64,000 bases of DNA, taken from assembly GCA_018434325.1 (NCBI GenBank), contig JAHDPO010000004.1, forward strand, positions 310,001-374,000. Reading direction: 5' to 3'. The stretch is from Clostridia bacterium. GTDB lineage: Bacteria > Bacillota > Peptococcia > DRI-13 > UBA5745. Shown here piece after piece: positions 1-64,000 of this stretch. Position 1 is the stretch's first letter; each line of letters opens with the position of its first letter. The translations under genes were made by a program, and so were the position numbers. The notes under the pieces were generated by a model, which saw only the letters and a program-made list of their open reading frames with translations, searched no databases and was not told the origin of the DNA.

Positions 1-1
1 G

Positions 2-943
2 GACCGGCTGCCGATCATGCAGAAAATGATCATGTCGGACACCTTGGAGCAGCGCAAGGCAGCCTTAGACCAACTCCTGCCTTTCCAGGAAGAGGATTTC
101 TACGGCATTCTCAAGGCCATGGACGGTTTAGAAACCACCATCCGTTTGCTGGACCCCCCTCTCCATGAATTCCTGCCTTCTCTGGAAAGCCTGGTGGTGG
201 AAATCACCACTTTAAGAATTACGCAGGAAGATGAAAAAAGATGTCAGGAGCTGGAGGCTTTACTCCATAAAGTTCGCACCCTCCACGAAGCTAATCCCAT
301 GCTGGGCACCCGTGGCTGCCGCTTGGGCATCCGTCATCCCGAGATCTACCGCATGCAGGCCAGAGCTATCTTCCAGGCTGCTGCCCGGTTAAAGAAAGAG
401 GGCTTTGATCCCAAGCCCCAGGTAGAGATTCCCCTGGTCATTGATCAAAAAGAGTTAAGCATTCTGCGGCAGGCTATTCGAGAAGAAGCCGAACATGTCA
501 TGAAAAATACCGGTTTAGACTTGGAATGCATAGTGGGCGTTATGCTGGAGCTGCCCCGGGCCTGCCTGATGGCGGGAGAATTGGTTCAGGAATCCGATTT
601 CATGACCTTCGGCACCAACGACCTGACCCAAACTGCTTTAGGCTTCAGCCGGGATGACGCTGAAGGCAAATTTATGACCGACTATCTGGACCAAAAAATC
701 CTTAAGGAAAATCCCTTCGCCGTACTGGATACAGCAGGCGTGGGCGAACTGATGGATATTGCCATTAGCCGGGCCAGGGCAGTAAAGCCGGATCTGTCCT
801 TCGGTATCTGCGGCGAGCATGGCGGCGACCCTGCCTCCATCCACTTCTGCCAGAAAGTCAAGCTCACCTTCGTCAGCTGCTCACCCTTCCGGGTGCCGGT
901 AGCCAGACTGGCGGCGGCCCAGGCAGCACTCAAACAAAAATAA
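2..943 (+). CDS. ppdK: Pyruvate, phosphate dikinase, C-terminal part (5' end outside window)
   Basis: The frame is open from the first bases of the window (DRLPIMQKMIM...), so this is the last ~313 residues of a protein that is normally ~870-890 residues. PPDK interconverts pyruvate + ATP + Pi and PEP + AMP + PPi in the cytosol, and anaerobes often use it in glycolysis or gluconeogenesis. The visible part is the C-terminal TIM-barrel PEP/pyruvate domain. It shows NPMLGTRGCRLGI, the substrate-binding VGVMLELPRACL strand, FGTNDLTQ, and the catalytic-cysteine segment CGEHGGDP near the end. No frameshift is seen. It is followed by a bidirectional hairpin terminator. The family assignment is secure; nothing can be said about its promoter. 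Confidence 0.97.
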   Translation, partial: DRLPIMQKMIMSDTLEQRKAALDQLLPFQEEDFYGILKAMDGLETTIRLLDPPLHEFLPSLESLVVEITTLRITQEDEKRCQELEALLHKVRTLHEANPMLGTRGCRLGIRHPEIYRMQARAIFQAAARLKKEGFDPKPQVEIPLVIDQKELSILRQAIREEAEHVMKNTGLDLECIVGVMLELPRACLMAGELVQESDFMTFGTNDLTQTALGFSRDDAEGKFMTDYLDQKILKENPFAVLDTAGVGELMDIAISRARAVKPDLSFGICGEHGGDPASIHFCQKVKLTFVSCSPFRVPVARLAAAQAALKQK

Positions 944-955
944 CTAATCAGGCAT

Positions 956-1004
956 AAAAAAACAGGGTATTGCGTTTCAGAACAGCGCAATACCCTGTTT
1001 TTTT
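956..1004. terminator. Bidirectional intrinsic terminator between ppdK and tetR
   Basis: A 14-bp perfect stem (961-974 AACAGGGTATTGCG with 986-999) encloses an 11-nt loop. A-run on the left and T-run on the right give a U-tract on both strands, so it can end ppdK (+) and the convergent TetR gene (-). The stem arm AACAGGGTAT recurs in the terminator at 19521-19567. Confidence 0.9.
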
Positions 1005-1031
1005 ACATAAATGGGATGTTTTCGCCGTCTT

Positions 1032-1664
1032 TTAAAGGATCTCCGAGCTTTGAATGCCCTTCAACAGTATCCGAAAATACTCAAGGCATTCTTTCTTTAA
1101 ATCAAAGTCGGGGTAGCGAATGCACCATTCATAGGAAAGTCCCCGGATGGCCATGACAAAATATCTGGTCAAAGCATCTGGCGAAAGCTCCGACTGGAAT
1201 TCTCCCTGCGTCAGACCCTGCCTAAGAATTTCGGCAAATATTTTATACAAATCCCGCTGATAATTCAGAACCGTTTCCATATTGACGGCTTTGGTGAGCT
1301 GCATCTTATAAGCAGTCCGCATTCTGTTATAGCCGATGGTGTCCGTAAGCACATCGGCTACTTTGGCGGCCAGCGTAAGGAGCTGCTCAGAGGATTTGAT
1401 CCCGGGGGGCAGAGAAACGATGAAGGATTGATAGGTGACGTCCAGACCATTGATATAATCGGAGAGGAAAGCATCGATCAAAGCAGCCTTCGAAGGAAAA
1501 TGCACATAGAACGAGCCTTTGGACACACCCGCACTTTGCACAATGGCGTCAATGGTTACTTCGTCATAATCGTATTGGCCGAAAAGCTGAGCGGCGCTAT
1601 CGTATAGTCTTCTTTTTGTTTCCGCTGCCTGTTCCTGCCTCCGGCTGGATTTTTCTTTTTTCAT
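1032..1664 (-). CDS. TetR/AcrR family transcriptional regulator
   Basis: 210 residues. The N-terminal helix-turn-helix is clear at about residues 15-60 (TKRRLYDSAAQLF, then VTIDAIVQSAGVSKGSFYVHF). The rest is an all-helical ligand/dimer domain with no recognisable subfamily. ATG at 1664 is preceded by AAGGAG with 8-nt spacing. It is divergent from the giant surface-protein gene starting at 1830, and the 165-bp gap holds an inverted repeat of TetR-operator type. Inference: it represses itself and possibly the surface protein. The ligand cannot be inferred. Confidence 0.92.
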   Translation of the reverse strand: MKKEKSSRRQEQAAETKRRLYDSAAQLFGQYDYDEVTIDAIVQSAGVSKGSFYVHFPSKAALIDAFLSDYINGLDVTYQSFIVSLPPGIKSSEQLLTLAAKVADVLTDTIGYNRMRTAYKMQLTKAVNMETVLNYQRDLYKIFAEILRQGLTQGEFQSELSPDALTRYFVMAIRGLSYEWCIRYPDFDLKKECLEYFRILLKGIQSSEIL

Positions 1665-1705
1665 GAGCTAATCTCCTTATTGAAATTTCATAAAAAATAC
1701 TATAA

Positions 1706-1750
1706 AATGACTTGTAGTCATTGAATATCAGTCAGTGAGGGACGGTCATT
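1706..1750. promoter_or_regulatory. Candidate TetR operator in the divergent promoter region
   Basis: AATGAC-N5-GTCATT (1706-1722) is a perfect inverted repeat next to the tetR start. Further half-site-like GTCAGTGAGG and GGTCATT lie at 1731-1750. TGAC/GTCA arms are typical of TetR operators. A TATACT -10-like box for the rightward gene lies at 1777-1782 without a good -35 box, so that promoter is only tentative. Confidence 0.5.
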
Positions 1751-1829
1751 ATTTCATTGCTCCCATTATATCTTTGTATACTGATTATTTCAATATATAT
1801 ACCACTCAAGAAAACGGGAGGATAAGAAA

Positions 1830-4800
1830 ATGTTTAAGAAGTTTACGGCAATTATCCTGGGGCTCCTGATGCTGCTGCAAAGCCTGCCGGCCATGGCTTT
1901 CAGTGTGGATGACTTTGTTACCGAGGAGGAAATGCGCCAGGCTGTCCGGGGGGGCGCCAGGTGGGTGGAGCAGTTCCCCCAAGGGCTTTTTAACCTCTTG
2001 GGAACGCAGTTTGAGATGTATGAATCCAATGATTTTTTGGAAATCCCCATTGTGCGCCAAGGAGGTACTCAGGGCAAGGTCTCCGTAGACTTCAAGGTTA
2101 TTGATATCAGTGCGGAGTATGGCGTAGACTATGTTATACGTGTATATGAAAACGCCCGGAGAAACGAAATAAAAAAGACGAATGAGTCCAGGCCGTTGGT
2201 TGAGAATAACCTGGATAACAATACGGTGAACATAAGCCAATATATTTACCCAGGCCAGTCTTCAGCGACTGATTTTATTTATGAGGATAATCCTTTGGCG
2301 GTCGTCCCCGAACCGGGGCCGGTGCAGCCCTCTGCTACTGAGCATATCTATTACACTGAGCTGCCAAAAACAGAGGTGACTTTTGACGGAGCAATCAAGC
2401 GGGAAGCGCCGCCTCAGGGAGGTGCTCTGCGCCAGGCCCGGGAAGCCTATCTGGGGCGAAAGAGTGATCGTCCCGACTGGCAGGCTGTGGACGAGGGTCA
2501 GGTGGAAGAATTAAAAGAAGAATACGACCTGTTCCTGGAGAGGATGCCGGGGACTGAGTCAACCCTGGAATTTGCCGAGGATGAATACATCAAATATATC
2601 TACATAGTACCCTTGAATGATAAGTTATCCGAAAGCGAAGAACAGATCATGCTGGCCCTGGAGCGTCCCAAGGGCGGAGCCAGCCGGGGCGAGTTCTATA
2701 TGGGCTATGTAAATATCAAGGACGACGAGGACCCGGAGGACTCCCTCTTTGAAATCACCACGCCTAATGTTGCGGCGGAAGGCGGCATAGCAAAAATTAA
2801 AGTCTACCGGACGGGCGGAATCAACCAATATGCTTCTGTCACCGTCGGCACCGAGGAAGGCAGTGCCAAAGCCGGGGAAGACTATGAGCCAGGCCTGGCG
2901 CAGCTGCTCTTTACGCCGGGTATGACGGAGCAAAACGTCTTGGTCAACGTCCCGGAAAATCCGGACCTGACCACGACCAGGAGCTTTACGGTAGCCCTGG
3001 ACCGGGAAAATAAAAATGTCAAAGGCTCCGGATCTGAAGCAGTGGTCACCATTCCTGCCGGAGAAAATGCCCCGGCCGCCCGGTTGCAGTCCAGGGCGAT
3101 GATGGTTCCGACCATGATGGCCGCCGCCGCAATGGCCCCGGCGGAAAATACCAATGCAGAAAAAATTACTCCCCAAGGACATTCTCCGGCTAAAGGACAA
3201 TGGGCGCTGGATGATAACTTTTTGCAAAATAACATAACCAAAGAAGTTAATTTTAAACAGTTATCTTTCACTGAAACGGGTTTTACCTTTTCTAAGAATA
3301 ACTCAGCGGGTTCCAGCGCTATGGTCTCTTTCCCTGTCGGCCTCGGGGGTGTGAACGGTGTTTCCTTCGATTATGTCTCGCCTAATTCGGGGAAATCGGG
3401 TATCTATTATGATTCAAGCTATTATTTAGAATTTGCAAACGGTCAAAAAGGTAATGTAATTGTATCCGCATTGAGCTCTAAAATTTGGAAAGATACCTGG
3501 GAGCTAACTTTCAAAACCAATTCGTCCAGCTACTCAAGCACCTTCAATAATGTACTACTGCGATTACATCAATTAGATTTACAGATTTCAGCACCGTCTA
3601 AATTGCAGCGGAAGCAGTACACCATCGAAAACAGTGAGCTTAAGTCCATAGCCGAGGCGCTCTATAACAAGGACATCCCCAAAGAATACAGCCCCGGCAG
3701 TCTCTATATCTCCCGGGTCTATTCCAATGTGGGCAATTATCAAGAAGGCAATGCTGCCGGTGATAACTCCGCTTTTACCACCGCTAAAGTCTACCGTTCC
3801 GACAATATAGCTTTTGGCTATCGCTACAGCGAGGACAATCCGGACGGCAAATATGCCCAATTTGCCGGCTTTGAGGTTAAAGCCGGCGGCAGCTGGCTGC
3901 AGTTTCCGGATCAGAGAGAGCTGGTCTTGAACGCCGACTTTTTCCGCAAAACCGGTATCGCTGAAGAAGTATACAATGCGCAGAAAATTCTGGTCAGGCC
4001 CATTTTCAAAAAAAGGCCGGCATATTTCTCTGTTTTTTATAATCAACCTTACTACGTCCTGCAAAACGGCAGACTTAAGAATTTCAGGACCGGTGATACA
4101 TCCGGATTTTTTATTAATAGCCCTGATTACCAAGAATTAAGGATGGATTTTGCCGATATTTATGTCGGGGACGTCATCACCGGGTTGGAGGCGGAAAACT
4201 ACTATGTGGCCAAACCGCCCTTATGGAATTCCATGGGCGCAGGCTCCAATTTTTTATATTGGCCGGCGCCGGAAAATATTATCGTTACCGAACCGGTTGG
4301 CAAAACTAAGATTGATTATGTTTTGGAGCATATCAATACATCTCTGGGTTTTGAATTTAAGGCCCAGACATTGATTGTGCAGGCCCACCCCAACACCTAT
4401 AAACACGGAATTACCACGCCCCAGTATATGCTGGACGGCATCTCGTATAACCGGGAAAGCTTTGCGGCGGAAATGGAGCGGGTATATTTAGGCCCTGACC
4501 TGGGGGAAGATCCGCCCATACTTGCGCCTAAAAATGCCAATCCTCAGCTGGAGATGGCCTTCTCCTATCAGTTCAATCCGGAATTTCCTGACCCCAGCGG
4601 GATGTACCGTAACGAGCTGGGCAAGATAACCGCCGCCCGGCTGAAGGTCTATGATCATAATGACCCGGATACGGTGCGCTATCAGATAGATATTCCCTAT
4701 AATAACGGTTCCTTCAAATTCTCCGGCAACCCCAAGGATTTGGGCTGGGAGCTGGATGATTTCGCCACCGTGACCATCTTCGGCGACCGCAAGGTGGGGT

Positions 4801-7800
4801 CGGCAGGCCGGACCGCCCAATCCCAGGAGATCGTGATTGATTTCTTAAGGGAATCCCGGGACGGCATCGTCGTACTGCCCCCGGAAATTGAGGACAGTAC
4901 ACAAATCTGGCAGGGCGATATCCAGAACAAGGTTATTGTCAATAACGCCAATCCTAACCCTCGTGCTTATTACCGAATGCAGGCCCTCACCTCCCCCGGC
5001 TTTGTCGCGTCCTGGCGGGACCGTTCCAACGATTATAACGGCGACGGCAATATCACGGATGATGAATTAAAAAAGATGCAAACGGACCTGATGGCTCTGG
5101 GCGGTGATCCCGCTTCCTTTGACCGCAACATTTACTGGGGTAATTCCTTTACCTTCCGGCCCTGGCTTGTTAACCCGGCTAAAATTTACTACAGTCTTGA
5201 AAAACCCTCCGGGGCCACGACAGGCAATTGGCTGAATTTCTCTTTGTCTGAGATCTACAGCACCGTTTTAAACCCTGATACGCAATCCGATGACGTGCCT
5301 ATCAAGGACGCCGAGGTCTACGTCGGCGGAAAGCAGATCTTTGACGACGCCGTGGACGGGATAATAGACGGCAAGTACCAGGATTACGATTTTGATTATG
5401 CGGAGGGCAACCATTACCTGGGGCAGCTTCTTTACAAAGGACAGATCTTCAATTTTGCCGCCGAAGGCGGGTACCCGGTACAGGTTCAGATATTTACCAG
5501 CGATTTGATGAGGCCTCATGATTTCAAAGTTTATGTTCAGAAAGACGCTTCCACCTTGGAAGATCAGCTATTAGATAAAAAGAAGACCTTTATGACGGTA
5601 CCGGAAGCCCCCACCACTTTCAAATACCGGATTAATTCCGGGAAAGCGGGTGTTAAAGCCACTGATTCGATCATCCGCATTTACGACGGCGCCGGCAAAG
5701 AAATTTATGAAGACTACACCGGACGGCCCAACAGTGACGGTGAATTCTCCTATACCATCGCCGATCCCTTTGCCACTGGTATTAAATCCGGTGGTACGGT
5801 GACCCTTGCCGGGGTCTTCCGAGATGCTGATGGGAAGATCGTTCAGGAATATCCAGAGGTGCGCACCGGTCTGACCTTTATGGATGAGCTGAGCTCCGTC
5901 ACTGCCCTGGCCAGCTTTGAGGCGCTGAACAAGCCGACGCTTTCCATGATCGGCACCCTTGCCAACAAGTTTGATTTGGGCCGGGAGGTCAAATTTACCG
6001 AAGAATATATTGCCGACCATCTGACCATTTATGACGATATTCATCCGGTACGCAAGGTTATTTACGCCACCTTTGGTTATAGTGACGTTTATGTTAAAAA
6101 ATTCAAAGAAAATACCAAAGGCGACAAGATTGTTGTTACGGATTACGGCTACAACCCCGATGATGACGACGATGATGACAGTGAAGACGAGAAAGAAAAA
6201 AGCAATCTTAAGGATCTGGAAGAAGAATCCGCGGACGATGATAGTACGTCTGACGTAGCCCAGACGGTGGAAGAAAATCAGAAAAATCCCGATGAAAAGA
6301 ATAACGGCGGCGGCGACTTCAAGATGAAGTACAGCATTTCCCTGGCCCTGGCCCTGGAAGTCGGACAAGAAGACAAGGGAAACGGGCTTTGGGGGGAAGA
6401 CGGCCACTATTATTTCAGCGCCCTGACGATCATGGCTACAGCAAACGCCAGCTACACAAAGAGCAATACCTTTATGACTCCTGTTGGCATTCCGGTCAAG
6501 GTAACCCTGGAGGCGGGCGGTAATGCCGCCGTAGTGCTCGGGATCGAGGCGAATCACAAGGATCCTTATAATGTAAAGTATCAGCTCAACCCCGTAGACG
6601 GGAAAATGTCCCTCAATCCGAAGAATTATGACGTCTATGCCAAGTTTTACCTGACTCCCTATGTAGAGCTTTCCGCAGGAAGCGGCTTTGATTACCTGGA
6701 ATTAAGCATTTCCGGCCGGGCGGATTTGGACTTTAATTTTAACGCGCCTATCTTTGGTGATTCCGGCGTTTCCAATTCAGGGAGCGGGGGCTTGACTATC
6801 TCGGCCAAGCTGAAGCTGAAGGTTCTCTTGGTCACCAAGAGCTGGACCCTTTATAAAAGCAAGCATATAAGCCTTTTCTCCTCCGGGCGGGCGCAGGGTC
6901 AAATGCTGGGCGCTTTGAGAGATCCCTATCAGGATTATCTTTATGAAGCAGCCGGAACAATCTCGCCGGAAGACGTAATGTCAAGGGATTATTTTTCCGC
7001 AAAAGGCGGCTGGAACTCCGACAGCCGTATGCAGAGCGTCCGTCCCGGCGCCGAACAAGAGCTGCAGAAGGGTGTATTCCCGTACCCGCAGACCAAGATG
7101 ATTAAAATTGACGATGAGCGAACCCTCCTCCTGTTCATTGAGGATGACGGGGCTAGAGATAGCTACAACCGCGCCTCCCTTTATTATGCAATTGTTGAGG
7201 ACGGAATTGCCTCTGACCCTGTCGCTATAGACGTTGACGGAACCTGGGATGAGAACCCGGACGCTTTCAGGGTGGATAATAAGATTTTGATTACCTGGTC
7301 GGATGCCGGACGGCAATTTATCGCGGCGGATACACATGTCGGTATTTTAAGCGCCATGAATATCAGCGGGGCCTGGTTTGACCCGGCGGCGGAAAGCTGC
7401 GGCCCACCCTTTGCCATCACCCAGCCAGCCCCGGGCGGCGATACCATTGGGGATATCAACCCTAAAATCTCCTATGACCCTACTGAAGAAAGACTAATGG
7501 TCTATTATAACAAGACCGATTATGCCGAGCCGGATGAAGACGATTGGAATAGCGGCGAAGTGATCAGTGAGGCAGTCCCCCATGATGAAGAACCGGACGG
7601 GGGTGAAAAGGCGCTTTACGGCGATATTATCAATGGCTATAGCGCTATTGCCTACCGCTATGCCGATTATACCGGCGGCAGCTTTGTCTGGGATGATACC
7701 ACGGTAACCGATATGATTTATGGTGGGGAGCGATTCCTGGATCTGGCCCCGGCCGCGGAAATAACGGAGACGGAACGAATGGTAACTGAAGACGTCATCA

Positions 7801-10265
7801 TAACCGGTGATGAAGGGTATACCAGCACAATCAGGATTCCCCATCCCGTTACCGACCAGACGGTCAGCGCCTACGAAGGCATGCTCGATCCGCGGGTAGT
7901 GGCTTTTGACCTGACCACCCATAACGGCAAGGCTATATTTGCCTATATCCTGGACTATGACAGCAATCTGAAGACGCCTCATGACCAGGGACTGTACATC
8001 CAGACCTATGACTACGCCGCAGAAGAATTCTCATACCCGATTGAGATCGCCAATAATGAGAAGCAGGATACCCAGCCGCAGTTTGCCCATGTGGGTGATC
8101 AGACGTATCTGTACTGGCTGCAGAACGACTGGGCCGAGGATTTGGAGGAAGGCGGTTTTGCCAATAAAAGCAAGATTGTCTATACCAATGTCAGCGAATT
8201 ATTCAAGCCCAGCAGATTAGTTAAAAAAACCATCGGCGGCAAAACCTTCTATCTCATCGATAAGTCCGGCTCCGGCAAAGACGGCCACATTCAGACGGCG
8301 GTGACCTGCAATAATCCCATTGAAGAATATCACCTGGTCACAAACGGTGACGACGTTTACGCCCTCTGGACGGAGCTGAACATCAGCCATAAGAATGGTG
8401 TGAAGCCTGACGATAAGGATGCCAACGACCCAGCCAACATCCATAAAGAAATGCATATTTTTGCCGCCTGTGCCCTGGAAGACTATCCCTGGTCACAGCC
8501 GGTTCAGTTAACTGCTGACCCAGGACAGAGTTTCTCCGATCTTTCCTTTATCGTACATGAAGATTCCGTCTACGGCAGCGCCGCCGTGACCGCAGCCTAT
8601 GCCCGTTATGTTCAGCATTATGACGACGAGGCCGGACATTTCAGCGATGATCAGTCAGTCCGCACCCTGGCGTTAAGAACCTTCTTCATCACCAATGAGC
8701 CGGCAGCGGGTGAACTTACCCTGGATGCCGCCTACCCCGGAGCGGGAGAAACTGTCTATGTGCAAGCCGTAGTACAGAATACCGGACTGCACCCTGAAGC
8801 GGGCTACGATACCCAATTCTACGTCACCGTGGATGGAGAACCGTATTACGAGAGCAAACTGACTGGGGAAGCACATGACCAAAGGCATGCCGATCTAATC
8901 TTAGGCGGCTCCGCCGAGCAGTTTTTCGACAGCTTTGTCATGCCGGATAACCTTGAAGAGGCAGCGGAGATGATTCTCGGCTTCCGGGTGCGCAGTGAGG
9001 ACGGCAATGTGCTGACCTACACGGAAAAAGAAATTCCGCTGGCGCCGGATCTCGTTATTACAGAACTGGAAAGCCTGCTGATCGGGGAGAATCAGGCTTA
9101 CACCAGCCTTTATGTAACCAATAACGGCAATAAGGCCTTCGATCAGGCCTGTACCGTTAGGGCAGGCAACAGGACGCTGCATACCCAACCGGTGACCCTG
9201 GCTGCCGGTGAGACGCAGACTCTCAATTTTGAATATGACATCACCGGCGCAGCCTTCGACCCATTGATGGCAGCTGAGGATGGCAGCAAGTACGACGCCC
9301 TGAACCTGACCTTTAAGTTCGGCGAGTTCGAAGGCCCCGGGGAAATCAAACGGGTGGTTTCCGCCGAAGCCTTTGATGAATTACAGAATATCCAGAGCTT
9401 CAGTATTACCAAAAACGGTACGGCCTTGGCCAACGGCACTCGATTATACATCGGAGCTAACGCTGCCGTTCCGCTGGCAGCGGACTATACCGGCAGTGCG
9501 GCTGAGTCAGGCCTCTCTCACCTGGACGTCAAGTGGAATTCCTCCAACCCGGCAGTGGCCACAGTATTAAAGGACGGGACGCTCATTCCCCTGATGCAGG
9601 GAACAACGAATATCACCGCAACCTTGCAGCCCTATGCTGAACAGTCCCGGTCCTATGATCATGAAAGCTATTACGGCGACCTTACGGCTGCAGACTTCGG
9701 CGTCCCCTTTGAGCTGGTGGATACCTCTTACCTGCTTCCGGAGGGACTGACCAGGAAAGTCAGCCTGCAGGTCACCGTCGGCGCCGGTTCCAATGATTCC
9801 GGCGGCAGCAACTATACGCCCCCGGTAGTGCCGGTGGCGCCGGCGCCACCGGCCGGCGACCACCAGGAAATCAGCCTGACCATCGGTCAAAATACAGCCA
9901 TCGTAAATGGGGTAACTTATACTATGGATGCTATACCATTCATTGATAAGACAACAAATCGCACCATGATGCCGGCACGTTTCATCAGCGAAATTCTTGG
10001 CGCTCAGGTGGAATGGGATAATGCTTCCCGACAGGTTAAAATAACTCAAGGAAGTACGGTGATCATTTTAACCCTGAACTCCGGCACGGCTTTTATCAAC
10101 GGCAAGGCTGTCCAACTGGATCAGCCTGCAGTCTCTCTGCCTCCTGGCCGCACTTTCGTCCCCTTGCGCTTCATCGCTGAAGCCTTGGGGGCTGCAGTGG
10201 AATATGATGAAGTAACAGGACAGATTTTAATTACCAAAATAGCGACAGCGAGTTCTCGCCGCTAA
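1830..10265 (+). CDS. Giant secreted multidomain surface protein with Calx-beta, EF-hand-like, Big2-like and copper-amine-oxidase-N stalk domains
   Basis: 2811 residues, no frame interruption. A signal peptide (KKFTAIILGLLMLLQSLPAMA) predicts export. Visible modules: Calx-beta-like segments at about 48-130 and 305-410; an EF-hand/dockerin-like loop DYNGDGNITDDE near 1067-1080; a very acidic linker (DDDDDDD) near 1440-1475; a beta-rich region at ~1490-1690; a CARDB-like stretch from ~2290; a Big2-like domain at ~2530-2600 (VKWNSSNPAVATV); a G/S/P-rich linker near 2655-2680; and two copper amine oxidase N-terminal-like repeats to the end (MMPARFISEILGAQVEW, FVPLRFIAEALGAAVEY). These C-terminal repeats are common on clostridial surface proteins and probably anchor or scaffold. 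Ca2+ binding is inferred. There are no catalytic motifs and no LPXTG sorting signal. GGGAGG lies 8 nt before the ATG. The function is unknown; an adhesin or surface-layer-associated protein is the best guess. Confidence 0.85.
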   Translation: MFKKFTAIILGLLMLLQSLPAMAFSVDDFVTEEEMRQAVRGGARWVEQFPQGLFNLLGTQFEMYESNDFLEIPIVRQGGTQGKVSVDFKVIDISAEYGVDYVIRVYENARRNEIKKTNESRPLVENNLDNNTVNISQYIYPGQSSATDFIYEDNPLAVVPEPGPVQPSATEHIYYTELPKTEVTFDGAIKREAPPQGGALRQAREAYLGRKSDRPDWQAVDEGQVEELKEEYDLFLERMPGTESTLEFAEDEYIKYIYIVPLNDKLSESEEQIMLALERPKGGASRGEFYMGYVNIKDDEDPEDSLFEITTPNVAAEGGIAKIKVYRTGGINQYASVTVGTEEGSAKAGEDYEPGLAQLLFTPGMTEQNVLVNVPENPDLTTTRSFTVALDRENKNVKGSGSEAVVTIPAGENAPAARLQSRAMMVPTMMAAAAMAPAENTNAEKITPQGHSPAKGQWALDDNFLQNNITKEVNFKQLSFTETGFTFSKNNSAGSSAMVSFPVGLGGVNGVSFDYVSPNSGKSGIYYDSSYYLEFANGQKGNVIVSALSSKIWKDTWELTFKTNSSSYSSTFNNVLLRLHQLDLQISAPSKLQRKQYTIENSELKSIAEALYNKDIPKEYSPGSLYISRVYSNVGNYQEGNAAGDNSAFTTAKVYRSDNIAFGYRYSEDNPDGKYAQFAGFEVKAGGSWLQFPDQRELVLNADFFRKTGIAEEVYNAQKILVRPIFKKRPAYFSVFYNQPYYVLQNGRLKNFRTGDTSGFFINSPDYQELRMDFADIYVGDVITGLEAENYYVAKPPLWNSMGAGSNFLYWPAPENIIVTEPVGKTKIDYVLEHINTSLGFEFKAQTLIVQAHPNTYKHGITTPQYMLDGISYNRESFAAEMERVYLGPDLGEDPPILAPKNANPQLEMAFSYQFNPEFPDPSGMYRNELGKITAARLKVYDHNDPDTVRYQIDIPYNNGSFKFSGNPKDLGWELDDFATVTIFGDRKVGSAGRTAQSQEIVIDFLRESRDGIVVLPPEIEDSTQIWQGDIQNKVIVNNANPNPRAYYRMQALTSPGFVASWRDRSNDYNGDGNITDDELKKMQTDLMALGGDPASFDRNIYWGNSFTFRPWLVNPAKIYYSLEKPSGATTGNWLNFSLSEIYSTVLNPDTQSDDVPIKDAEVYVGGKQIFDDAVDGIIDGKYQDYDFDYAEGNHYLGQLLYKGQIFNFAAEGGYPVQVQIFTSDLMRPHDFKVYVQKDASTLEDQLLDKKKTFMTVPEAPTTFKYRINSGKAGVKATDSIIRIYDGAGKEIYEDYTGRPNSDGEFSYTIADPFATGIKSGGTVTLAGVFRDADGKIVQEYPEVRTGLTFMDELSSVTALASFEALNKPTLSMIGTLANKFDLGREVKFTEEYIADHLTIYDDIHPVRKVIYATFGYSDVYVKKFKENTKGDKIVVTDYGYNPDDDDDDDSEDEKEKSNLKDLEEESADDDSTSDVAQTVEENQKNPDEKNNGGGDFKMKYSISLALALEVGQEDKGNGLWGEDGHYYFSALTIMATANASYTKSNTFMTPVGIPVKVTLEAGGNAAVVLGIEANHKDPYNVKYQLNPVDGKMSLNPKNYDVYAKFYLTPYVELSAGSGFDYLELSISGRADLDFNFNAPIFGDSGVSNSGSGGLTISAKLKLKVLLVTKSWTLYKSKHISLFSSGRAQGQMLGALRDPYQDYLYEAAGTISPEDVMSRDYFSAKGGWNSDSRMQSVRPGAEQELQKGVFPYPQTKMIKIDDERTLLLFIEDDGARDSYNRASLYYAIVEDGIASDPVAIDVDGTWDENPDAFRVDNKILITWSDAGRQFIAADTHVGILSAMNISGAWFDPAAESCGPPFAITQPAPGGDTIGDINPKISYDPTEERLMVYYNKTDYAEPDEDDWNSGEVISEAVPHDEEPDGGEKALYGDIINGYSAIAYRYADYTGGSFVWDDTTVTDMIYGGERFLDLAPAAEITETERMVTEDVIITGDEGYTSTIRIPHPVTDQTVSAYEGMLDPRVVAFDLTTHNGKAIFAYILDYDSNLKTPHDQGLYIQTYDYAAEEFSYPIEIANNEKQDTQPQFAHVGDQTYLYWLQNDWAEDLEEGGFANKSKIVYTNVSELFKPSRLVKKTIGGKTFYLIDKSGSGKDGHIQTAVTCNNPIEEYHLVTNGDDVYALWTELNISHKNGVKPDDKDANDPANIHKEMHIFAACALEDYPWSQPVQLTADPGQSFSDLSFIVHEDSVYGSAAVTAAYARYVQHYDDEAGHFSDDQSVRTLALRTFFITNEPAAGELTLDAAYPGAGETVYVQAVVQNTGLHPEAGYDTQFYVTVDGEPYYESKLTGEAHDQRHADLILGGSAEQFFDSFVMPDNLEEAAEMILGFRVRSEDGNVLTYTEKEIPLAPDLVITELESLLIGENQAYTSLYVTNNGNKAFDQACTVRAGNRTLHTQPVTLAAGETQTLNFEYDITGAAFDPLMAAEDGSKYDALNLTFKFGEFEGPGEIKRVVSAEAFDELQNIQSFSITKNGTALANGTRLYIGANAAVPLAADYTGSAAESGLSHLDVKWNSSNPAVATVLKDGTLIPLMQGTTNITATLQPYAEQSRSYDHESYYGDLTAADFGVPFELVDTSYLLPEGLTRKVSLQVTVGAGSNDSGGSNYTPPVVPVAPAPPAGDHQEISLTIGQNTAIVNGVTYTMDAIPFIDKTTNRTMMPARFISEILGAQVEWDNASRQVKITQGSTVIILTLNSGTAFINGKAVQLDQPAVSLPPGRTFVPLRFIAEALGAAVEYDEVTGQILITKIATASSRR

Positions 10266-10290
10266 GCTTGAGCAGTTAGCTCAATCAAAC

Positions 10291-10336
10291 AAAGTCAAGG
10301 GTCACTGCTTCCGGTGGGGGCAGTGACTTTTTCTTT
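10291..10336 (+). terminator. Intrinsic terminator after the giant surface-protein gene
   Basis: GTCACTGC (10301-10308) pairs with GCAGTGAC (10320-10327), followed by TTTTTCTTTT. An alternative outer pairing AAAGTCA/TGACTTT is also possible. Confidence 0.85.
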
Positions 10337-10421
10337 TAAGGATTCGATATTTTTTATATTAAAAAAGTCGAGCCTTCCAATATCCGTTTCTGGTATTATG
10401 TAGATACCAAGGAGGTGGCGT

Positions 10422-11303
10422 ATGTTAAGCCAGTTAAATCAGGTGCTTGATTATATTGAAGAGCATTTGACCGAGGAGTTGCCTTTGGAAACAATTTCTG
10501 AATATGCCGGGGTTTCCGACTATCATTTTAGAAAGATATTTTTTTATCTTACAGGGCTGACCCTTAGTGAATATATCAAAAACAGAAAATTAGCCGAAGC
10601 AAATCAAGAGTTGCTACAGGGAGAAAAAGTAACGGATGTTGCTTTTAAATATGGCTATCAGTCGATGGATGGTTTTTCCCGGGCTTTTAAAAAATGGAGC
10701 GGGTTTTTACCTTCAGAGGTAATCAAAGAAGGGGTCAGCAAGTCTTTTCCCAAATTCACATTTGTAATAACCGTTAAAGGGGGAATCAGTATGAAATTTA
10801 AAATTGAAGACAAACCGGCTTTTAATTTAGTCGGAGTAAGCAGACGCGTGCCGATGCAATTTACAGGCGTTAATATGGAGATTGTCAAGCTGGCGGAAAG
10901 CATTACGGATGAACAAAAAACAGAAATGCATTCACTCCAAAATATTGCGCCTTATGAAATCGTTAACGCCTCTTATGATTCCGACAGCGATTTCTTAAAA
11001 GAAGAAGGATATCTGACTCATTTGATCGGTATTTTGACGACTGAAAATCAAATAAGTGAGCGCTTGGAAAAAGTGCCGGTCGCAGCCTGCACCTGGGCCA
11101 TATTCCCCAATGAAGGGCCATTCCCTGCTACGTTGCAAGAAACCATGGCCCAAATATATGCAGAATGGCTTCCTTCTGCCAATTATGAATTGATCAACGT
11201 CCCCTCCTTCTCTTTTACCAAAATGGCTAAAGACAAAAAAGATTACGCTTATAGTGAAATTTGGATTGCTGTTCGCAAGAAGGACTGGACCTTAAAGATG
11301 TAG
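10422..11303 (+). CDS. AraC-family regulator with C-terminal GyrI-like effector-binding domain
   Basis: 293 residues. Residues 1-105 form the double helix-turn-helix of AraC/XylS regulators (LETISEYAGVSDYHFRKIF, then VTDVAFKYGYQSMDGFSRAF). From about residue 120 a GyrI-like/SOUL-type effector-binding domain follows (FKIEDKPAFNLVGVSRRVP ... YAYSEIWIAVRK). This fold binds hydrophobic or cationic small molecules in Rob- and BmrR-like regulators. AAGGAGG lies 6 nt before the ATG. The downstream gene has its own promoter and riboswitch, so cotranscription is not required. The effector is unknown. Confidence 0.93.
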   Translation: MLSQLNQVLDYIEEHLTEELPLETISEYAGVSDYHFRKIFFYLTGLTLSEYIKNRKLAEANQELLQGEKVTDVAFKYGYQSMDGFSRAFKKWSGFLPSEVIKEGVSKSFPKFTFVITVKGGISMKFKIEDKPAFNLVGVSRRVPMQFTGVNMEIVKLAESITDEQKTEMHSLQNIAPYEIVNASYDSDSDFLKEEGYLTHLIGILTTENQISERLEKVPVAACTWAIFPNEGPFPATLQETMAQIYAEWLPSANYELINVPSFSFTKMAKDKKDYAYSEIWIAVRKKDWTLKM

Positions 11304-11323
11304 CAAGCGCATTCAAACAGCGG

Positions 11324-11352
11324 TTGACATTATCTGAATACGTTGATATACT
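11324..11352 (+). promoter_or_regulatory. Consensus sigma-A promoter for the ykkC leader
   Basis: TTGACA (11324-11329), 17-bp spacer, TATACT (11347-11352). Transcription would start near 11359, just before the structured leader. Confidence 0.88.
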
Positions 11353-11373
11353 ACCCATAAAATTTAATACGCT

Positions 11374-11505
11374 TTAGTTTTCTAGGGTTCCGCAACAAGA
11401 ACTGTTGGTCTGGACCGAGAGAAAACCCATAATCTCATAGATTATGTACACGGTAGGATAAAAGCCTAGGAGTTATTTAACGATATCTCCCGGGCTTATT
11501 TTTTT
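11374..11505 (+). ncRNA. ykkC-family riboswitch (guanidine-I-like) with overlapping terminator
   Basis: The conserved ykkC landmarks occur in order: CTAGGGTTCCG (11382-11392), a variable stem CAACA/TGTTG, GGTCTGGACCGAGAGA (11407-11422), a stem ATAATCT/AGATTAT, and ACACGG-TAGGATAAAAGCCTAGGAG (11448-11472). GTTTTC/GAAAAC close the first domain. AAGCCTAGGAG can pair instead with CTCCCGGGCTT (11487-11497) followed by a run of T, a terminator that would exclude the aptamer 3' stem. This is an ON switch by design. GAGAG and GATAAAAGCC fit subtype 1 (guanidine) better than the ppGpp/PRPP subtypes, but CTGGACC instead of the usual CTGGTCC is a departure, so the ligand is not certain. Confidence 0.9.
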
Positions 11506-11531
11506 GCCTGAACAAAAAGGAGGACAGTAAA

Positions 11532-12266
11532 ATGTGGGGACTGTTATTAACAACAATTTTAACCAGCGCCGCGGATAGCCTTAATCCCTTTGCTATAACT
11601 CAGCAATTTGTTTTGCAGGGCATGCTCAAAAAACCAAAACACATATGGTATTTTATTGTGCCGACAGGCGTCGTCAATTTAATCGGCGGCTTTTTGGTAT
11701 ACTTCGGGCTGGCTGCTTTCATTGCCAACTTCTTTAGCAGAATTACGGAAAGCTATGGACAGTTTTTATTTATTGCTGAATTAATACTTGGTATCATTTT
11801 TTGCAGCAGCGCTTTCTTTCTTATTCAAAACAGCAAAATCTCCTTATTAAAAAACCGGATTCAATCCATAGAATCCGGAGAAAAGGTCAATAAAAATGAT
11901 GAAGGGGAAGCTCTGCGAAAAATAAAATCGGTATCCCCTCTTGCCTTAATAATTTTAGGAGCAGGCGCAACCCTTTCTGAGTTGACAACGGCCCTGCCTT
12001 ACTTTGCTTTTTTGGCTGTTCTCTTAAATTATCAGCTCTCATTTTTACAATTATCATTTATCCTTGTCATTTACAATACGATCTACACCCTGCCTTTAAT
12101 AGTTTTATATTTTGTCTATATCAAAGCCCAGAATAAATTTGACCGACTTTATCTGGTGATTAAAACACAAATTGCGAAGTGGTCTAATATTTTGGCGCCT
12201 ACCGTTATGGCTCTTATCGGCGTCGGGTTGATATTTCATTCCATGACTTTGCTGCTGAATCTTTAG
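11532..12266 (+). CDS. Polytopic membrane protein, LysE/CcdA/GAP-superfamily-like, under ykkC riboswitch control
   Basis: 244 residues with about six membrane segments in two halves separated by a charged loop (about 110-140). The first helix carries SAADSLNPFA, which resembles the helix-1 proline motif of the LysE/CcdA/GAP transporter superfamily; the second half has a matching GATLSELTTALPYFAF. No CcdA cysteine pair is present. It directly follows the riboswitch with a good RBS (AAAAAGGAGG), so expression should follow the riboswitch ligand. An exporter role for guanidinium or a related cation is inferred only from the riboswitch. The stop codon overlaps the convergent lipoprotein gene by 4 bp. 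Confidence 0.75.
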   Translation: MWGLLLTTILTSAADSLNPFAITQQFVLQGMLKKPKHIWYFIVPTGVVNLIGGFLVYFGLAAFIANFFSRITESYGQFLFIAELILGIIFCSSAFFLIQNSKISLLKNRIQSIESGEKVNKNDEGEALRKIKSVSPLALIILGAGATLSELTTALPYFAFLAVLLNYQLSFLQLSFILVIYNTIYTLPLIVLYFVYIKAQNKFDRLYLVIKTQIAKWSNILAPTVMALIGVGLIFHSMTLLLNL

Positions 12267-13054
12267 GATATCATTTCAGCGCCAATGGTATACGTCCAGA
12301 TGCCCTCTGATTTTTGCGCCGTGCACTCGTGAAAGAAATAGGCTCCCAGACCGCTGCGCCATTTTCTTGCATTAAAGGTGAATTGATCACCTGACATAGC
12401 TGTATCTTCAATAGTAAACAACAGACCTTTTTCAAAATACAGCTTATCCTTGTCAATATAGCCTTGTTCACTTAGTTCTGCATAGGTTGCCGCCATGATC
12501 TCCTCGCTATAGGTTTCCCTAAGCAAATAAAGCAACGCTGTTTTTTCTGCTTCCGTCAAATTGGAGGCTTTGGTGAAATCAAAGGCCAGAATGCTGATAT
12601 TGCCATTCAAGCCGGGATCAACTTTATATAAGTCGTCAATCACTGTCCTATACAGTCCCGAAATATCCTCACCCCGGCCTTTAATGCAGATATCTTTTAT
12701 ACCCCCAAGGCCCATAGGAAAGCTTTCCTGCACCGTGCCGTCAAAAGCCACATCCACCAGCATGCCCTGCTCCAGAGCATCAATGCCTGGCTTTGCTCCA
12801 TCTTCAGCAATAACCTCTATTTTATCACCGCCAAGCCGGTAGATATCTGCCGGCCCCGCATCTTCCGCCATATTGGCCAGCAAGATGGATGAACCATTGA
12901 TATCGATAACCTTTGCGGTCAAAATTGCCTCAGAAACATTAGGATCATCCTTCCCCTGGGCTTCAGGCCCGGGTGGGCAGGAAATAGACTGCGAGCAAGC
13001 AGCAAGAGTCAGTACGATTAACGTCGCCAGAAAAATCAAGGTAGTTCTCTTCAT
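12263..13054 (-). CDS. Lipoprotein with DUF3221-like N-terminal domain
   Basis: 263 residues. The N-terminus MKRTTLIFLATLIVLTLAAC has a lipobox (LAAC, Cys20), so it should be a diacylglyceryl-anchored extracytoplasmic lipoprotein. Residues ~40-125 resemble the DUF3221/YobA-type OB-like domain (LTAKVIDINGSSILLAN ... GMLVDVAFDG). Residues ~130-263 form a second domain without a recognised family. A GGGGGG-rich RBS precedes the ATG. It converges on the riboswitch-controlled membrane gene with a 4-bp stop overlap and is separate from the PadR/DUF2812 pair upstream. Function unknown. Confidence 0.8.
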   Translation of the reverse strand: MKRTTLIFLATLIVLTLAACSQSISCPPGPEAQGKDDPNVSEAILTAKVIDINGSSILLANMAEDAGPADIYRLGGDKIEVIAEDGAKPGIDALEQGMLVDVAFDGTVQESFPMGLGGIKDICIKGRGEDISGLYRTVIDDLYKVDPGLNGNISILAFDFTKASNLTEAEKTALLYLLRETYSEEIMAATYAELSEQGYIDKDKLYFEKGLLFTIEDTAMSGDQFTFNARKWRSGLGAYFFHECTAQKSEGIWTYTIGAEMIS

Positions 13055-13129
13055 TGGCAGCGCCCCCCTTCATCTTTAAGGTTTCTTTATTGATTAGACT
13101 CCCTGGATGAACAAAAGGTTCCCACTACC

Positions 13130-14335
13130 TTATTCTTCTTTGACCCCCTGCTCCTGATAACGCAGCCGCTGAGGAATCAAAGGCACAATACCTTCCACTT
13201 TCTCCTTGCCATAGTATGTAATATGGATCACCTGATTGGCCGAATAGGCAAATATATGTTTTCGGGTACCCTCTTCAGCAATATAAGCTTTATCAAGTCC
13301 GGAATGGTTAACTTCCCGGACCTCAACATCATCACGATAAATATAGCGATGAATGAGATCAGCAGTAAGGTTTTCCGCCATGCTGCCGAAAGTCAGTTGA
13401 TAATACCGGGTGGTTATGCTTGGCGAATATATGCCGCTTTGGTCATCCCACATTTCATCTTCGATAATGCCGTTCTCATCAATTTTATACTGAACAGGGG
13501 CTAACAAACTCCAATCAGAGCTGACCCGATTTTCCCAATCCACATTATTGTCCTGATAACCTGTCTTGCGCATAAGGCCAGCATCTTTTTCTATTTCCCC
13601 AAGCCTGATAACCGGCAGATTGGCATCAGCCTCCGGCAGCGTGTAGTCCTTGCTTCTGGCAATATCGATGAACGGGATAAAAACGGTAATTAAGGCGAGT
13701 GGTAAATATATGGCTGTCAATATGCCTCCCAGCAATCTGGCTCCTCTATAATCCTCATGATGATTAATTTCTCGCCCTTGAAATAAGGATTCTTTAAGCC
13801 GGCGAACCACCACATAGTTACGTATTACCGTATAAAAGACGTAGAGTTCAACAATTATAAGAAGCATTTGCTGGACAAACTGCCCTTTTATCATGAATAA
13901 GAAGGGTTCATCATTAAAGATATAGATACTGGCTGTCATCCCGAAAAACCAAAGCATGGCAATGGATATAATAATTAAATTATTTCTGAGCCGTTTGTTT
14001 AACTCCAACAAGGAAAAGCCTTGTTCAATCGTATCGGTGTGCAGCTCGGCGACACAGGAATCCTCAGGTGCTGAAAAAATGGAAAAATCGCCGTTTTTTG
14101 CGACAAAATCCCAGCCGCAATCACGATAAACCTCCAATTGCTCCGGAGAAGGCTTACCCTTTATATAATCAATTCGATATCTCGTTTTCCTCGGCTCTGA
14201 CTTTTCAAAATAAACAAATATAGTTCCGAACTTCTTTAAATGCAGACCTTGCTTAGCCATAGCCGAAAACCAGCTTTCATTGCGGCCGATAGCATAAATA
14301 TCATCAAGCATCAGTCTTTTTACTAACTTGCCCAT
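13130..14335 (-). CDS. DUF2812 domain-containing membrane protein
   Basis: 401 residues. The N-terminal ~120 residues match DUF2812 (IGRNESWFSAMAKQGLHLKK, YRIDYIKG). They are followed by about three membrane segments (residues ~118-138, 146-168, 196-222) and a C-terminal extracytoplasmic domain. Its ATG abuts the TAA of the padR gene exactly (TAAATG), so the two are translationally coupled. PadR + DUF2812 pairs are a recurrent Firmicute module, probably an envelope-stress or antimicrobial-responsive unit, but the biochemical role is unknown. Confidence 0.88.
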   Translation of the reverse strand: MGKLVKRLMLDDIYAIGRNESWFSAMAKQGLHLKKFGTIFVYFEKSEPRKTRYRIDYIKGKPSPEQLEVYRDCGWDFVAKNGDFSIFSAPEDSCVAELHTDTIEQGFSLLELNKRLRNNLIIISIAMLWFFGMTASIYIFNDEPFLFMIKGQFVQQMLLIIVELYVFYTVIRNYVVVRRLKESLFQGREINHHEDYRGARLLGGILTAIYLPLALITVFIPFIDIARSKDYTLPEADANLPVIRLGEIEKDAGLMRKTGYQDNNVDWENRVSSDWSLLAPVQYKIDENGIIEDEMWDDQSGIYSPSITTRYYQLTFGSMAENLTADLIHRYIYRDDVEVREVNHSGLDKAYIAEEGTRKHIFAYSANQVIHITYYGKEKVEGIVPLIPQRLRYQEQGVKEE

Positions 14336-14647
14336 TTATCGCTTCTCCTCTAAAATTCTTCCATCTTCAATCATTTGCTGCAGCCTTTTATATTCCCCTT
14401 TAAGGGCTGCTTTGCCCGCTTCCGTAATGGCATACGTCTTTCTGCGGCCATCATCATGCAATATTTCAATAAGATGGTCTTTTTGCAGCCTGGTAAGAAC
14501 GCCATACAGTGTTCCGGGACCCATTTTAATGCGTCCCTTTGATACTTGCTCAATGGCAGCCATTAGCTGATAACCATGATTGGGATTTATTAAAGCTAAG
14601 AGTATGTAATACATCGCTTCCGTCATTGGCGTTTCTGCGTTGGGCAT
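14336..14647 (-). CDS. PadR-family transcriptional repressor
   Basis: 103 residues, a single PadR winged-helix domain (EAMYYILLALINPNHGYQLM ... GPGTLYGVLTRLQKDHLIE) plus a short C-terminal dimerisation helix, as in PadR subfamily s2. It is followed without a gap by the DUF2812 gene. A perfect 44-bp palindrome covers its promoter, so autorepression of the two-gene operon is very likely. Confidence 0.95.
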   Translation of the reverse strand: MPNAETPMTEAMYYILLALINPNHGYQLMAAIEQVSKGRIKMGPGTLYGVLTRLQKDHLIEILHDDGRRKTYAITEAGKAALKGEYKRLQQMIEDGRILEEKR

Positions 14648-14659
14648 ATGATCCCCCTG

Positions 14660-14703
14660 CCTATTATTATGTCATACGATATATCGTATGACATAATAAT
14701 AGG
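14660..14703. promoter_or_regulatory. 44-bp perfect palindrome, PadR operator over the padR promoter
   Basis: Every base from 14660 to 14681 is complementary to 14703 back to 14682. The core is ATACGATATATCGTAT and the arms end in CCTATTATTATGTC / GACATAATAATAGG. The core is of PadR-operator type. On the minus strand TTGCCC (14700-14705) and ATATAT, 17 bp apart, form a possible promoter lying within the palindrome, so repressor binding would block RNA polymerase directly. Confidence 0.9.
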
Positions 14704-14729
14704 GCAAAACATATAGAGTTGTCAATAAG

Positions 14730-15182
14730 CTATTCCACTATCCTATATTTCTGATACATTTCATCGGAGGTTGCGACAATTGTACCATCTGCAAAACCCA
14801 GGGCAAACTCATTCATATCTCGATTAATGACAATGTCGTGATCAATTTCCAATGAAGGAAATGTAGCGTTCTGATAATATATGATGAATTGCATGTCTTG
14901 ATTTTTATGCCAGGTTATCCCGGCTTTCATGCCGTTGCGGCCGGTTCTCTCATAATACTCAATATAGAACTGTCCATTAAAATTCTGTTCATCGGCAAAC
15001 AAATAATTGCTTCTTATACCGTCAATATGAACTGTCGTCTCCTGGACCGCACTACCGTTTACATATGCTTTTGCAGCTATTGTCTGATTTATAGCCGTTG
15101 AAAACGGCATTCGCAACAGAAACCATACACCAATCAGAATGACGATCAAAAATGCTGCAATAGTTTTTATGTTTTTTCTCAT
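14730..15182 (-). CDS. Small membrane-anchored extracytoplasmic protein, unknown function
   Basis: About 150 residues. The N-terminus MRKNIKTIAAFLIVILIGVW is a signal anchor; the rest is a hydrophilic, mostly beta domain with no recognised family. Start at 15182 is chosen because GGAGG lies 8 nt upstream; the longer frame to 15242 has no RBS and overlaps the preceding gene. It is the last gene of the sigma factor-membrane protein-anchored protein string, so it may be part of that signalling or response unit. Confidence 0.7.
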   Translation of the reverse strand: MRKNIKTIAAFLIVILIGVWFLLRMPFSTAINQTIAAKAYVNGSAVQETTVHIDGIRSNYLFADEQNFNGQFYIEYYERTGRNGMKAGITWHKNQDMQFIIYYQNATFPSLEIDHDIVINRDMNEFALGFADGTIVATSDEMYQKYRIVE

Positions 15183-15231
15183 TAATTTTTCCTCCGCAAT
15201 ATCCGTCAGGCAATCCCAGCCCCTTTGGCCT

Positions 15232-16716
15232 TTAATCCCCATTCTCTTCTACTTTCTTTAAGGCCAAAGACTCATAATTTGTATAATGCTGCTGCAATTC
15301 GTCTTCGATAACATAAGCGCCCTTTAGAATCAGGTCTTCCGTCCTGGCATAGGGAATCCGTAAAGGATTTGTGCGGTGAATATAGGTGAACAACGAATAA
15401 GTAGAATAAACATCACTATCGGCCATAACGGTGTAGCGGTAAAGCACATAGCCCCTCTGTTCCTCGGCGCCAAAGGGATAACTTATGGCTGCTGTGATGG
15501 GCGTGGAGCGGTAGCTGCCAAACATCGTATTCCGGATTATCGGCTCACAGGTAAGGCGGGGAAAATCCGCCTTATATCTGGCCCCCTTTTTACTGTAAAA
15601 CAAGCCGCTGCTGATAATTTCTTTAGCCTCTGTCCCCGTCCCATCTGAGATCAAAAAGCCGTCCTGCCAAACCGGCTTTCCCCCCTGCCAGGTGAAATAT
15701 TGCATAACATAGACCCTATTCTCCGGCATTTCGGCGTAGATCGTGGTGACTTCCATGTTTTTTTGGCCCGGCTCATAAGTATGGGTTATGTAAATGGCAC
15801 CTAGCTCCATCTCCCTGCTCTCAATTTTCTTCGGGTCAAACATCAGCTGCTTGCTGAAGGCCTCCACATTCACGGCTTCGCTTAGCATCATCACATCTTC
15901 ATCGCTGAGACATTGCAAAGCCTCGGCCGGAAAAGTCAGCTCAAGCAGCCGCTGCCTTGCCTCCGTAATCTGTGGAGCCTGATATTCCCGAGGCTCCAAG
16001 CTTAAATGATTATAAAAAGAATTGCAAACCAAAACCAGAATCAAAGCTGTCAGACAATAAGCCTTTCCAAAGGTTCTGCCATTAATCCTGACCGGGGCGT
16101 TGATTAATAGATATCCCGTATCCGCCAATTGGCCTTCTATACGATACAATAGCCGGATAATAAAAATATAGCAAGCTATCATCGGAATAAAAACCCGCCA
16201 GCTGCCGGCAAGGGGAGACAAAGCAACGAGGAATGCCGCCGCCGTCCATAGAGCAGCCCAGACCAAAGGAGTCTCTCCCATTGATTTTCCAGCTTTTTTG
16301 AACGTCTCCTTTAGCGCTGCGTGAAAAAGCAGAAACATCGCTATTTGATAAACCTGCATGACAAATCCTATTGTCAGCTCGGGGTAATTCGATATATGCA
16401 AAGGGGTGGACAGCCAAACCAGGCTGGCCAACTGTACAAACAGCTTGATTATAGAAAAGAGCCACAAGGTTTTAAAATAGCTGTTCTCATTCCTTAAGCT
16501 GCGAAAGCCCAGAAAGATCAATACAGTGCCTATAGTAGGCAAAAGGTATTGCAGATATAAAAAATTCAGATGCAGCGTTGTCAAGATCAAGCCGCCAATA
16601 ATACGATCCAGGGGCATACTCCAGGGGTTGGTTCTGCGGATTTCTTCGTCCGGAGGCGCCGCTTCACTGAGCCCCTCAATCATCTGCCGGTCGAAATGAA
16701 GATCTTTTTCGCTCAT
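15232..16716 (-). CDS. Multi-pass membrane protein encoded with the ECF sigma factor (putative anti-sigma/sensor)
   Basis: About 494 residues. A short charged cytoplasmic N-terminus (SEKDLHFDRQMIEGLSEAAPPDEE) is followed by about six to seven hydrophobic segments up to residue ~240, then a large C-terminal, presumably extracytoplasmic domain. ATG at 16716 has GGAGG 9 nt upstream and overlaps the sigma gene stop by 4 bp (ATGA), indicating translational coupling. Position directly after an ECF sigma gene suggests an anti-sigma or sensor role. No zinc-anti-sigma motif (HxxxCxxC) is seen, so this is inference from context. Confidence 0.7.
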   Translation of the reverse strand: MSEKDLHFDRQMIEGLSEAAPPDEEIRRTNPWSMPLDRIIGGLILTTLHLNFLYLQYLLPTIGTVLIFLGFRSLRNENSYFKTLWLFSIIKLFVQLASLVWLSTPLHISNYPELTIGFVMQVYQIAMFLLFHAALKETFKKAGKSMGETPLVWAALWTAAAFLVALSPLAGSWRVFIPMIACYIFIIRLLYRIEGQLADTGYLLINAPVRINGRTFGKAYCLTALILVLVCNSFYNHLSLEPREYQAPQITEARQRLLELTFPAEALQCLSDEDVMMLSEAVNVEAFSKQLMFDPKKIESREMELGAIYITHTYEPGQKNMEVTTIYAEMPENRVYVMQYFTWQGGKPVWQDGFLISDGTGTEAKEIISSGLFYSKKGARYKADFPRLTCEPIIRNTMFGSYRSTPITAAISYPFGAEEQRGYVLYRYTVMADSDVYSTYSLFTYIHRTNPLRIPYARTEDLILKGAYVIEDELQQHYTNYESLALKKVEENGD

Positions 16717-17240
16717 CTGCAATCACCTCCCAATTCGGTTTGTAGTTTTTTACGTAAGCGATACAGCTTTCCTTCTATACTGCGCTGGCTCACGCCAAGC
16801 TCTGCAGCGATTTGGGCGGTCTGCTGCAAGTAATAATATTTGCGGTAGAAAATATGCCGTTCTTCAGTTGACAAGATCGAGATGGCCCGATTTAAAGCTT
16901 CTGCCTGCTCCCGCCGCAAAACATCCTCCTCCAGAGAGGGAGTGCGGGCCGTTTCTTCTTTTAGCTCTTCATGTTCTTTGGATCCGCGCTTCTGGTAATT
17001 TAGAGCCGTATTGCGGGATATGGTGGTGAGCCATGTAGAGAATTGGCCCTTTTCCGGAGAATAGCTCTCGATAGAATGCCAGACTTTCATACAGATATCA
17101 CTGATACATTCTTCTATATCATTTGTATCCTGCAAAATATGACCGACAATATAATGCATCATTCCTGAATATTGCTGCTGCAAAAGCTCTATTCCCTTGT
17201 CATCTTGCCTTTTGATCATTCCGATCATTTTATCCTGCAC
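16713..17240 (-). CDS. ECF-type RNA polymerase sigma factor
   Basis: 175 residues. Sigma-70 region 2 is at about 10-80 (YIVGHILQDTNDIEECISDICMK, FSTWLTTISRNTALNYQKR) and region 4 at about 115-170 (STEERHIFYRKYYYLQQ, AAELGVSQRSIEGKLYRLRK); region 3 is absent as in ECF factors. The start is GTG at 17240, supported by AGGAGG 7 nt upstream; the in-frame ATG at 17228 is too far from it. It leads a three-gene minus-strand operon with the membrane protein and the anchored protein. Confidence 0.92.
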   Translation of the reverse strand: MQDKMIGMIKRQDDKGIELLQQQYSGMMHYIVGHILQDTNDIEECISDICMKVWHSIESYSPEKGQFSTWLTTISRNTALNYQKRGSKEHEELKEETARTPSLEEDVLRREQAEALNRAISILSTEERHIFYRKYYYLQQTAQIAAELGVSQRSIEGKLYRLRKKLQTELGGDCR

Positions 17241-17348
17241 AAGCTCACCTCCTCCCTTATTCTACTATACAAGTGGATTGGCAAAATCCCACGAAATTTT
17301 TAAATTTTTTTAGCTTTTAATCTAATTCCTTATAAAACTTAACACAAG

Positions 17349-17377
17349 TTGCTATTTCCAAATAAGAAAGTTATAAT
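17349..17377 (+). promoter_or_regulatory. Sigma-A-type promoter of the chemoreceptor gene
   Basis: TTGCTA (17349-17354), 17-bp spacer, TATAAT (17372-17377). No sigma-D motility promoter (TAAA-N15-GCCGATAT) was seen, which is slightly unusual for a chemoreceptor. Confidence 0.7.
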
Positions 17378-17409
17378 ATTATAAAAAAATATTAGGAAGA
17401 AGAGATTAT

Positions 17410-19491
17410 ATGAGACAGACAAAACCCCAGCCTGGCAAAGTGGCGCAGTCCAAAAGACGTTCCCTCAAGCGAACCTTCCTCATTGCCATCATTGGCCTTT
17501 CCGTGGCCATCAGCGTGACGATAGGGGCAGTCAACGCCCTGCTGCTGTACCGTGACGCCACAACAAATATGCAGATTCGCCTGGAAGAAAACAGAAATGC
17601 TTATGCCCAGTCCGTTGAATATGCTATCCAGATTTTCAAGACTAGAATTGAGGCCATTGCCAGTGACGAGACCCTGACTGACGCCAATCTTACGGTACCA
17701 GAGCTGGAAGCCCGTTTTGATGAGGTAGCCAAGCGTTATGATTTTGCGGCCCTTATGCTCGCCGATGATAAAGGCTTTGCCGTAGACGGCTTTGACGTAA
17801 GCTCCCGGGAGCATTACCAACGGGCTATGGCAGGCGAAACCTATGTCTCATCTACCTTAACCAATGCAAGAACCGGCAAGACAACGCTGATGGTCGCAGC
17901 CCCCGTCAATCACCCCGGTTTTCGCGGGGTAGCTTTTGCAACCTTGGACAGCGGTACCTTTAGCGCCATGGTTGACGGTATTAAAATCGGTCAACAGGGT
18001 TATGGCCTGATTGCGGACAAGAACGGTAAAATCATCGCCCACCCCAACCTTGAGATAGTGGACAAGCAGCTTAATTATCTTGAGGAGGCCAAGGAAAACG
18101 ATGTAGATCCATCACTTATCGCGCTTTTCGAGGATATGCGCACCGGAAACAGCAGCATGATGCAGGTAAACATGGGCGGTCAGAAGCTGATTGCCAGCTA
18201 CATGCCCATCCCCAATACGGATGGCTGGTCCATCGGAGTATGCGCAAGCCCCGACGAGCTGCTGCAGAGCTTTCGGACCTCCCTCACTATTGCAATACTG
18301 TTGATCGCTGCTGCTGTTATCGTTTCAATTCTGGTGGCCTTCCGTATTGCAACCCCCATCGTAAAGCCCATCGTGGAGCTGGTGGAACGTATTCGTGGTC
18401 TGGCTGCGGGAGATTTGACCTCTCCGGTGCCTCAGGTCAACACCCGGGACGAGCTGGAGACACTCTCTGCCTCTTTCCGCGAGACCACGGAGAGCTTAAA
18501 CGGTTACATCGGCGAGATTTCTCAGCTGCTGGCCAATCTGGCCCAGGGTGACTGTACCGGCGTAACCCAGCAGGAGTATCGCGGCGACTTTGTGCAGTTA
18601 AAAGACTCCCTCAACCGCATCTCTCAAAACTTAAACGCCACTTTCTCCAGCATCAAGGGCTCCATCCAGCAGATAGCTGCAGGGTCAGATCAGGTCTCCA
18701 GCGGGGCCCAGGCCTTGGCCTCCGGATCCACAGAGCAGGCTGCCACCGTAGAAGAACTGAACGCTTCGATTACACAGATCGCCGAACAAGCCGCCGCCAA
18801 CCTGGCCACTATAGAAGCGGCCGCAGGATATATTGACCAGGCTGCCGCAGGTGTGAATACCAGCAACGAATATATGCAGCAGCTTTCCTATGCAATGGCA
18901 GAAATCAGCTCCTCTTCAAGCCAGATTGCAAACATTACAAAGGTTATTGAGGATATCGCTTTTCAAACCAACATTCTCGCACTGAATGCCGCCATCGAAG
19001 CCGCCCGGGCCGGCAGCGCCGGAAAGGGTTTTGCTGTTGTGGCCGACGAAGTGCGTAACCTTGCCGCCAAGTCTGCCGAAGCTGCCGGCCAAACTGCACA
19101 GCTGATTGCAGCCTCCGTAGCTACAGTGGAACGGGGAAAGCAAATCACCTCACATACGGCACAGGAATTGCAGAATACAGGAGTAAATACCGAGCGGGTA
19201 GTCGAGGGCTTTAGTAAAATTGAAGAGGCCTCGAAGGCACAAACCATCGCTATTGAGCAAATCAAGGATGGCCTGAACCAGGTTTCCGCCGTTGTCCAGA
19301 CTAACGCCGCCACCGCCGAGGAAAACTCCGCCACCAGCGAGGAGATGTCGGCACAATCTGCCATACTGCACCAGGAGATTGAAAAATTCAAGCTTCGGGA
19401 AGGAAGTATGCCTTCCTACCGCCAAGGGGCAGCGTCTTCCTATACCCTTACCTCATCTAATACCCTGCCTAACACAAATTTCGGAGCATAG
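17410..19491 (+). CDS. Methyl-accepting chemotaxis protein (dCache sensor)
   Basis: 693 residues. Order: cytoplasmic N-terminus, TM1 at ~20-46, extracellular dCache-type sensor at ~55-285 ([37 protein letters not shown]), TM2 at ~291-312, HAMP at ~313-370, and the cytoplasmic signalling helices with the conserved hairpin tip [20 protein letters not shown] near 512-531. It would signal through CheW/CheA to the flagellar motor or another output. The dCache form typically binds amino acids or organic acids, but the ligand cannot be read. The C-terminus has no NWETF-type CheR tether. Single-gene unit ended by the terminator at 19521. Confidence 0.95.
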
Positions 19492-19520
19492 CATGTTCCC
19501 CGATCCACTCTTTCGAACTA

Positions 19521-19570
19521 AAAACAGGGTATGCCGGCAACTAAAGCTTAGCGGCATACCCTGTTTTTTA
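19521..19570. terminator. Bidirectional terminator between the chemoreceptor and spoVAC
   Basis: 16-bp perfect stem, AAAACAGGGTATGCCG (19521-19536) with 19552-19567, 15-nt loop, flanked by A and T runs. It closes two convergent genes and shares its outer arm with the terminator at 961-999. Confidence 0.9.
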
Positions 19571-19587
19571 ATTAATCCTGATAGCTC

Positions 19588-20202
19588 TTATTTGGCGCCC
19601 ATAAAAAAGTAGACGACACCAATGATAGCGGAAACAAGAGTACCGTACACTACTACCGGGCCAGCTACCGTAAACAGTTTATAGCCAACGCCGTAAATGA
19701 AGCCTTCTTTCTTGAACTCCAGGGCAGCAGCAACAATGGAGTTGGCAAATCCGGTAACCGGCACAATGGTGCCTGCCCCCGCTCTTCTGCCGATTTCATC
19801 AAAAATGCCGATGCCGGTTAAAATACCGGTAATGACGATCAAAACGGAAACGACGGCTGCGTTAGCCATTTTTTCATCCAAACCTTTATTGGAGAACCAC
19901 ATGTTTAGAGCTTGGGAACAGGTGCAGATTAAGCCGCCTACAATAAAAGCCATCACCATATTTTTAAACCAGGGAGCGGGCGTAGGCATATCCTTGATGC
20001 TATCCAAATATGTCTTTTGCATTTTCTTTTGGATATCCTCTAAATCTTTTTCCAGAGCCAATCGCCGGCTGCGCAGCTTTTGTTTTTCTGTCTCATCGGT
20101 GGCTTTGGCTTCCTGGGCTAATACTTCCTGATGCTGCCGCCTGATTTTTTCTTTCTGCTGCAAGTCCTCAGGGGTTAACTTATTTTTTTGATTTTTAGCC
20201 AT
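19588..20202 (-). CDS. spoVAC: Stage V sporulation protein AC, with N-terminal charged extension
   Basis: 204 residues. Residues ~75-204 match SpoVAC (FIVGGLICTCSQALNMWFSNKG, GAGTIVPVTGFANSIVAAALEFKKEG, YGVGYKLFTVAGPVVVYGT), an inner-forespore-membrane protein of the SpoVA channel that moves Ca-dipicolinate. The first ~70 residues are a lysine/glutamate-rich coiled-coil extension; usual SpoVAC proteins are ~150 residues. spoVAD and spoVAE, normally adjacent, are not here: the next gene is a convergent chemoreceptor. GGAGG lies 7 nt before the ATG. A 350-bp repeat-bearing gap separates it from sigF, the usual upstream neighbour. Expression by sigma-G is expected, but I could not identify a convincing promoter. 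Confidence 0.92.
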   Translation of the reverse strand: MAKNQKNKLTPEDLQQKEKIRRQHQEVLAQEAKATDETEKQKLRSRRLALEKDLEDIQKKMQKTYLDSIKDMPTPAPWFKNMVMAFIVGGLICTCSQALNMWFSNKGLDEKMANAAVVSVLIVITGILTGIGIFDEIGRRAGAGTIVPVTGFANSIVAAALEFKKEGFIYGVGYKLFTVAGPVVVYGTLVSAIIGVVYFFMGAK

Positions 20203-20552
20203 GTGATATACCTCCAGCTAATAGTCATTCAGTCCATACTGAATATAGTATCCACTATTTGCCGGAGTTTATACGAAGAAGAGATGATTGCCCCGCTCTC
20301 TTCTCACCGACGAAATCAAATAAGAGTTTTAAATCAAGGTGATTTCGACGGTTGCGAATGTTCGCTAAGGCAATCATCCCTTCTTCTGGAAAAGGTTCTT
20401 ATCTATTAAAGTAATTTTATCGGCTGCAAATGTTCACTTGGACTAATCTATCCTGCCTTATTTAGAAAGAATATTCTGCCGAATCAAGGTGATTTCGACG
20501 GTTGCGAATGTTCGCTAAGGCAATCATCCCTTCTTCAGAATTGCTTTTCCGC
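20203..20552. repeat. Repeat-bearing gap between sigF and spoVAC: exact 55-bp direct repeat plus degenerate inverted copy
   Basis: No gene is seen in this gap. Positions 20332-20386 and 20482-20536 are identical over 55 bp and offset by exactly 150 bp; the flanking bases differ, so the repeat boundaries are sharp. Each copy contains AATCA-AGG-TGATT and GCGAATGTTCGC palindromes. A third, degenerate copy in inverted orientation lies at 20275-20320 (GAAGAAGAGATGATTGCC ... CGACGAAATCA). The layout suggests a small repetitive extragenic element inserted in an otherwise conserved sporulation operon. The proximal ~60 bp before spoVAC hold its RBS. Confidence 0.85.
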
Positions 20553-21314
20553 TCACTCCTTCAAAAAGGTACGGCAGCGGGCCAGAATGCTTTTTTCCAG
20601 GCGAGATATCTGCACCTGGGACAAGCCCAGCTTAGCAGCCACCTGGGCCTGGGTTTTGTCTTCATAAAACCTCATCCTGATGATCTCTTTCTCCCGAGGC
20701 GCCAGCTGCTCTAAAGCCTCTTCCAGAATCAGCTTGCGGAAAGTATTTTCTTCGTCATCCTGGCTGCGGATTTGATCCAAACGGTATAAGGGATCCTGCT
20801 GGTCATTGTTGACCGACTCATAAAGGGAAACCGGCAAGCTGGTGGCTTCCAGGCTGTTGATCAGCACTTCCCGGGGCATATCCAGCTTTTCCTCCAGTTC
20901 AGCCAAGGTCGGCTCCCGGCCCAGCGCTTCTTCCAGCTGGCTTTGAGCCTGGCGGATCAGCCGAAGATTGTCTTTATAAGACCGGCTGACTTTAACAGGG
21001 CCGTCATCCCGCAAGAAACGTTTGATTTCTCCCAAAATCATGGGAACGGCATACGTGGAAAACTTGACGTCAAAAGAAAGGTCAAAGCGGTCGATGGCTT
21101 TGATCAATCCGATAACACCTATTTGAAAAAGGTCTTCTTTCTCCGGGCCCCGGCCCTGAAAACGGGAGGCTATGGTAAAAACCAGACGCAAGTTTCCCTG
21201 GATCAGGCGTTCCCGTGCCTCTTCATCTCCTTGCCGGGCGGCGTTGAGATTATGCACCATCTCTTCATCGGAGAGTCTGGGATAGCGGGGTAAATTCATC
21301 TCTGTATAGCCCAT
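20553..21314 (-). CDS. sigF: RNA polymerase sporulation sigma factor SigF
   Basis: About 253 residues, full length for sigma-F. It is the forespore-specific sigma factor, held inactive by SpoIIAB until SpoIIAA is dephosphorylated. Region 2 (EDLFQIGVIGLIKAIDRFD, FSTYAVPMILGEIKRFLRDD), region 3 (VSRSYKDNLRLIRQAQ) and region 4 (LAPREKEIIRMRFYEDKTQ, AKLGLSQVQISRLEKSI) are intact. spoIIAB ends in TAG directly followed by GTG; the ATG at 21314 with AGGTGG 7 nt upstream is preferred, GTG at 21323 is the alternative. Fourth gene of dacF-spoIIAA-spoIIAB-sigF. Confidence 0.97.
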   Translation of the reverse strand: MGYTEMNLPRYPRLSDEEMVHNLNAARQGDEEARERLIQGNLRLVFTIASRFQGRGPEKEDLFQIGVIGLIKAIDRFDLSFDVKFSTYAVPMILGEIKRFLRDDGPVKVSRSYKDNLRLIRQAQSQLEEALGREPTLAELEEKLDMPREVLINSLEATSLPVSLYESVNNDQQDPLYRLDQIRSQDDEENTFRKLILEEALEQLAPREKEIIRMRFYEDKTQAQVAAKLGLSQVQISRLEKSILARCRTFLKE

Positions 21315-21323
21315 GATCCCCAC

Positions 21324-21788
21324 CTAAGCCTGACAAGCGTTTTTCTGATCTCCCTGGCAGAAATATTTAAACATTCTGACCGTGGTGCCCCGGCCGGGAG
21401 CAGATTCTACCTCCAAGCGATCGGTAAAGGACTGCATGAATGCAAAGCCCAGACCCATGCGCTCCGGATCCTGGGAATAAGAAGGCTCCATAGCCTGAGC
21501 GATATTCGCTATCCCTACTCCTTCATCCTCCACGGCAATCAATATACCGTCCTCCAGTAAATCAGCCCGCAGAGTCAATTGCTTGTCCTCCTGATTCTCA
21601 TAGCCATGAATGATGGCATTAGACACTGCCTCAGATACGGCCACCTTCAACTCTTCCAAAGCATTAACGGTAACCGCATCGCACTGGGAGGCCAAAGCCG
21701 CTACCATAGATCGGGCTAAAGCCACATTCACGGCTTTGCTCTGCATCGTCATCATCACCGAATTCAACTTAAGCTTGTCCCTGTTCAT
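21324..21788 (-). CDS. spoIIAB: Anti-sigma-F factor and SpoIIAA kinase SpoIIAB
   Basis: 154 residues with a GHKL/HATPase_c fold: N box ELKVAVSEAVSNAIIHGYE, G1 box VEDEGVGI, then PERMGLGFAFMQSF. It binds and inhibits sigma-F and phosphorylates SpoIIAA on serine. The ATG overlaps the spoIIAA stop by 4 bp (ATGA), and the gene ends one base before the GTG alternative start of sigF, so all three are translationally coupled, consistent with tight stoichiometry. Slightly longer than the usual ~146 residues at the C-terminus. Confidence 0.97.
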   Translation of the reverse strand: MNRDKLKLNSVMMTMQSKAVNVALARSMVAALASQCDAVTVNALEELKVAVSEAVSNAIIHGYENQEDKQLTLRADLLEDGILIAVEDEGVGIANIAQAMEPSYSQDPERMGLGFAFMQSFTDRLEVESAPGRGTTVRMFKYFCQGDQKNACQA

Positions 21789-22138
21789 TTTACGGCCCCC
21801 TTTCGCAGCAACGCCATAGCCTCATCCTCTGTCTTCGTTATCTGCAAAAGAGGTATGATCCCTGACAAATTTAATACTTTTAATACTTCTGGCCGTACGC
21901 CGGTCAAAAACATCCTTCCTTTCCGGTTTTGTATAAGTTTAAATCTCCCCAGGAGCACACCAAGGCCGGAGCTATCCATGAAGGTCATCTTGGACATATT
22001 GACAATCAAATGCCTCGGCCTTTGATCCTCCAAAGCCGTATCCACCTTTTGCCGGAACTCTGCGGCTGATACCAGGTCGAAATCACCGTTGACCCAGACC
22101 AGCAGCGCATCATTCCGGCATTCTAGTTTTAAGGCCAT
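21785..22138 (-). CDS. spoIIAA: Anti-anti-sigma factor SpoIIAA
   Basis: 117 residues, a STAS domain. The phosphorylatable serine is in MSKMTFMDSSGLGVLLG (residues ~50-66). Unphosphorylated SpoIIAA binds SpoIIAB and frees sigma-F in the forespore. CCTCCT (minus-strand AGGAGG) ends 7 nt before the ATG. A sigma-H-like promoter in the dacF-spoIIAA gap would let the spoIIA operon start independently of dacF, as in Bacillus. Confidence 0.97.
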   Translation of the reverse strand: MALKLECRNDALLVWVNGDFDLVSAAEFRQKVDTALEDQRPRHLIVNMSKMTFMDSSGLGVLLGRFKLIQNRKGRMFLTGVRPEVLKVLNLSGIIPLLQITKTEDEAMALLRKGAVK

Positions 22139-22180
22139 CCCATTACCTCCTAGTAGTTTGTCTATTCATCATTATATGCT

Positions 22181-22206
22181 TATTCTCCATATTTTACCAG
22201 TATCCT
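22181..22206 (-). promoter_or_regulatory. Sigma-H-like promoter of the spoIIA operon
   Basis: On the minus strand AGGATAC (22206-22200), 14-bp gap, GAATA (22185-22181), close to the sigma-H pattern AGGAWWT-N12-14-GAAT. Its place between dacF and spoIIAA is where Bacillus has the sigma-H promoter. Confidence 0.55.
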
Positions 22207-22211
22207 GCAAA

Positions 22212-23387
22212 TCAGGAAAGCAAATTTGTAAAAATATTTTTCATCATAAAGCCCATGTTGGCCCGTTCCACCGATTGATCGCCGCAAACAGGCAGTTTGA
22301 CCAATAATTGATTCTGATCATTGGCAACCAGCAGATAACCTAAAGGCTGACTATTGTCATAAGGGGCTGAGATATGGTCGGGGCCCTCCCAGGTATAATG
22401 CAGGATGGTTTCCCGGCCTTTTACTGCCGGTATACCCCACTGATCCGGTAAAGTTCCTTGAATTTGCGAAACTTTGCCTTTATTGACATTGATCATGATT
22501 TGAGGGATTTCCTGGGGCGCCGGCTTATAATTGACATAAGTATTAAAGGCCCAGCTAAGCAGAGCTTTTGTATCGGCAGTATGGCCTTTAGCTTTAGGAC
22601 TTTGCAGCACCACGGCAACAAGGTTCATGCCCTGGCGCTGGGCATAAGCCACCAGACAATAACCGGCTTCCAAAGTCCAACCGGTTTTCAGTCCTTTGGC
22701 GCCCTCAAATTCCCAAAGCAATTTGTTTTTATTGTCATATTGAAAAGGTCTGCTGGTATGCTCTCGAATCCTGTAGTGCTTGAGAGACGTCATTTCTAAC
22801 AGGTCAGGATGCTTTACCGCCTCCTGAGCCAGCAGGCAGAGGTCCCAGGCAGTGGTGTAATGATTTTCGTCGTGCAAACCATTGGCGTTGACGAAATGGC
22901 TGCCTTCCATTCCTAATTCCTTGGCTCTTTGATTCATTTTCTCCACAAAAGCGCCATGGCTGCCGGCCAGATATTCGGCTATGGCCACCGCCGCATCATT
23001 GCCGGAAGCCAGAGCCACCCCAAGAGCCAGTTCTTTCAAAGTAAGAACTTCTCCTTCCGCCAAAAAAATTTGGGAGCCGCCGTAAGATTCTGCCAAAGCG
23101 CTGGCCGTAACCCGGTCATCCCAGCCTGCTTCTCCTCGTTCTACCGCTTCTACCGCCAAAAGCAGGGTCATCAGCTTCGTCGTGCTGGCAGGATAATGGC
23201 GCTCCTGAACTTCCTTTTCATAAAGAACCATGCCTGTACCCACTTCCATGACGATGGCCGACTCTGCCTCCACCTCTACCGGCAGCTGAGCCGTAGCCAG
23301 CGCCTGAGTCTCTGCCAAAGGGCAGGCAAAAATAAGTAAGGCCAAGGCAATAGCAACCAGACCCTTGATTTTCTTGTTGTTCTTCAA
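22212..23387 (-). CDS. dacF: D-alanyl-D-alanine carboxypeptidase DacF (PBP, S11 family)
   Basis: About 391 residues. The signal sequence (KGLVAIALALLIFACPLAETQA) precedes an S11 penicillin-binding carboxypeptidase domain with SXXK (ASTTKL), SXN (SGN in VALASGNDAAV) and KTG (LKTGWTLEAGYC), then the C-terminal PBP5-type beta domain. It trims the terminal D-Ala of peptidoglycan stem peptides; DacF acts on the spore wall. TTG at 23387 is favoured because AGGAGG sits 8 nt upstream; GTG at 23396 overlaps the Shine-Dalgarno. It precedes spoIIAA as in Bacillus. Confidence 0.95.
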   Translation of the reverse strand: MKNNKKIKGLVAIALALLIFACPLAETQALATAQLPVEVEAESAIVMEVGTGMVLYEKEVQERHYPASTTKLMTLLLAVEAVERGEAGWDDRVTASALAESYGGSQIFLAEGEVLTLKELALGVALASGNDAAVAIAEYLAGSHGAFVEKMNQRAKELGMEGSHFVNANGLHDENHYTTAWDLCLLAQEAVKHPDLLEMTSLKHYRIREHTSRPFQYDNKNKLLWEFEGAKGLKTGWTLEAGYCLVAYAQRQGMNLVAVVLQSPKAKGHTADTKALLSWAFNTYVNYKPAPQEIPQIMINVNKGKVSQIQGTLPDQWGIPAVKGRETILHYTWEGPDHISAPYDNSQPLGYLLVANDQNQLLVKLPVCGDQSVERANMGFMMKNIFTNLLS

Positions 23388-23407
23388 CGTATCCACCTCC
23401 TGAGGTC

Positions 23408-23439
23408 TATTCTCACCTCTTTAAGAAGAATATATGTAC
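23408..23439 (-). promoter_or_regulatory. Candidate sigma-F-type promoter of dacF
   Basis: Minus strand: GTACA (23439-23435) then 17 bp and GGTGAGAATA (23417-23408). The -10 fits GGNNANANTW; the -35 fits GYWTA at four of five positions and the spacer is one base long. It is the expected class for dacF. Confidence 0.5.
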
Positions 23440-23562
23440 AAAGTTGGCAATTTAGCAAAATATTTTCTACAAAAAAATCCGGGATTTGCTTAATACTATT
23501 CTGCAAATCCTGGATTTTCCTTATATCTCTTTATATTGCCCTATAAATGAAGGCCGCTGATT

Positions 23563-23672
23563 ATACTAATCTGCAATTAAAAATCTTTAGTTTTTAATTT
23601 GCCGCACAGAGTGCGGCAGTGGGCAAGCCCACATAAATAGCTATAGTGGGCTTTGCCCACGCAGATTAGTAT
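23563..23672. repeat. MITE-like 110-bp element next to the secF stop codon
   Basis: ATACTAATCTGC (23563-23574) and GCAGATTAGTAT (23661-23672) are perfect 12-bp terminal inverted repeats. Inside are CCGCAC-AGA-GTGCGG (23602-23616) and GTGGGC-AA-GCCCAC (23619-23632), which can also pair with GTGGGC-TTT-GCCCAC (23646-23660) to make one long hairpin. There is no T-run on the minus strand, so it is not a normal terminator, though it could act as a 3' stem for secF mRNA. No coding capacity. Confidence 0.75.
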
Positions 23673-24535
23673 TAGTTGAGTTTTAGGCCATCGGGCTTAA
23701 ATTCCAGCCAAAGATTGCCGGAAATAAATGCCGAGGAATAAAAACCGGCTATATTGCCCACCATCAAAGCAATGGCAAAGACCCGGGTGGTTTCGCCGCC
23801 TAAAAAGATCAGGCATAACAGCACCAGAAAGACAGTCAAAGACATATTAATGGAGCGGCTCATTGTTTGATTGATACTGGTATTCACCAGCTCGCTGCCC
23901 TTCATTTTGCTGTTTAGCTTCATGTTTTCCCGGATCCGGTCAAAGACGACGATGGTATTGTTGATAGAATAACCGATAATCGTCAGCACTGCAGCAATAA
24001 AAGAGCTTTCCACTTCATACTGGAAAATAGAGAAAAAGCCCAGCATAATAATGACGTCGTGCAGGAGGCATACGATGGCGGACACAGCAAACTTCCACTG
24101 AAAACGCAGAGAAATGTAGATAAGCATCAAAACTGCTGCCAGAGCCAGGGCAATCAAACCATTGCGGGTCAATTCTTTGCCGACAATCGGCCCGACGCTT
24201 TCGATACGCTTCAGTTCGTATTCCCCCAGGGTTCCTTTAAAAGCATCCAGTATTTTATTTTGGGTAGCCTCATCTATTTCTACAGATTTGATGATGTAGG
24301 TACCCTCGCCATCCTGAATGATGGTACTATTGTCCAAACCGTCTTCTTTCAGCACATCCCTGATTTGTTCCATCGTAACGGCATCGCTGCTGAACTTCAG
24401 GTCCAGCAAGGTACCGCTCTGAAAATCAATGCCTTGGTTCAAGCCTTGAACCAGCAGTGAAACCAAACCGGCAGCAATCAGGAGAGCAGAAATTATATAG
24501 TAGATTTTACGGTTTTTATAAAAATTGATCCTCAT
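23672..24535 (-). CDS. secF: Protein translocase subunit SecF
   Basis: 287 residues, six membrane segments and one large periplasm-side loop: TM1 at ~12-30, P1 loop with GIDFQSGTLLDLKF, then TM2-6 from ~130 with the conserved SIVGKELTRNG-like VGPIVGKELTRNGL and VVFDRIREN. With SecD and YajC it forms the accessory complex that uses the proton motive force to help export via SecYEG. Its ATG overlaps the secD stop by 4 bp. The stop codon touches the end of a MITE-like repeat. Confidence 0.97.
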   Translation of the reverse strand: MRINFYKNRKIYYIISALLIAAGLVSLLVQGLNQGIDFQSGTLLDLKFSSDAVTMEQIRDVLKEDGLDNSTIIQDGEGTYIIKSVEIDEATQNKILDAFKGTLGEYELKRIESVGPIVGKELTRNGLIALALAAVLMLIYISLRFQWKFAVSAIVCLLHDVIIMLGFFSIFQYEVESSFIAAVLTIIGYSINNTIVVFDRIRENMKLNSKMKGSELVNTSINQTMSRSINMSLTVFLVLLCLIFLGGETTRVFAIALMVGNIAGFYSSAFISGNLWLEFKPDGLKLN

Positions 24536-25827
24536 TTTCCTGCTCCTTTCCCGCCATATAACCAGGGATTGGTAAACATACCGGACTCAGCCGTGTTTTT
24601 CAGCAGGAACCGGGTGTACACGATAGCGGTAAACATACTGATCAGGATACCCAGGCTCAGTGTCACGGCAAAACCTTTAATGCTGCCCGTGCCCTTCCAA
24701 AATAGCACAGCTGCGGCAATCAATGTGGTCACGTTGGAATCCACGATGGTCCATAAGGCTCTGGAAAAACCGGCATTAATGGAAGCCCGCAGAGTCTTGC
24801 CCCGGGAAAGCTCATCCTTCAGCCGTTCATAGATGATGATATTGGAGTCCACACACATGCCGATGGTCAGCACAATGCCCAATATACCCGGCAAAGTAAG
24901 TGTGGCTTTAATCAAGGCCATGGAAGCCAATAGGAGTACCGTATAAAGGATCAGGGAAAAACCGGCAATGACGCCGGGAAGCCTGTACATCACAATCATA
25001 AAAATTACCACCAGAACAATGCCCACAACACCGGCTTTCTGGCTCTTCTGAATAGAATCGGCGCCCAGAGTAGGACCAATGGTTCTTTTCTCTACAATTT
25101 CCACCGGTACCGGCAAAGCGCCGGACTGCAGCAGCAATGCCAACTGACGGGCATCCTGCAGCGAGCTATATCCCGTGATCACCGCATCGCCGGTAGGAAT
25201 AGCCGTGCTGACAAAGGGGAAAGAAATCATTTCTTCATCCAGATAAATAGCAATATTGCGACGCAAATCGCCATTGGCTAAAGCGCCTTCAATCGTCAAA
25301 TCAGGATAAGAGTCCACCAGGTTTTTGGTGGCTTCGGCAAAAATCTTCTTGCCCTCATCGTCAAATTCCAGCTTGACCACATATTCGTCAGTTTTTATAG
25401 CGCCGGGGCGGTTGCTGGTCTGTATGGCCTCCGTAGCATTGGCCAGATGACTGCCGTCCAAAATTACTGTTTGATTGCCTTCCTTATCAAAGGTGCGAAA
25501 GGTCAGATAAGCGGTTTTACCGATCATGGCAATAGCTTCCTCAGGATCCTGAACCCCCGGAAGTTCGATCAGCACCCGGTTACCGCCTTCCTGCTGTATG
25601 GTAGGCTCCGTCACCCCCAGGCTATTGATCCGAAGATCCATAATCGACATAACCTTATCCATCTCCGCCTGGGTTACCTCCGTGGTAGCTTGAACCCGAA
25701 CCTGGGCGCCGCCCTTCAGATCCAAGCCCAGCTTCAGATGGCTGCCCAAATAGGTCACACCCAAATAACCGCTGACCAATGTCAAGATCAGGACCAATAT
25801 TACGGCCGCTGCCTTTCCGGTTTTCAT
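24532..25827 (-). CDS. secD: Protein translocase subunit SecD
   Basis: 431 residues. TM1 at ~8-25, GLDLKGGAQVRVQA motif, P1 head domain ~40-235, then five membrane segments with GVVGIVLVVIFMIVMYRLPG and the conserved CVDSNIIIYERLKDEL. Partner of SecF, 4-bp coupled. GGAGGAGG lies before the ATG. A strong minus-strand terminator sits between yajC and secD, so secDF may need its own promoter or read-through. Confidence 0.97.
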   Translation of the reverse strand: MKTGKAAAVILVLILTLVSGYLGVTYLGSHLKLGLDLKGGAQVRVQATTEVTQAEMDKVMSIMDLRINSLGVTEPTIQQEGGNRVLIELPGVQDPEEAIAMIGKTAYLTFRTFDKEGNQTVILDGSHLANATEAIQTSNRPGAIKTDEYVVKLEFDDEGKKIFAEATKNLVDSYPDLTIEGALANGDLRRNIAIYLDEEMISFPFVSTAIPTGDAVITGYSSLQDARQLALLLQSGALPVPVEIVEKRTIGPTLGADSIQKSQKAGVVGIVLVVIFMIVMYRLPGVIAGFSLILYTVLLLASMALIKATLTLPGILGIVLTIGMCVDSNIIIYERLKDELSRGKTLRASINAGFSRALWTIVDSNVTTLIAAAVLFWKGTGSIKGFAVTLSLGILISMFTAIVYTRFLLKNTAESGMFTNPWLYGGKGAGK

Positions 25828-25904
25828 TGCTCGTCCTCCTCCATCATGGATTATACTGTTTCCGGATTACTGCAATATTATATGGCTGTTTATTTGCTTT
25901 GTCA

Positions 25905-25937
25905 AAACAAAAAGCGCGAACCCTGGCGGTTCGCGCC
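25905..25937 (-). terminator. Intrinsic terminator between yajC and secD
   Basis: GCGCGAACC (25914-25922) pairs with GGTTCGCGC (25928-25936) around a 5-nt loop. On the minus strand it is followed by TTTTTGTTTT. It splits an otherwise continuous run of minus-strand genes. Confidence 0.85.
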
Positions 25938-25957
25938 GTCATTAAGGAAGTCTCCTT

Positions 25958-26332
25958 TTAACGATGCTCCTGATCGGCGTCCTGATCTTGCTCAATGACG
26001 TAATCGGCATCTGCCATGTCTTCCCCTTCATCCGACAGCACCTCAGGCTCCGGTAATTTTGAAGCCTTGGATTCGCTGCGTAAAATGCTGCCGATAGCCG
26101 ACTTGGAAAAATGGACGTAAACCTCTGAAGCAATTTCCAGGGTGATCCGGTCTTCCTTGATTCCTCTGACGATACCATGGATACCGCCGATGGTCACAAC
26201 CCGGTCGCCCTTTTTCAGGCTATCCATCATCGTCGTTCTTTCTTTTTGCTGCTTTTTCTGGGGACGCAGAATGAGAAAGTACATCATGGCCACCATAACG
26301 ACGATCCAGATGAGGCTTCCATATTGGCCCAT
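25958..26332 (-). CDS. yajC: Preprotein translocase subunit YajC
   Basis: 124 residues: one N-terminal membrane helix (LIWIVVMVAMMYFLILRPQKKQQKE, described here by its ends LIWIVV and LRPQKK) and a small cytosolic domain with GDRVVTIGGIHGIV. YajC associates with SecDF. The C-terminal ~35 residues are acidic (EDMADADYVIEQDQDADQ), longer than in many homologues. AAGGAGG lies 7 nt before the ATG. Last gene of the tgt-side transcript before the terminator at 25905-25937. Confidence 0.95.
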   Translation of the reverse strand: MGQYGSLIWIVVMVAMMYFLILRPQKKQQKERTTMMDSLKKGDRVVTIGGIHGIVRGIKEDRITLEIASEVYVHFSKSAIGSILRSESKASKLPEPEVLSDEGEDMADADYVIEQDQDADQEHR

Positions 26333-26411
26333 GCAAAAACCTCCTTAAATATAATACAAAAACTCTCCAAAGAGAATAATACATTGTAGCGGCGAAGAAT
26401 GCAAGCCTATT

Positions 26412-27527
<1,116 letters not shown>

Positions 27528-27544
27528 TTATTTCTCCGTTTCTT

Positions 27545-28564
27545 TTATAGTAGCAGCATGCAATCGCCAAAAGAAAAAAATCGGTATTGCTCCCGGACAG
27601 CCTCCTCATAAGCCGCCAATACCCGTTCTCTGCCGGACAAAGCGCTGACCAGCATCAGCAGCGTAGACTTGGGCAGATGGAAATTGGTCAGCAGTCCATT
27701 AATAATCTTAAACCGGTAACCGGGATAAATAAAAATATCAGTCCAGCCCTGGCCCGGCCGCAAGGTTCCCGTTTGCCCCATGGATTCCAGCGTCCTGACG
27801 GCAGTGGTGCCTACGGCAATCACCCGGCGGCCTTCGGTCTTGGCCCGGTTCACTGCTGCCGCTGTTTTTTCGCTGACCTCATAATACTCTTTATGCATCT
27901 TATGATCTTCGATCCGGGGGGCTTCCACCGGCCGGAAAGTTCCCAGGCCCACATGGAGCAAGACTTCGGCCAGCTCCACACCCATTCCTTTCAGCTCCGC
28001 CAGAGTGCCTTCCGTAAAATGCAGGCCTGCCGTAGGAGCTGCCGCTGAACCGGCCTTGTCGCCGTATACCGTCTGATACCTTTCCGGATCGGCCAGGTCC
28101 TCGTGAATATAAGGAGGCAGCGGCACCTGGCCTACCTGGTTAAGCACCTCTTCAAAATCCCCCTGCCACTCAAAGCGCACCAGACGCCCTCCGGCTTCCG
28201 TACGCTCCTCTATGGTCCCCCTCAGCTCACCTTGGCCAAAAATCAGCCTGGCGCCGGGTTGCAGGCGCCGGCCGGGCCTGACCAGACAGTCCCAAAGACC
28301 CGGTTTCACCTGGTGCAATAAAAAGCATTCCGCCTGACCGCCGCTGCCTTCTTTACGACCCAAAAGCCGGGCCGGCAAAACCCGGGTATGATTAAAAACC
28401 AACAAATCTCCCGGCTGCAGATATTGAGGCAAATGATAAAAGTGATCGTGGATAAGGCCTGTATCCTTTGGCAAAACCAACATCCGGGAATGATCCCTGG
28501 GCTCCATCGGATGCTGAGCAATCAGCTCCTTGGGCAATACGTAATCAAATAAGGAAATCTCCAT
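27545..28564 (-). CDS. queA: S-adenosylmethionine:tRNA ribosyltransferase-isomerase
   Basis: 339 residues, full length. QueA transfers and isomerises the ribosyl group of SAM to preQ1-tRNA, giving epoxyqueuosine. Family motifs: LIAQHPMEPRDHSRMLVL, FNHTRVLPARLLGRK, PTAGLHFTEGTL, HVGLGTFRPVEA, and TNFHLPKSTLLMLVSAL near the C-terminus. 23 nt upstream of tgt on the same strand; AAAGG Shine-Dalgarno. Cytosolic. Confidence 0.97.
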   Translation of the reverse strand: MEISLFDYVLPKELIAQHPMEPRDHSRMLVLPKDTGLIHDHFYHLPQYLQPGDLLVFNHTRVLPARLLGRKEGSGGQAECFLLHQVKPGLWDCLVRPGRRLQPGARLIFGQGELRGTIEERTEAGGRLVRFEWQGDFEEVLNQVGQVPLPPYIHEDLADPERYQTVYGDKAGSAAAPTAGLHFTEGTLAELKGMGVELAEVLLHVGLGTFRPVEAPRIEDHKMHKEYYEVSEKTAAAVNRAKTEGRRVIAVGTTAVRTLESMGQTGTLRPGQGWTDIFIYPGYRFKIINGLLTNFHLPKSTLLMLVSALSGRERVLAAYEEAVREQYRFFSFGDCMLLL

Positions 28565-28594
28565 CTAACCCGGGCCTTTCTTTAGAAAATAGTA

Positions 28595-30088
28595 TTATTG
28601 CACCGTTTTGATCACAAGGCGTCCGTCGTTTTTGCCCTGATTATAATAATGCTCAATGATTTGTCCGTAAGTCATGCCTGCCTGCTGGGCCATCCCGATA
28701 GCCCCCCACTGGCTCATGCCCACGCCGTGGCCATAACCCTTGCCGTCAAAAACATAAGCCGTCACAGTGCCGGCTTCATCTTTTTTCATTTCCTTGACCC
28801 CTTCGGCAGTAATCACGTAAAAGCTGTTGCTGCCGGGATTGATTTCCGCAGCTTTGCCGTAAGCCGCCACAGCCCGGGATTCCCGGATGCTTTGGCCCAG
28901 CATTACCGCAGCGCCAGAGCCGCCCAGCACCGTAGTGCCGCCTTCCGGCGTAATGGTAAATAAAGTGCTGCGCAGGCTCAGGAAAGAACGCAGCGTCTCC
29001 CGATGCATCGCAAAGGTGTTCGTACTGCCCACAAGTTCCAGCTTAGTAATTCGGCCGGAGCTGTTTTGGCGGTCGGTGATCTTGCGCGTATTGGCGTCAT
29101 AGGCCAAGGAGTAGCCTTTAAGCTGCCGGAGACCGCCAATATTGATCGGGATGCTGGGATTGTCCTGATTCCATTTGGCGATTCGGCTCTCTAATTCGGC
29201 AATGGTATAGCGAACCTGCCAGCGATAAGTATAACCGGGATAGCCTGTGCTATCCTGGAGCGTTTCCAAAGCATAAGCATCATAAGGGGAAGCCACGGCC
29301 TTGGCATAAGGCAAGGCCTCGTTCCAGACGTTTTCCGCATCTTCGGTATAGCCGCCGGCATTGGCGCTGAAAAAAGCTTCGATCATCTGACCGTCATAAA
29401 ATATGGCCTGTCCCTTTGTGGCCTCCACTGCTGCCGTAGTATAGGATTTTTCGTTGCCGTAGCCGCCATATAATTGATCGGCAGTGCCGGAGACCAGGTC
29501 ATAAGAAGCGGCGGCCGTTTTTTTGCGGAGAGCGTAAGTCCTGCTGACCACAGCCTGGGCCTTTAGCGCTTCCGCCGGAGCCGTGCTCATGCCCATTTCC
29601 ATAGGCAGCACACCCAAAAGATAGAGATCAACATCTAAAATATTGATTACATTCAAAACGCCATTTTTGTTTTCCACCAAAAAGCTGCCCCGATAAGTAC
29701 GGCTGCCGCAGTTGATGAGGGTTCGCCCCTCCCCTTGAGGCGTCAGCAAAAGCCGGCTGCCGGTAATATTTACGGTATTGCCCTCCTGGCTCACCGATAA
29801 ACCGCTGCCGGCGGGGCTTAAGGATAGCTTTTGGCCGGCGCTGACAACTCCCGCTTCTGTGCCTTTGTCCGGATCGCCCAAACTATAGGAGCCTTCCCGT
29901 ACCGTTAAAACGCTGCTGGATTGGCCCACAGCCACCGCTACCCGGACGATAGCGGCTCCCTGGGGTATGACCGCCGCAGCGGCCAACTCCCCGGAGTTGC
30001 CGCAAGGCAGCGCCGAAACAAGCAATAGCATCAATATACAGAAGGATAATAGAGTGAATGCTTTTTTAAATAAGCCCTTTTTTTCCAT
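28595..30088 (-). CDS. spoIID: SpoIID/LytB-domain protein, stage II sporulation protein D-like
   Basis: About 497 residues. An N-terminal signal anchor (KAFTLLSFCILMLLLVSALPC) precedes an N-terminal beta domain and the SpoIID/LytB domain (VLPMEMGMSTAPAEALKAQ, VVSRTYALRK, FFSANAGGYTEDAENVW, FDGKGYGHGVGMSQWGA). SpoIID is the lytic transglycosylase acting with SpoIIM/P during engulfment; the EMG glutamate region is present. It is longer than Bacillus SpoIID (~340 residues), with an extra ~100-residue N-terminal part, so a vegetative LytB-like amidase enhancer is an alternative. ATG at 30088 follows GGGAGG. Confidence 0.88.
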   Translation of the reverse strand: MEKKGLFKKAFTLLSFCILMLLLVSALPCGNSGELAAAAVIPQGAAIVRVAVAVGQSSSVLTVREGSYSLGDPDKGTEAGVVSAGQKLSLSPAGSGLSVSQEGNTVNITGSRLLLTPQGEGRTLINCGSRTYRGSFLVENKNGVLNVINILDVDLYLLGVLPMEMGMSTAPAEALKAQAVVSRTYALRKKTAAASYDLVSGTADQLYGGYGNEKSYTTAAVEATKGQAIFYDGQMIEAFFSANAGGYTEDAENVWNEALPYAKAVASPYDAYALETLQDSTGYPGYTYRWQVRYTIAELESRIAKWNQDNPSIPINIGGLRQLKGYSLAYDANTRKITDRQNSSGRITKLELVGSTNTFAMHRETLRSFLSLRSTLFTITPEGGTTVLGGSGAAVMLGQSIRESRAVAAYGKAAEINPGSNSFYVITAEGVKEMKKDEAGTVTAYVFDGKGYGHGVGMSQWGAIGMAQQAGMTYGQIIEHYYNQGKNDGRLVIKTVQ

Positions 30089-30109
30089 GCCGCCTCCCAA
30101 GCCGAAATT

Positions 30110-30676
30110 TTACTTTGCGCCGCCATAACGCTCGTATTCGCTGAACACGCAGCCGCAGTAGCCCTGCATATACAGATTTAAGGCTCTGGCCTTTTGTTGA
30201 CCCAACCGGAAGCCGGGCCGGAAATCACGGTAGAGAAAAGTTACCCCTTCGGCGGCGGCAGCTGCTTCGCCGGCTTCCTTAATCAGATCATGCTGCTGAT
30301 AGGGGCTGACTAAAAGCGTGGTGCTGAAAACCCCAAGCCCTGCCTGCCGGCAGGCTTTCGCCGCCTGGGCCAGCCGCAGACGATAACAGCTCTGACAGCG
30401 CTCCGGCGATTTTGGCTGATAAACGCCGGGGTCCTTATCCTGCAATTCCCTCATAAAAACATCCAAACCATAATCTTCCTCCACCTGCACGGGCAAATCC
30501 TCGGCGGCGGCCATCTGACGGTAGGAATCCAGCCGGGCTTTAAATTCCCGGTAAGGATGAATATTGGGATTGTAAAAATAGCCCTCCACGGCAAAGCCCT
30601 CCTCCCGTAAAGCCTGCAAAGGATACAGTGTACAGGGGCCGCAGCAGCTATGCAAAAAAATCTTATTTTCGCTCAT
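30110..30676 (-). CDS. queH: Epoxyqueuosine reductase QueH
   Basis: 188 residues. QueH reduces epoxyqueuosine to queuosine, replacing the unrelated B12-dependent QueG. Cysteine clusters for the iron-sulfur and iron sites are all present: HSCCGPCTLYP (residues ~9-19), PERCQSCYRLRL (~103-114) and GYCGCVFSEYERY (~172-184). GGAAGG precedes the ATG. It lies between ruvB and spoIID in one operon with queA and tgt. Confidence 0.96.
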   Translation of the reverse strand: MSENKIFLHSCCGPCTLYPLQALREEGFAVEGYFYNPNIHPYREFKARLDSYRQMAAAEDLPVQVEEDYGLDVFMRELQDKDPGVYQPKSPERCQSCYRLRLAQAAKACRQAGLGVFSTTLLVSPYQQHDLIKEAGEAAAAAEGVTFLYRDFRPGFRLGQQKARALNLYMQGYCGCVFSEYERYGGAK

Positions 30677-30684
30677 AATCCTTC

Positions 30685-31794
30685 CTACTCAAACAAGCTT
30701 CGCTGACTGATGCTAAGGCGGGAAGAACCGCTTTCTTCCTGCCCCTCTGCTTGCTCCTCATTAAAAATATTGCCTTGAGCAGTTCTGGCCTCTTTATCGG
30801 CAGGCAGCGGCTGCCGCAAATATTGATAAGCCTCCGCCGTGGCCATCCGGCCCCGGGCCGTCCGCTGCAAAAGTCCCATCTGCAAAAGATAGGGCTCATA
30901 AACGTCCTCGATGGTCTCCGTCTCCTCGCTGATGGAAGCGCCCAGGGTATCCAGTCCCACCGGCCCGCCGCCGAACTTCTGAATAATCGTCAAAAGCATA
31001 TGGCGGTCCACCGCATCCAGGCCCAATTCATCTACCTCCAGCCGGTCCATGGCTTCCTTGGCGGTGGCATAATCGATCATATTGTGATTGACTACCTGAG
31101 CAAAATCCCGGACTCGTTTCAGCAAGCGGTTGGCTATTCTGGGGGTGCCCCTGGCCCGGCGGCCGATCTCCCTGGCCCCTTCCGGCTCAATATCGATATT
31201 GAGTATCCTGGCCGCCCTAGTCACAATGGTCACCAGACTATCTACATTATAATATTCCAGCCGGTTGATGACGCCGAAGCGGTCCCGCAAAGGAGCCGAC
31301 AGCCGGCCGGCCCTGGTGGTGGCTCCCACCAAGGTAAAAGGCGGCACATCCATGCGAATAGTCCTGGCGCTGGGCCCTTTGCCGATCATGATATCCAGGC
31401 AGAAATCCTCCATAGCCGGATACAGCACTTCTTCCACAGAACGGTTTAACCGATGGATCTCGTCGATAAACAGCACATCCATAGGTTCCAGATTCGTTAA
31501 AATAGCCGCCAAATCCCCCGGCCGCTCAATAGCCGGCCCCGAGGTGCTGCGCAAATTGGCTCCCATCTCCGCCGCAATAATATTGGCCAAGGTGGTCTTA
31601 CCCAAGCCCGGGGGGCCGTAAAGCAAGACGTGATCAAGGGGGTCCCGCCGCTGCCTGGCGGCAGTGATAAAGACCTCCAGGTTGTCCTTGACCTTGGACT
31701 GGCCGATGTAGTCCGCCAGCCGCAAAGGCCGGATGCTGCTTTCCTCCGTTTCATCCCGCCCTGCATCAGGGCTGACCAGACGTTCCTCCTCCAT
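30685..31794 (-). CDS. ruvB: Holliday junction branch migration ATPase RuvB
   Basis: 369 residues. AAA+ motor with Walker A ([11 protein letters not shown]), Walker B ([11 protein letters not shown]), sensor 1 [18 protein letters not shown] and the C-terminal winged-helix ([16 protein letters not shown]-like [17 protein letters not shown]). It drives branch migration with RuvA. The C-terminal ~40 residues after YLRQPLPAD are an additional acidic/polar tail. AAGGAGG lies before the ATG; 30 nt downstream of ruvA. Confidence 0.98.
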
Positions 31795-31824
31795 GTAGCC
31801 TCCTTATTTACCTTCCCTCCGCAT

Positions 31825-32433
31825 TTAGAACCTGGCCAGCTGCTTCAGGCCAAGTTTGATCAGACCTTCCACATCCAGGCTGCCGATTTCCTTGCCGGCA
31901 AAGACCTTCATCACTTCGCTGCGGGAATAGCCCAAAGCTTCCAGGGCTTCGATGGCCTGTCCCACAATTCCCTCGCCGTCGCCGGCCGCTGCCGCCGCCA
32001 ATTCGCTGCCCTCATATTCCGGCAGCATTTCTTTGCCTAATTTGTCCTTAAGCTCCAAAATCAGGCGCTGGGCCGTTTTTTTGCCGATGCCGGAAACGCT
32101 GGTCAGCGCGGCCAAATCTCCCATGATTATAGCCTTTTTTAGCGTAACGATGGGATAAGCCGACAGCGTGGTCAAGGCCAGTTTGGGGCCCACACCGGAA
32201 ACCTGGATCAGCAGTTCAAAGAAGGAACGTTCTTCTTTGGTAGCAAAGCCATATAAGCTGATATCGTCCTCCCGCACCTGGAGGTTAGTGAATACCAAAG
32301 CCTTGCCGCCGGCCGGCGGCAGGCTGGATAAGGTCTGATTGGAAACCATCATGCTATAGCCGATGCTGCCGGTTTTGAGCACCAGCCTTTGCAGCTCTTT
32401 AGCCATGATTTCACCTTCGATAAACTCAAACAT
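31825..32433 (-). CDS. ruvA: Holliday junction DNA helicase subunit RuvA
   Basis: 202 residues: OB fold at 1-65 (YEYI-type start FEFIEGEIMAKE), two helix-hairpin-helix motifs at ~70-140 (LIQVSGVGPKLALTTLSA, LTSVSGIGKKTAQRLILELKDKL) and domain III at ~155-200 (ALEALGYSRSEVMKVF). It binds four-way junctions as a tetramer and loads RuvB. Operon order ruvC-ruvA-ruvB is conserved. Confidence 0.98.
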   Translation of the reverse strand: MFEFIEGEIMAKELQRLVLKTGSIGYSMMVSNQTLSSLPPAGGKALVFTNLQVREDDISLYGFATKEERSFFELLIQVSGVGPKLALTTLSAYPIVTLKKAIIMGDLAALTSVSGIGKKTAQRLILELKDKLGKEMLPEYEGSELAAAAAGDGEGIVGQAIEALEALGYSRSEVMKVFAGKEIGSLDVEGLIKLGLKQLARF

Positions 32434-32476
32434 GCAAGATCTCCCTCATCTGCTTTCATCCAATGGCTGTAATAGC

Positions 32477-32974
32477 TCAGCCTTTGCTGCTGCGCCAGCT
32501 GCTTTTGCCGCCAAACTGGCAATAACAAATGGCAATCGCCAAAGCATCCGCTGCGTCATCAGGCTTCGGCACTTCCTGAAGCCCCAGTATGCGCTGGATC
32601 ATGTACTGCACCTGCTGCTTTTCAGCCCGGCCATAGCCTACTACCGCCTGCTTCACCTGCAAAGGCGTGTATTCGCCCACCGGTATCCCCCGCAGGCTGG
32701 CAGCCAACAAGGCCACGCCCCTGGCCTGGCCCACGGTAATGGCCGTGGTGACATTGCGGTTAAAAAACAGCTCCTCCACCGCCATCACATCCGGCCGGTA
32801 TTCGTCCAATAGTTCGTTGATCCCTTGAAAAAGCTGTTTCAGCCGGTCTTCCGTCTTCTCATCTTTATTTGTACGTAAAACCCCATAAGCCAGAGGTTTA
32901 TGCTTACTATTCTGATAGCTTACCACACCGTAGCCCATAATGGCGGTGCCGGGATCTATCCCCAAAACGATCAT
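32477..32974 (-). CDS. ruvC: Crossover junction endodeoxyribonuclease RuvC
   Basis: 165 residues, RNase H-like resolvase. Catalytic acids are visible in [16 protein letters not shown] (Asp7), [14 protein letters not shown] (Glu67 region) and [15 protein letters not shown] (two C-terminal aspartates). It cuts Holliday junctions after RuvAB branch migration. AAAGGAG precedes the ATG. The C-terminal tail ([11 protein letters not shown]) is basic. Confidence 0.98.
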
Positions 32975-33025
32975 TGCTTCTCCTTTGGAAACGATTTATG
33001 CCGAATATATCGGATATTTGGCTAA

Positions 33026-33781
33026 TCAGGCCAGCTTCTCGGCAATTTCATCAGGCACGTCAAAATTCGTAAAGGTATTTTGTACGTCGTCGTGATCCTC
33101 CAGGGCCTCCATCATCCGCAAGACGTATTTAGCCTGGTCCAGATCGGTGACCACTACTGAATTTTCCGGCACCATCGTTACTTCGCTGTCGCTGAAGACC
33201 ACACCGGCCTTCTCCATTCCTTCTTTGACCGCCTGGAAAGCATCGGGAGGCGTAACGATTTCAATGGTGTCCTCCTCTTCCTGCAAATCATCGGCCCCCA
33301 GCTCCAAAGCCAAAAGCATCAGATCATCCACGCTTTGCTTACATTCTTCTTTATCGATGGTCAAAAGGCCCTTTTCTTTAAACATCCAGCCGACGCAGCC
33401 CGTCTCCCCCATATTGCCGCCGTTTTTGGAGAAGATATGACGGATCTCGCCGGCAGTCCGGTTGCGGTTGTCCGTCATCGCCTTAACCATAACGGCGGTT
33501 CCGCCGGGGCCGTAGCCCTCGTAAGTCAGCTCTTCGTAGTTGGCTCCGTCCATTCCGCCGGCGCCTTTTTCTACAGCTCTCTTAATATTATCATTAGGCA
33601 TGTTGGCCGCCTTAGCCTTGGCAATAGCTATCTTTAAGCGGAAATTGGCCTCGGGGTTGCCGCCGCCGGCTCTGGCCGCCACGATGATCTCTCTGCCCAG
33701 CTTGGTGAACATTACGCCTTTTACCGCATCCTGCTTACCTTTACGATGTTTGATGTTGGCCCATTTTGAATGACCTGACAT
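33026..33781 (-). CDS. yebC: YebC/PmpR-family protein
   Basis: 251 residues with the family N-terminus [18 protein letters not shown] and [20 protein letters not shown]-type segment. Three-domain protein classed as a transcriptional regulator; recent work links the family to relief of ribosome stalling at proline stretches. First gene of the yebC-ruvCAB-queH-spoIID-queA-tgt-yajC run; GGGGAGG precedes the ATG. Cytosolic. Confidence 0.97.
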
Positions 33782-33962
33782 TTTATTTCCTCCCCTGCCT
33801 ACACCTGCAATTTCATTTATTCATCACTATATTATACTTCACCGAATCAGCTTCTGCAAGGCGAGCATACTACAAGAAAGAGCAAACCGACCTGTGCTCG
33901 CTTCTGACCTGAAGCTTGCTGCGGCCGGCTTGCCCTTCCTTTGCAGATTTTCTCCCTGATGT

Positions 33963-34559
33963 TTAGCTGTCCAGGCTGTCGATAACATTTTGCAGATCGT
34001 CTCTGTCTTTGAACTGCCAGCTGCCGTCTCTGACTTTTTCCTGATAAGGCTCCGGCAAAGACTTCACCTTGATCGTCGTGGAAAGAGTCAGCTCCCCCAG
34101 TTTGCCGCTACCGGCCGGGCCCTGATATACCTCAATATTGCCTTTGTCGCCTTCTTCAAAATGCCAGTAATGAATGTGCTCAGGGCAAAAGCCTTCCCTC
34201 GACCGCCAGATCCGCAGCTCGGCGCCGCCGTCCTCCCAGCCGACCTGCCAGCCCTCGGCATTGCTATATAATATGGATATCTCTTCGCTACCCTTGCCGT
34301 TTAATGCATTGCGGGGTTCTCCCGTTAAAAGCCGGCTGTCGGCGCAGCTAAAGCCGCTTTGACGGCAAAAGCTATAGCTCTCCTGGATGGACACAATGGT
34401 TCCCTCTTCCACCAGCGCCGGTTTTACCGGAAAGCTGACCTGAGTTTCTTCCCGATAGTAAGGCAGGGGCGGGCCCAGGTGATCAGTGTAAGAAGCAAAG
34501 CCGAAGCTAAGCAGAAAAAGGCCGCATAAAAACAAGGTTAGCCTCAAATATCGTTTCAT
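33963..34559 (-). CDS. Secreted or membrane-anchored protein of unknown function
   Basis: 198 residues. The N-terminus (RYLRLTLFLCGLFLLSFGFA) is a signal peptide or anchor; there is no lipobox. The mature part is beta-rich with two cysteines (QSGFSCADSRLL and EGFCPEHIHYW) and a C-terminal amphipathic segment (DDLQNVIDSLDS). I recognise no family. Monocistronic: 181 bp downstream lies yebC, and upstream is the divergent 575-residue orphan at 34710. A weak 7-bp stem (GCGAGCA/TGCTCGC, 33859-33901) lies downstream without a U-tract. Confidence 0.65.
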   Translation of the reverse strand: MKRYLRLTLFLCGLFLLSFGFASYTDHLGPPLPYYREETQVSFPVKPALVEEGTIVSIQESYSFCRQSGFSCADSRLLTGEPRNALNGKGSEEISILYSNAEGWQVGWEDGGAELRIWRSREGFCPEHIHYWHFEEGDKGNIEVYQGPAGSGKLGELTLSTTIKVKSLPEPYQEKVRDGSWQFKDRDDLQNVIDSLDS

Positions 34560-34629
34560 TTTTCCACCCCATATTTAAAAAGAATTATTAATAGAGTGGA
34601 CAATTTTAACATTTTTTATACCTAAAACA

Positions 34630-34657
34630 TTGCATTATACAGAGAACTGTGTATAAT
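34630..34657 (+). promoter_or_regulatory. Sigma-A-type promoter for the 34710 gene
   Basis: TTGCAT (34630-34635), 16-bp spacer, TATAAT (34652-34657). The transcript would start near 34664, only 13 nt before the first in-frame ATG (34677), supporting the downstream ATG at 34710 that has GAGG 7 nt upstream. Confidence 0.7.
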
Positions 34658-34709
34658 TAATATCTACCAATTCAATATGAAAAGACATTACCCAGAAATG
34701 AGGTTCCCT

Positions 34710-36437
34710 ATGAGTCCACGTACGAATAACTGTTCTCGCAGCAGCAAAAAAAATCTTAAGGAAATTGATCCTTTACCTTTACCGCCTTTTACGCCGGCGG
34801 ATTTAGAAAAATATTCTTCTGCCGTCAGTTTGTCGGATATGGAAGTTTTTATTTTCCCTGATTTGATCATTGCTTTGGCCTTAGCCAATATTATGTCGCC
34901 CATGATCTGGTCCTGGCGGGAGGACCCCTGGTTTGAAGGTCTGGAAAAGCTTTCCCCTTACCGCAAGGTATTGCGGGTAAAGCAGTTCATCATCGACCGT
35001 TTTGCCTTCAACCTGGATCTGGATACCTGGGGACTGACCACCAAAGAAAAAGAATTGGCCAGGTTCAGTTCCTTTGTGGATGAGAAAGCCTTATCCCAGA
35101 GCAATGCTCTTTTTGGCTACGAAGGGGATAAATATTATTTCGATATCGATATCCGCCGCCATTTCGGCCTGGATAAATACCATTCCAACGTGATCCCTTA
35201 TTGGAAGACGGAGACGCTGGAAGCCATGGCCGCTTTTTACCGCAAGGAAGGCTATGACAGAGGCGCCGGCGAATGCGTCTCTTTCTCCGTGCTTTATTAT
35301 GCCGCTCTCTATGTTTTAGCCGGCATCCCTCTGGAAGACATGTACATGATGGCTACCCCTCTGCATTCCCAAAACTTCATTGATATGAAAGAGGGCGTTT
35401 TGACCAACAACCGGCGGCTGGTGACGAAAGCCATGTGGTGCAACGGTACGGAGCTTTCTGCCAAAGCCCGGCGGGCGCTGGAAAACGAGCAGGTTACCAT
35501 TGTCTGCACCAATGAAGGTTACGTCCACACCCTTTATCCCGAAGCCACCCTGCCTGAAAAACGCTATGATCATTTTTGCAAGCAGATCACCAGCTTCCTG
35601 GATTCCCAGCCCAATCAGGACCTGCTGGTCAATTTCCTGCGGCAAGCTCCTCAGTGGCAAGAGGGTTTCCAATTCCGCCTCAATCTGGAAAGCGGTCATT
35701 ATTATGTGGCTGCTGAAGCGCTGTATGCTTTGGAGTCCGCCTCCAACTTTACCGCCAATGAAGCCACATTAAACAAACTGGCCGTCTCGCTGCCTCAAGA
35801 GGCTTTATTTGAGGCGCCTTTAGCAAACCGGGTACTGATCCGCAAGGATCTGGAAGCTATTTATGAAGAAGCGCCGGAACTCTTGCGCCGGGAGTTTTTA
35901 GATTTTTGCCGGATCATCCCCCGTTTGCCCGGCAACGAAAAAACCTGGCTGCCTCAACCGGCCTTAAATCTGCAAGGTCTTAACAGCCGCCAGGAGATCA
36001 TCGATTATCTCCAATCCATGCGGAGCGTTTCCAGCGTAGCCGACCTGGCCTTTATGGCCTATCGGGACATGGAGTTATCTCCTTGGGAGCCCTTTCTCAA
36101 AGCAGCTTTTGAACGCAACCCGGTGTGCCTGGAGGCAGGGCGACGCCGTTCTCCTATGGCTTTATATGAAATCCTGCGCAAATTTGATCATGACTCGATT
36201 TATGACAGTTCCCGGCTGGCTCAGCCCGATGAGGTCTGGAATTTCAAAACCGGCGACGGCCTGGAAAAAGCTATCTGCATGTGGACTCTGATGTATGACC
36301 GTTACCCGCAGTCCGACTGGTCTTTGGAAATCCGGGATCAAAATGCCTGCCTCTCTTGCGCTACCCATAGCTATTGCTTTCCCACAAAAAAAGGGTACGA
36401 AGGCTTGCGCCTGGTGTACCCCGGTAAGAAAAGCTAA
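34710..36437 (+). CDS. Orphan cytosolic protein with a transglutaminase-like Cys-His segment
   Basis: 575 residues from ATG 34710. No signal peptide or membrane helix. The segment AGECVSFSVLYYAALYVLAG (Cys189) followed 30 residues later by ATPLHSQNFID (His219) has the spacing and flavour of transglutaminase-like/papain-fold proteins, where Cys starts a helix and His begins the next strand. A C-terminal cysteine group CLSCATHSYC could bind a metal. The rest (AlphaE-rich, e.g. the helical region 330-500) matches nothing I know. Monocistronic with its own promoter; its stop overlaps the convergent ArAE gene by 4 bp. Protease, amidase or a dead structural fold are all possible. Confidence 0.7.
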   Translation: MSPRTNNCSRSSKKNLKEIDPLPLPPFTPADLEKYSSAVSLSDMEVFIFPDLIIALALANIMSPMIWSWREDPWFEGLEKLSPYRKVLRVKQFIIDRFAFNLDLDTWGLTTKEKELARFSSFVDEKALSQSNALFGYEGDKYYFDIDIRRHFGLDKYHSNVIPYWKTETLEAMAAFYRKEGYDRGAGECVSFSVLYYAALYVLAGIPLEDMYMMATPLHSQNFIDMKEGVLTNNRRLVTKAMWCNGTELSAKARRALENEQVTIVCTNEGYVHTLYPEATLPEKRYDHFCKQITSFLDSQPNQDLLVNFLRQAPQWQEGFQFRLNLESGHYYVAAEALYALESASNFTANEATLNKLAVSLPQEALFEAPLANRVLIRKDLEAIYEEAPELLRREFLDFCRIIPRLPGNEKTWLPQPALNLQGLNSRQEIIDYLQSMRSVSSVADLAFMAYRDMELSPWEPFLKAAFERNPVCLEAGRRRSPMALYEILRKFDHDSIYDSSRLAQPDEVWNFKTGDGLEKAICMWTLMYDRYPQSDWSLEIRDQNACLSCATHSYCFPTKKGYEGLRLVYPGKKS

Positions 36438-37096
36438 CCCTTCTTTTCCTCGTCTTTTTTATCATGATGATGCTGGGCCCAGATCAAAGGCTCAGGTATA
36501 TGGCGGTAATTTTCCAGCCAACGGTCAAAGCCGTTGGCTTTATTCATTTGATTTATCTGTTTGCTGTGGCCTTTTTCCCAGCGGCGGGTAAACCTCCCCA
36601 GAGATTCCACGGACAAGAGGTCATTGATCAAAATAGACATCAAGACGCCGAAGCCCGTATCGATCATGCGGTTGATGGCGTAGCTGACGTATTCGTTTTC
36701 CGGCGTATTCAGCATGACAATAAAGAAAACCACAGAACCGGCCTGGATGCTGCCGGTAACATGAAAGATCTGGCTGAGGAAAATCAATAAAGTAACCCCG
36801 GCCAGCAAAAGCAAAGGCAGGGGCAGATGAAAAGGGATACTCCACCTGGATTGCATACGATAGACATAAAAAAGGATCATGCCGAGGAAACCGCCGATAA
36901 TCGTACCGATCAAACGGTTGCCTCCGGTATACCAGGATCGCTGCAGGTTGCTGTCCATGCCAAAGACTGCACCGATGCAGGCGAAGGTCGCGTTTCTGTC
37001 CCCCAACTCATAAATAAGGGCGCAAAGGGTTGCCGACAGGCCTGTCTTAATATTGCGCATGCCAATGCGGGGCAGCTGCGGTTCTGCTTTTTTCAA
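36434..37096 (-). CDS. Aromatic acid exporter (ArAE/FUSC-like) family membrane protein
   Basis: About 220 residues. N-terminal region GMRNIKTGLSATLCALIYEL, DRNATFACIGAVFGMD and GNRLIGTIIGGFLGMILFYV match the FUSC/ArAE N-terminal half, with about six membrane segments and a short cytosolic tail (GRFTRRWEKGHSKQINQM). It lacks the long C-terminal cytoplasmic domain of full-size YhcP/AaeB exporters, so it is the short form. Substrate unknown. TTG at 37096 has GAGGAG at a good distance; GTG at 37105 directly follows the Shine-Dalgarno and is less likely. 15 nt downstream of the Nudix gene. Confidence 0.82.
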   Translation of the reverse strand: MKKAEPQLPRIGMRNIKTGLSATLCALIYELGDRNATFACIGAVFGMDSNLQRSWYTGGNRLIGTIIGGFLGMILFYVYRMQSRWSIPFHLPLPLLLLAGVTLLIFLSQIFHVTGSIQAGSVVFFIVMLNTPENEYVSYAINRMIDTGFGVLMSILINDLLSVESLGRFTRRWEKGHSKQINQMNKANGFDRWLENYRHIPEPLIWAQHHHDKKDEEKKG

Positions 37097-37111
37097 AAGA
37101 GCCACTCCTCG

Positions 37112-37678
37112 TTAAAACTGAATATCTGCACGTTTAAGCATTTTTCCATAAATCCTGATCAGCTCCGGCTCGCCGGAACGGGCCGCCGCTTCCGTTAAAG
37201 GCACCCAGGCCACACCGCTGTTTTCCTCACGGCATACGGTCAAACTCTCCGCCTCCGACGCCTGCAAAAGGTAAGCGGCATTAAGATGCAAATGGGCGCT
37301 GACGTACCGGCTTTTCTTCATATGTCCATAGACGGGAATAATATCCAAAGAAGCCATTGCCGGCAGCAACAAACGGACTTGCCCCACCCCCGTCTCTTCC
37401 GCTGCTTCCTTCAGCGCGATAGCCGCCAGGTCCTCATCGCCGTCGGCATGACCGCCGGTCCAGGTCCAGGTGCGATAAATATTATGATGCACCATAAGGA
37501 TTTTATCTAAATTTTCATTAAGAATCAACCCGGAACTGGTCAAATGGGCGACCAGATTTTCCCTGGTCAAGATGTCAGAATGCCGGAGACAAAGCTGTAA
37601 AATCAGCTCTTTATCCGCCGTCTCCTGAAGGCAGCCGGGCAAAAACTCCCTGATTTGTTTCACATAAGTCTTATCCAC
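37112..37678 (-). CDS. Nudix hydrolase
   Basis: 188 residues. The Nudix box spans GGHADGDEDLAAIALKEAAE-ETGV; it fits GX5EX7REUXEEXGU except that the first Arg is Lys (KEAAEE). The catalytic glutamates are kept. It would hydrolyse a nucleoside diphosphate linked to some group X. Start is GTG 37678 with GGGAG 5 nt upstream. Forms a probable two-gene unit with the ArAE exporter. Substrate cannot be inferred. Confidence 0.9.
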   Translation of the reverse strand: MDKTYVKQIREFLPGCLQETADKELILQLCLRHSDILTRENLVAHLTSSGLILNENLDKILMVHHNIYRTWTWTGGHADGDEDLAAIALKEAAEETGVGQVRLLLPAMASLDIIPVYGHMKKSRYVSAHLHLNAAYLLQASEAESLTVCREENSGVAWVPLTEAAARSGEPELIRIYGKMLKRADIQF

Positions 37679-37694
37679 TCCTACTCCCTCTCTC

Positions 37695-39014
37695 TCATAT
37701 TAAGCTGCGCTGCCGCCACAGACCCCGGCGCCAGCGCCAAAGATAGATCATCGCCCGAAACACCTCGTCAAAAGCCATGACCGCCCAAATACCTACCAGG
37801 CCATAGCCGGCCCGTACCCCGAATACATAGCAGCCCGTAACTTCGATCAGCCAGACGCAAAGAATGCCGGAGACTACGGGAAAGCGAATATCGCCGGCGG
37901 CCTGCAGGGAACGAACCATCACCATATTGACGGCCCGGCCGGCTTCCAACGGAATATCGATCAGCAAAATCTTTTTACCCAAAGCAATGACCTGAGGATC
38001 CTGCGTAAATAAACCAAAGAGATGCTCCGACAGAAGAAAAATGATCACCGACATGGTGCAAGAGATCATCACCGCCAGGCCCGCCGTTTTGCTGACTTGC
38101 TTGTCCACCTTATCTTTTTCGCCGGCGCCGATACGATAGCCCACCAAAATCTGGGTGGCTTGAGCCAGGGCCAGTGAATATAAAAAAGATAAATTGGCAA
38201 ACATCTTACTATAAATACCGGCAGCCACCACCGGCGTGCCGAAAGTATTGATCATGCGCAAAATGCAAACCTGGGCGGAAGTATAGGATAAGGAATCCCC
38301 TCCCGCCGGCAGTCCGATGGATAAAAGTCTTTTTTCCTGAGCAAAAGGAAAGGGTTTAAGATAGGCTGCCGATATCTTCAGCTGCCGGCGGCGGCGCAAA
38401 AGCCAGACAAACAAAAACAGGCCCGCCAAACGGGCAAAATTACTGGAATAGGCCACGCCTCTGAGGCCTAAAGACGGCAAAGGTCCAAAGCCATGAATCA
38501 GCAGAGCATTGCCGGCAATATTCAGCACATTCATTACAGCGGAGATACCTAATGCTTCCTTCAACCAGCCATTGCTGCGGAAAATAGCGGAAAACGTCAT
38601 AAAAACAGCCGGCAAAACCAGGCAGCTGCCCACGATATTCATATATTGGCAGGCCTGGTCAAAAGCGTCCTGGGGCACCTGCATCCAGGTGAAAATACTG
38701 CCCTTGGCAGCCAATAAAATCCCGCCGATCAAAAGGCCCAGGAGCATGTTGGTCAGCAAAGCCAGGCTGGCTACCTGATTCATTTTTTCCCGCTGATCCG
38801 CCCCTTTGTATTGGGAAAACAGAATGACGGTTGCCGTGTTGACTACGCCAAAAGACAGGAGCAGCACATTGAGAACTTGATTGCTGTTGCCGATGGCGGC
38901 CACCGCCGTTTGGGAATAGCGGCTGATCATAAACTGATCGGCATTGCCCACCAGCATTTGCAAAATCAATTCAAAAAAAATCGGCCATGTCATTTCTAAC
39001 AGGCCTCGTTCCAC
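37695..39014 (-). CDS. MATE-family multidrug/metabolite efflux protein
   Basis: About 440 residues with 12 membrane segments in two six-helix bundles; ERGLLEMTWPIFFELILQML, NADQFMISRYSQTAVAAIGN and the second-half YSSNFARLAGL/GLPAGGDSLSYTSAQ segments are typical of the NorM/DinF-like MATE superfamily. Coupled to Na+ or H+. The frame stays open to 39113 but family similarity begins around GTG 39014 (VERGLLEMTWP); ATG 38993 with GAGG 10 nt upstream is the other option. A TATAAT lies near 39070 on the minus strand. The upstream 150 bp hold a strong unassigned RNA fold. Confidence 0.9.
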   Translation of the reverse strand: MERGLLEMTWPIFFELILQMLVGNADQFMISRYSQTAVAAIGNSNQVLNVLLLSFGVVNTATVILFSQYKGADQREKMNQVASLALLTNMLLGLLIGGILLAAKGSIFTWMQVPQDAFDQACQYMNIVGSCLVLPAVFMTFSAIFRSNGWLKEALGISAVMNVLNIAGNALLIHGFGPLPSLGLRGVAYSSNFARLAGLFLFVWLLRRRRQLKISAAYLKPFPFAQEKRLLSIGLPAGGDSLSYTSAQVCILRMINTFGTPVVAAGIYSKMFANLSFLYSLALAQATQILVGYRIGAGEKDKVDKQVSKTAGLAVMISCTMSVIIFLLSEHLFGLFTQDPQVIALGKKILLIDIPLEAGRAVNMVMVRSLQAAGDIRFPVVSGILCVWLIEVTGCYVFGVRAGYGLVGIWAVMAFDEVFRAMIYLWRWRRGLWRQRSLI

Positions 39015-39176
39015 CTTAGGTTTTATGCCTTTTCCCCCGTTTCCGCACTCAATCTTCGGCCATTTCGTAATTATTATATGATGAAATTTGGCCGTTGTAT
39101 ATAGAGGGAACAAATAATCGATATTTTTCGTCTTATAACGTATCAGTAGAAAATTTTTCTTACCTCTGAGCGTTTC

Positions 39177-39262
39177 AACGAGGCAGGGGATATGCCCACC
39201 GTCTGAAAATATAAGCGCAGCCCGCCAGCTGAAAAGGCGGGGGCATATCCGGCTTTCTCGTT
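39177..39262. other. Unassigned structured element (possible leader RNA or 3' stem)
   Basis: Nested stems: AACGAG (39177-39182) with CTCGTT (39257-39262); GGATATGCCC (39188-39197) with GGGCATATCC (39241-39250), a perfect 10 bp; and CCCGCC (39221-39226) with GGCGGG (39236-39241). It lies between the yunB stop and the MATE gene on their common strand. No U-tract follows on either strand, so it is not an ordinary terminator. I could not match it to a riboswitch class I know. Confidence 0.6.
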
Positions 39263-39265
39263 ATA

Positions 39266-40075
39266 TTAAGGATATTGCTCCGCCAAAGCCGTCGGTCCCG
39301 AAAACAAACCGCTGCCGGGAGCCAAATAAACCTCCGGCACCTTGCCCACGATAACAGAATCGGCCACAGGCAGCCTTAAGCCTGCCTTTTCCTTATGGGA
39401 CATAAAAGGCAGCACAATTTGCACATCTGTTTGTATATCCATATATATTGTATGCTTAACCTGGTTGATACCGGCTTGCTGAAAGCTGTCCTCTACTTTT
39501 ATATCGACTATGCCCATCGGCTTGATGGGGATTTTGAGAACCGGTCCATAGTTGGCCAGGAGATAAATACCCGTTGCCTGGCCCAGAGGAACTTCGACGA
39601 CTCTTTGCTCCATCTCTATTAAATGCTCTTTAATAGCGGCGGCGCTGGCCGTCACCAGCAGTCCCAGCTTGGCGCTGTCGACCTTGAGATAAATCAGCTG
39701 GCTGCTTTCATCCTGGCGGTAGATGACCAGTTCCTGATAATCAATTTCCGGCAGTATCTCCTGATACATGGTTCTGTAAATGATCTCCGTGGCCATCTGG
39801 TGGGCCGCCAAAGAGGCAATATCGATTACCGCCGGCTTCAGCCGGTTATCCACAAAAGCAACAGCATAAAAAACCAGCCACAGCACTAAGGCCACAGCGG
39901 CATAGCCGATTATCCTCCGGCGGTTCCTTTCGCCGCCCCGGCCCCTTTCCGTCCCTTCTGCTTTTCCCTTGCCCGGCGCTGCCGTTTGCCACGCGGGCCG
40001 CCGGATTGGGCGGCCTGCCGGCAGCCGCCGCAGCCGCCAGCCACCCCGGAATTGCAGCTTTTTCCTTCTCAGCAT
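39266..40075 (-). CDS. yunB: Sporulation protein YunB
   Basis: 269 residues. A basic ~55-residue N-terminus (rich in R/K/G, e.g. RRKKLQFRGGWRLRRLPAGR) precedes one membrane helix (IIGYAAVALVLWLVFYAVAF) and the YunB family domain (LAAHQMATEIIYRTMYQEIL, EVPLGQATGIYLLANYGPVLKI, YMDIQTDVQIVLPF). YunB is sigma-E controlled in Bacillus and needed for proper sporulation; its biochemical role is unclear. AAGGAG precedes the ATG. Divergent from the PBP gene. Confidence 0.93.
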   Translation of the reverse strand: MLRRKKLQFRGGWRLRRLPAGRPIRRPAWQTAAPGKGKAEGTERGRGGERNRRRIIGYAAVALVLWLVFYAVAFVDNRLKPAVIDIASLAAHQMATEIIYRTMYQEILPEIDYQELVIYRQDESSQLIYLKVDSAKLGLLVTASAAAIKEHLIEMEQRVVEVPLGQATGIYLLANYGPVLKIPIKPMGIVDIKVEDSFQQAGINQVKHTIYMDIQTDVQIVLPFMSHKEKAGLRLPVADSVIVGKVPEVYLAPGSGLFSGPTALAEQYP

Positions 40076-40172
40076 GGACTCTCCTTCTCTTTACTCTATA
40101 GCCATTTGAATATTTTGTGATATAATGATTTTTGTAGATTTGCAGGTATATCCCACTAAGGAGGAATATGTT

Positions 40173-43037
40173 ATGGCAGCGAGCAAAGGCAAAGGCCGCC
40201 GCAAACCAGTTAAAATCGCCGGCCGGATACTTTCGCTGATTTTCTTTATTTGCGTTATTCTTGGTTTTGTGGCCGCCGGTTTGGTAGGCGGTTACGTCTA
40301 CAACGTAATTAATTCTATGCCGGATATGGATCTCACAGTACTTTCCGGCGAGCTGACCACTTATGTTTATGACCGCAGCAATGAGCAGATCGGCGTTTTT
40401 CATTCCGAAAAAGACAGGGTTCCTTTAGAACCTACGGAAATCCCCTTGCGAATGAAGCAAGCCATTGTATCTATCGAAGATCAGCGTTTTTTCCAGCACA
40501 AGGGCGTGGATCCCATCCGTATACTGGGCGCCGCCCGTGCTAATCTGCTTTCCGGCAGCCGGGGTCAGGGAGCCAGCACCATCACTATGCAGGTTGCCCG
40601 TTTAGTCATCCTGGATGTAAGCAATACGGATAAGAGCTACGACCGCAAAATTCAGGAAGCCTATATCGCCATGAAGCTTGAGAAGGTTTACTCCAAGGAG
40701 CAGATTCTGGCTTTCTATTTAAACAATGTCTACTATGGCCAGCGGGCTTACAGCTGCGCCACCGCCGCTCAAAATTACTTTGATAAGGATATCAATGACC
40801 TGAGTATCGGCGAATACGCTTTCCTGGCCGGCGTTGTCAACGGCCCCGGCGTCTTTGATCCCTTCCGCAATATGGACAAGGCCAAAAACCGTCAGGCCAT
40901 CGTTCTTAATGAAATGGTGAAAATGGGCTACATCAGCGACGAGGAGGCCAAGGTCGCCAAAGAGGCTCCTTTAAATGTAGTCAAAGCCACCAGCAGTGTG
41001 GAAGACCGGGATTTTGCCAACCAGTCCTTCCTTGATTACACCTTCAATGAAGCCTGCAAAATTTTAGGCATCGATCAATCCAACGCCATCCGGATGTATA
41101 CCGGCGGCTACCGCATCTACACCACTTTAGATGTGGTTACCCAGGCCAAGGCCGAAGAGCTGTATGCCAACGATGAGAAATTCCCCAAGGTCAAGGGTGA
41201 AGGCAAACTCATCCAATCGGCCATGGTGGTGACCAATGTCAAAAACGGCGAGATTCTCATGATGATCGGCGGCAGAAATATTAACGAAGTCCGCGGCTTC
41301 AATCGTGCCGTCGACGCTCTGCGCCAGCCCGGTTCTTCCTTTAAGCCTGTGGTGGTTTACGGGCCGGCACTGGAGATGGGCTGGAATCCCGGCAACGTGC
41401 TTGACGATTATCCCGACGGCTTTATGGTGGCAGAAAAGAAATTCGTCAACAGCGACAATACTTACCGGGGTCTGGTGACCCTGCGGGCCGCCGTTCAAAG
41501 CTCCCTTAACACCATCGCCGTCAAGCTCATCGAGCAAATCGGCGTAGAAAACGGTATTGCCTTCGCCAAAAAGCTGGGCATTACCAGCCTGGTGGAATCT
41601 GGCAGCTACAACGACTTAGGTCCGGCTGTAGCTCTGGGCGGCGTCACCAAAGGCGTTTCTCCCCTGGAGCTGACTGCCGCTTTTGCCACCTTCTCTAATG
41701 GCGGCGTTTACAATAAACCTTTTGCGATCCGCCGTATCGAGGATTACAAAGGCAACGTGCTTTATGAGCACACCTTGGAAAGCCATGTGGCTATGTCGCC
41801 TCAGACGGCCTACCTGATGACGGATATGCTGGTATCCGCCGTATCCAGCGGTACCGGTACGAGAGCCCGGCTGGACCGCCCCACTGCCGGTAAGACCGGC
41901 ACCACCTCTCTTAACGTCGACGCCTGGTTTGCCGGTTTTACCCCCGATCTGGCCGCTGCCGTCTGGATGGGCTATGATATCTCTGAGAAAATGCCCGGCG
42001 TCTTCGGCGGCACCTATTGCGCTCCCGTCTGGAAGGAAATCATGGCGGTGGCCCACCGCGATCTGCCGGTGACCAACTTCCCTGTGCCGGAAAACATCAG
42101 AACGGTTACGATCGACGCCAAATCCGGCATGCTGCCTTCGGAGCTGACGCCAAAAGAGTTCACGATTTCCGAGAAATTCAATGGCGATTACGTTCCTACG
42201 GAAGAGTCAAACGTCTGGGTACAGGCTCCCGTATGCGCCGACAGCGGCCTTTTGCTGACGGACAATTGCCCTCATACGGAGCTGAAGACCTTCCTGCGGC
42301 GGCAAGTGCCTTGGGTAGGCGATATCGCTCCCCAGGATGCCATACTGGAAGTACCCACGGAGTATTGCAACATTCACGGTCCCGGCGGCTATATCGATTC
42401 CCCCGGCGACGGCTCCACGCCCCTCAGGCTCTATAGCCATGTGGACAGAGGCAACGACCAGACTACGGTAAGCCTCTCCTGGTATGCCGCTAAAGCCGAC
42501 GCCAATACCACCTTCCATATCTACAGGGCTACGGAGCCCAGAACCCCTGTCAACGCTGCCACCAGGATCGCTGTGCTCAACAGCACAAGCGCTACTTATA
42601 CCGATGCCTTTAATCCTACGGATTACGGCACCTATTACTATTACATGCAGGCCATCGACAAGACCAACGGCGAGGTGCTGGGTTCCTCCCCGGAGACTAA
42701 AGCCGTCATCGGCGAGCTGCCCGGCGGCAATCCTCAGACCTCTCCCCGTTTGGAGGGCGCTTTGATACCCTACGGCTCCAAGCATGCCGTCCAGCTGCTG
42801 TGGAATGAGATCAATCCCGGCAACCATGCCGTTTATCAGATCTATCGTTCCGAGGACCCCGGATTTGATATCAGTGCCTCCACCCTGCTTGCTGCCGCCG
42901 GCAATCTGGAAACCAATTCCTATACCGACACCTCTGTGGAAAGCGGCAAAACCTACTACTACCGGGTAGCCGGCATGGATATGACCCTGAATACACCTAT
43001 ATCCCCTTCCAGCCGGCTGTATGCCACGATACCTTGA
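40173..43037 (+). CDS. pbpA: Class A penicillin-binding protein (PBP1A-type) with two C-terminal fibronectin-III-like modules
   Basis: 954 residues. TM at ~22-45; GT51 glycosyltransferase at ~75-250 (IVSIEDQRFFQHKGVDPIRI, GASTITMQVARLVI, YLNNVYYGQRAYS); transpeptidase at ~330-620 with SXXK (GSSFKPVVV), SXN (SSLN in AVQSSLNTIAVKL) and KTGTT. It polymerises and crosslinks peptidoglycan outside the membrane. Two FN3-like modules (residues ~765-860 and ~865-954; FHIYRATEP, YQIYRSEDPG) follow, a frequent Firmicute extension. GGAGG is 8 nt before ATG 40173; the longer frame from 40125 starts inside the TATAAT-like -10 region. Lies next to the van cluster, though no link is shown. Confidence 0.95.
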   Translation: MAASKGKGRRKPVKIAGRILSLIFFICVILGFVAAGLVGGYVYNVINSMPDMDLTVLSGELTTYVYDRSNEQIGVFHSEKDRVPLEPTEIPLRMKQAIVSIEDQRFFQHKGVDPIRILGAARANLLSGSRGQGASTITMQVARLVILDVSNTDKSYDRKIQEAYIAMKLEKVYSKEQILAFYLNNVYYGQRAYSCATAAQNYFDKDINDLSIGEYAFLAGVVNGPGVFDPFRNMDKAKNRQAIVLNEMVKMGYISDEEAKVAKEAPLNVVKATSSVEDRDFANQSFLDYTFNEACKILGIDQSNAIRMYTGGYRIYTTLDVVTQAKAEELYANDEKFPKVKGEGKLIQSAMVVTNVKNGEILMMIGGRNINEVRGFNRAVDALRQPGSSFKPVVVYGPALEMGWNPGNVLDDYPDGFMVAEKKFVNSDNTYRGLVTLRAAVQSSLNTIAVKLIEQIGVENGIAFAKKLGITSLVESGSYNDLGPAVALGGVTKGVSPLELTAAFATFSNGGVYNKPFAIRRIEDYKGNVLYEHTLESHVAMSPQTAYLMTDMLVSAVSSGTGTRARLDRPTAGKTGTTSLNVDAWFAGFTPDLAAAVWMGYDISEKMPGVFGGTYCAPVWKEIMAVAHRDLPVTNFPVPENIRTVTIDAKSGMLPSELTPKEFTISEKFNGDYVPTEESNVWVQAPVCADSGLLLTDNCPHTELKTFLRRQVPWVGDIAPQDAILEVPTEYCNIHGPGGYIDSPGDGSTPLRLYSHVDRGNDQTTVSLSWYAAKADANTTFHIYRATEPRTPVNAATRIAVLNSTSATYTDAFNPTDYGTYYYYMQAIDKTNGEVLGSSPETKAVIGELPGGNPQTSPRLEGALIPYGSKHAVQLLWNEINPGNHAVYQIYRSEDPGFDISASTLLAAAGNLETNSYTDTSVESGKTYYYRVAGMDMTLNTPISPSSRLYATIP

Positions 43038-43068
43038 TTTTGGGTAGGCAGTTGTTTTAAGTTAGATA

Positions 43069-43114
43069 CAAAGGACAGCGTCAGGATAAATCCTGCATGC
43101 TGTCCTTTTCTTTT
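43069..43114 (+). terminator. Intrinsic terminator after the class A PBP gene
   Basis: AAAGGACAGC (43070-43079) pairs with GCTGTCCTTT (43099-43108) with an inner CAGGA-TAAA-TCCTG stem, then TTCTTTTG. It may also serve vanX from the other side, whose stop is 11 bp away. Confidence 0.85.
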
Positions 43115-43124
43115 GGTGCTTTAC

Positions 43125-43733
43125 CTAGGCAACCGTAAAATTAAAATAAGTGTTCGGGTATGGTTCATTTCTTAATACATAGTGCCACCATTCGAAGCAA
43201 TATGGCTTAAACCCACTGTTTTCCATGATGGAACGCAGGCGCCTGCGATTTTCTGCTTCCATTTCTATAATCCCTTTTGCCTCATGGTGCGAACGCTCAT
43301 CCATAAAGTCGAAACCACTTCCCATAGGGACAAGAGCCCCCGTATCCAAGTGGTAAAGCGTAAGATCGATTGCACTGCCACGGCTATGGCTTGATTGCGA
43401 CGCCACATATCCCTTTGTAACCATCTCAGCCCGCTCAATATTCGGATAGTATCTTTCTTTGGTGAGATTGTCCTCCGGTTGATTTGCCCAACGCATGAAA
43501 CAATCTACCGCACGTTTAGGCCGATAGCCGTCCCATAACAGCAAACCATACCCAAGAGATCTTGCTCGCTTCTGCGCCTCCTGCAGCGCAAGGGCTAAGG
43601 CCTGTGTTCCCACTATACGATTAACCTCATATCCGTCTACCGGTTTCCCTGTGAAATTGTCCCATGTGGCATATTTTACATCCCAGCGAACTCCCTGCAA
43701 CATTTCATCTAAATAAACAAACCCCTTTTCCAT
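43125..43733 (-). CDS. vanX: D-alanyl-D-alanine dipeptidase VanX
   Basis: 202 residues, full length. Zn-dependent M15D peptidase that destroys D-Ala-D-Ala so that only D-Ala-D-Lac enters the wall. Zinc and catalytic residues are present: SSHSRGSAIDLTLY (His and Asp ligands) and CFEWWHYVLRN (catalytic Glu, third ligand His). Also NFTGKPVDGYEVN and LLLWDGYRPKRAV. AGAGGT lies 7 nt before the ATG and 5 nt follow the ligase gene, so it is the last gene of the murF-vanH-ligase-vanX transcript. Confidence 0.97.
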   Translation of the reverse strand: MEKGFVYLDEMLQGVRWDVKYATWDNFTGKPVDGYEVNRIVGTQALALALQEAQKRARSLGYGLLLWDGYRPKRAVDCFMRWANQPEDNLTKERYYPNIERAEMVTKGYVASQSSHSRGSAIDLTLYHLDTGALVPMGSGFDFMDERSHHEAKGIIEMEAENRRRLRSIMENSGFKPYCFEWWHYVLRNEPYPNTYFNFTVA

Positions 43734-43738
43734 ACCGG

Positions 43739-44770
43739 TTACCTCTTTAGAGCTAATACGATCAGCCGGTCAATCAGTTCGGACAGCGATATACCCGCAG
43801 CGGCCATCATACGGGGATAACGGCTATAAGAGGTGAATCCGGGCAAGGTATTGACCTCGTTGAGTACAATGCCACCGTCCTCCTGTAAGAACATATCAAC
43901 ACGGGAAAGGCCTTTACAGCCAAGGGCCCCATATATTTTTTTTGCCGTTTCCTGTATCCGTCTGCGCTCCTCTGCAGGCAGGTCTGCGGGGACAGTTATA
44001 ACTGCGTTTTCCGAGCCTTTTTCCGGCTCATCTTCCTGATGAATGCGAAAGATACCGTGCCGCAGCCTAATTTGGTCTACCTCGCCAACAACCAACTCAG
44101 AACCGTTTCCCAATACGGCGCAACCCACCTCACAGCCTAAAATTGCCTGCTCAATTAAGACTTTGCTATCATATTGCTTTGCTGCTTTAACCGCAGCAGC
44201 CAACTCATCGGCGTTTCCCACTTTTGTCACGCCAAAAGAGGAACCCGACCGTGCCGGTTTCACAAAAACAGGATAGATCAGCTCATCAGTCATAGGTTTG
44301 TCAACATCGCCGATAATCCGGAAAGCAGGAGTATCTATACCGGCGTTTTTTGCAACGATATATGCCAGCGATTTATCCATGCAGATTGCGGAACTGGGAA
44401 TATCACAGCCCACATAAGGAATGCCGGCTAGTTCAAGCAGACCTTGTATTTCGCCATCTTCCCCCGACTTGCCATGCAGAACGGGAAATACCACATCAAT
44501 GGACCTGATTTCATATTCATAGCCTTTCATTAGAAGCAATCCCTGTGTTTTCTTATCCGGAAAAATTGCAGCCAAGCTGCAATCGCTATTTTCCCATTCT
44601 ACACAAGGCCTTGCGCACATTTTCCAAACGCCGGATTTTGTGATGCCAATGTAAATCGGCTCGTATTTTTCAGTATCAATATTTGCGGCAATTTCTATTG
44701 CGGATTTTACCGACACGTCATGCTCCTCCGAACAACCGCCAAACAGGATTGCAACCTTTAATCTATCCAT
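43739..44770 (-). CDS. van ligase: VanA/VanB-type D-alanine--D-lactate ligase
   Basis: 343 residues, the length of VanA and VanB. ATP-grasp ligase making D-Ala-D-Lac, the vancomycin-resistant precursor. From memory it is highly similar to VanA and VanB along its whole length (VKSAIEIAANIDTEKYEPIY, FVKPARSGSSFGVTKV, VLNEVNTLPGFTSYSRYPRM). The omega-loop GIFRIHQEDEPEKGSENA carries the His-containing D-Lac signature, not the YDY...AKY of housekeeping Ddl or the D-Ser type. It does not look identical to either prototype, so the van type letter cannot be assigned here. It overlaps vanH by 8 bp. Confidence 0.95.
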   Translation of the reverse strand: MDRLKVAILFGGCSEEHDVSVKSAIEIAANIDTEKYEPIYIGITKSGVWKMCARPCVEWENSDCSLAAIFPDKKTQGLLLMKGYEYEIRSIDVVFPVLHGKSGEDGEIQGLLELAGIPYVGCDIPSSAICMDKSLAYIVAKNAGIDTPAFRIIGDVDKPMTDELIYPVFVKPARSGSSFGVTKVGNADELAAAVKAAKQYDSKVLIEQAILGCEVGCAVLGNGSELVVGEVDQIRLRHGIFRIHQEDEPEKGSENAVITVPADLPAEERRRIQETAKKIYGALGCKGLSRVDMFLQEDGGIVLNEVNTLPGFTSYSRYPRMMAAAGISLSELIDRLIVLALKR

Positions 44771-45731
44771 GGGTCAAGCTCCTTTCAAAATTCAAACAGT
44801 TCTTAATTGTTTTAAGAACGGTATCATACAGCGCCCCTTCGGTATAGTAAGCCGTATGCGGTGTAATTATCACATTCGGCATACCTTGAAGTTTCAGTAA
44901 GAATTGATTATCCATTGGTTTGTCCGTGCAGTCAAAATAGAAGAGTCCTTCCTCTCCCTCCAATACATCCAATGCGGCCCCGCCCAGTTTTCCGTTTTCC
45001 AAGGCTTTAATAAGCGCATCGGTATCGATAAGCGCGCCGCGTCCCGTATTGACAATAAACGCTCCTTGCTTCATTCTTTTTATTTGTTCGCGCCCGATAA
45101 TATAGTGCGTATCCGCACCCAGGGGCAGATGCAGCGTAATGATATCACTGTTGTGCAGCAATGCCTCAAGCGAAACATAGTCTGCCGTTATTTTCTGGTT
45201 GCGGTCATAAGCCAACACTTGGCATCCAAATCCGCGCAGCCGATTAATAACCGCTTTGCCTATGCCACCGGTTCCCAGCACACCGACAGTCATATCCCGC
45301 AATTCTTTTCCACGGGTGCTGTCTAACCTGAAATCATATTTTTCCACAGAACGCACAATAGACTTTGCGTTGCGTATCGCCATCAACATCAGCATCAGGG
45401 TATAATCGGCAACACCGTCCGGCGAATATGCCACATTACCAACAGTGATACCCATTTTTTGGGCGGCATTTATATCTATGTGATTGCAGCCGATACTGCG
45501 GGTAGAAATATATTTTACTCCCGCATTTTTCAGCGCGGCAATAGTGGATTCTGAAACCCGGGACTTGTGTCCCACGCTGATGCATTGATCACCCGTTACT
45601 AACTTCGCATTGGTTTCCGATACGGCGTCGCTTATAATAGTGGGCACGACGCCAAAGCGGGGCGACAGCCTGCGAAACACATCCGCCTCGTCCTGGCCAC
45701 ATCCATAAATCGTAACTCCGGATTTTTCCAT
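44763..45731 (-). CDS. vanH: D-lactate dehydrogenase VanH
   Basis: 322 residues. NAD(P)H-dependent 2-hydroxyacid dehydrogenase reducing pyruvate to D-lactate for the ligase. Rossmann motif VGVLGTGGIGKAVINRLRGFG (core GTGGIG), substrate Arg in INTGRGALID-type VNTGRGALIDTDAL, Glu in VLEGEEGLF and catalytic His in ITPHTAYYTE. The order vanH-ligase-vanX with small overlaps is the canonical D-Lac resistance core. Confidence 0.97.
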   Translation of the reverse strand: MEKSGVTIYGCGQDEADVFRRLSPRFGVVPTIISDAVSETNAKLVTGDQCISVGHKSRVSESTIAALKNAGVKYISTRSIGCNHIDINAAQKMGITVGNVAYSPDGVADYTLMLMLMAIRNAKSIVRSVEKYDFRLDSTRGKELRDMTVGVLGTGGIGKAVINRLRGFGCQVLAYDRNQKITADYVSLEALLHNSDIITLHLPLGADTHYIIGREQIKRMKQGAFIVNTGRGALIDTDALIKALENGKLGGAALDVLEGEEGLFYFDCTDKPMDNQFLLKLQGMPNVIITPHTAYYTEGALYDTVLKTIKNCLNFERSLTHG

Positions 45732-45793
45732 GGCTGAGCTTTATCCTTTCTTTTTGAATCACCTGTGAAAATCACTTCCAGAGAAGCGGGAAG

Positions 45794-47188
45794 CTAAAGA
45801 AGCGCCCTTACAATCTCTTCAGTATGCATGCCGCGAGAGCCTTTGACCAGAACCGTGTCGCCGGGAGACAAAATGGATTTCAACTCTGCTGCGGCCTGAT
45901 CGTTATTGTCAAAAACGCGGCAGTCGATCCCGGACCGGACGGAACGGGCGCCCTCGGCCATCACCTTCGCCTGCGGGCCGACGGTAAATAAAATATCGAC
46001 TCCGCTTTCCGCGGCAAAGACGCCGACTTCAAAATGCGCCTGCCCGGAATATTCCCCAAGTTCGAGCATATCCGCTAATACGGCTACTCTGCGGCCAGCC
46101 AAAAACCCCGCAAGGACGCTCAGGATGCTTTTGGCTGCAGCGGGACTGGAGTTGTAGGAATCGTCGATGACGGTAACCTCGCCCACATGGTAAATCTGCT
46201 GGCGCATGGCCAGCGGGCGGTAATCCCTGAGCGCAGCGGCAGCCAAGGCCAAGGGCACACCCAGCCGCTCCGCCACGGCAAGAGCGGCAAGTGCATCCAG
46301 AGCAAGGTGCATGCCAAGTGCTGGCAGGGTTACATCGACCCACTCCCCTTTCGAAGAAATACAGCGGAAAACGGTGGTTTCCTTTTGAACCGTAATCTCC
46401 TCTGCGCGAAAATCGCACCAAGACGCCGTACCGAAAAAGATGGTCTCATACGGCAGCTTTCCGCGAAGACCGGCGAGCAGCGGGTCGTCCCCATTTAAAA
46501 ACAGCACAGAATCCTGTGTAAACCGGTCAGTGATGTGCAGTTTCTCCCGCAAGATGTTTTCCTGCGTTTTAAGCTGGCCGATGTGAGCAATTCCGATGTT
46601 GGTAATAACAGCGTACTTAGGCTCGGCGACCCCTGCAAGGCGCGCCATTTCACCGAATTCGCTTATTCCCATCTCCACCGCTGCTGCTTCGTGCTCCTTG
46701 GAAAACTCGAACATCGTTAGCGGCAGTCCGATCTCGCTATTGCGATTTCCCTTCGTCTTCATTACGTTGTATCTTGCAGAGAGTGTAAGGGCAGTCATTT
46801 CTTTCGTCGTTGTCTTCCCGGCGCTCCCCGTGATTCCAACCACCGGGATGGGGAATCTCTTCTTATAAGCGGCGGCAATGCGCTGGAGTGCCGTCTGAGT
46901 CGAATCCACCGCAATCCAGGCTTCTTTCGCTTCCATCCGAGTATGCTCCTGCGTCAGCGCCGCTACTGCGCCTGAGGCGAATACGGTGGGCAGAAAGGTG
47001 TGGGCATTCGTCCTTTTTCCTTTGAGGGGGACAAACAGGGAACCGTCGACCACCTCCCGGTTATCGGTCACCACCGACGTTACTATCGTATCCGGATTCC
47101 CGCAGAGCAATTTTCCGCCACAAGCGGCGGAGATTTGGCGTACTGTCATCTCCATTGCAATAAGAACCTCGTCACTCTTTTTTTGCAC
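45794..47188 (-). CDS. murF: Van-cluster MurF: UDP-MurNAc-tripeptide--D-alanyl-D-X ligase
   Basis: 464 residues, full-length Mur ligase. N-terminal UDP-binding domain (MTVRQISAACGGKLLCG), central ATPase with VVGITGSAGKTTTKEM, KGNRNSEIGLPLTM, VEMGISEFGEM, and C-terminal domain VIDDSYNSSPAAAKSIL plus VLVKGSRGMHTEEIV. MurF adds the terminal dipeptide to UDP-MurNAc-tripeptide. As first gene of the vanH-ligase-vanX transcript it probably favours D-Ala-D-Lac as substrate (inference). Start is GTG 47188 with AAGGAGG 9 nt upstream; an ATG two bases earlier is out of frame, and ATG 47155 is another possibility. Its promoter carries four VanR-type repeats. Confidence 0.93.
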   Translation of the reverse strand: MQKKSDEVLIAMEMTVRQISAACGGKLLCGNPDTIVTSVVTDNREVVDGSLFVPLKGKRTNAHTFLPTVFASGAVAALTQEHTRMEAKEAWIAVDSTQTALQRIAAAYKKRFPIPVVGITGSAGKTTTKEMTALTLSARYNVMKTKGNRNSEIGLPLTMFEFSKEHEAAAVEMGISEFGEMARLAGVAEPKYAVITNIGIAHIGQLKTQENILREKLHITDRFTQDSVLFLNGDDPLLAGLRGKLPYETIFFGTASWCDFRAEEITVQKETTVFRCISSKGEWVDVTLPALGMHLALDALAALAVAERLGVPLALAAAALRDYRPLAMRQQIYHVGEVTVIDDSYNSSPAAAKSILSVLAGFLAGRRVAVLADMLELGEYSGQAHFEVGVFAAESGVDILFTVGPQAKVMAEGARSVRSGIDCRVFDNNDQAAAELKSILSPGDTVLVKGSRGMHTEEIVRALL

Positions 47189-47235
47189 ATTCAGTTTCCT
47201 CCTTAAAACAGTAATTTGCCTATGCCACGGTTACT

Positions 47236-47290
47236 ATTATGGCAAGGCAATCTGTAGTCTCCCTGTAGCTAATCTGGAGTTTATCTGTAG
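47236..47290 (-). promoter_or_regulatory. murF-vanH-vanX promoter: four 11-bp-spaced CTACAG repeats and -10 box
   Basis: On the plus strand CTGTAG, CTGTAG, CTGGAG, CTGTAG start at 47252, 47263, 47274 and 47285, exactly 11 bp apart. On the minus strand these are CTACAG direct repeats whose last copy ends 10 bp before CATAAT (47241-47236). The repeats cover the -35 position, as expected for an OmpR-family activator. Confidence 0.85.
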
Positions 47291-47335
47291 CAAAAAAAAT
47301 AAAAAGGCCGGCAGAGATAACCCTGCCGGTCGAAG
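47291..47335 (-). terminator. Intrinsic terminator after vanY
   Basis: Minus strand: CCGGCAG...CTGCCGG stem (47306-47332 region) followed by TTTTTATTTTTTTT down to 47291. It isolates the vanY transcript from the murF promoter, whose repeats begin at the very next base. Confidence 0.85.
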
Positions 47336-47347
47336 CAATAAATTTCC

Positions 47348-48145
47348 CTAATTTGTTTTGTCGAGATACTCTTCAAGGCAAATGCCCTGATTGTGAATTT
47401 CGGTGGCTGCTTTAACACCCACATAGCGGTAATGCCAAGGCTCATTGCTAACGCCTGTGACCTGTGTTTTATCGGGAGGATAGCGGCGGATAAATCCAAA
47501 ATGATGTCCGTTTTCATCCAGCCACTCATAAATCTCGTTTCCGGTTGAATGAATGCCATCCCCATTGATATCCACCGCAATCCCCAACTGATGCTCGCTT
47601 GTTCCCGGAATGGCTACCCAAGTTTCGGCTTCTTTTTGCGCCTGTTCAGTGGGATATCCTTTCGCCTTGAATGCTGCAATTTTTTCATCCATAATTTCTT
47701 GCTGTTTTTCCACCGTTCTGTATCCGGATGCGACAACCGGATACACGCCCGCCGCTTTTGCCTCGTCAAACATTTTTTGGAGGGCCGGATAAATCCGGGC
47801 GTCGACAGCCTCGCCATTTGATAGCCATGTTAATTCCACATTGTATTCTGCGGGGATTGGATTCCATTTGTTTACCAGAATCAAACTCCATTCTGCTTCA
47901 TCAATGACCTCTTCATCAATGATCTCTTCATCTATGGCTTCTTTTGGATAGGGTGCAGGTGAATTGCTGACGTTGGGGGTGAGAATTTCCCTTCCCCAGA
48001 GCAAAAGGCCAATTATCGTCAGCAGGACGCAAACCCCTGAAATAAAGGATATTATTTGATGTGATCTGCTTTTTTGCCTTTGCCGCCTTAAATTGCGGTT
48101 ATCTGCGTTTTTATTCATCGCCGGAAAGCCTCCTCTGCAAAACAT
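47348..48145 (-). CDS. vanY: VanY-type D-alanyl-D-alanine carboxypeptidase, membrane anchored
   Basis: About 265 residues. One N-terminal membrane helix (IISFISGVCVLLTIIGLLLW) then an M15B zinc carboxypeptidase domain: VASGYRTVEKQQEIMDEK, TSEHQLGIAVDINGDG (His and Asp ligands) and EPWHYRYVG (Glu and His). It removes the terminal D-Ala from precursors that escape VanX. ATG 48145 has AGAGGTGA 6 nt upstream; ATG 48118 with AGGAGG 10 nt upstream is nearly as good. It has its own VanR-type promoter inside the vanS tail and its own terminator. Confidence 0.92.
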   Translation of the reverse strand: MFCRGGFPAMNKNADNRNLRRQRQKSRSHQIISFISGVCVLLTIIGLLLWGREILTPNVSNSPAPYPKEAIDEEIIDEEVIDEAEWSLILVNKWNPIPAEYNVELTWLSNGEAVDARIYPALQKMFDEAKAAGVYPVVASGYRTVEKQQEIMDEKIAAFKAKGYPTEQAQKEAETWVAIPGTSEHQLGIAVDINGDGIHSTGNEIYEWLDENGHHFGFIRRYPPDKTQVTGVSNEPWHYRYVGVKAATEIHNQGICLEEYLDKTN

Positions 48146-48191
48146 GAATTCACCTCTGTAAAACAGGAAGGATTCATGTACTATGGCTTCC

Positions 48192-48257
48192 ATTATGACA
48201 ATAAAATCTGCATTTCTCCTGTAGTTAATCTGTAGTCTATCTGTATTTTGTCTGTGG
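48192..48257 (-). promoter_or_regulatory. vanY promoter: five 11-bp-spaced CTACAG-like repeats and -10 box
   Basis: Plus-strand motif starts at 48208 (CTGCAT), 48219 (CTGTAG), 48230 (CTGTAG), 48241 (CTGTAT) and 48252 (CTGTGG), all 11 bp apart. The proximal repeat lies 10 bp from CATAAT (48197-48192), the same geometry as at murF. Part of the array lies in the last codons of vanS. Confidence 0.82.
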
Positions 48258-49586
48258 TAAATCCATCCAAAACACAACACCATCCGGAGTGTTTTCTAAC
48301 GCAAAGGCTATGTTCATGGCCTCAAGGGTTTTGTGTACAATGGTCAGCCCCAAGCCGCTTCGTCCGCTTTTTCTGCTGCGTGCCTGGTCAATGCGGTAAA
48401 ATGGGTCAAACAGTTTTGGCAAAACAGCATCGTCAATTCTCGCTCCCGTATTCAATACGCAAAAACGAAATTGCTCCGCTGCCGGTTCGCCCCATATCCG
48501 GACCTCCCCGCCTTTAGGCGTATTCTGTATGGCGTTCAATATGATGTTGGAGAGTACCGTTTTCAGCATTTTCGGATCGGCAAGGATGGTTTGCCCGTCT
48601 GCAATATCCAGAACAACACGCTGTTCATTTGCCTCGGCAAGCGTATGAACGTCAGATAGAATACAGGAAATAATATTTTTTATTTCCAAATTTTCAGCCA
48701 CCGGCACAATTTTTCCATCGTTTAGTCTGACAATCTCCAATATCTCGGATATTGTCTTGCTTTGCCTATCCATCATCTTAATGCATTCACGCAGATACTT
48801 AGGATGATCTTTGTAGTCGCCCACATTTTCAATCATACCCTCCAACAGAACGCTTGTTGCTGCGATAGGCGTTTTTAGCTCATGGGAAGCTGCTGAAAAG
48901 AAATACCGCTGCGTTTCTTCCAACTCACGCACACGCAAAATTTCATCTTCTAATTGGGCTATGGTTTCTTTCAATTTTTTGTACATGAAATAAATGTCAT
49001 GGGCCAAGATGCCAAGCTCGTCTTTACGTTCTGCCGGCGGCGGGACTTCTTCGAGATTTGCCATTTTCCCGGCGCTATTTACAAGCTGCCTGATTGGTTT
49101 AGTTATTTGTCTCGCAAAAATGTATGCGCAAAAAAGGCTGAGCGCAAGCATTACGGCAAACACAATAAATACCCTGATCGCTAAATCACGGTAGAGAGAT
49201 TCTAACCCCGTCCTGCTTTGAGCAATAATCGAGAAGCCCGTATCCATATCCTTATGTACAACAAAGAAAAAATCACCGCTAAAATTGTCTGATGTATCAG
49301 CGTTCTCTGTGGCATATATGGGATTGTTGTTATTATCCATAATGACGAACTCAAAGGACTGATTGTTTTCATGAAAGCGTTGGGCCATTGTGGCAATGTC
49401 ATTGCTATTGCTTGTCTGAATCCGTCGTACCAAAGGTTCATAAGAAGCTATTATTTGCCGGCTCTGTAATGTTCTGTAGAGCAACATAAATTGTCCTGAA
49501 AACAGTACCGCCATCACGCTAACGAGCAGCAATATGGCAATTACCGTGTAGGTAAATACCTTAATGAAAATTCCATGCTTTTTCAT
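48237..49586 (-). CDS. vanS: VanS-type sensor histidine kinase
   Basis: 449 residues. TM1 at ~10-32, extracytoplasmic sensor of ~115 residues, TM2 at ~150-172, HAMP ~173-225, HisKA with HELKTPIAATSVLLEGM (His ~242), and HATPase_c (VLSNIILNAIQNTPKGG N box, GLGLTIVHKTLEAM G2 box). The sensor is of VanSB-like size, larger than the short loop of VanSA. It phosphorylates VanR in response to glycopeptide or its effect. Coupled to vanR by a 4-bp ATGA overlap. Confidence 0.95.
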   Translation of the reverse strand: MKKHGIFIKVFTYTVIAILLLVSVMAVLFSGQFMLLYRTLQSRQIIASYEPLVRRIQTSNSNDIATMAQRFHENNQSFEFVIMDNNNNPIYATENADTSDNFSGDFFFVVHKDMDTGFSIIAQSRTGLESLYRDLAIRVFIVFAVMLALSLFCAYIFARQITKPIRQLVNSAGKMANLEEVPPPAERKDELGILAHDIYFMYKKLKETIAQLEDEILRVRELEETQRYFFSAASHELKTPIAATSVLLEGMIENVGDYKDHPKYLRECIKMMDRQSKTISEILEIVRLNDGKIVPVAENLEIKNIISCILSDVHTLAEANEQRVVLDIADGQTILADPKMLKTVLSNIILNAIQNTPKGGEVRIWGEPAAEQFRFCVLNTGARIDDAVLPKLFDPFYRIDQARSRKSGRSGLGLTIVHKTLEAMNIAFALENTPDGVVFWMDLPQTKYR

Positions 49587-50248
49587 TCGGATTTCTCCTC
49601 TAATCGGTAGCCCACGCCACGAACAGTCTTGATAATATTCTCCGGCAGCTTTGCCCGCAGATTTTTGATGTGGGTATGCACGGTACTACCGTCGCCATCA
49701 AAGTCATATCCCCACACGCGGGATAATATGATTTCGTGGGATAGCGTTCGGCCTTTGCTCTGAACCAGCAGCAAAAGCAGTTCAAATTCTTTGCGTGTCA
49801 ACGGTAGTTCCTCACCGGCATAGCTTGCCCCAAAATCCTCGGGCAGGAGCATCAGATTACCATAGCGGACTTCTTTTGCCAGCACACCGCTGCGCCGGAG
49901 CAGGGCCTCTACCCGTTTGAGCAAAAGTTGAATTTTGAACGGCTTCGTCACATAGTCATCCGCTTCCGCGTCAAATGCCCTGATCTGATTTTCGTCATCT
50001 GAAAGCGCAGTCACCACCAGCACGGGCGTATTATTCAGCTTGCGAAATCCCCGCAAAAGTTCATGACCGCTCATACCGGGCAGCATAATATCAAGAATGA
50101 CGAGTTGATAAATATTTTCGTAAAACCTGGTATATGCTTCATCGCCATTCATGCAGGCATCAACTTGATATCCCGCTTCGGATAAAAAAATTTTGACCGT
50201 ATTGCAGATATGCTCATCGTCCTCGACAAGCAAAATTCGTATCGACAT
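49583..50248 (-). CDS. vanR: VanR-type response regulator (OmpR family)
   Basis: 221 residues. Receiver domain with acidic pocket LLVEDDEH, phosphorylated Asp in LVILDIMLPGMSG, Thr/Lys in VVTALSD and YVTKPF; C-terminal OmpR winged helix (LTRKEFELLLLLVQSKGRTL, DGDGSTVHTHIKNLRAKL, TVRGVGYRLEE). It should bind the 11-bp CTACAG direct repeats at its own, the vanY and the murF promoters. GGAGG precedes the ATG. Confidence 0.96.
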   Translation of the reverse strand: MSIRILLVEDDEHICNTVKIFLSEAGYQVDACMNGDEAYTRFYENIYQLVILDIMLPGMSGHELLRGFRKLNNTPVLVVTALSDDENQIRAFDAEADDYVTKPFKIQLLLKRVEALLRRSGVLAKEVRYGNLMLLPEDFGASYAGEELPLTRKEFELLLLLVQSKGRTLSHEIILSRVWGYDFDGDGSTVHTHIKNLRAKLPENIIKTVRGVGYRLEEKSE

Positions 50249-50270
50249 AAACAGTATCCTCCATTATAGA

Positions 50271-50303
50271 AAGATAACACGGCAACCTGTAGTTTACCTG
50301 TAG
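50271..50303 (-). promoter_or_regulatory. vanR promoter: two 11-bp-spaced CTACAG repeats and -10 box
   Basis: Plus-strand CTGTAG at 50287 and 50298, 11 bp apart; on the minus strand the proximal CTACAG ends 10 bp before TATCTT (50276-50271). Same geometry as the other two van promoters, with fewer repeats, implying positive autoregulation. Confidence 0.8.
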
Positions 50304-50370
50304 TTGCTTCTATTTTCTCTCCAGAGTATTCGTTTAAACAAATTAAATCAAGATATTCCGCTGAAAAAGA

Positions 50371-50420
50371 AAATCGGCAATATCCCCCGGAATTTTCCGG
50401 AAAGATACTGCCGAGAAATT
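50371..50420 (-). terminator. Intrinsic terminator at the end of the trp operon
   Basis: Minus strand: CGGCAGTATC (50414-50405) pairs with GATATTGCCG (with one C-A mismatch) around an inner CCGGAAAATTCCGG hairpin, followed by ATTTTCTTTTTC. It lies between trpA and the vanR promoter. Confidence 0.8.
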
Positions 50421-50435
50421 TTTTGCTGCTAAACT

Positions 50436-51212
50436 TTATGCCTCCGCCATGGCCGCCTTCATCTCTTGCACATATTGCCGCAGCAAAGGGCCGGCCTTCT
50501 CGCCATGGATAGCTGCTATATTTACCAAAGCGCTGCCCACAATTACCCCATCGGCAAATGCAGCTACCGCCCTGGCATGCTGGGGATTGCTGATGCCAAA
50601 ACCCACGGCCACCGGCACTTGGGTTTCTTTTTTGATGCTTTCCACCAATTCTCCAATACTGCCGTCCAAATTGCTGCGCACCCCCGTAACCCCCATGGAA
50701 GAGACGGTATAGATAAAACCCTGGGCCTGCTCTACAATTTGTTTGATCCGGTCTTTGGAGGTAGGCGCAACCATGGAAATAAGCGTTATACCGTACCGGC
50801 TTGCCGCCTCCTCCACCTCCTGCCGCTCTTCGTAAGGCAGATCGGGGATAATGATGCCGTCCAGCCCACAATCCCGACAGCGGGTAAAGAACCGCTCATA
50901 GCCATAGCGAAAAACCGGGTTCAGGTAGGTCATAAACAAAAGCGGCGTCTGGGTTTTCAGCCGCAGGGAAGCCACCATGTCAAAGAGCTTGTCTACGTTG
51001 GCCCCATTGCCCAGAGCCCGCAGGTTGGCTTCCTGGATGACGGGGCCTTCTGCTATAGGATCGGAAAAGGGAATGCCGATCTCGATGATATCAGCGCCGC
51101 CAGCGATCATCTCCAAAATAAACTCTTCTGTTTTGGCCACTGATGGATCTCCTCCGGTGATAAAGCCGATAAAAGGCCGGTTGGCCTCGAAAGCCTGGGC
51201 AATTCTATTCAT
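50436..51212 (-). CDS. trpA: Tryptophan synthase alpha subunit
   Basis: About 258 residues. TIM barrel cleaving indole-3-glycerol phosphate to indole. Catalytic Glu in [19 protein letters not shown] (Glu and Asp both in this segment), phosphate-binding [15 protein letters not shown] and [12 protein letters not shown] 51212 has GGAGG 7 nt upstream; the longer frame to 51239 lacks support. It overlaps trpB by 8 bp, consistent with stoichiometric synthesis. Last gene of the operon. Confidence 0.97.
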
Positions 51213-52401
51213 AGATATTCCTCCCTCTGTACCGGGCAATGGCCGCCACGTCTTTATCCCCCCTGCCGGACAGACAGATTACAACACTGTCCCGGGCTGT
51301 GAATTCTTTGGCCATTTTCATGAGCTGGGCTACGGCATGGGCGCTTTCGATAGCGCAAATAATGCCTTCCGTCCGGGCCAGGTATTCAAAAGCCTGGACA
51401 GCCTCTTCATCGGTGGCGGGCCGGTATTCCGCCCGTCCGCTATCGTAGAGATGGGCATGCTCCGGGCCAATGCCCGGATAATCCAGTCCCGCCGAGATAG
51501 AATAAACCGGCGCAATCTGACCGTACTCATCCTGGCAGAAATAGGACTTCATGCCATGGAAAACCCCCAGGCTGCCTTTGGCAATGGTGGCGGCATGCTT
51601 CTCCGTCTCAATGCCCTGGCCCGCAGCCTCACAGCCAATCAGCCTTACTTTCTCATCCTGAATGAAAGGATAAAATATGCCCATGGCATTGCTGCCTCCA
51701 CCTACACAAGCCAGCACAGCGGCGGGAAGGCTGCCGGTTTCTTTCAGAATCTGGGCCCGGGTTTCGCTGCCAATGACGCTTTGAAAATCCCGGACCATCG
51801 TCGGAAAGGGATGGGGTCCCATCACCGATCCCAGCACATAAAGGGTATCCTCCACCCGCCGGGTCCACTCCCGCATGGTTTCGTTTACCGCATCCTTCAA
51901 TGTCATGGTGCCCGTTGTTACTGGTATTACCGTGGCTCCCAAAAGCTCCATACGGTAAACGTTGAGCAACTGGCGCTCCACGTCCTCCTTGCCCATAAAG
52001 ATAACACATTCAAGGCCCAGAAGAGCGGCGGCCGTGGCAGTAGCTACGCCGTGCTGGCCGGCCCCGGTTTCGGCAATTACCCGGGTTTTACCCATACGCT
52101 TTGCTAAAAGCACCTGGCCCAGCACATTGTTGATCTTGTGAGAGCCGGTATGGTTCAAATCCTCCCGCTTCAGGTAGATTTGAGGACCGCCTAAATCTGC
52201 CGACATTTTTTGGGCATGGTACAAAAGGGAAGGCCGGCCCGCATATTCGGCCAGCAGCCTATTTAACTCCTGCCGGAATTCCGCATCCTCCATTGCTTGC
52301 GTATAGGCCTGTTCCAGCTTCAGCAGCTCGTTCATCAGCGTCTCAGGAACATACTGGCCGCCATGGACGCCGAAGCGCCCTTTTTTTATGGGTTGATCCA
52401 T
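51205..52401 (-). CDS. trpB: Tryptophan synthase beta subunit
   Basis: 398 residues, TrpB1 type. PLP enzyme joining indole and serine; PLP lysine in [14 protein letters not shown], phosphate loop [35 protein letters not shown], and [13 protein letters not shown] at the C-terminus. It forms an alpha2beta2 complex with the adjacent TrpA. AAGGAG lies 9 nt before the ATG; overlaps trpF by 16 bp. Confidence 0.98.
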
Positions 52402-53096
52402 AGTTTTCCACTCCTTTTCGGCAGCGATTTTGCTCCATGCAGAAATGCGCTGACTTTTTCTCTGTCTTTTTGGCCGGGCCGGACTTCCACTCCGCTCAGC
52501 ACATCTACTGCGCTGGGCGGCAGATCAGCGGGAATGATCTCCCGGAGGTTTTGAGCAGTCAGCCCTCCCGCCAGCACCACCGGCAGGCTGCTGGCTCCGG
52601 CAATAGCCCGATAAATCGCCTGATCCACAACCAGGCCGCTGCCGCCGGGCAGCGACGCCGTACCGGAGTCCACCAGCAATGCAGCTACACCGGTTTGGGC
52701 AGTCATGCGGGCCGCTTCAACGGGATCGGTAACCTCAAAGAGCAGTTGTCCCTCTGGCCCTACCCGCAGGGCTTTGATTACGCCTATGTTCTCGGCAGCA
52801 AGAGCCTTGGCGATATAGGCTGTTTCCTCCAGTGTCTCTTCAAAGTGCAATTGCACCATCTGGGGCCGCACCTGCTTAGCCCTGGCAATAATCTCCTCCG
52901 GCTTGCCGCCGCTGACCATACAGGCCGTCACGTTGGCAGGAATGGCCTGGCGCAAGGCCTGGGCTTGCTCTGCCGTCAGGTTCCAGGGAACAGGCAAGGG
53001 ATATTCCACAACCAGACCCAGGGCATGGGCTCCCAATTGCGAACACATGAGAATATCCTCTACACTGGTCATGCCGCAAATTTTCACCGGCATCAT
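52386..53096 (-). CDS. trpF: Phosphoribosylanthranilate isomerase (divergent, extended)
   Basis: 236 residues, about 30 more than usual. Catalytic Cys in [12 protein letters not shown] and Asp in [17 protein letters not shown] are present, as are the [11 protein letters not shown] strand and the phosphate site [14 protein letters not shown] and [14 protein letters not shown]. The [16 protein letters not shown] segment replaces the usual GF(V/I)F..SPR stretch, and the C-terminal 20 residues are extra. Function as TrpF is supported by the operon. Coupled to trpC by a 4-bp overlap. Confidence 0.93.
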
Positions 53097-53782
53097 GGTA
53101 GAGCCACCTGCAATTCTCTATATTTAGCACCGATATCCGCTGCCTGCAAAAGGGCGGTGCCAACCAAAACAGCATTAGCTCCGGCTGCCCCAGCCTGCCG
53201 CACATCCTCCCGGTCACTGATGGCGCTTTCGCTGATCACCAAGGCCGGCCTTTTGACCAGAGGCGCCAGGGCAGCGGTGTTGGCCACTGTTCCATTATCT
53301 TTTTCCAGCCGCAGGATATCTCTGTTGTTGATTCCCACCAGCTTGGGGCCTAACTGATTGACGATCTCCAGTTCCGCGGCATTGTGGACCTCCACCAGGG
53401 CGTCCAGCCCACAGGAGCCGCATTTGGTAAAAAAGTGGGCCAGCGTTTCCTCATCAAGCATTGAGACAATAAGCAACACTGCTGCTGCTCCAGCCGCCGC
53501 CGTCTCCTCGATATCCTTTTCTGTTTTGATAAAATCCTTGCGCAGGACGGGCAGCCCCGTGGCAGCGGCCTCCTTTAGCATCGCCAGAGAGCCCTCAAAA
53601 TGCCGGGGTTCGGTGACCACCGACAGGACTGGAGCCCCCGCCCTCTGCAAGGCTTCGGCAAGCTCCCGAAGTTCCCTGTCTTTGAATAATTCCCCCTCTT
53701 TGGGAGATTTGCGCTTCAGGTCAGGGATTACCGTTAAAAAGCCGGCAGCCTTTCTTTTTTCAAGCTCACTGCTAAATCTCAT
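53093..53782 (-). CDS. trpC: Indole-3-glycerol phosphate synthase (short, divergent)
   Basis: 229 residues; typical TrpC is ~255-265. The missing part is the N-terminal ~30 residues (helix alpha-0). Catalytic residues by comparison with the Sulfolobus enzyme: Lys in LKRKSPKEG kept but the preceding Glu is replaced by Asp (IPDLKRK instead of xAExKR); Lys in VLRKDFI, Glu in LVEVHN, Asn in GINNRD and Glu in VISESAI are kept. So it is probably active but unusual. 4-bp overlaps on both sides. Confidence 0.9.
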   Translation of the reverse strand: MRFSSELEKRKAAGFLTVIPDLKRKSPKEGELFKDRELRELAEALQRAGAPVLSVVTEPRHFEGSLAMLKEAAATGLPVLRKDFIKTEKDIEETAAAGAAAVLLIVSMLDEETLAHFFTKCGSCGLDALVEVHNAAELEIVNQLGPKLVGINNRDILRLEKDNGTVANTAALAPLVKRPALVISESAISDREDVRQAGAAGANAVLVGTALLQAADIGAKYRELQVALP

Positions 53783-54828
53783 GCCGGCTCCTTCTCTCTT
53801 TTCTTTCTGGTATACATATTGGAAGTCTCGGATAACTGCTGCAATTTTGCCTGGGCCTTGCCGCTGTCAATCAGGCCGGCAGCCATAGTCAGGCCCTCGG
53901 CAATGCTCTCGACAAGACCGCCTACATAGAGGGCTCCCGCTGCATTTAGCAAGATGGAGTCACGGCGGGGGCCTTTGTCGATACCGGCAAACACCTGCCG
54001 AATGGTATTGGCATTTTCCGCCGGAGTACCCGTTGCAATATCGGCAATGGTACAGCGGCTCAGTCCGAATTGCTCCGGGGTGATTTCGTAACGGCTTATT
54101 TCGCTGTCCCTCAGCTCATGGATAAGAGTAGGCCCCAGCAGAGAAATTTCATCCAAGCCGTCGGTGCCGTGGACAAAAAGCCCCCGCCGGTAGCCCAGAT
54201 TGCGGGCCACCTGGCTTACGGTTTCTAACAGCTCCGGCTTATATACGCCCATGAGGTGCAGCTTTGCTCCCGCCGGATTGATCAGCGGCCCGATAATGGT
54301 GTAGAAAATGGTTTTGATGCCCAGCTCCGTTTCAGGAGGCAGCACTTTGCCCATGACGGGATGAAACAGAGGCGCATACAAAAAGGCGATGCCGATGTCC
54401 TCCATCATTTTGGAGGCGTCGGCGGGATCAATGTTAATGGCCACATCCAGGGCCTCCAGTACGTCGGCGCTGCCGGAAAGGCTGGAGATGGAACGGCTGC
54501 CGTGCTTAGCCACCGTGATGCCTGCCGCAGCCGCTACAATGGCTACAGCGGTAGAAATGTTGAAGGTGGACAGGCCGCCGCCGGTGCCGCAGGTGTCCAT
54601 GAGGTCACCGGATACATCGGGAGAAAGCTGGACGCAGTTGTCCCGCATGGCTTGGGCAATGGCCGATACTTCCGCCAAGGTAGGGCCTTTCATCATTAAG
54701 GCCACCTGAAAGCCGGCAATCTGTACCGGACTGATTTTATCCTCGTTAATGGCCCTGATCAGGCCGGAAATTTCTTCACCGGTCAACTCTATTTGCTTTG
54801 TTAATTTGTTCAATATATTAGTAATCAT
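53779..54828 (-). CDS. trpD: Anthranilate phosphoribosyltransferase
   Basis: About 349 residues. Glycine loop TCGTGGGLSTFNISTAVA (PRPP/anthranilate binding), KHGSRSISSLSGSADVLEAL, and the GTDGLDEISLLGPTLIHEL metal-binding segment. It joins anthranilate and PRPP. ATG 54828 is favoured with AAAGGA 9 nt upstream; ATG 54837 directly abuts that Shine-Dalgarno. It is the first enzyme gene after the T-box leader; trpE and trpG, usually upstream, are absent. Confidence 0.96.
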   Translation of the reverse strand: MITNILNKLTKQIELTGEEISGLIRAINEDKISPVQIAGFQVALMMKGPTLAEVSAIAQAMRDNCVQLSPDVSGDLMDTCGTGGGLSTFNISTAVAIVAAAAGITVAKHGSRSISSLSGSADVLEALDVAINIDPADASKMMEDIGIAFLYAPLFHPVMGKVLPPETELGIKTIFYTIIGPLINPAGAKLHLMGVYKPELLETVSQVARNLGYRRGLFVHGTDGLDEISLLGPTLIHELRDSEISRYEITPEQFGLSRCTIADIATGTPAENANTIRQVFAGIDKGPRRDSILLNAAGALYVGGLVESIAEGLTMAAGLIDSGKAQAKLQQLSETSNMYTRKKREKEPA

Positions 54829-54849
54829 CGTTTTCATCCTTTCGGCAGG

Positions 54850-54939
54850 TTATGTTTGCACGATTATCGTATTTATCTTATTGTTGCCCTTTACTGATTT
54901 ATAGAAGCACAGCCGCCATCGTTTCTGCTCCAATTCCAA
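54850..54939 (-). CDS. Possible 29-residue small ORF between the T-box and trpD
   Basis: TTG at 54939 is preceded by AAAGGAGGG with 7-nt spacing, a better Shine-Dalgarno than that of trpD. The frame (start LELEQKRWRLCFYKSVKG) runs to TAA at 54850-54852 and holds one Trp codon in RWR. It is located after the T-box terminator, so it would be translated only on read-through. It could be a residue of a lost trpE/trpG gene, a coupling ORF, or chance. Confidence 0.4.
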   Translation of the reverse strand: MELEQKRWRLCFYKSVKGNNKINTIIVQT

Positions 54940-54957
54940 TGGAATCCCTCCTTTACT

Positions 54958-55243
54958 GCAATAAAAAAACGCTTCTGTCCTTATAAAGGGACAAAAGCGT
55001 GAACTTCTGCGGTACCACCCAAATTGGCGAAAAATCGCCCACTTGCTCCATGCACCAACATGCATGCTTCCTTGGTAACGGGTGAAGATCCCGTCGGCCA
55101 TTACTCGCTGATCGCTTTCTTGCCGCCCTCGTGAGTCCATTCTCCTGCTTCGCTACTACCGCACTCTCACCACCGGCGGCTCTCTTTGAGTAAGCTTGAA
55201 ACAGGGTACTCTTCTCAGTCATAGGTTTGTGGGTATTCTGTTG
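54958..55243 (-). ncRNA. Tryptophan T-box leader with terminator/antiterminator
   Basis: The minus strand carries the T-box sequence GGGTGGTACCGCAG (55020-55007), followed by a terminator hairpin ACGCTTTTGTCCC/GGACAGAAGCGT and seven T (55000-54963). Upstream is the stem I region with AGTAGCGAAGCAGGAGAATGGA; the specifier is UGG (55139-55137) in the GAA-UGG-A context, matching tRNA-Trp. Uncharged tRNA-Trp would stabilise the antiterminator and turn on trpDCFBA. Confidence 0.95.
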
Positions 55244-55249
55244 TGGCAA

Positions 55250-55278
55250 ATTATACGCCAGGGATTTTAAGATGTCAA
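55250..55278 (-). promoter_or_regulatory. Consensus sigma-A promoter of the trp operon
   Basis: Minus strand TTGACA (55278-55273), 17-bp spacer, TATAAT (55255-55250). Start expected near 55243, the beginning of the T-box leader. Confidence 0.9.
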
Positions 55279-55371
55279 GGAAAAAGTTTTTATAGCATGT
55301 TCTAGCCAGGCCGAGCCGAAGTCTGCCTTAGGGTTCTCGGTTCAGGGCACTCTTAATGATCACGGGAGCGC

Positions 55372-55653
55372 CAGTGACCTCCTGACAGGGGGCACTGATG
55401 TACAAAATTTCCGCTTATACGCAATTGAAGGAGATCGGCTGTACAAAATTTTCGTTTGTGGGTAAAGTGCAAAGCCCAGGCAGTCAGTGAACCTGCCCAC
55501 AAACGCAATAAATGCAGCGATTTGGGTTGAAACTGATCTGAACCGGGCCAGAGCTGGCCCGGATTTGGCCTGGTAGCGCTTGCAATTTACATACAAGTGG
55601 AAAAATTGTACAGGCCAAAGCCTGGGATTGCATACAGACGAAAATTTTGTACA
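55372..55653. repeat. Left palindromic array of 26-bp TGTACA-bounded repeats
   Basis: Five units: forward at 55399-55424 and 55440-55465; reverse at 55493-55518 (degenerate, TGCAGC for TGTACA), 55587-55612 and 55628-55653. Consensus begins TGTACAAAATTT, then NCG, then YTTGTATGYAA. The first two and last two units are each offset by exactly 41 bp (26-bp unit + 15-bp variable spacer). The outer end reads CAGTG-N11-GGGGGCACTGA directly before TGTACA. No ORF. It is homologous to and in the same orientation as the array at 56877-57120. Confidence 0.88.
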
Positions 55654-55715
55654 GCACTGCTCTTCGCTGCCGAGTTATTCGTCCTCCTTGCATCATTGCT
55701 CACTTATTCAACAGC

Positions 55716-55756
55716 AAAAGACGCATGAACACTTTAATCGTTCTCATGAGTCTTTT
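55716..55756 (-). terminator. Hairpin terminator after the repeat-flanked gene
   Basis: AAAAGAC-GCATGAAC (55716-55730) pairs with GTTCTCATGAGTCTTTT (55740-55756), with one bulge. The minus strand ends in GTCTTTT. It is 11 bp downstream of the stop codon at 55767. Confidence 0.65.
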
Positions 55757-55766
55757 GAACTTATCT

Positions 55767-56633
55767 TCAGTCTGAAAGGGAGTTTCCTCTGGGCAACAAA
55801 GATCTTAGACGATCATTCATCTCATCAAACTTCTCTGTCCGAATATGTATGCGTTTGTCAAGGCGAGAGGAGAGATTTAAAACGAAATCCTTACAGGCAG
55901 TCTTATCGTATAGCTGGATAGTATTCAAATGCATTACCTCAATGCCATGTCGGTCAAGAATTGCGGAGCGGATAGCATCCTTGCCCTGCTCTGAGGGCCG
56001 GCTGTGGAAGGCAAAGCTTTCGTACTCTATAGCCAATTTGGCCGCTTTATAATACAGATCCATAAAGCAGCGCTTTTGCCGCAGGCGCTTGCCGGCTTCA
56101 TCTTCCAGTCTGATTTCATAATTGAAAGCGGCGCCGCCAAGGCCATAACCTCCCAATAAATGGGGCAGTGTCAGAAACATATAAACGATGGACTCCATGA
56201 TAGAAGCAGAGCCGTTTTCTATATACTTCAGTGCCCGCCAAGCCTTTTTGTGGCTGTGATGGCCGGAGGTCCTGGCCAGGAAAGAGCTGAGCTTTTCCTT
56301 TGTGGTAATTGCTGCAGCGGGAGCGCCCGGCGGATGTGAGCAAAGCTGCAGACCAAGCAAGATAAGCCTATGGATGTCTAATTCAGACGCCAGCTGGAGA
56401 AACAGCAATTCCGGTGATGCGATTATCTTGCCGCCCCTTGCTATCGCCGCACCGGCAGGCAGAGGGGATTGGCATAAACGGATTTTACACCCTTTCATCC
56501 GTGATAAGGCGCTGCGCTGGAAAATAGTATAATCAATTGTATCCGACTCGGCAGGATCGAAACCAAATACAGTTTCCGCATAGGGAATATTCCAATAGAC
56601 TGCCGCCGAAAAATGACTCAAAAACTCTTTCAT
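55767..56633 (-). CDS. PD-(D/E)XK/DUF559-like protein encoded between two repeat arrays
   Basis: 288 residues from ATG 56633. The N-terminal half (FLSHFSAAVYWNIPYAE; IIASPELLFLQLASELDIHR; LGLQLCSHP) resembles AbiEi-type antitoxin-like proteins. The C-terminal half has SASIMESIVYMFLTLPHLLG (Glu147), then FMDLYYKAAKLAIEYESFAF-H with Asp192, Glu203/Glu205 and His210, which fits the Vsr/DUF559 version of the PD-(D/E)XK nuclease fold with E-Y-E in place of ExK. From memory, an uncharacterised family like this is frequent in Coriobacteriia. The -10 box ends 6 bp before the ATG, so its mRNA should be leaderless, and no Shine-Dalgarno is present. The gene lies between the homologous arrays at 55372 and 56877. 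A role in moving or reading these repeats is inference. Confidence 0.75.
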   Translation of the reverse strand: MKEFLSHFSAAVYWNIPYAETVFGFDPAESDTIDYTIFQRSALSRMKGCKIRLCQSPLPAGAAIARGGKIIASPELLFLQLASELDIHRLILLGLQLCSHPPGAPAAAITTKEKLSSFLARTSGHHSHKKAWRALKYIENGSASIMESIVYMFLTLPHLLGGYGLGGAAFNYEIRLEDEAGKRLRQKRCFMDLYYKAAKLAIEYESFAFHSRPSEQGKDAIRSAILDRHGIEVMHLNTIQLYDKTACKDFVLNLSSRLDKRIHIRTEKFDEMNDRLRSLLPRGNSLSD

Positions 56634-56639
56634 GTGGAA

Positions 56640-56668
56640 ATTATAGTATAAAACCTTAAAACTATCAA
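56640..56668 (-). promoter_or_regulatory. Promoter giving a leaderless transcript of the repeat-flanked gene
   Basis: Minus strand TTGATA (56668-56663), 17-bp spacer, TATAAT (56645-56640). The expected start, 6-7 bp downstream, coincides with the A of ATG 56633. Confidence 0.75.
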
Positions 56669-56876
56669 GAAAAATATTCCATATATGAAAATTCAATCCA
56701 TATAACAATTATTCGACTTAAACGTACAGCGTGATTCAATCCTGCTGGGAGAACCTGCTCCAGATGGACAGTTATGGCCTTCTAATAATCTCCATGGCGC
56801 CGGACCGATTATGCCAAGGCTGCCATGACTGATCCGATGCGGAGGATTAGAGAAATTGCTTGGGGGGTTGTGCTTC
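56669..56876. other. Non-coding gap between the leaderless gene and the right repeat array
   Basis: About 200 bp with no convincing ORF, RNA or repeat. It begins A/T-rich next to the promoter and becomes G/C-rich; the last bases before the array read GGGGGGTTGTGCTTC, an imperfect version of the outer-end GGGGGCACTGA motif. Confidence 0.5.
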
Positions 56877-57140
56877 TGTACAAAATTTACGGCTGTATGC
56901 AATAGCGCTTGAGGTACTGTACAAAATTTACGGTTGTATGTAATATGCGATCCCTCGCAATCCCCATACGACCTATAAAGCTGCATACAAGCGAAATTTT
57001 TGTACAGATTTGGCCTGAAACTGGTCTAGAACGTGCCTAGCAGGCGCTGCATTTTACATACAAACGAAAAAAATGTACAGGCAACGCTGAGAATCTGCAT
57101 ACAAACGAAAAAAATGTACAGTCAGTGCCCCCCCCCACTG
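56877..57140. repeat. Right palindromic array of 26-bp TGTACA-bounded repeats
   Basis: Forward units at 56877-56902 and 56918-56943 (41-bp offset); reverse units at 56981-57006, 57054-57079 and 57095-57120 (last two 41-bp offset). The central part GATTTGGCCTGAAACTGGTC aligns with the left array's GATTTGGGTTGAAACTGATC; the left copy has 21 bp more between units 3 and 4. The outer end reads TGTACA-GTCAGTGCCCCC... then CACTG, the inverted form of the left outer end. No ORF. Confidence 0.88.
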
Positions 57141-57235
57141 CCCCGCCCCGGCTGAGCAGTTTCCTTGTCCGCTATAAGGGATCAGCCCCAAAATTATGCA
57201 AAGCAATCGCCTAAAAGAAGGTTGCAGGCGCCTAG

Positions 57236-57277
57236 CAAAAAGCCAAGCTGGAGAAATAGCTTCCCAGCTTGGCTTTC
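57236..57277 (-). terminator. Intrinsic terminator after the coiled-coil protein gene
   Basis: AAAGCCAAGCTGG (57239-57251) pairs with CCAGCTTGGCTTT (57264-57276); on the minus strand it ends CTTTTTGC. The stretch 57141-57235 between the repeat array and this stem holds nothing recognisable. Confidence 0.8.
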
Positions 57278-57302
57278 ATTTTATCTTGCTATTTTATTCT
57301 CT

Positions 57303-57737
57303 TTATTCCTCGTTGCTGGAAACGTAGTCCTGAGCGGGATCTTTGACCTCATCTTCCAAAATGGCATCAGGATCCGCCGGCATATACTCCTCATCCACTG
57401 GAATATCATCATCTTCAATATTGGAGGCCAGCTTCACTTCCTCGATTTTGGCCTTGCACTCCTCAATCTTGGACAGACTGCCGCTGATCTGTAAGAACAA
57501 AGGCTCCAATACGGAATAATCCTGGGAACTACAATAAATATCAAAAGCATGCCTGCCGATATCATCATAAAGCTTGGTGATCTTGCCGTTTTCCACCATG
57601 ATGTCTTTTTTCAGCTTGCCGATCTCAATGGCCTGCTCCGACTTTTCTTTGGCAGCCATAGCTGCCGACTTGGCAACGGATGCCGTGGTTTCTCCTACCT
57701 TTTTACCTAGTTCGAGAGCTTTATCAAAAAATGCCAT
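57303..57737 (-). CDS. Small coiled-coil protein, unknown function
   Basis: 144 residues, no signal peptide. Residues 1-60 are helical with heptad character (FFDKALELGKKVGETTASVA, AMAAKEKSEQAIEIGKLKKD), 60-105 continue helical (SGSLSKIEECKAKIEEVKLA), and the C-terminal ~38 residues are acidic and disordered (EDDDIPVDEEYMPADPDAIL). Similar short clostridial proteins often carry a C-terminal zinc ribbon; here it is replaced by the acidic tail. GGAGGG precedes the ATG. Monocistronic with its own terminator. Confidence 0.7.
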   Translation of the reverse strand: MAFFDKALELGKKVGETTASVAKSAAMAAKEKSEQAIEIGKLKKDIMVENGKITKLYDDIGRHAFDIYCSSQDYSVLEPLFLQISGSLSKIEECKAKIEEVKLASNIEDDDIPVDEEYMPADPDAILEDEVKDPAQDYVSSNEE

Positions 57738-57815
57738 ATGAATACCCTCCTCGCTGTCTATTATCCATCAGTATATCATAATCGAGTCATCAGCGGTAGC
57801 CGTTTCTATAAAAAT

Positions 57816-58493
57816 TTACTCTATATCACTCTGCTTGCGGTAGCGTTCCATCATTTCTTTAAACAACTCTCCCGGTGTGGGCGGCGTCCAGGTAATGGCA
57901 TTAGCGCCGGCGTTTATCGTGTCCAAAATCGAATGCGCCGTAGGACCGCCGGTGGCAATAATCGGCACTTCAGGAAACTGGCGCCGGAGCTTTTCTACCA
58001 GCCACGGGGTTTGCAGCGACGCCGAAACGTTGAGAATGGCCGCGCCGGCCGCCAAACGCCCTTTGATATCGTTTTTCTCACTGACAACGGTAACCACTAC
58101 GGGAATATCCACCACCTGACAAATGGCCTCAATGGTGCTGTTGGGAGTAGGAGCGTTTACCACTATGCCCATAGCTCCCTGAAATTCGGCATCAGAGGCC
58201 AGCTGTACTACCCGGGCGCCGGTGGTGGTGCCGCCGCCGACGCCGCAGAATACGGGAATATCTGCCGCCATCATCAAGGCATGAGTGATGATGGGCTGGG
58301 GTGTAAAGGGATATACCGCAATAACCGCATCGGCATTAATATTGCGGATCACCGCCACATCAGTAGAAAAAACAATGGATTTGATCCGTTTGCCAAAAAT
58401 ACGGATACCACCGCATTTGTAAATGCTCTCAGGTATTTTGATCATATGGCTTCGTAAATTGCCGCTAAACTCCGGAATAAATTTTTCGTCCAT
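57816..58493 (-). CDS. TIM-barrel phosphate-binding protein of unknown substrate
   Basis: About 225 residues. The regular strand-helix pattern (VIAVYPFTPQPIITHALMMA, IPVFCGVGGGTTTGARVVQL, MGIVVNAPTPNSTIEAI, IPVVVTVVSEKND, AAILNVSAS, VPIIATGGPTAHSILDTINA) ends in a C-terminal GGPT plus NAGANAITWTPPTPGE segment, which is the standard phosphate-binding site of TrpC/HisA/IMPDH-like barrels. I recognise it only as an uncharacterised family. ATG 58493 follows AAGGGAG by 8 nt; ATG 58517 is weaker. It follows the efflux operon with a ~60-bp gap. Confidence 0.7.
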   Translation of the reverse strand: MDEKFIPEFSGNLRSHMIKIPESIYKCGGIRIFGKRIKSIVFSTDVAVIRNINADAVIAVYPFTPQPIITHALMMAADIPVFCGVGGGTTTGARVVQLASDAEFQGAMGIVVNAPTPNSTIEAICQVVDIPVVVTVVSEKNDIKGRLAAGAAILNVSASLQTPWLVEKLRRQFPEVPIIATGGPTAHSILDTINAGANAITWTPPTPGELFKEMMERYRKQSDIE

Positions 58494-58556
58494 CCCTTTC
58501 ACTCCCTTCCGCTTCATTGCCTCTATTTTACCGGCTCTATGGCTATAATTTCAATC

Positions 58557-59771
58557 TCAATTTTCTGCTGCCACCTTCATACCGTTTTTGATTCCCTGAT
58601 CAAAAGGATTCAAAATCAGCAGATCGCCGGCCGCCACACCGGAGGACAGCTCTACGTAGCCGCCGCCCTTCTTGCCGGTCACCACCGGCGCCAATAAGGC
58701 TTTCTGATCTTTTATTACATAAACCCCATCTTCTCCCGAAGGCAAAGGAATGATCGCAGATATGGGTGCTGTCAGTACATTTTCCGCTTCCACATTGGTA
58801 AAGACCACGTCCACCTGATGACCGGCGCCGACGGAAGCCGGTAAAGCTCCGGGGGACATCTCAACCAGATTCCGGCTTTCTTCTATGCCGATAGCCGATA
58901 AGCCTTTGTTGGCCACGGGAGAAATATAGATGACTTGAGCGCTAAAAACACTGCCGTCGGCCAACGTGCAGTAAGCAGTATCACCGGGGGCCAGGCTCAT
59001 GGCATCCTCCGTCAGCACGGCAGCTTCCAGCTTCATTTCCCCTTCCTGATAAAGCTTAGCCAAAGGCTGGTTTTTTAATACATATGCCCCTTCTTCCACA
59101 AAAAGCTCCCATAAGAGGCCGTCATAAGGAGCCGTCAACGGATTGGCTTCCATGGTTTTTTCCAAGGCGGCAATTTGACTTTCCCAGGAAGCAATCTGCT
59201 CTTGGTAATAGGATTTTGTGGCCTGGCTGTTTTCCCTCTGCGCTAAGGCCAGATTCTGCTCTGCTGCCGTTAAGCGGCTTTCCAGGCTCTTGACTTCCGC
59301 TGCCGTATAAGTGCCGGCAATGGCCCCATTCATCTGGAGAACGGCGTCGTAATCCCATTTTGCCCTGTCGTATTCCCCTTGAGCCAGCTCCAAATTGGCC
59401 TGGGCAGCGCCTTTATCGCCATAACGGGCGGCATATTCCTGGCGGGCCGCTGCCAAACCTTGCCGCAGCTGGGCCAGGCGCAGCTCCGTTTCCGTATTGC
59501 TTTCGCCGCTAAGCACCGCCACCGCCTCCCCGGCTTTTACCGGCTGGCCGGCCCGGAAAGGCAGCCTGGTTATTGTGCCGCTTTCACCGGCGTTGAGGAT
59601 CAGGCTGCTTTTGGGCAGCAGGGTTCCTTGCACGGTATACTTCTCCTGCAAAGTCCCGGCAGTCAGGGTTAAGGTCTTCACCGCCAAGGGGCGGGTCATG
59701 GACCAGCCCGCATATGCGATGCAAATCACCGCTATAATTACTGCAAAAATGATTTTGTATTGCTTTTTCAT
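58557..59771 (-). CDS. HlyD/MacA-like membrane-fusion (adaptor) protein
   Basis: 404 residues. An N-terminal anchor (IIFAVIIAVICIAYAGWSM), split lipoyl domain (AGESGTITRLPFRAGQPVKA; PLTAPYDGLLWELFVEEGAYV), an alpha-helical hairpin at ~95-205 rich in A/E/Q, and beta-barrel and C-terminal domains (PISAIIPLPSGEDGVYVI). It works with an MacB-type ABC permease; in a Gram-positive it acts outside the membrane. GGGAG precedes the ATG; 6 nt after the permease gene. Confidence 0.93.
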   Translation of the reverse strand: MKKQYKIIFAVIIAVICIAYAGWSMTRPLAVKTLTLTAGTLQEKYTVQGTLLPKSSLILNAGESGTITRLPFRAGQPVKAGEAVAVLSGESNTETELRLAQLRQGLAAARQEYAARYGDKGAAQANLELAQGEYDRAKWDYDAVLQMNGAIAGTYTAAEVKSLESRLTAAEQNLALAQRENSQATKSYYQEQIASWESQIAALEKTMEANPLTAPYDGLLWELFVEEGAYVLKNQPLAKLYQEGEMKLEAAVLTEDAMSLAPGDTAYCTLADGSVFSAQVIYISPVANKGLSAIGIEESRNLVEMSPGALPASVGAGHQVDVVFTNVEAENVLTAPISAIIPLPSGEDGVYVIKDQKALLAPVVTGKKGGGYVELSSGVAAGDLLILNPFDQGIKNGMKVAAEN

Positions 59772-59777
59772 ATACTC

Positions 59778-62144
59778 CTACTCCCTTTCCCGCAATAGGC
59801 CCACCGGCGTTAGTTTTTTAATTTTTCGGTGCATCAGCTGGCCGCTGATCCATCCCGCCATTAAAATCAGCAAAATAGAAAGTAAAACCGAGGAGGCGTC
59901 CACAAAGTTGGGGATAGTGAACATATCCGTGGCGATAGAAGCAGACACCAGCCTGCTCATCCACATGGTCAGAGGTATCCCCAGGATAATACCGCCAAGG
60001 GTTAAAAGCCCTTGCTCCACAGAAACCACCTCCAGGCACTGCCTGCTTTTCATGCCCAGAGCCATCATTACCGCAATCTCCCGCTTCAGCTCTTCAAAGC
60101 TGATCAGAGAGCTGACGTAAACCACCGCTAAGCCGATGACCACGCCGATCATTGCCATAGAAGCCATAATACCGTTCATATTGCCCATGGTATTTCGGTA
60201 CATATCCAGCTTTTCCTGACGGCTGGTGACAGCGCTGACCAGCTGTGCATCATCCAGAGCTGCCGCAATTTCTTTGGCTGCCCCCTGATTGCCTTTGATC
60301 AGCACCGTAGTGTAAGCGCCGCCATAATCGCTGACGGTCCGGACTGCTTCATGGGATAGATAGGCCGTGCTGCCTATATATTGAGCCGCCACACCGGTTA
60401 TGGGAAGCTTGGTTTGCCTTTTTTTCGGGTATTCGATTTCCAGCTCCAGATAATCCCCGGCGCCTACCCCCAGGGCTTTCGCCATATGGGTAGAAATCAC
60501 TATACCTCTTTCCTGAACCTGCAAAGGCCGGTCCGCCTCATCATAAAGCTGAAAGAGCCGGGAGTCCCGGTTAATCCCTTGCAAAGCGCCGCTGATCTCA
60601 CCTTTCGGCCCCCTTAAGGTGCCGCCGAATTCCATGATGCCCTCCGCATATTCCACTGCCGGATGGCGCAGTGCTGCCAAAGCCTGCCGCCCCTCCACCG
60701 GCCTCTCGAAATGGACGGAAATGTCCTGCCGCTGTGTGACCTCCAGATAATCAAAGAGAAAAACATCAAACATACTGTACATGGATACCAAAGTAGCGGT
60801 AATCATATAAGCCATGGCTATTCCCCCCAGGGAGAGCAGGGAGCGGCGGCGATTTCTGGCAATGCCTCTTACCGCCATAATACCGGGAACCGTCAGCATG
60901 GCAAGAAAACAGGGGATTTTCTCAAGGAAAAACTGCCGAGCAGCCTTGGGGGCCGGCGGCCGCAGCGTCTCTGCCGGCATCAGGTTGCCCAGCTGAAAAG
61001 CCGTGAGCCAGCCGATACCGGCGCAAAACAAGGTGGCCATCAAAGGCCCCGTCACCACATAGCCCAAAGAAACGGGTACAGCGATGTCCGGCAGACTGAA
61101 ATAGGTCCGGTAGAATTCCACCATAGGACCGGCAGCGGCATAACCCAGCAGAATGCCCAGCAGGCCGCCGGCAAAGCCCACCGCTCCGCCATAGCCCAGA
61201 TAATGGCGTCTGATAACCTTAGGCTTTAAGCCGATGGCCAGCATACAGCCGATCTGCAGCCTTTGCTGCTGTACCATCCGATGGAGGGATATATAAAGAA
61301 TAACCGCTGCCACCAGCAAAAACAGAAAAGGCACCACCAGCGTCATTTTCTCCAGCTGCTCCAGCTCCATTTCCAGCATCGCCACGGAGATTTGGTCCTT
61401 GCGGGGATATACCTGATAACAGCCATAAGGGGCCAGGGCATCGCGGATCTCTTCCTTGGCGTCCTCCCAGACCGTGCCGGGCCGCAGCATAATCAGAAAT
61501 TCATTGACCATGCCCGGCTTACCCAAGAGCTTTGACAGCGTATCATAGCTGATGAAGCCTGCATCATAACCGGCGGGGTCGGGAAGCATATCGCTGACGG
61601 ATTTAAGCATATAAATATTTTCCGGCGACAGGCCGCCGCCGCAAACCGTGAAGCTCAGCTTACGCCCCTGAACCACCAGCTCCACATCCTGCCCAACCTT
61701 CAGGACGTTGGCAGCCATAAAATTGTCGCCTACCGCCAGCTCCCGCAGGCCGGCCCGAGGCATTTGCCCTTGGGAAAGCAAAGGCATCGCCATTTTTTCC
61801 GGTCCTAAAGAGAAAAGTTTTAATTCAGCCTCTTTGATGCTATCCGCCGCTGTCAGTCCCGCCACCCGCAGAGTTGCCGTCAGCCGCCCCTCCACCCGCT
61901 CCACGCCTTCGATGGCCAGAAGCTTTTTGGCAGCCTGCAAAGGCGCCTGCTCCACCTCGGCTATGGCGTCGGGAAAAGCAGTTTGGCTGTAGAAGCTTTG
62001 GCTGGCTGCCCTCAGCTTATCGGAAGCAATAGCCAGCACCGAATAGCCGCAAAAGCCGATGGCGATGATCAGGATGCAGACGCCGTAGGTACCGGCGCTT
62101 CTTCTGATTTCTCTGAACATTTTTAAGAATAGTAATCTTATCAT
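59778..62144 (-). CDS. ABC transporter permease, FtsX/MacB-like
   Basis: 788 residues. TM1 at ~20-40, extracytoplasmic MacB_PCD-like domain (~45-255), a four-helix FtsX block at ~270-400, a central TM (~430-460), a second extracytoplasmic domain, and a final FtsX block (~660-775). The two-block layout is that of LolC/FtsX-type permeases with duplicated cores, as in peptide-sensing or lipoprotein/antibiotic exporters. 4-bp ATGA overlap with the ATPase gene. Substrate unknown. Confidence 0.92.
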   Translation of the reverse strand: MIRLLFLKMFREIRRSAGTYGVCILIIAIGFCGYSVLAIASDKLRAASQSFYSQTAFPDAIAEVEQAPLQAAKKLLAIEGVERVEGRLTATLRVAGLTAADSIKEAELKLFSLGPEKMAMPLLSQGQMPRAGLRELAVGDNFMAANVLKVGQDVELVVQGRKLSFTVCGGGLSPENIYMLKSVSDMLPDPAGYDAGFISYDTLSKLLGKPGMVNEFLIMLRPGTVWEDAKEEIRDALAPYGCYQVYPRKDQISVAMLEMELEQLEKMTLVVPFLFLLVAAVILYISLHRMVQQQRLQIGCMLAIGLKPKVIRRHYLGYGGAVGFAGGLLGILLGYAAAGPMVEFYRTYFSLPDIAVPVSLGYVVTGPLMATLFCAGIGWLTAFQLGNLMPAETLRPPAPKAARQFFLEKIPCFLAMLTVPGIMAVRGIARNRRRSLLSLGGIAMAYMITATLVSMYSMFDVFLFDYLEVTQRQDISVHFERPVEGRQALAALRHPAVEYAEGIMEFGGTLRGPKGEISGALQGINRDSRLFQLYDEADRPLQVQERGIVISTHMAKALGVGAGDYLELEIEYPKKRQTKLPITGVAAQYIGSTAYLSHEAVRTVSDYGGAYTTVLIKGNQGAAKEIAAALDDAQLVSAVTSRQEKLDMYRNTMGNMNGIMASMAMIGVVIGLAVVYVSSLISFEELKREIAVMMALGMKSRQCLEVVSVEQGLLTLGGIILGIPLTMWMSRLVSASIATDMFTIPNFVDASSVLLSILLILMAGWISGQLMHRKIKKLTPVGLLRERE

Positions 62145-62845
62145 GTCAGTTCTTCCGGGGACAGAGGCTGGTCGTTGACTTCCTGGCGCTCTATCCTGCC
62201 GTCCTTCATATAAAATATCCGGTGGGCCACCTTAGCAATGGACAGATCATGGGTTATCACCATAATCGGGCAATGAAGCCTTTGGCCTATATCCATAAGC
62301 AGCCTGATGATAGCGGCGCTGTTTTTGCTGTCCAGCGCTCCCGTAGGCTCGTCGCACAGAAGCAATCCCGGTTGTTTGACAATGGCTCTGGCAATGGCCA
62401 CCCGCTGCTGCTCGCCGCCGGAAAGCTGGGCGGGAAAATGGCCTTCCCGGCCCTTCAGCCCCACCATGCTCAATACTTCCTTCGGCGCCATGGCATCTTT
62501 CACGATGCTGGCTGCTAAGTCCACATTTTCCAGGGCTGTCAAAGAGGGGATCAGGTTAAAAAACTGAAATACAAAGCCCACCACATCCCGGCGATATTCC
62601 GCTAACTTCTCCTGGGAGTAATGGGTGATCTCCTGATCTTTATACCAAAACCGGCCTTCACTGGGCCGGTCCATACCTCCCAGGATATTTAAGAGCGTGG
62701 ATTTACCTGAGCCGGAGGGTCCCAGCACCGCAATAAATTCGCCGGCATAAACCTCAAAAGCCGCTCCGGTCAAAGCCGTGACGCTAAAGCCGCTGCCGCC
62801 ATAATAACGGCCTAAATTTTCTCCCCGCAATACTGCCTCTTTCAT
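62141..62845 (-). CDS. ABC transporter ATP-binding protein, LolD/MacB type
   Basis: 234 residues. Walker [14 protein letters not shown] loop [18 protein letters not shown], signature [16 protein letters not shown], Walker [17 protein letters not shown], His switch VITHDLSIA. It powers the adjacent FtsX-like permease. Start overlaps tetR stop by 4 bp, so regulator and pump are made from one mRNA. Confidence 0.96.
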
Positions 62846-63468
62846 GTACGGCCACCTTCTTCCTGCTTTGCCTGAAGGCCTCGAAAAAGAATATCAAAAT
62901 ACAGCTTGATTTTATCAATAACTGCCTTTTGATTCTTCGAACTGTAATACTCCTGGATGAGCGGGCCGGTGAGATTCTGAATAAGTTCTAATATGGTCTC
63001 CGCCTCTACATCCTGCCTGATCTTGCCTTTTTTCTGATCCTCTTCAATAATAGCGGTCATTGCACCTTTAGAACCCGACATCTTGCTTATGGTTTCCCGC
63101 ATAAAATCGGAATTGTCCTGAACCATCCGCAGACCGATCATATTATATTCTTCATTGTCGTCAGCCCAGACAAAGATGGCGGGTATCGCTTGCTCCAACA
63201 CATCAAAAAAGCCTTGGCTGCTATCGGCAGCCGTAAAGCTGCTGTAGACTTTCAGCTTTTCTTTGCTGATTTCCTGCAGCACATAAAGATACAAATCTTC
63301 CTTGCCTGCAAAATACTGATAAAAGCTGCCTCTGGGAATAGCGGCTTGCTTAACAATCTGATTGATGGAGGCCTCGGAAAAACGGCAGCGGGCAAACTCC
63401 CCCACAGCCGCCTGAAATATTCGCTGTTTTTTTGCCGCCGGCAGTCGGTAAAAAGTTTCTGTTGGCAT
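62842..63468 (-). CDS. TetR-family regulator of the ABC efflux operon
   Basis: About 208 residues. N-terminal helix-turn-helix at ~10-55 (RIFQAAVGEFARCRFSEASI, VKQAAIPRGSFYQYFAGKED), helical ligand domain after. ATG 63468 has GGAGG 6 nt upstream and lies downstream of the predicted transcription start; the longer frame from 63504 does not. An operator overlaps its -35 box. It likely represses the whole tetR-ATPase-permease-adaptor operon until a substrate is bound. Confidence 0.93.
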   Translation of the reverse strand: MPTETFYRLPAAKKQRIFQAAVGEFARCRFSEASINQIVKQAAIPRGSFYQYFAGKEDLYLYVLQEISKEKLKVYSSFTAADSSQGFFDVLEQAIPAIFVWADDNEEYNMIGLRMVQDNSDFMRETISKMSGSKGAMTAIIEEDQKKGKIRQDVEAETILELIQNLTGPLIQEYYSSKNQKAVIDKIKLYFDILFRGLQAKQEEGGRT

Positions 63469-63487
63469 AGGCGTCCTCCTTTGCTTC

Positions 63488-63526
63488 ATCTTACCATAGG
63501 ACAAGACCTTATGACAAGGGTGTCAT
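63488..63526 (-). promoter_or_regulatory. Promoter and TetR operator of the ABC efflux operon
   Basis: ATGACA-AGGG-TGTCAT (63511-63526) is a perfect 6-4-6 inverted repeat. It overlaps the minus-strand -35 TTGTCA (63517-63512); the -10 TAAGAT lies at 63493-63488 with an 18-bp spacer. Confidence 0.75.
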
Positions 63527-63534
63527 TTGAAATA

Positions 63535-63572
63535 TAAAAAAAATCGGAGCAGGTAATCCCCACTCCGGTTTT
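63535..63572 (-). terminator. Intrinsic terminator after mutS2
   Basis: CGGAG (63544-63548) and CTCCG (63564-63568) with further ACC/GGT-like pairing; the minus strand continues into ATTTTTTTT. Confidence 0.75.
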
Positions 63573-63582
63573 TGCAAGCTGC

Positions 63583-64000
63583 CTATTTCTTTATCGTAAT
63601 CACCGTCACACCGTCGCCGCCTTCATTATGAGCGCCTTGCCGGGCTCCGGCCACAAAGGGATGTCTCGATACCAGATCCCGGATAGCCTTACGTAAAGCG
63701 CCGGTACCTTTGCCGTGAATAATGCTGATTTGGCCAAGCCCTGCCAGGTAAGCGTCATCGAGATACTTTTCCACCTCTTCAATAGCTTCATCCACCAGCT
63801 TGCCCCGCAGATCAAGTTCCGCGCTGATGCTCTTGGCCTTGGCGGCCCCGATGGCGCCGGCGCCGGTTTTCCCCTGAGGCGCCTCGACCTTTTCTTCCAT
63901 CAGAGGCTCCAGATCTTTTGCTTTGACCGTCAGCTTCATGATACCGGCCTGAACCAGAACCTCTCCCTGATTGTTAGCCTTGGCCAGCACCTGGCCCTTT
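63583..64000 (-). CDS. mutS2: Endonuclease MutS2, C-terminal part (5' end outside window)
   Basis: The frame is open through the window edge (KGQVLAKANNQ...), so about the last 138 of ~780-790 residues are seen. The KOW-like segment (QGEVLVQAGIMKLTVKAKDL) and the C-terminal Smr nuclease domain (SAELDLRGKLVDEAIEEVEK, ISIIHGKGTGALRKAI, GGDGVTVITIKK) are intact. MutS2 suppresses recombination and, in Firmicutes, also acts on collided ribosomes. An apparent start at 63990 is only an internal GTG codon. Confidence 0.97.
   Translation of the reverse strand, partial: KGQVLAKANNQGEVLVQAGIMKLTVKAKDLEPLMEEKVEAPQGKTGAGAIGAAKAKSISAELDLRGKLVDEAIEEVEKYLDDAYLAGLGQISIIHGKGTGALRKAIRDLVSRHPFVAGARQGAHNEGGDGVTVITIKK

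Follow-up and report, generated by a model that had tools for sequence, protein, structure and literature searches.

What connects a single nuclease-like gene with the two palindromic arrays between which it lies, and could its product be the agent that spreads them? Both questions are raised by one locus in the window, a stretch of 64,000 nucleotides of Clostridia DNA. A preliminary description, made from the letters alone, had read positions 55372–57140 as a transposon-like unit in which two homologous arrays surround one gene for a protein of 288 residues. The layout itself was confirmed. The gene (55767–56633, minus strand) starts with an ATG at 56633 and stops at 55767, in an open reading frame that reaches upstream to a TTG at 56708. 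Palindromic array 1 (55399–55653) lies 3' of the gene, and palindromic array 2 (56877–57120) lies 5' of it, 244 bp from the ATG. The two gene-flanking arrays share one orientation, being direct copies as described, and are strongly divergent from each other.

Array 2 consists of two forward 26-bp units (outer, 56877–56902; inner, 56918–56943; plus strand) and three reverse ones (inner, 56981–57006; middle, 57054–57079; outer, 57095–57120; minus strand). Array 1 has two forward units (outer, 55399–55424; inner, 55440–55465, 41 bp from the outer one; plus strand) and two clear reverse units (55587–55612 and, outermost, 55628–55653; minus strand), and the outer pairs of same-orientation neighbours are spaced 41 bp. 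A third reverse unit of array 1 (55490–55515, minus strand, family D1) is degenerate and lacks TGTACA, so the earlier count of two forward and three reverse TGTACA units per array holds for array 2 and only partly for array 1. The inverted match reported at the outer ends is present, with GGGGGCACTGA at 55388–55398 (plus strand) facing TCAGTGCCCCC at 57122–57132 (minus strand), but these recurring flanks are not unique termini: the GGGCACTGA-TGTACA junction recurs at L031, a solo array in another place, and many arrays have G-rich outward flanks.

The window gene is neighboured by trpD and an unrelated gene, with no adjacent AbiEii toxin gene. The trp genes are preceded by a T-box leader (54984–55231; Rfam, 109 bits). 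Some 170 bp upstream of this leader, where the trp operon presumably has its promoter, is array 1. The Rfam search of this region returned the T-box alone above cutoff and no other known RNA.

The preliminary description had suggested a genome search for the 26-bp unit. In the 3.83-Mb source genome (G000), this search gave 70 occurrences at up to 3 mismatches and 0 for the reversed pattern, which excludes chance as their origin. Most occurrences belong to arrays that stand alone, with two to six units each, distant from any copy of the gene; array 2, too, has homologues dispersed in the genome. Several contigs of G000 begin inside arrays (C12:1, C43:11, C62:11 and C44:5), so that copy numbers taken from draft genomes are minimum values. 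An unbiased search for inverted repeats bounded by TGNNCA, covering 1.94 Mb of G000 and a congener (G023), found 79 arrays, compared with 0 in the reversed sequence used as control, and 74 of the 79 were intergenic against 12% of random windows. The repeats are thus dispersed, and predominantly between genes.

Homology between copies often ends 0–4 bp from the terminal TGNNCA, which gives these repeats sharp ends; other array subfamilies have longer mosaic flanks in common and no sharp ends. Units start with TGNNCA-AAATT, and GTAG is found only as one variant within some units. Same-orientation units are spaced by 40–42 or about 62 bp, in some cases by 73 bp, and by 31 bp in an Arthrobacter array; in this order, these spacings correspond to about 4, 6, 7 and 3 helical turns. 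Such helical spacing favours a protein sitting on one face of double-stranded DNA, an indication that is suggestive only, as array copies share descent. Judged against the species split, most arrays appear old. Target-site duplication at 29 arrays showed no excess over shuffled pairing, in agreement with the preliminary description, which had identified none. A different repeat family, with at least 10 partial matches in G000, was seen at L086 2780–3283, near the nuclease gene of G023.

Among 398 genomes of the phylum, a strict pair pattern gave 62 pairs in G000 (control 0), 6 in G384 (control 0) and 3 in G335 (control 1), and these three genomes were the only gene carriers found. Gene-negative genomes had 0 to 5 strict pairs, mostly without any resemblance beyond the pattern. 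One of them, G003, which belongs to the same order and has no gene copy at E ≤ 1e-6, holds two convincing TGNNCA arrays (C47:25148 and 26740). Unit counts, compared with their controls, were 253 against 22 in G000, 555 against 18 in G023, 61 against 26 in G384 and 130 against 21 in G419, although only a fragment of the gene (L095) was found in the last of these. In R. termitidis (G414), little stands out beyond the gene-adjacent array, so persistence of the gene need not entail spread of its repeat.

The gene and the repeat are closely paired in Firmicutes. An inverted-repeat array bounded by TGNNCA lies 19–338 bp upstream of the start codon in 12 of 12 intact Firmicute homologues, a result that clearly contradicts the possibility, raised in the preliminary description, that homologues never lie near such repeats. 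In five homologues from different genomes, 19–21 bp separate the end of the array from the start codon. For most homologues the upstream array is the only one; C44 (the window gene) and C50 have arrays on both sides. Outside the two array-rich genomes, the gene-adjacent array is almost the sole structure of this kind, often the only one in about 10 kb. The three paralogues of the source genome adjoin three different repeat families: C44 lies between TGTACA/..CG.. arrays and C50 between two TGAGCA-type arrays, and at C63 a TGCGCAAAATTGCAAG palindrome ends 21 bp before the start. Array and protein sequences co-diverge, the distances between array units correlating with those between proteins (Mantel r 0.75, p 5e-5). 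The preliminary description had proposed that the protein is tied to these repeats as its partner, and we conclude that gene and palindrome stand, with high probability, in a cognate relationship.

The close family is patchy, being present in 2 of 25 genomes of the order and 3 of 398 of the phylum, and also in R. termitidis, a Thermacetogenium and other Clostridia, at 58–78% identity. This rare and patchy occurrence at such identities suggests horizontal spread; no member of the close family was found on phages or plasmids. Truncated gene remnants were seen in Firmicute genomes (L094, L095 and L069). Two further loci of G384, L254 (C1:2097807) and L255 (C1:1323973), combine an array with only the first 75–115 nt of the nuclease gene; they are 94% and 87% identical and end at different points in the gene. 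Such partial copies possibly show how a gene copy could turn into a solo array.

The protein itself is composed of an AbiEi-like N-terminal half and a C-terminal half of the Vsr/EDxHD-type PD-(D/E)XK class. Pfam scores of the window family were about 13–22 bits, and REase_MTES_1575, DUF559 and DUF2726 (cutoffs 20.6–38.2) all remained below gathering. Two distant actinobacterial proteins from a family-profile search, L096 and L097, aligned with the window family in hhalign (E 3e-7 and 6e-6), and other actinobacterial relatives pass the cutoffs of DUF559 and AbiEi_4. A relative, L275, passes that of Pfam AbiEi_4. As judged from these alignments, the window protein is homologous to DUF559/MTES_1575 proteins and forms a branch of its own. 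Pfam, NCBIfam, PHROGs and PADLOC returned matches of nuclease type only and no HUH (Y1) tyrosine transposase; NCBIfam had no match for the window family and hence none to its Vsr model. The dN/dS values between homologues were 0.11–0.18, which shows purifying selection on the protein.

An AlphaFold model based on an alignment with distant relatives reached a pLDDT of 85.8 and a pTM of 0.87, compared with a pLDDT of 35 from the close homologues alone. The modelled core has the order alpha-beta-beta-beta-alpha-beta and bears E147, D192, E203, E205 and D219, which are conserved across the alignment, with the exception of L096, where the position of D192 has no acidic residue. In Foldseek, the best relevant PDB match was I-Bth0305I (3r3p; probability 0.99, TM 0.58 on the target, with a weak E of 0.10), AbaSI and TnsA were weaker, and no solved structure matched under E 0.001. 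Some mitoribosomal chains, which we take to be RAP/Vsr-like proteins, outranked 3r3p but had poor TM scores, and a sequence-based search of solved structures gave no match. The model predicts a nuclease fold like that of a homing endonuclease, with a conserved acidic core. The PD-(D/E)XK-like character proposed in the preliminary description is therefore supported by Pfam, profile alignments, conserved residues, AlphaFold and Foldseek alike.

Comparison with the congener showed that presence of the gene is polymorphic. At the orthologous site in G023, between the trp T-box and the gene corresponding to 57303–57737, there is one array (G023:C34:270431-270675) that is 87% identical to array 1, with neither the gene nor array 2. 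The inversion of this array relative to the conserved flanks spans precisely the segment between its TGTACA ends. In G023, the site of C50 contains unrelated arrays and no gene, and the G023 C38 gene is missing at its site in G000. These differences are compatible with gain of the gene, by insertion next to a palindrome, and also with its loss through recombination between two palindromes. The comparison of empty and occupied sites foreseen in the preliminary description thus produced a geneless array allele in G023 but no clean empty array site between G000 and G023, the sites being decayed or rearranged. L015, considered as an empty site, retains an array remnant and represents a deletion.

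Since most arrays stand alone and the flank motif is found at others too, we reject the reading of 55372–57140 as one transposon with the arrays as its ends. The arrays behave as discrete units, and this reading is also at odds with the homologues that have an upstream array only and with the inverted, geneless array of the congener.

Two distant relatives of the protein, in Leucobacter and Blastococcus, each have a copy of their own hairpin on either side. A wider set comprised 21 DUF559/MTES_1575-type loci (20 actinobacterial, one on a phage-labelled scaffold), taken from two genomes plus plasmid and phage records. Fourteen of these loci share a repeat on both flanks at a score of at least 18, compared with 0 of 215 other Blastococcus genes, and seven are without a detected flanking pair. 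The palindromes are gene-specific, differing from one gene to another, and have a simple hairpin form. Blastococcus has 10 relatives in its genome, with palindromes that mostly occur only at their gene in 374 kb and a few solo copies of other palindromes. The annotated loci on actinobacterial plasmids have housekeeping neighbours and no AbiEii toxin gene. The phage-labelled scaffold, L283 (MT837503.1, 6.7 kb, labelled bacteriophage), encodes a distant nuclease relative with common palindromic repeats on both sides.

Dispersal was also seen in Actinobacteria. In Tsukamurella, the 60-bp palindrome on the flanks of one gene has 13 locations in that genome, of which 11 are not at the gene. The eight copies that were read can be aligned over their full length; they have sharp 60-bp ends and unrelated flanks, and no target duplication was seen. 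Arthrobacter StoSoilB13 has its palindrome at 47 places, spread over two replicons, and Arthrobacter ERGS1:01 has its own at 20 places on a single replicon. At the intergenic site after a phosphate transporter gene, ERGS1:01 carries the nuclease gene with its palindromes, and StoSoilB13 carries a solo palindrome of its own type. A search of 72,556 plasmid records gave no convincing palindrome match in other organisms, only short ones at chance level.

Since gene and palindrome occur together and co-diverge, the palindromes are dispersed and sharp-ended, presence of the gene is polymorphic and the nuclease core is conserved, we propose a two-part system, in which a nuclease gene and a palindrome matched to that nuclease copy only are joined, the nuclease spreading the palindrome; we regard this account as probable. 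Several copies of the protein would occupy the units of an array, all on the same face of the DNA, and pair the arms of the array. Nicking or cutting by the nuclease might follow, either in the array or in a cruciform formed from it, and repair could copy the palindrome into a new intergenic site. More rarely, the gene would move or be lost via recombination between two palindromes, which would yield either array-gene-array or a single array. For the nuclease as the spreading agent, taken by itself, we put the chances at even or slightly better. The proposed account is set against the missing target-site duplication and clean empty/occupied array pair, the mostly old arrays, the R. termitidis gene without a spread repeat, the gene-negative G003 with its two convincing arrays and the seven of 21 loci without a flanking pair; the position of arrays near the start codon fits plain autoregulation equally well.

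Plain autoregulation is part of the strongest alternative, namely an operator role combined with amplification by another agent. Here the AbiEi-like half would repress its own promoter, solo copies would be a regulon or decoys spread by something else, and the nuclease half would serve another role, such as defence or repair. AbiEi-type antitoxins are known autoregulators; the match of L275 to AbiEi_4, the five arrays ending 19–21 bp before a start codon and the helically phased units, which suggest double-stranded DNA binding, all accord with this explanation. It leaves unexplained that the palindrome recurs on the downstream side (14 of 21 wider-set loci; C44 and C50), as well as the dozens of near-identical solo copies and the boundaries at palindrome ends, and we consider it unlikely. 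A homing-type selfish gene is also conceivable, the palindrome being the target and a cut allele receiving a copy of the gene, which results in palindrome-gene-palindrome, with palindromes spreading by another route (recombination or replication slippage). The closest relevant solved fold is that of an EDxHD homing endonuclease, the orthologous site of the congener has the palindrome without the gene, and gene sites differ between the congeners. The flanking copies in the window, however, differ too much for any recent homing to be visible, and strain-specific amplification of the cognate palindrome would have no explanation, so that we hold homing to be quite unlikely.

Alternatively, the arrays could be MITEs of a DDE transposase with Tn7/Mu/Tn552-like ends, and the nuclease gene a passenger or later insertion. 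The arrays combine TG...CA ends with repeated subterminal sites, two on one side and three on the other, in the manner of ends of the TnsB or MuA type, and they are dispersed and intergenic. No DDE gene is present at any locus read, however, and the absence of DDE, HUH or recombinase genes from these loci agrees with what the preliminary description had proposed for this system. Repeat type follows nuclease sequence in 12 unrelated loci, R. termitidis has its only array beside the nuclease gene, and actinobacterial palindromes show the same association in spite of their different sequences and simple hairpin form. With no transposase seen at the loci read, and no target duplication or independence from the nuclease gene, DDE MITEs are very unlikely.

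In its broadest form, the idea of the nuclease as copier takes in AbiEi-like PD-(D/E)XK (DUF559/MTES_1575) enzymes of both Firmicutes and Actinobacteria, each of which would copy its own palindrome around the genome. Together they would make up a widespread, unrecognised counterpart of REP/RAYT; to this we give an even chance.

If true, this would perhaps be a new enzymatic route of DNA mobility, with an enzyme resembling homing endonucleases in place of a DDE, HUH or recombinase transposase. The gene-by-gene pairing gives the common and functionally blank DUF559/MTES_1575 family a testable function, and orphan palindromes in Actinobacteria and Firmicutes a possible source. Each nuclease brings its own candidate recognition sequence, so that specificity could be read from the genome. 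Novelty as a repeat-mover would fall if the activity proved only regulatory.

The nearest known parallel is provided by the 'REPtrons', in which a RAYT (TnpA-REP) gene is flanked by its own REP/REPIN palindromes, one repeat type per gene, and the palindromes are dispersed intergenically, non-autonomous and amplified in gene-bearing genomes (PMC8049555, PMC8266576, PMC3733652). The present system is similar in that each gene is flanked by its own palindromes, which have non-autonomous dispersed copies. It differs in having a PD-(D/E)XK nuclease instead of an HUH tyrosine transposase, helically spaced arrays of units and palindromes without the conserved GTAG foot of REPs. RAYTs are single-copy and vertically inherited, whereas here there are three copies in G000 and 10 relatives in Blastococcus, patchily distributed and at unshared sites. 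CGTC-tagged REPs are likewise dispersed palindromes, without a known dedicated enzyme (Di Nocera 2013; PMC3733652), but they have another sequence and occur in other phyla. For many families of bacterial palindromic repeats no enzyme is known, and CGTC repeats exemplify this recognised gap, on which the present system bears.

On the protein side, the fold and conserved acidic core are shared with EDxHD/Vsr-like nucleases (I-Bth0305I and Vsr); unlike these, the family has no intron or intein host, possesses an AbiEi-like fusion and is linked to dispersed palindromes, a link for which we found no description for such enzymes in the open literature. DUF559/REase_MTES_1575 proteins with AbiEi_4 are homologous, and their actinobacterial members show the same palindrome association; the window family differs in scoring below the Pfam cutoffs, on a branch of its own. 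Open literature, as distinct from subscription papers, reported neither a function nor a palindrome association for DUF559/MTES_1575 genes. AbiE type IV toxin-antitoxin systems have the AbiEii toxin gene that is missing beside these genes. MITEs of the Tn7/Mu type resemble the arrays in their TG..CA termini and repeated subterminal sites, but here no transposase was seen at the loci read, no target duplication was found and the repeats follow the nuclease. As far as we have checked, no nuclease family has been described whose genes, in two phyla, are each paired with a dispersed palindrome of their own; both the enzyme and the repeat anatomy are unlike those of any known repeat-mover pair.
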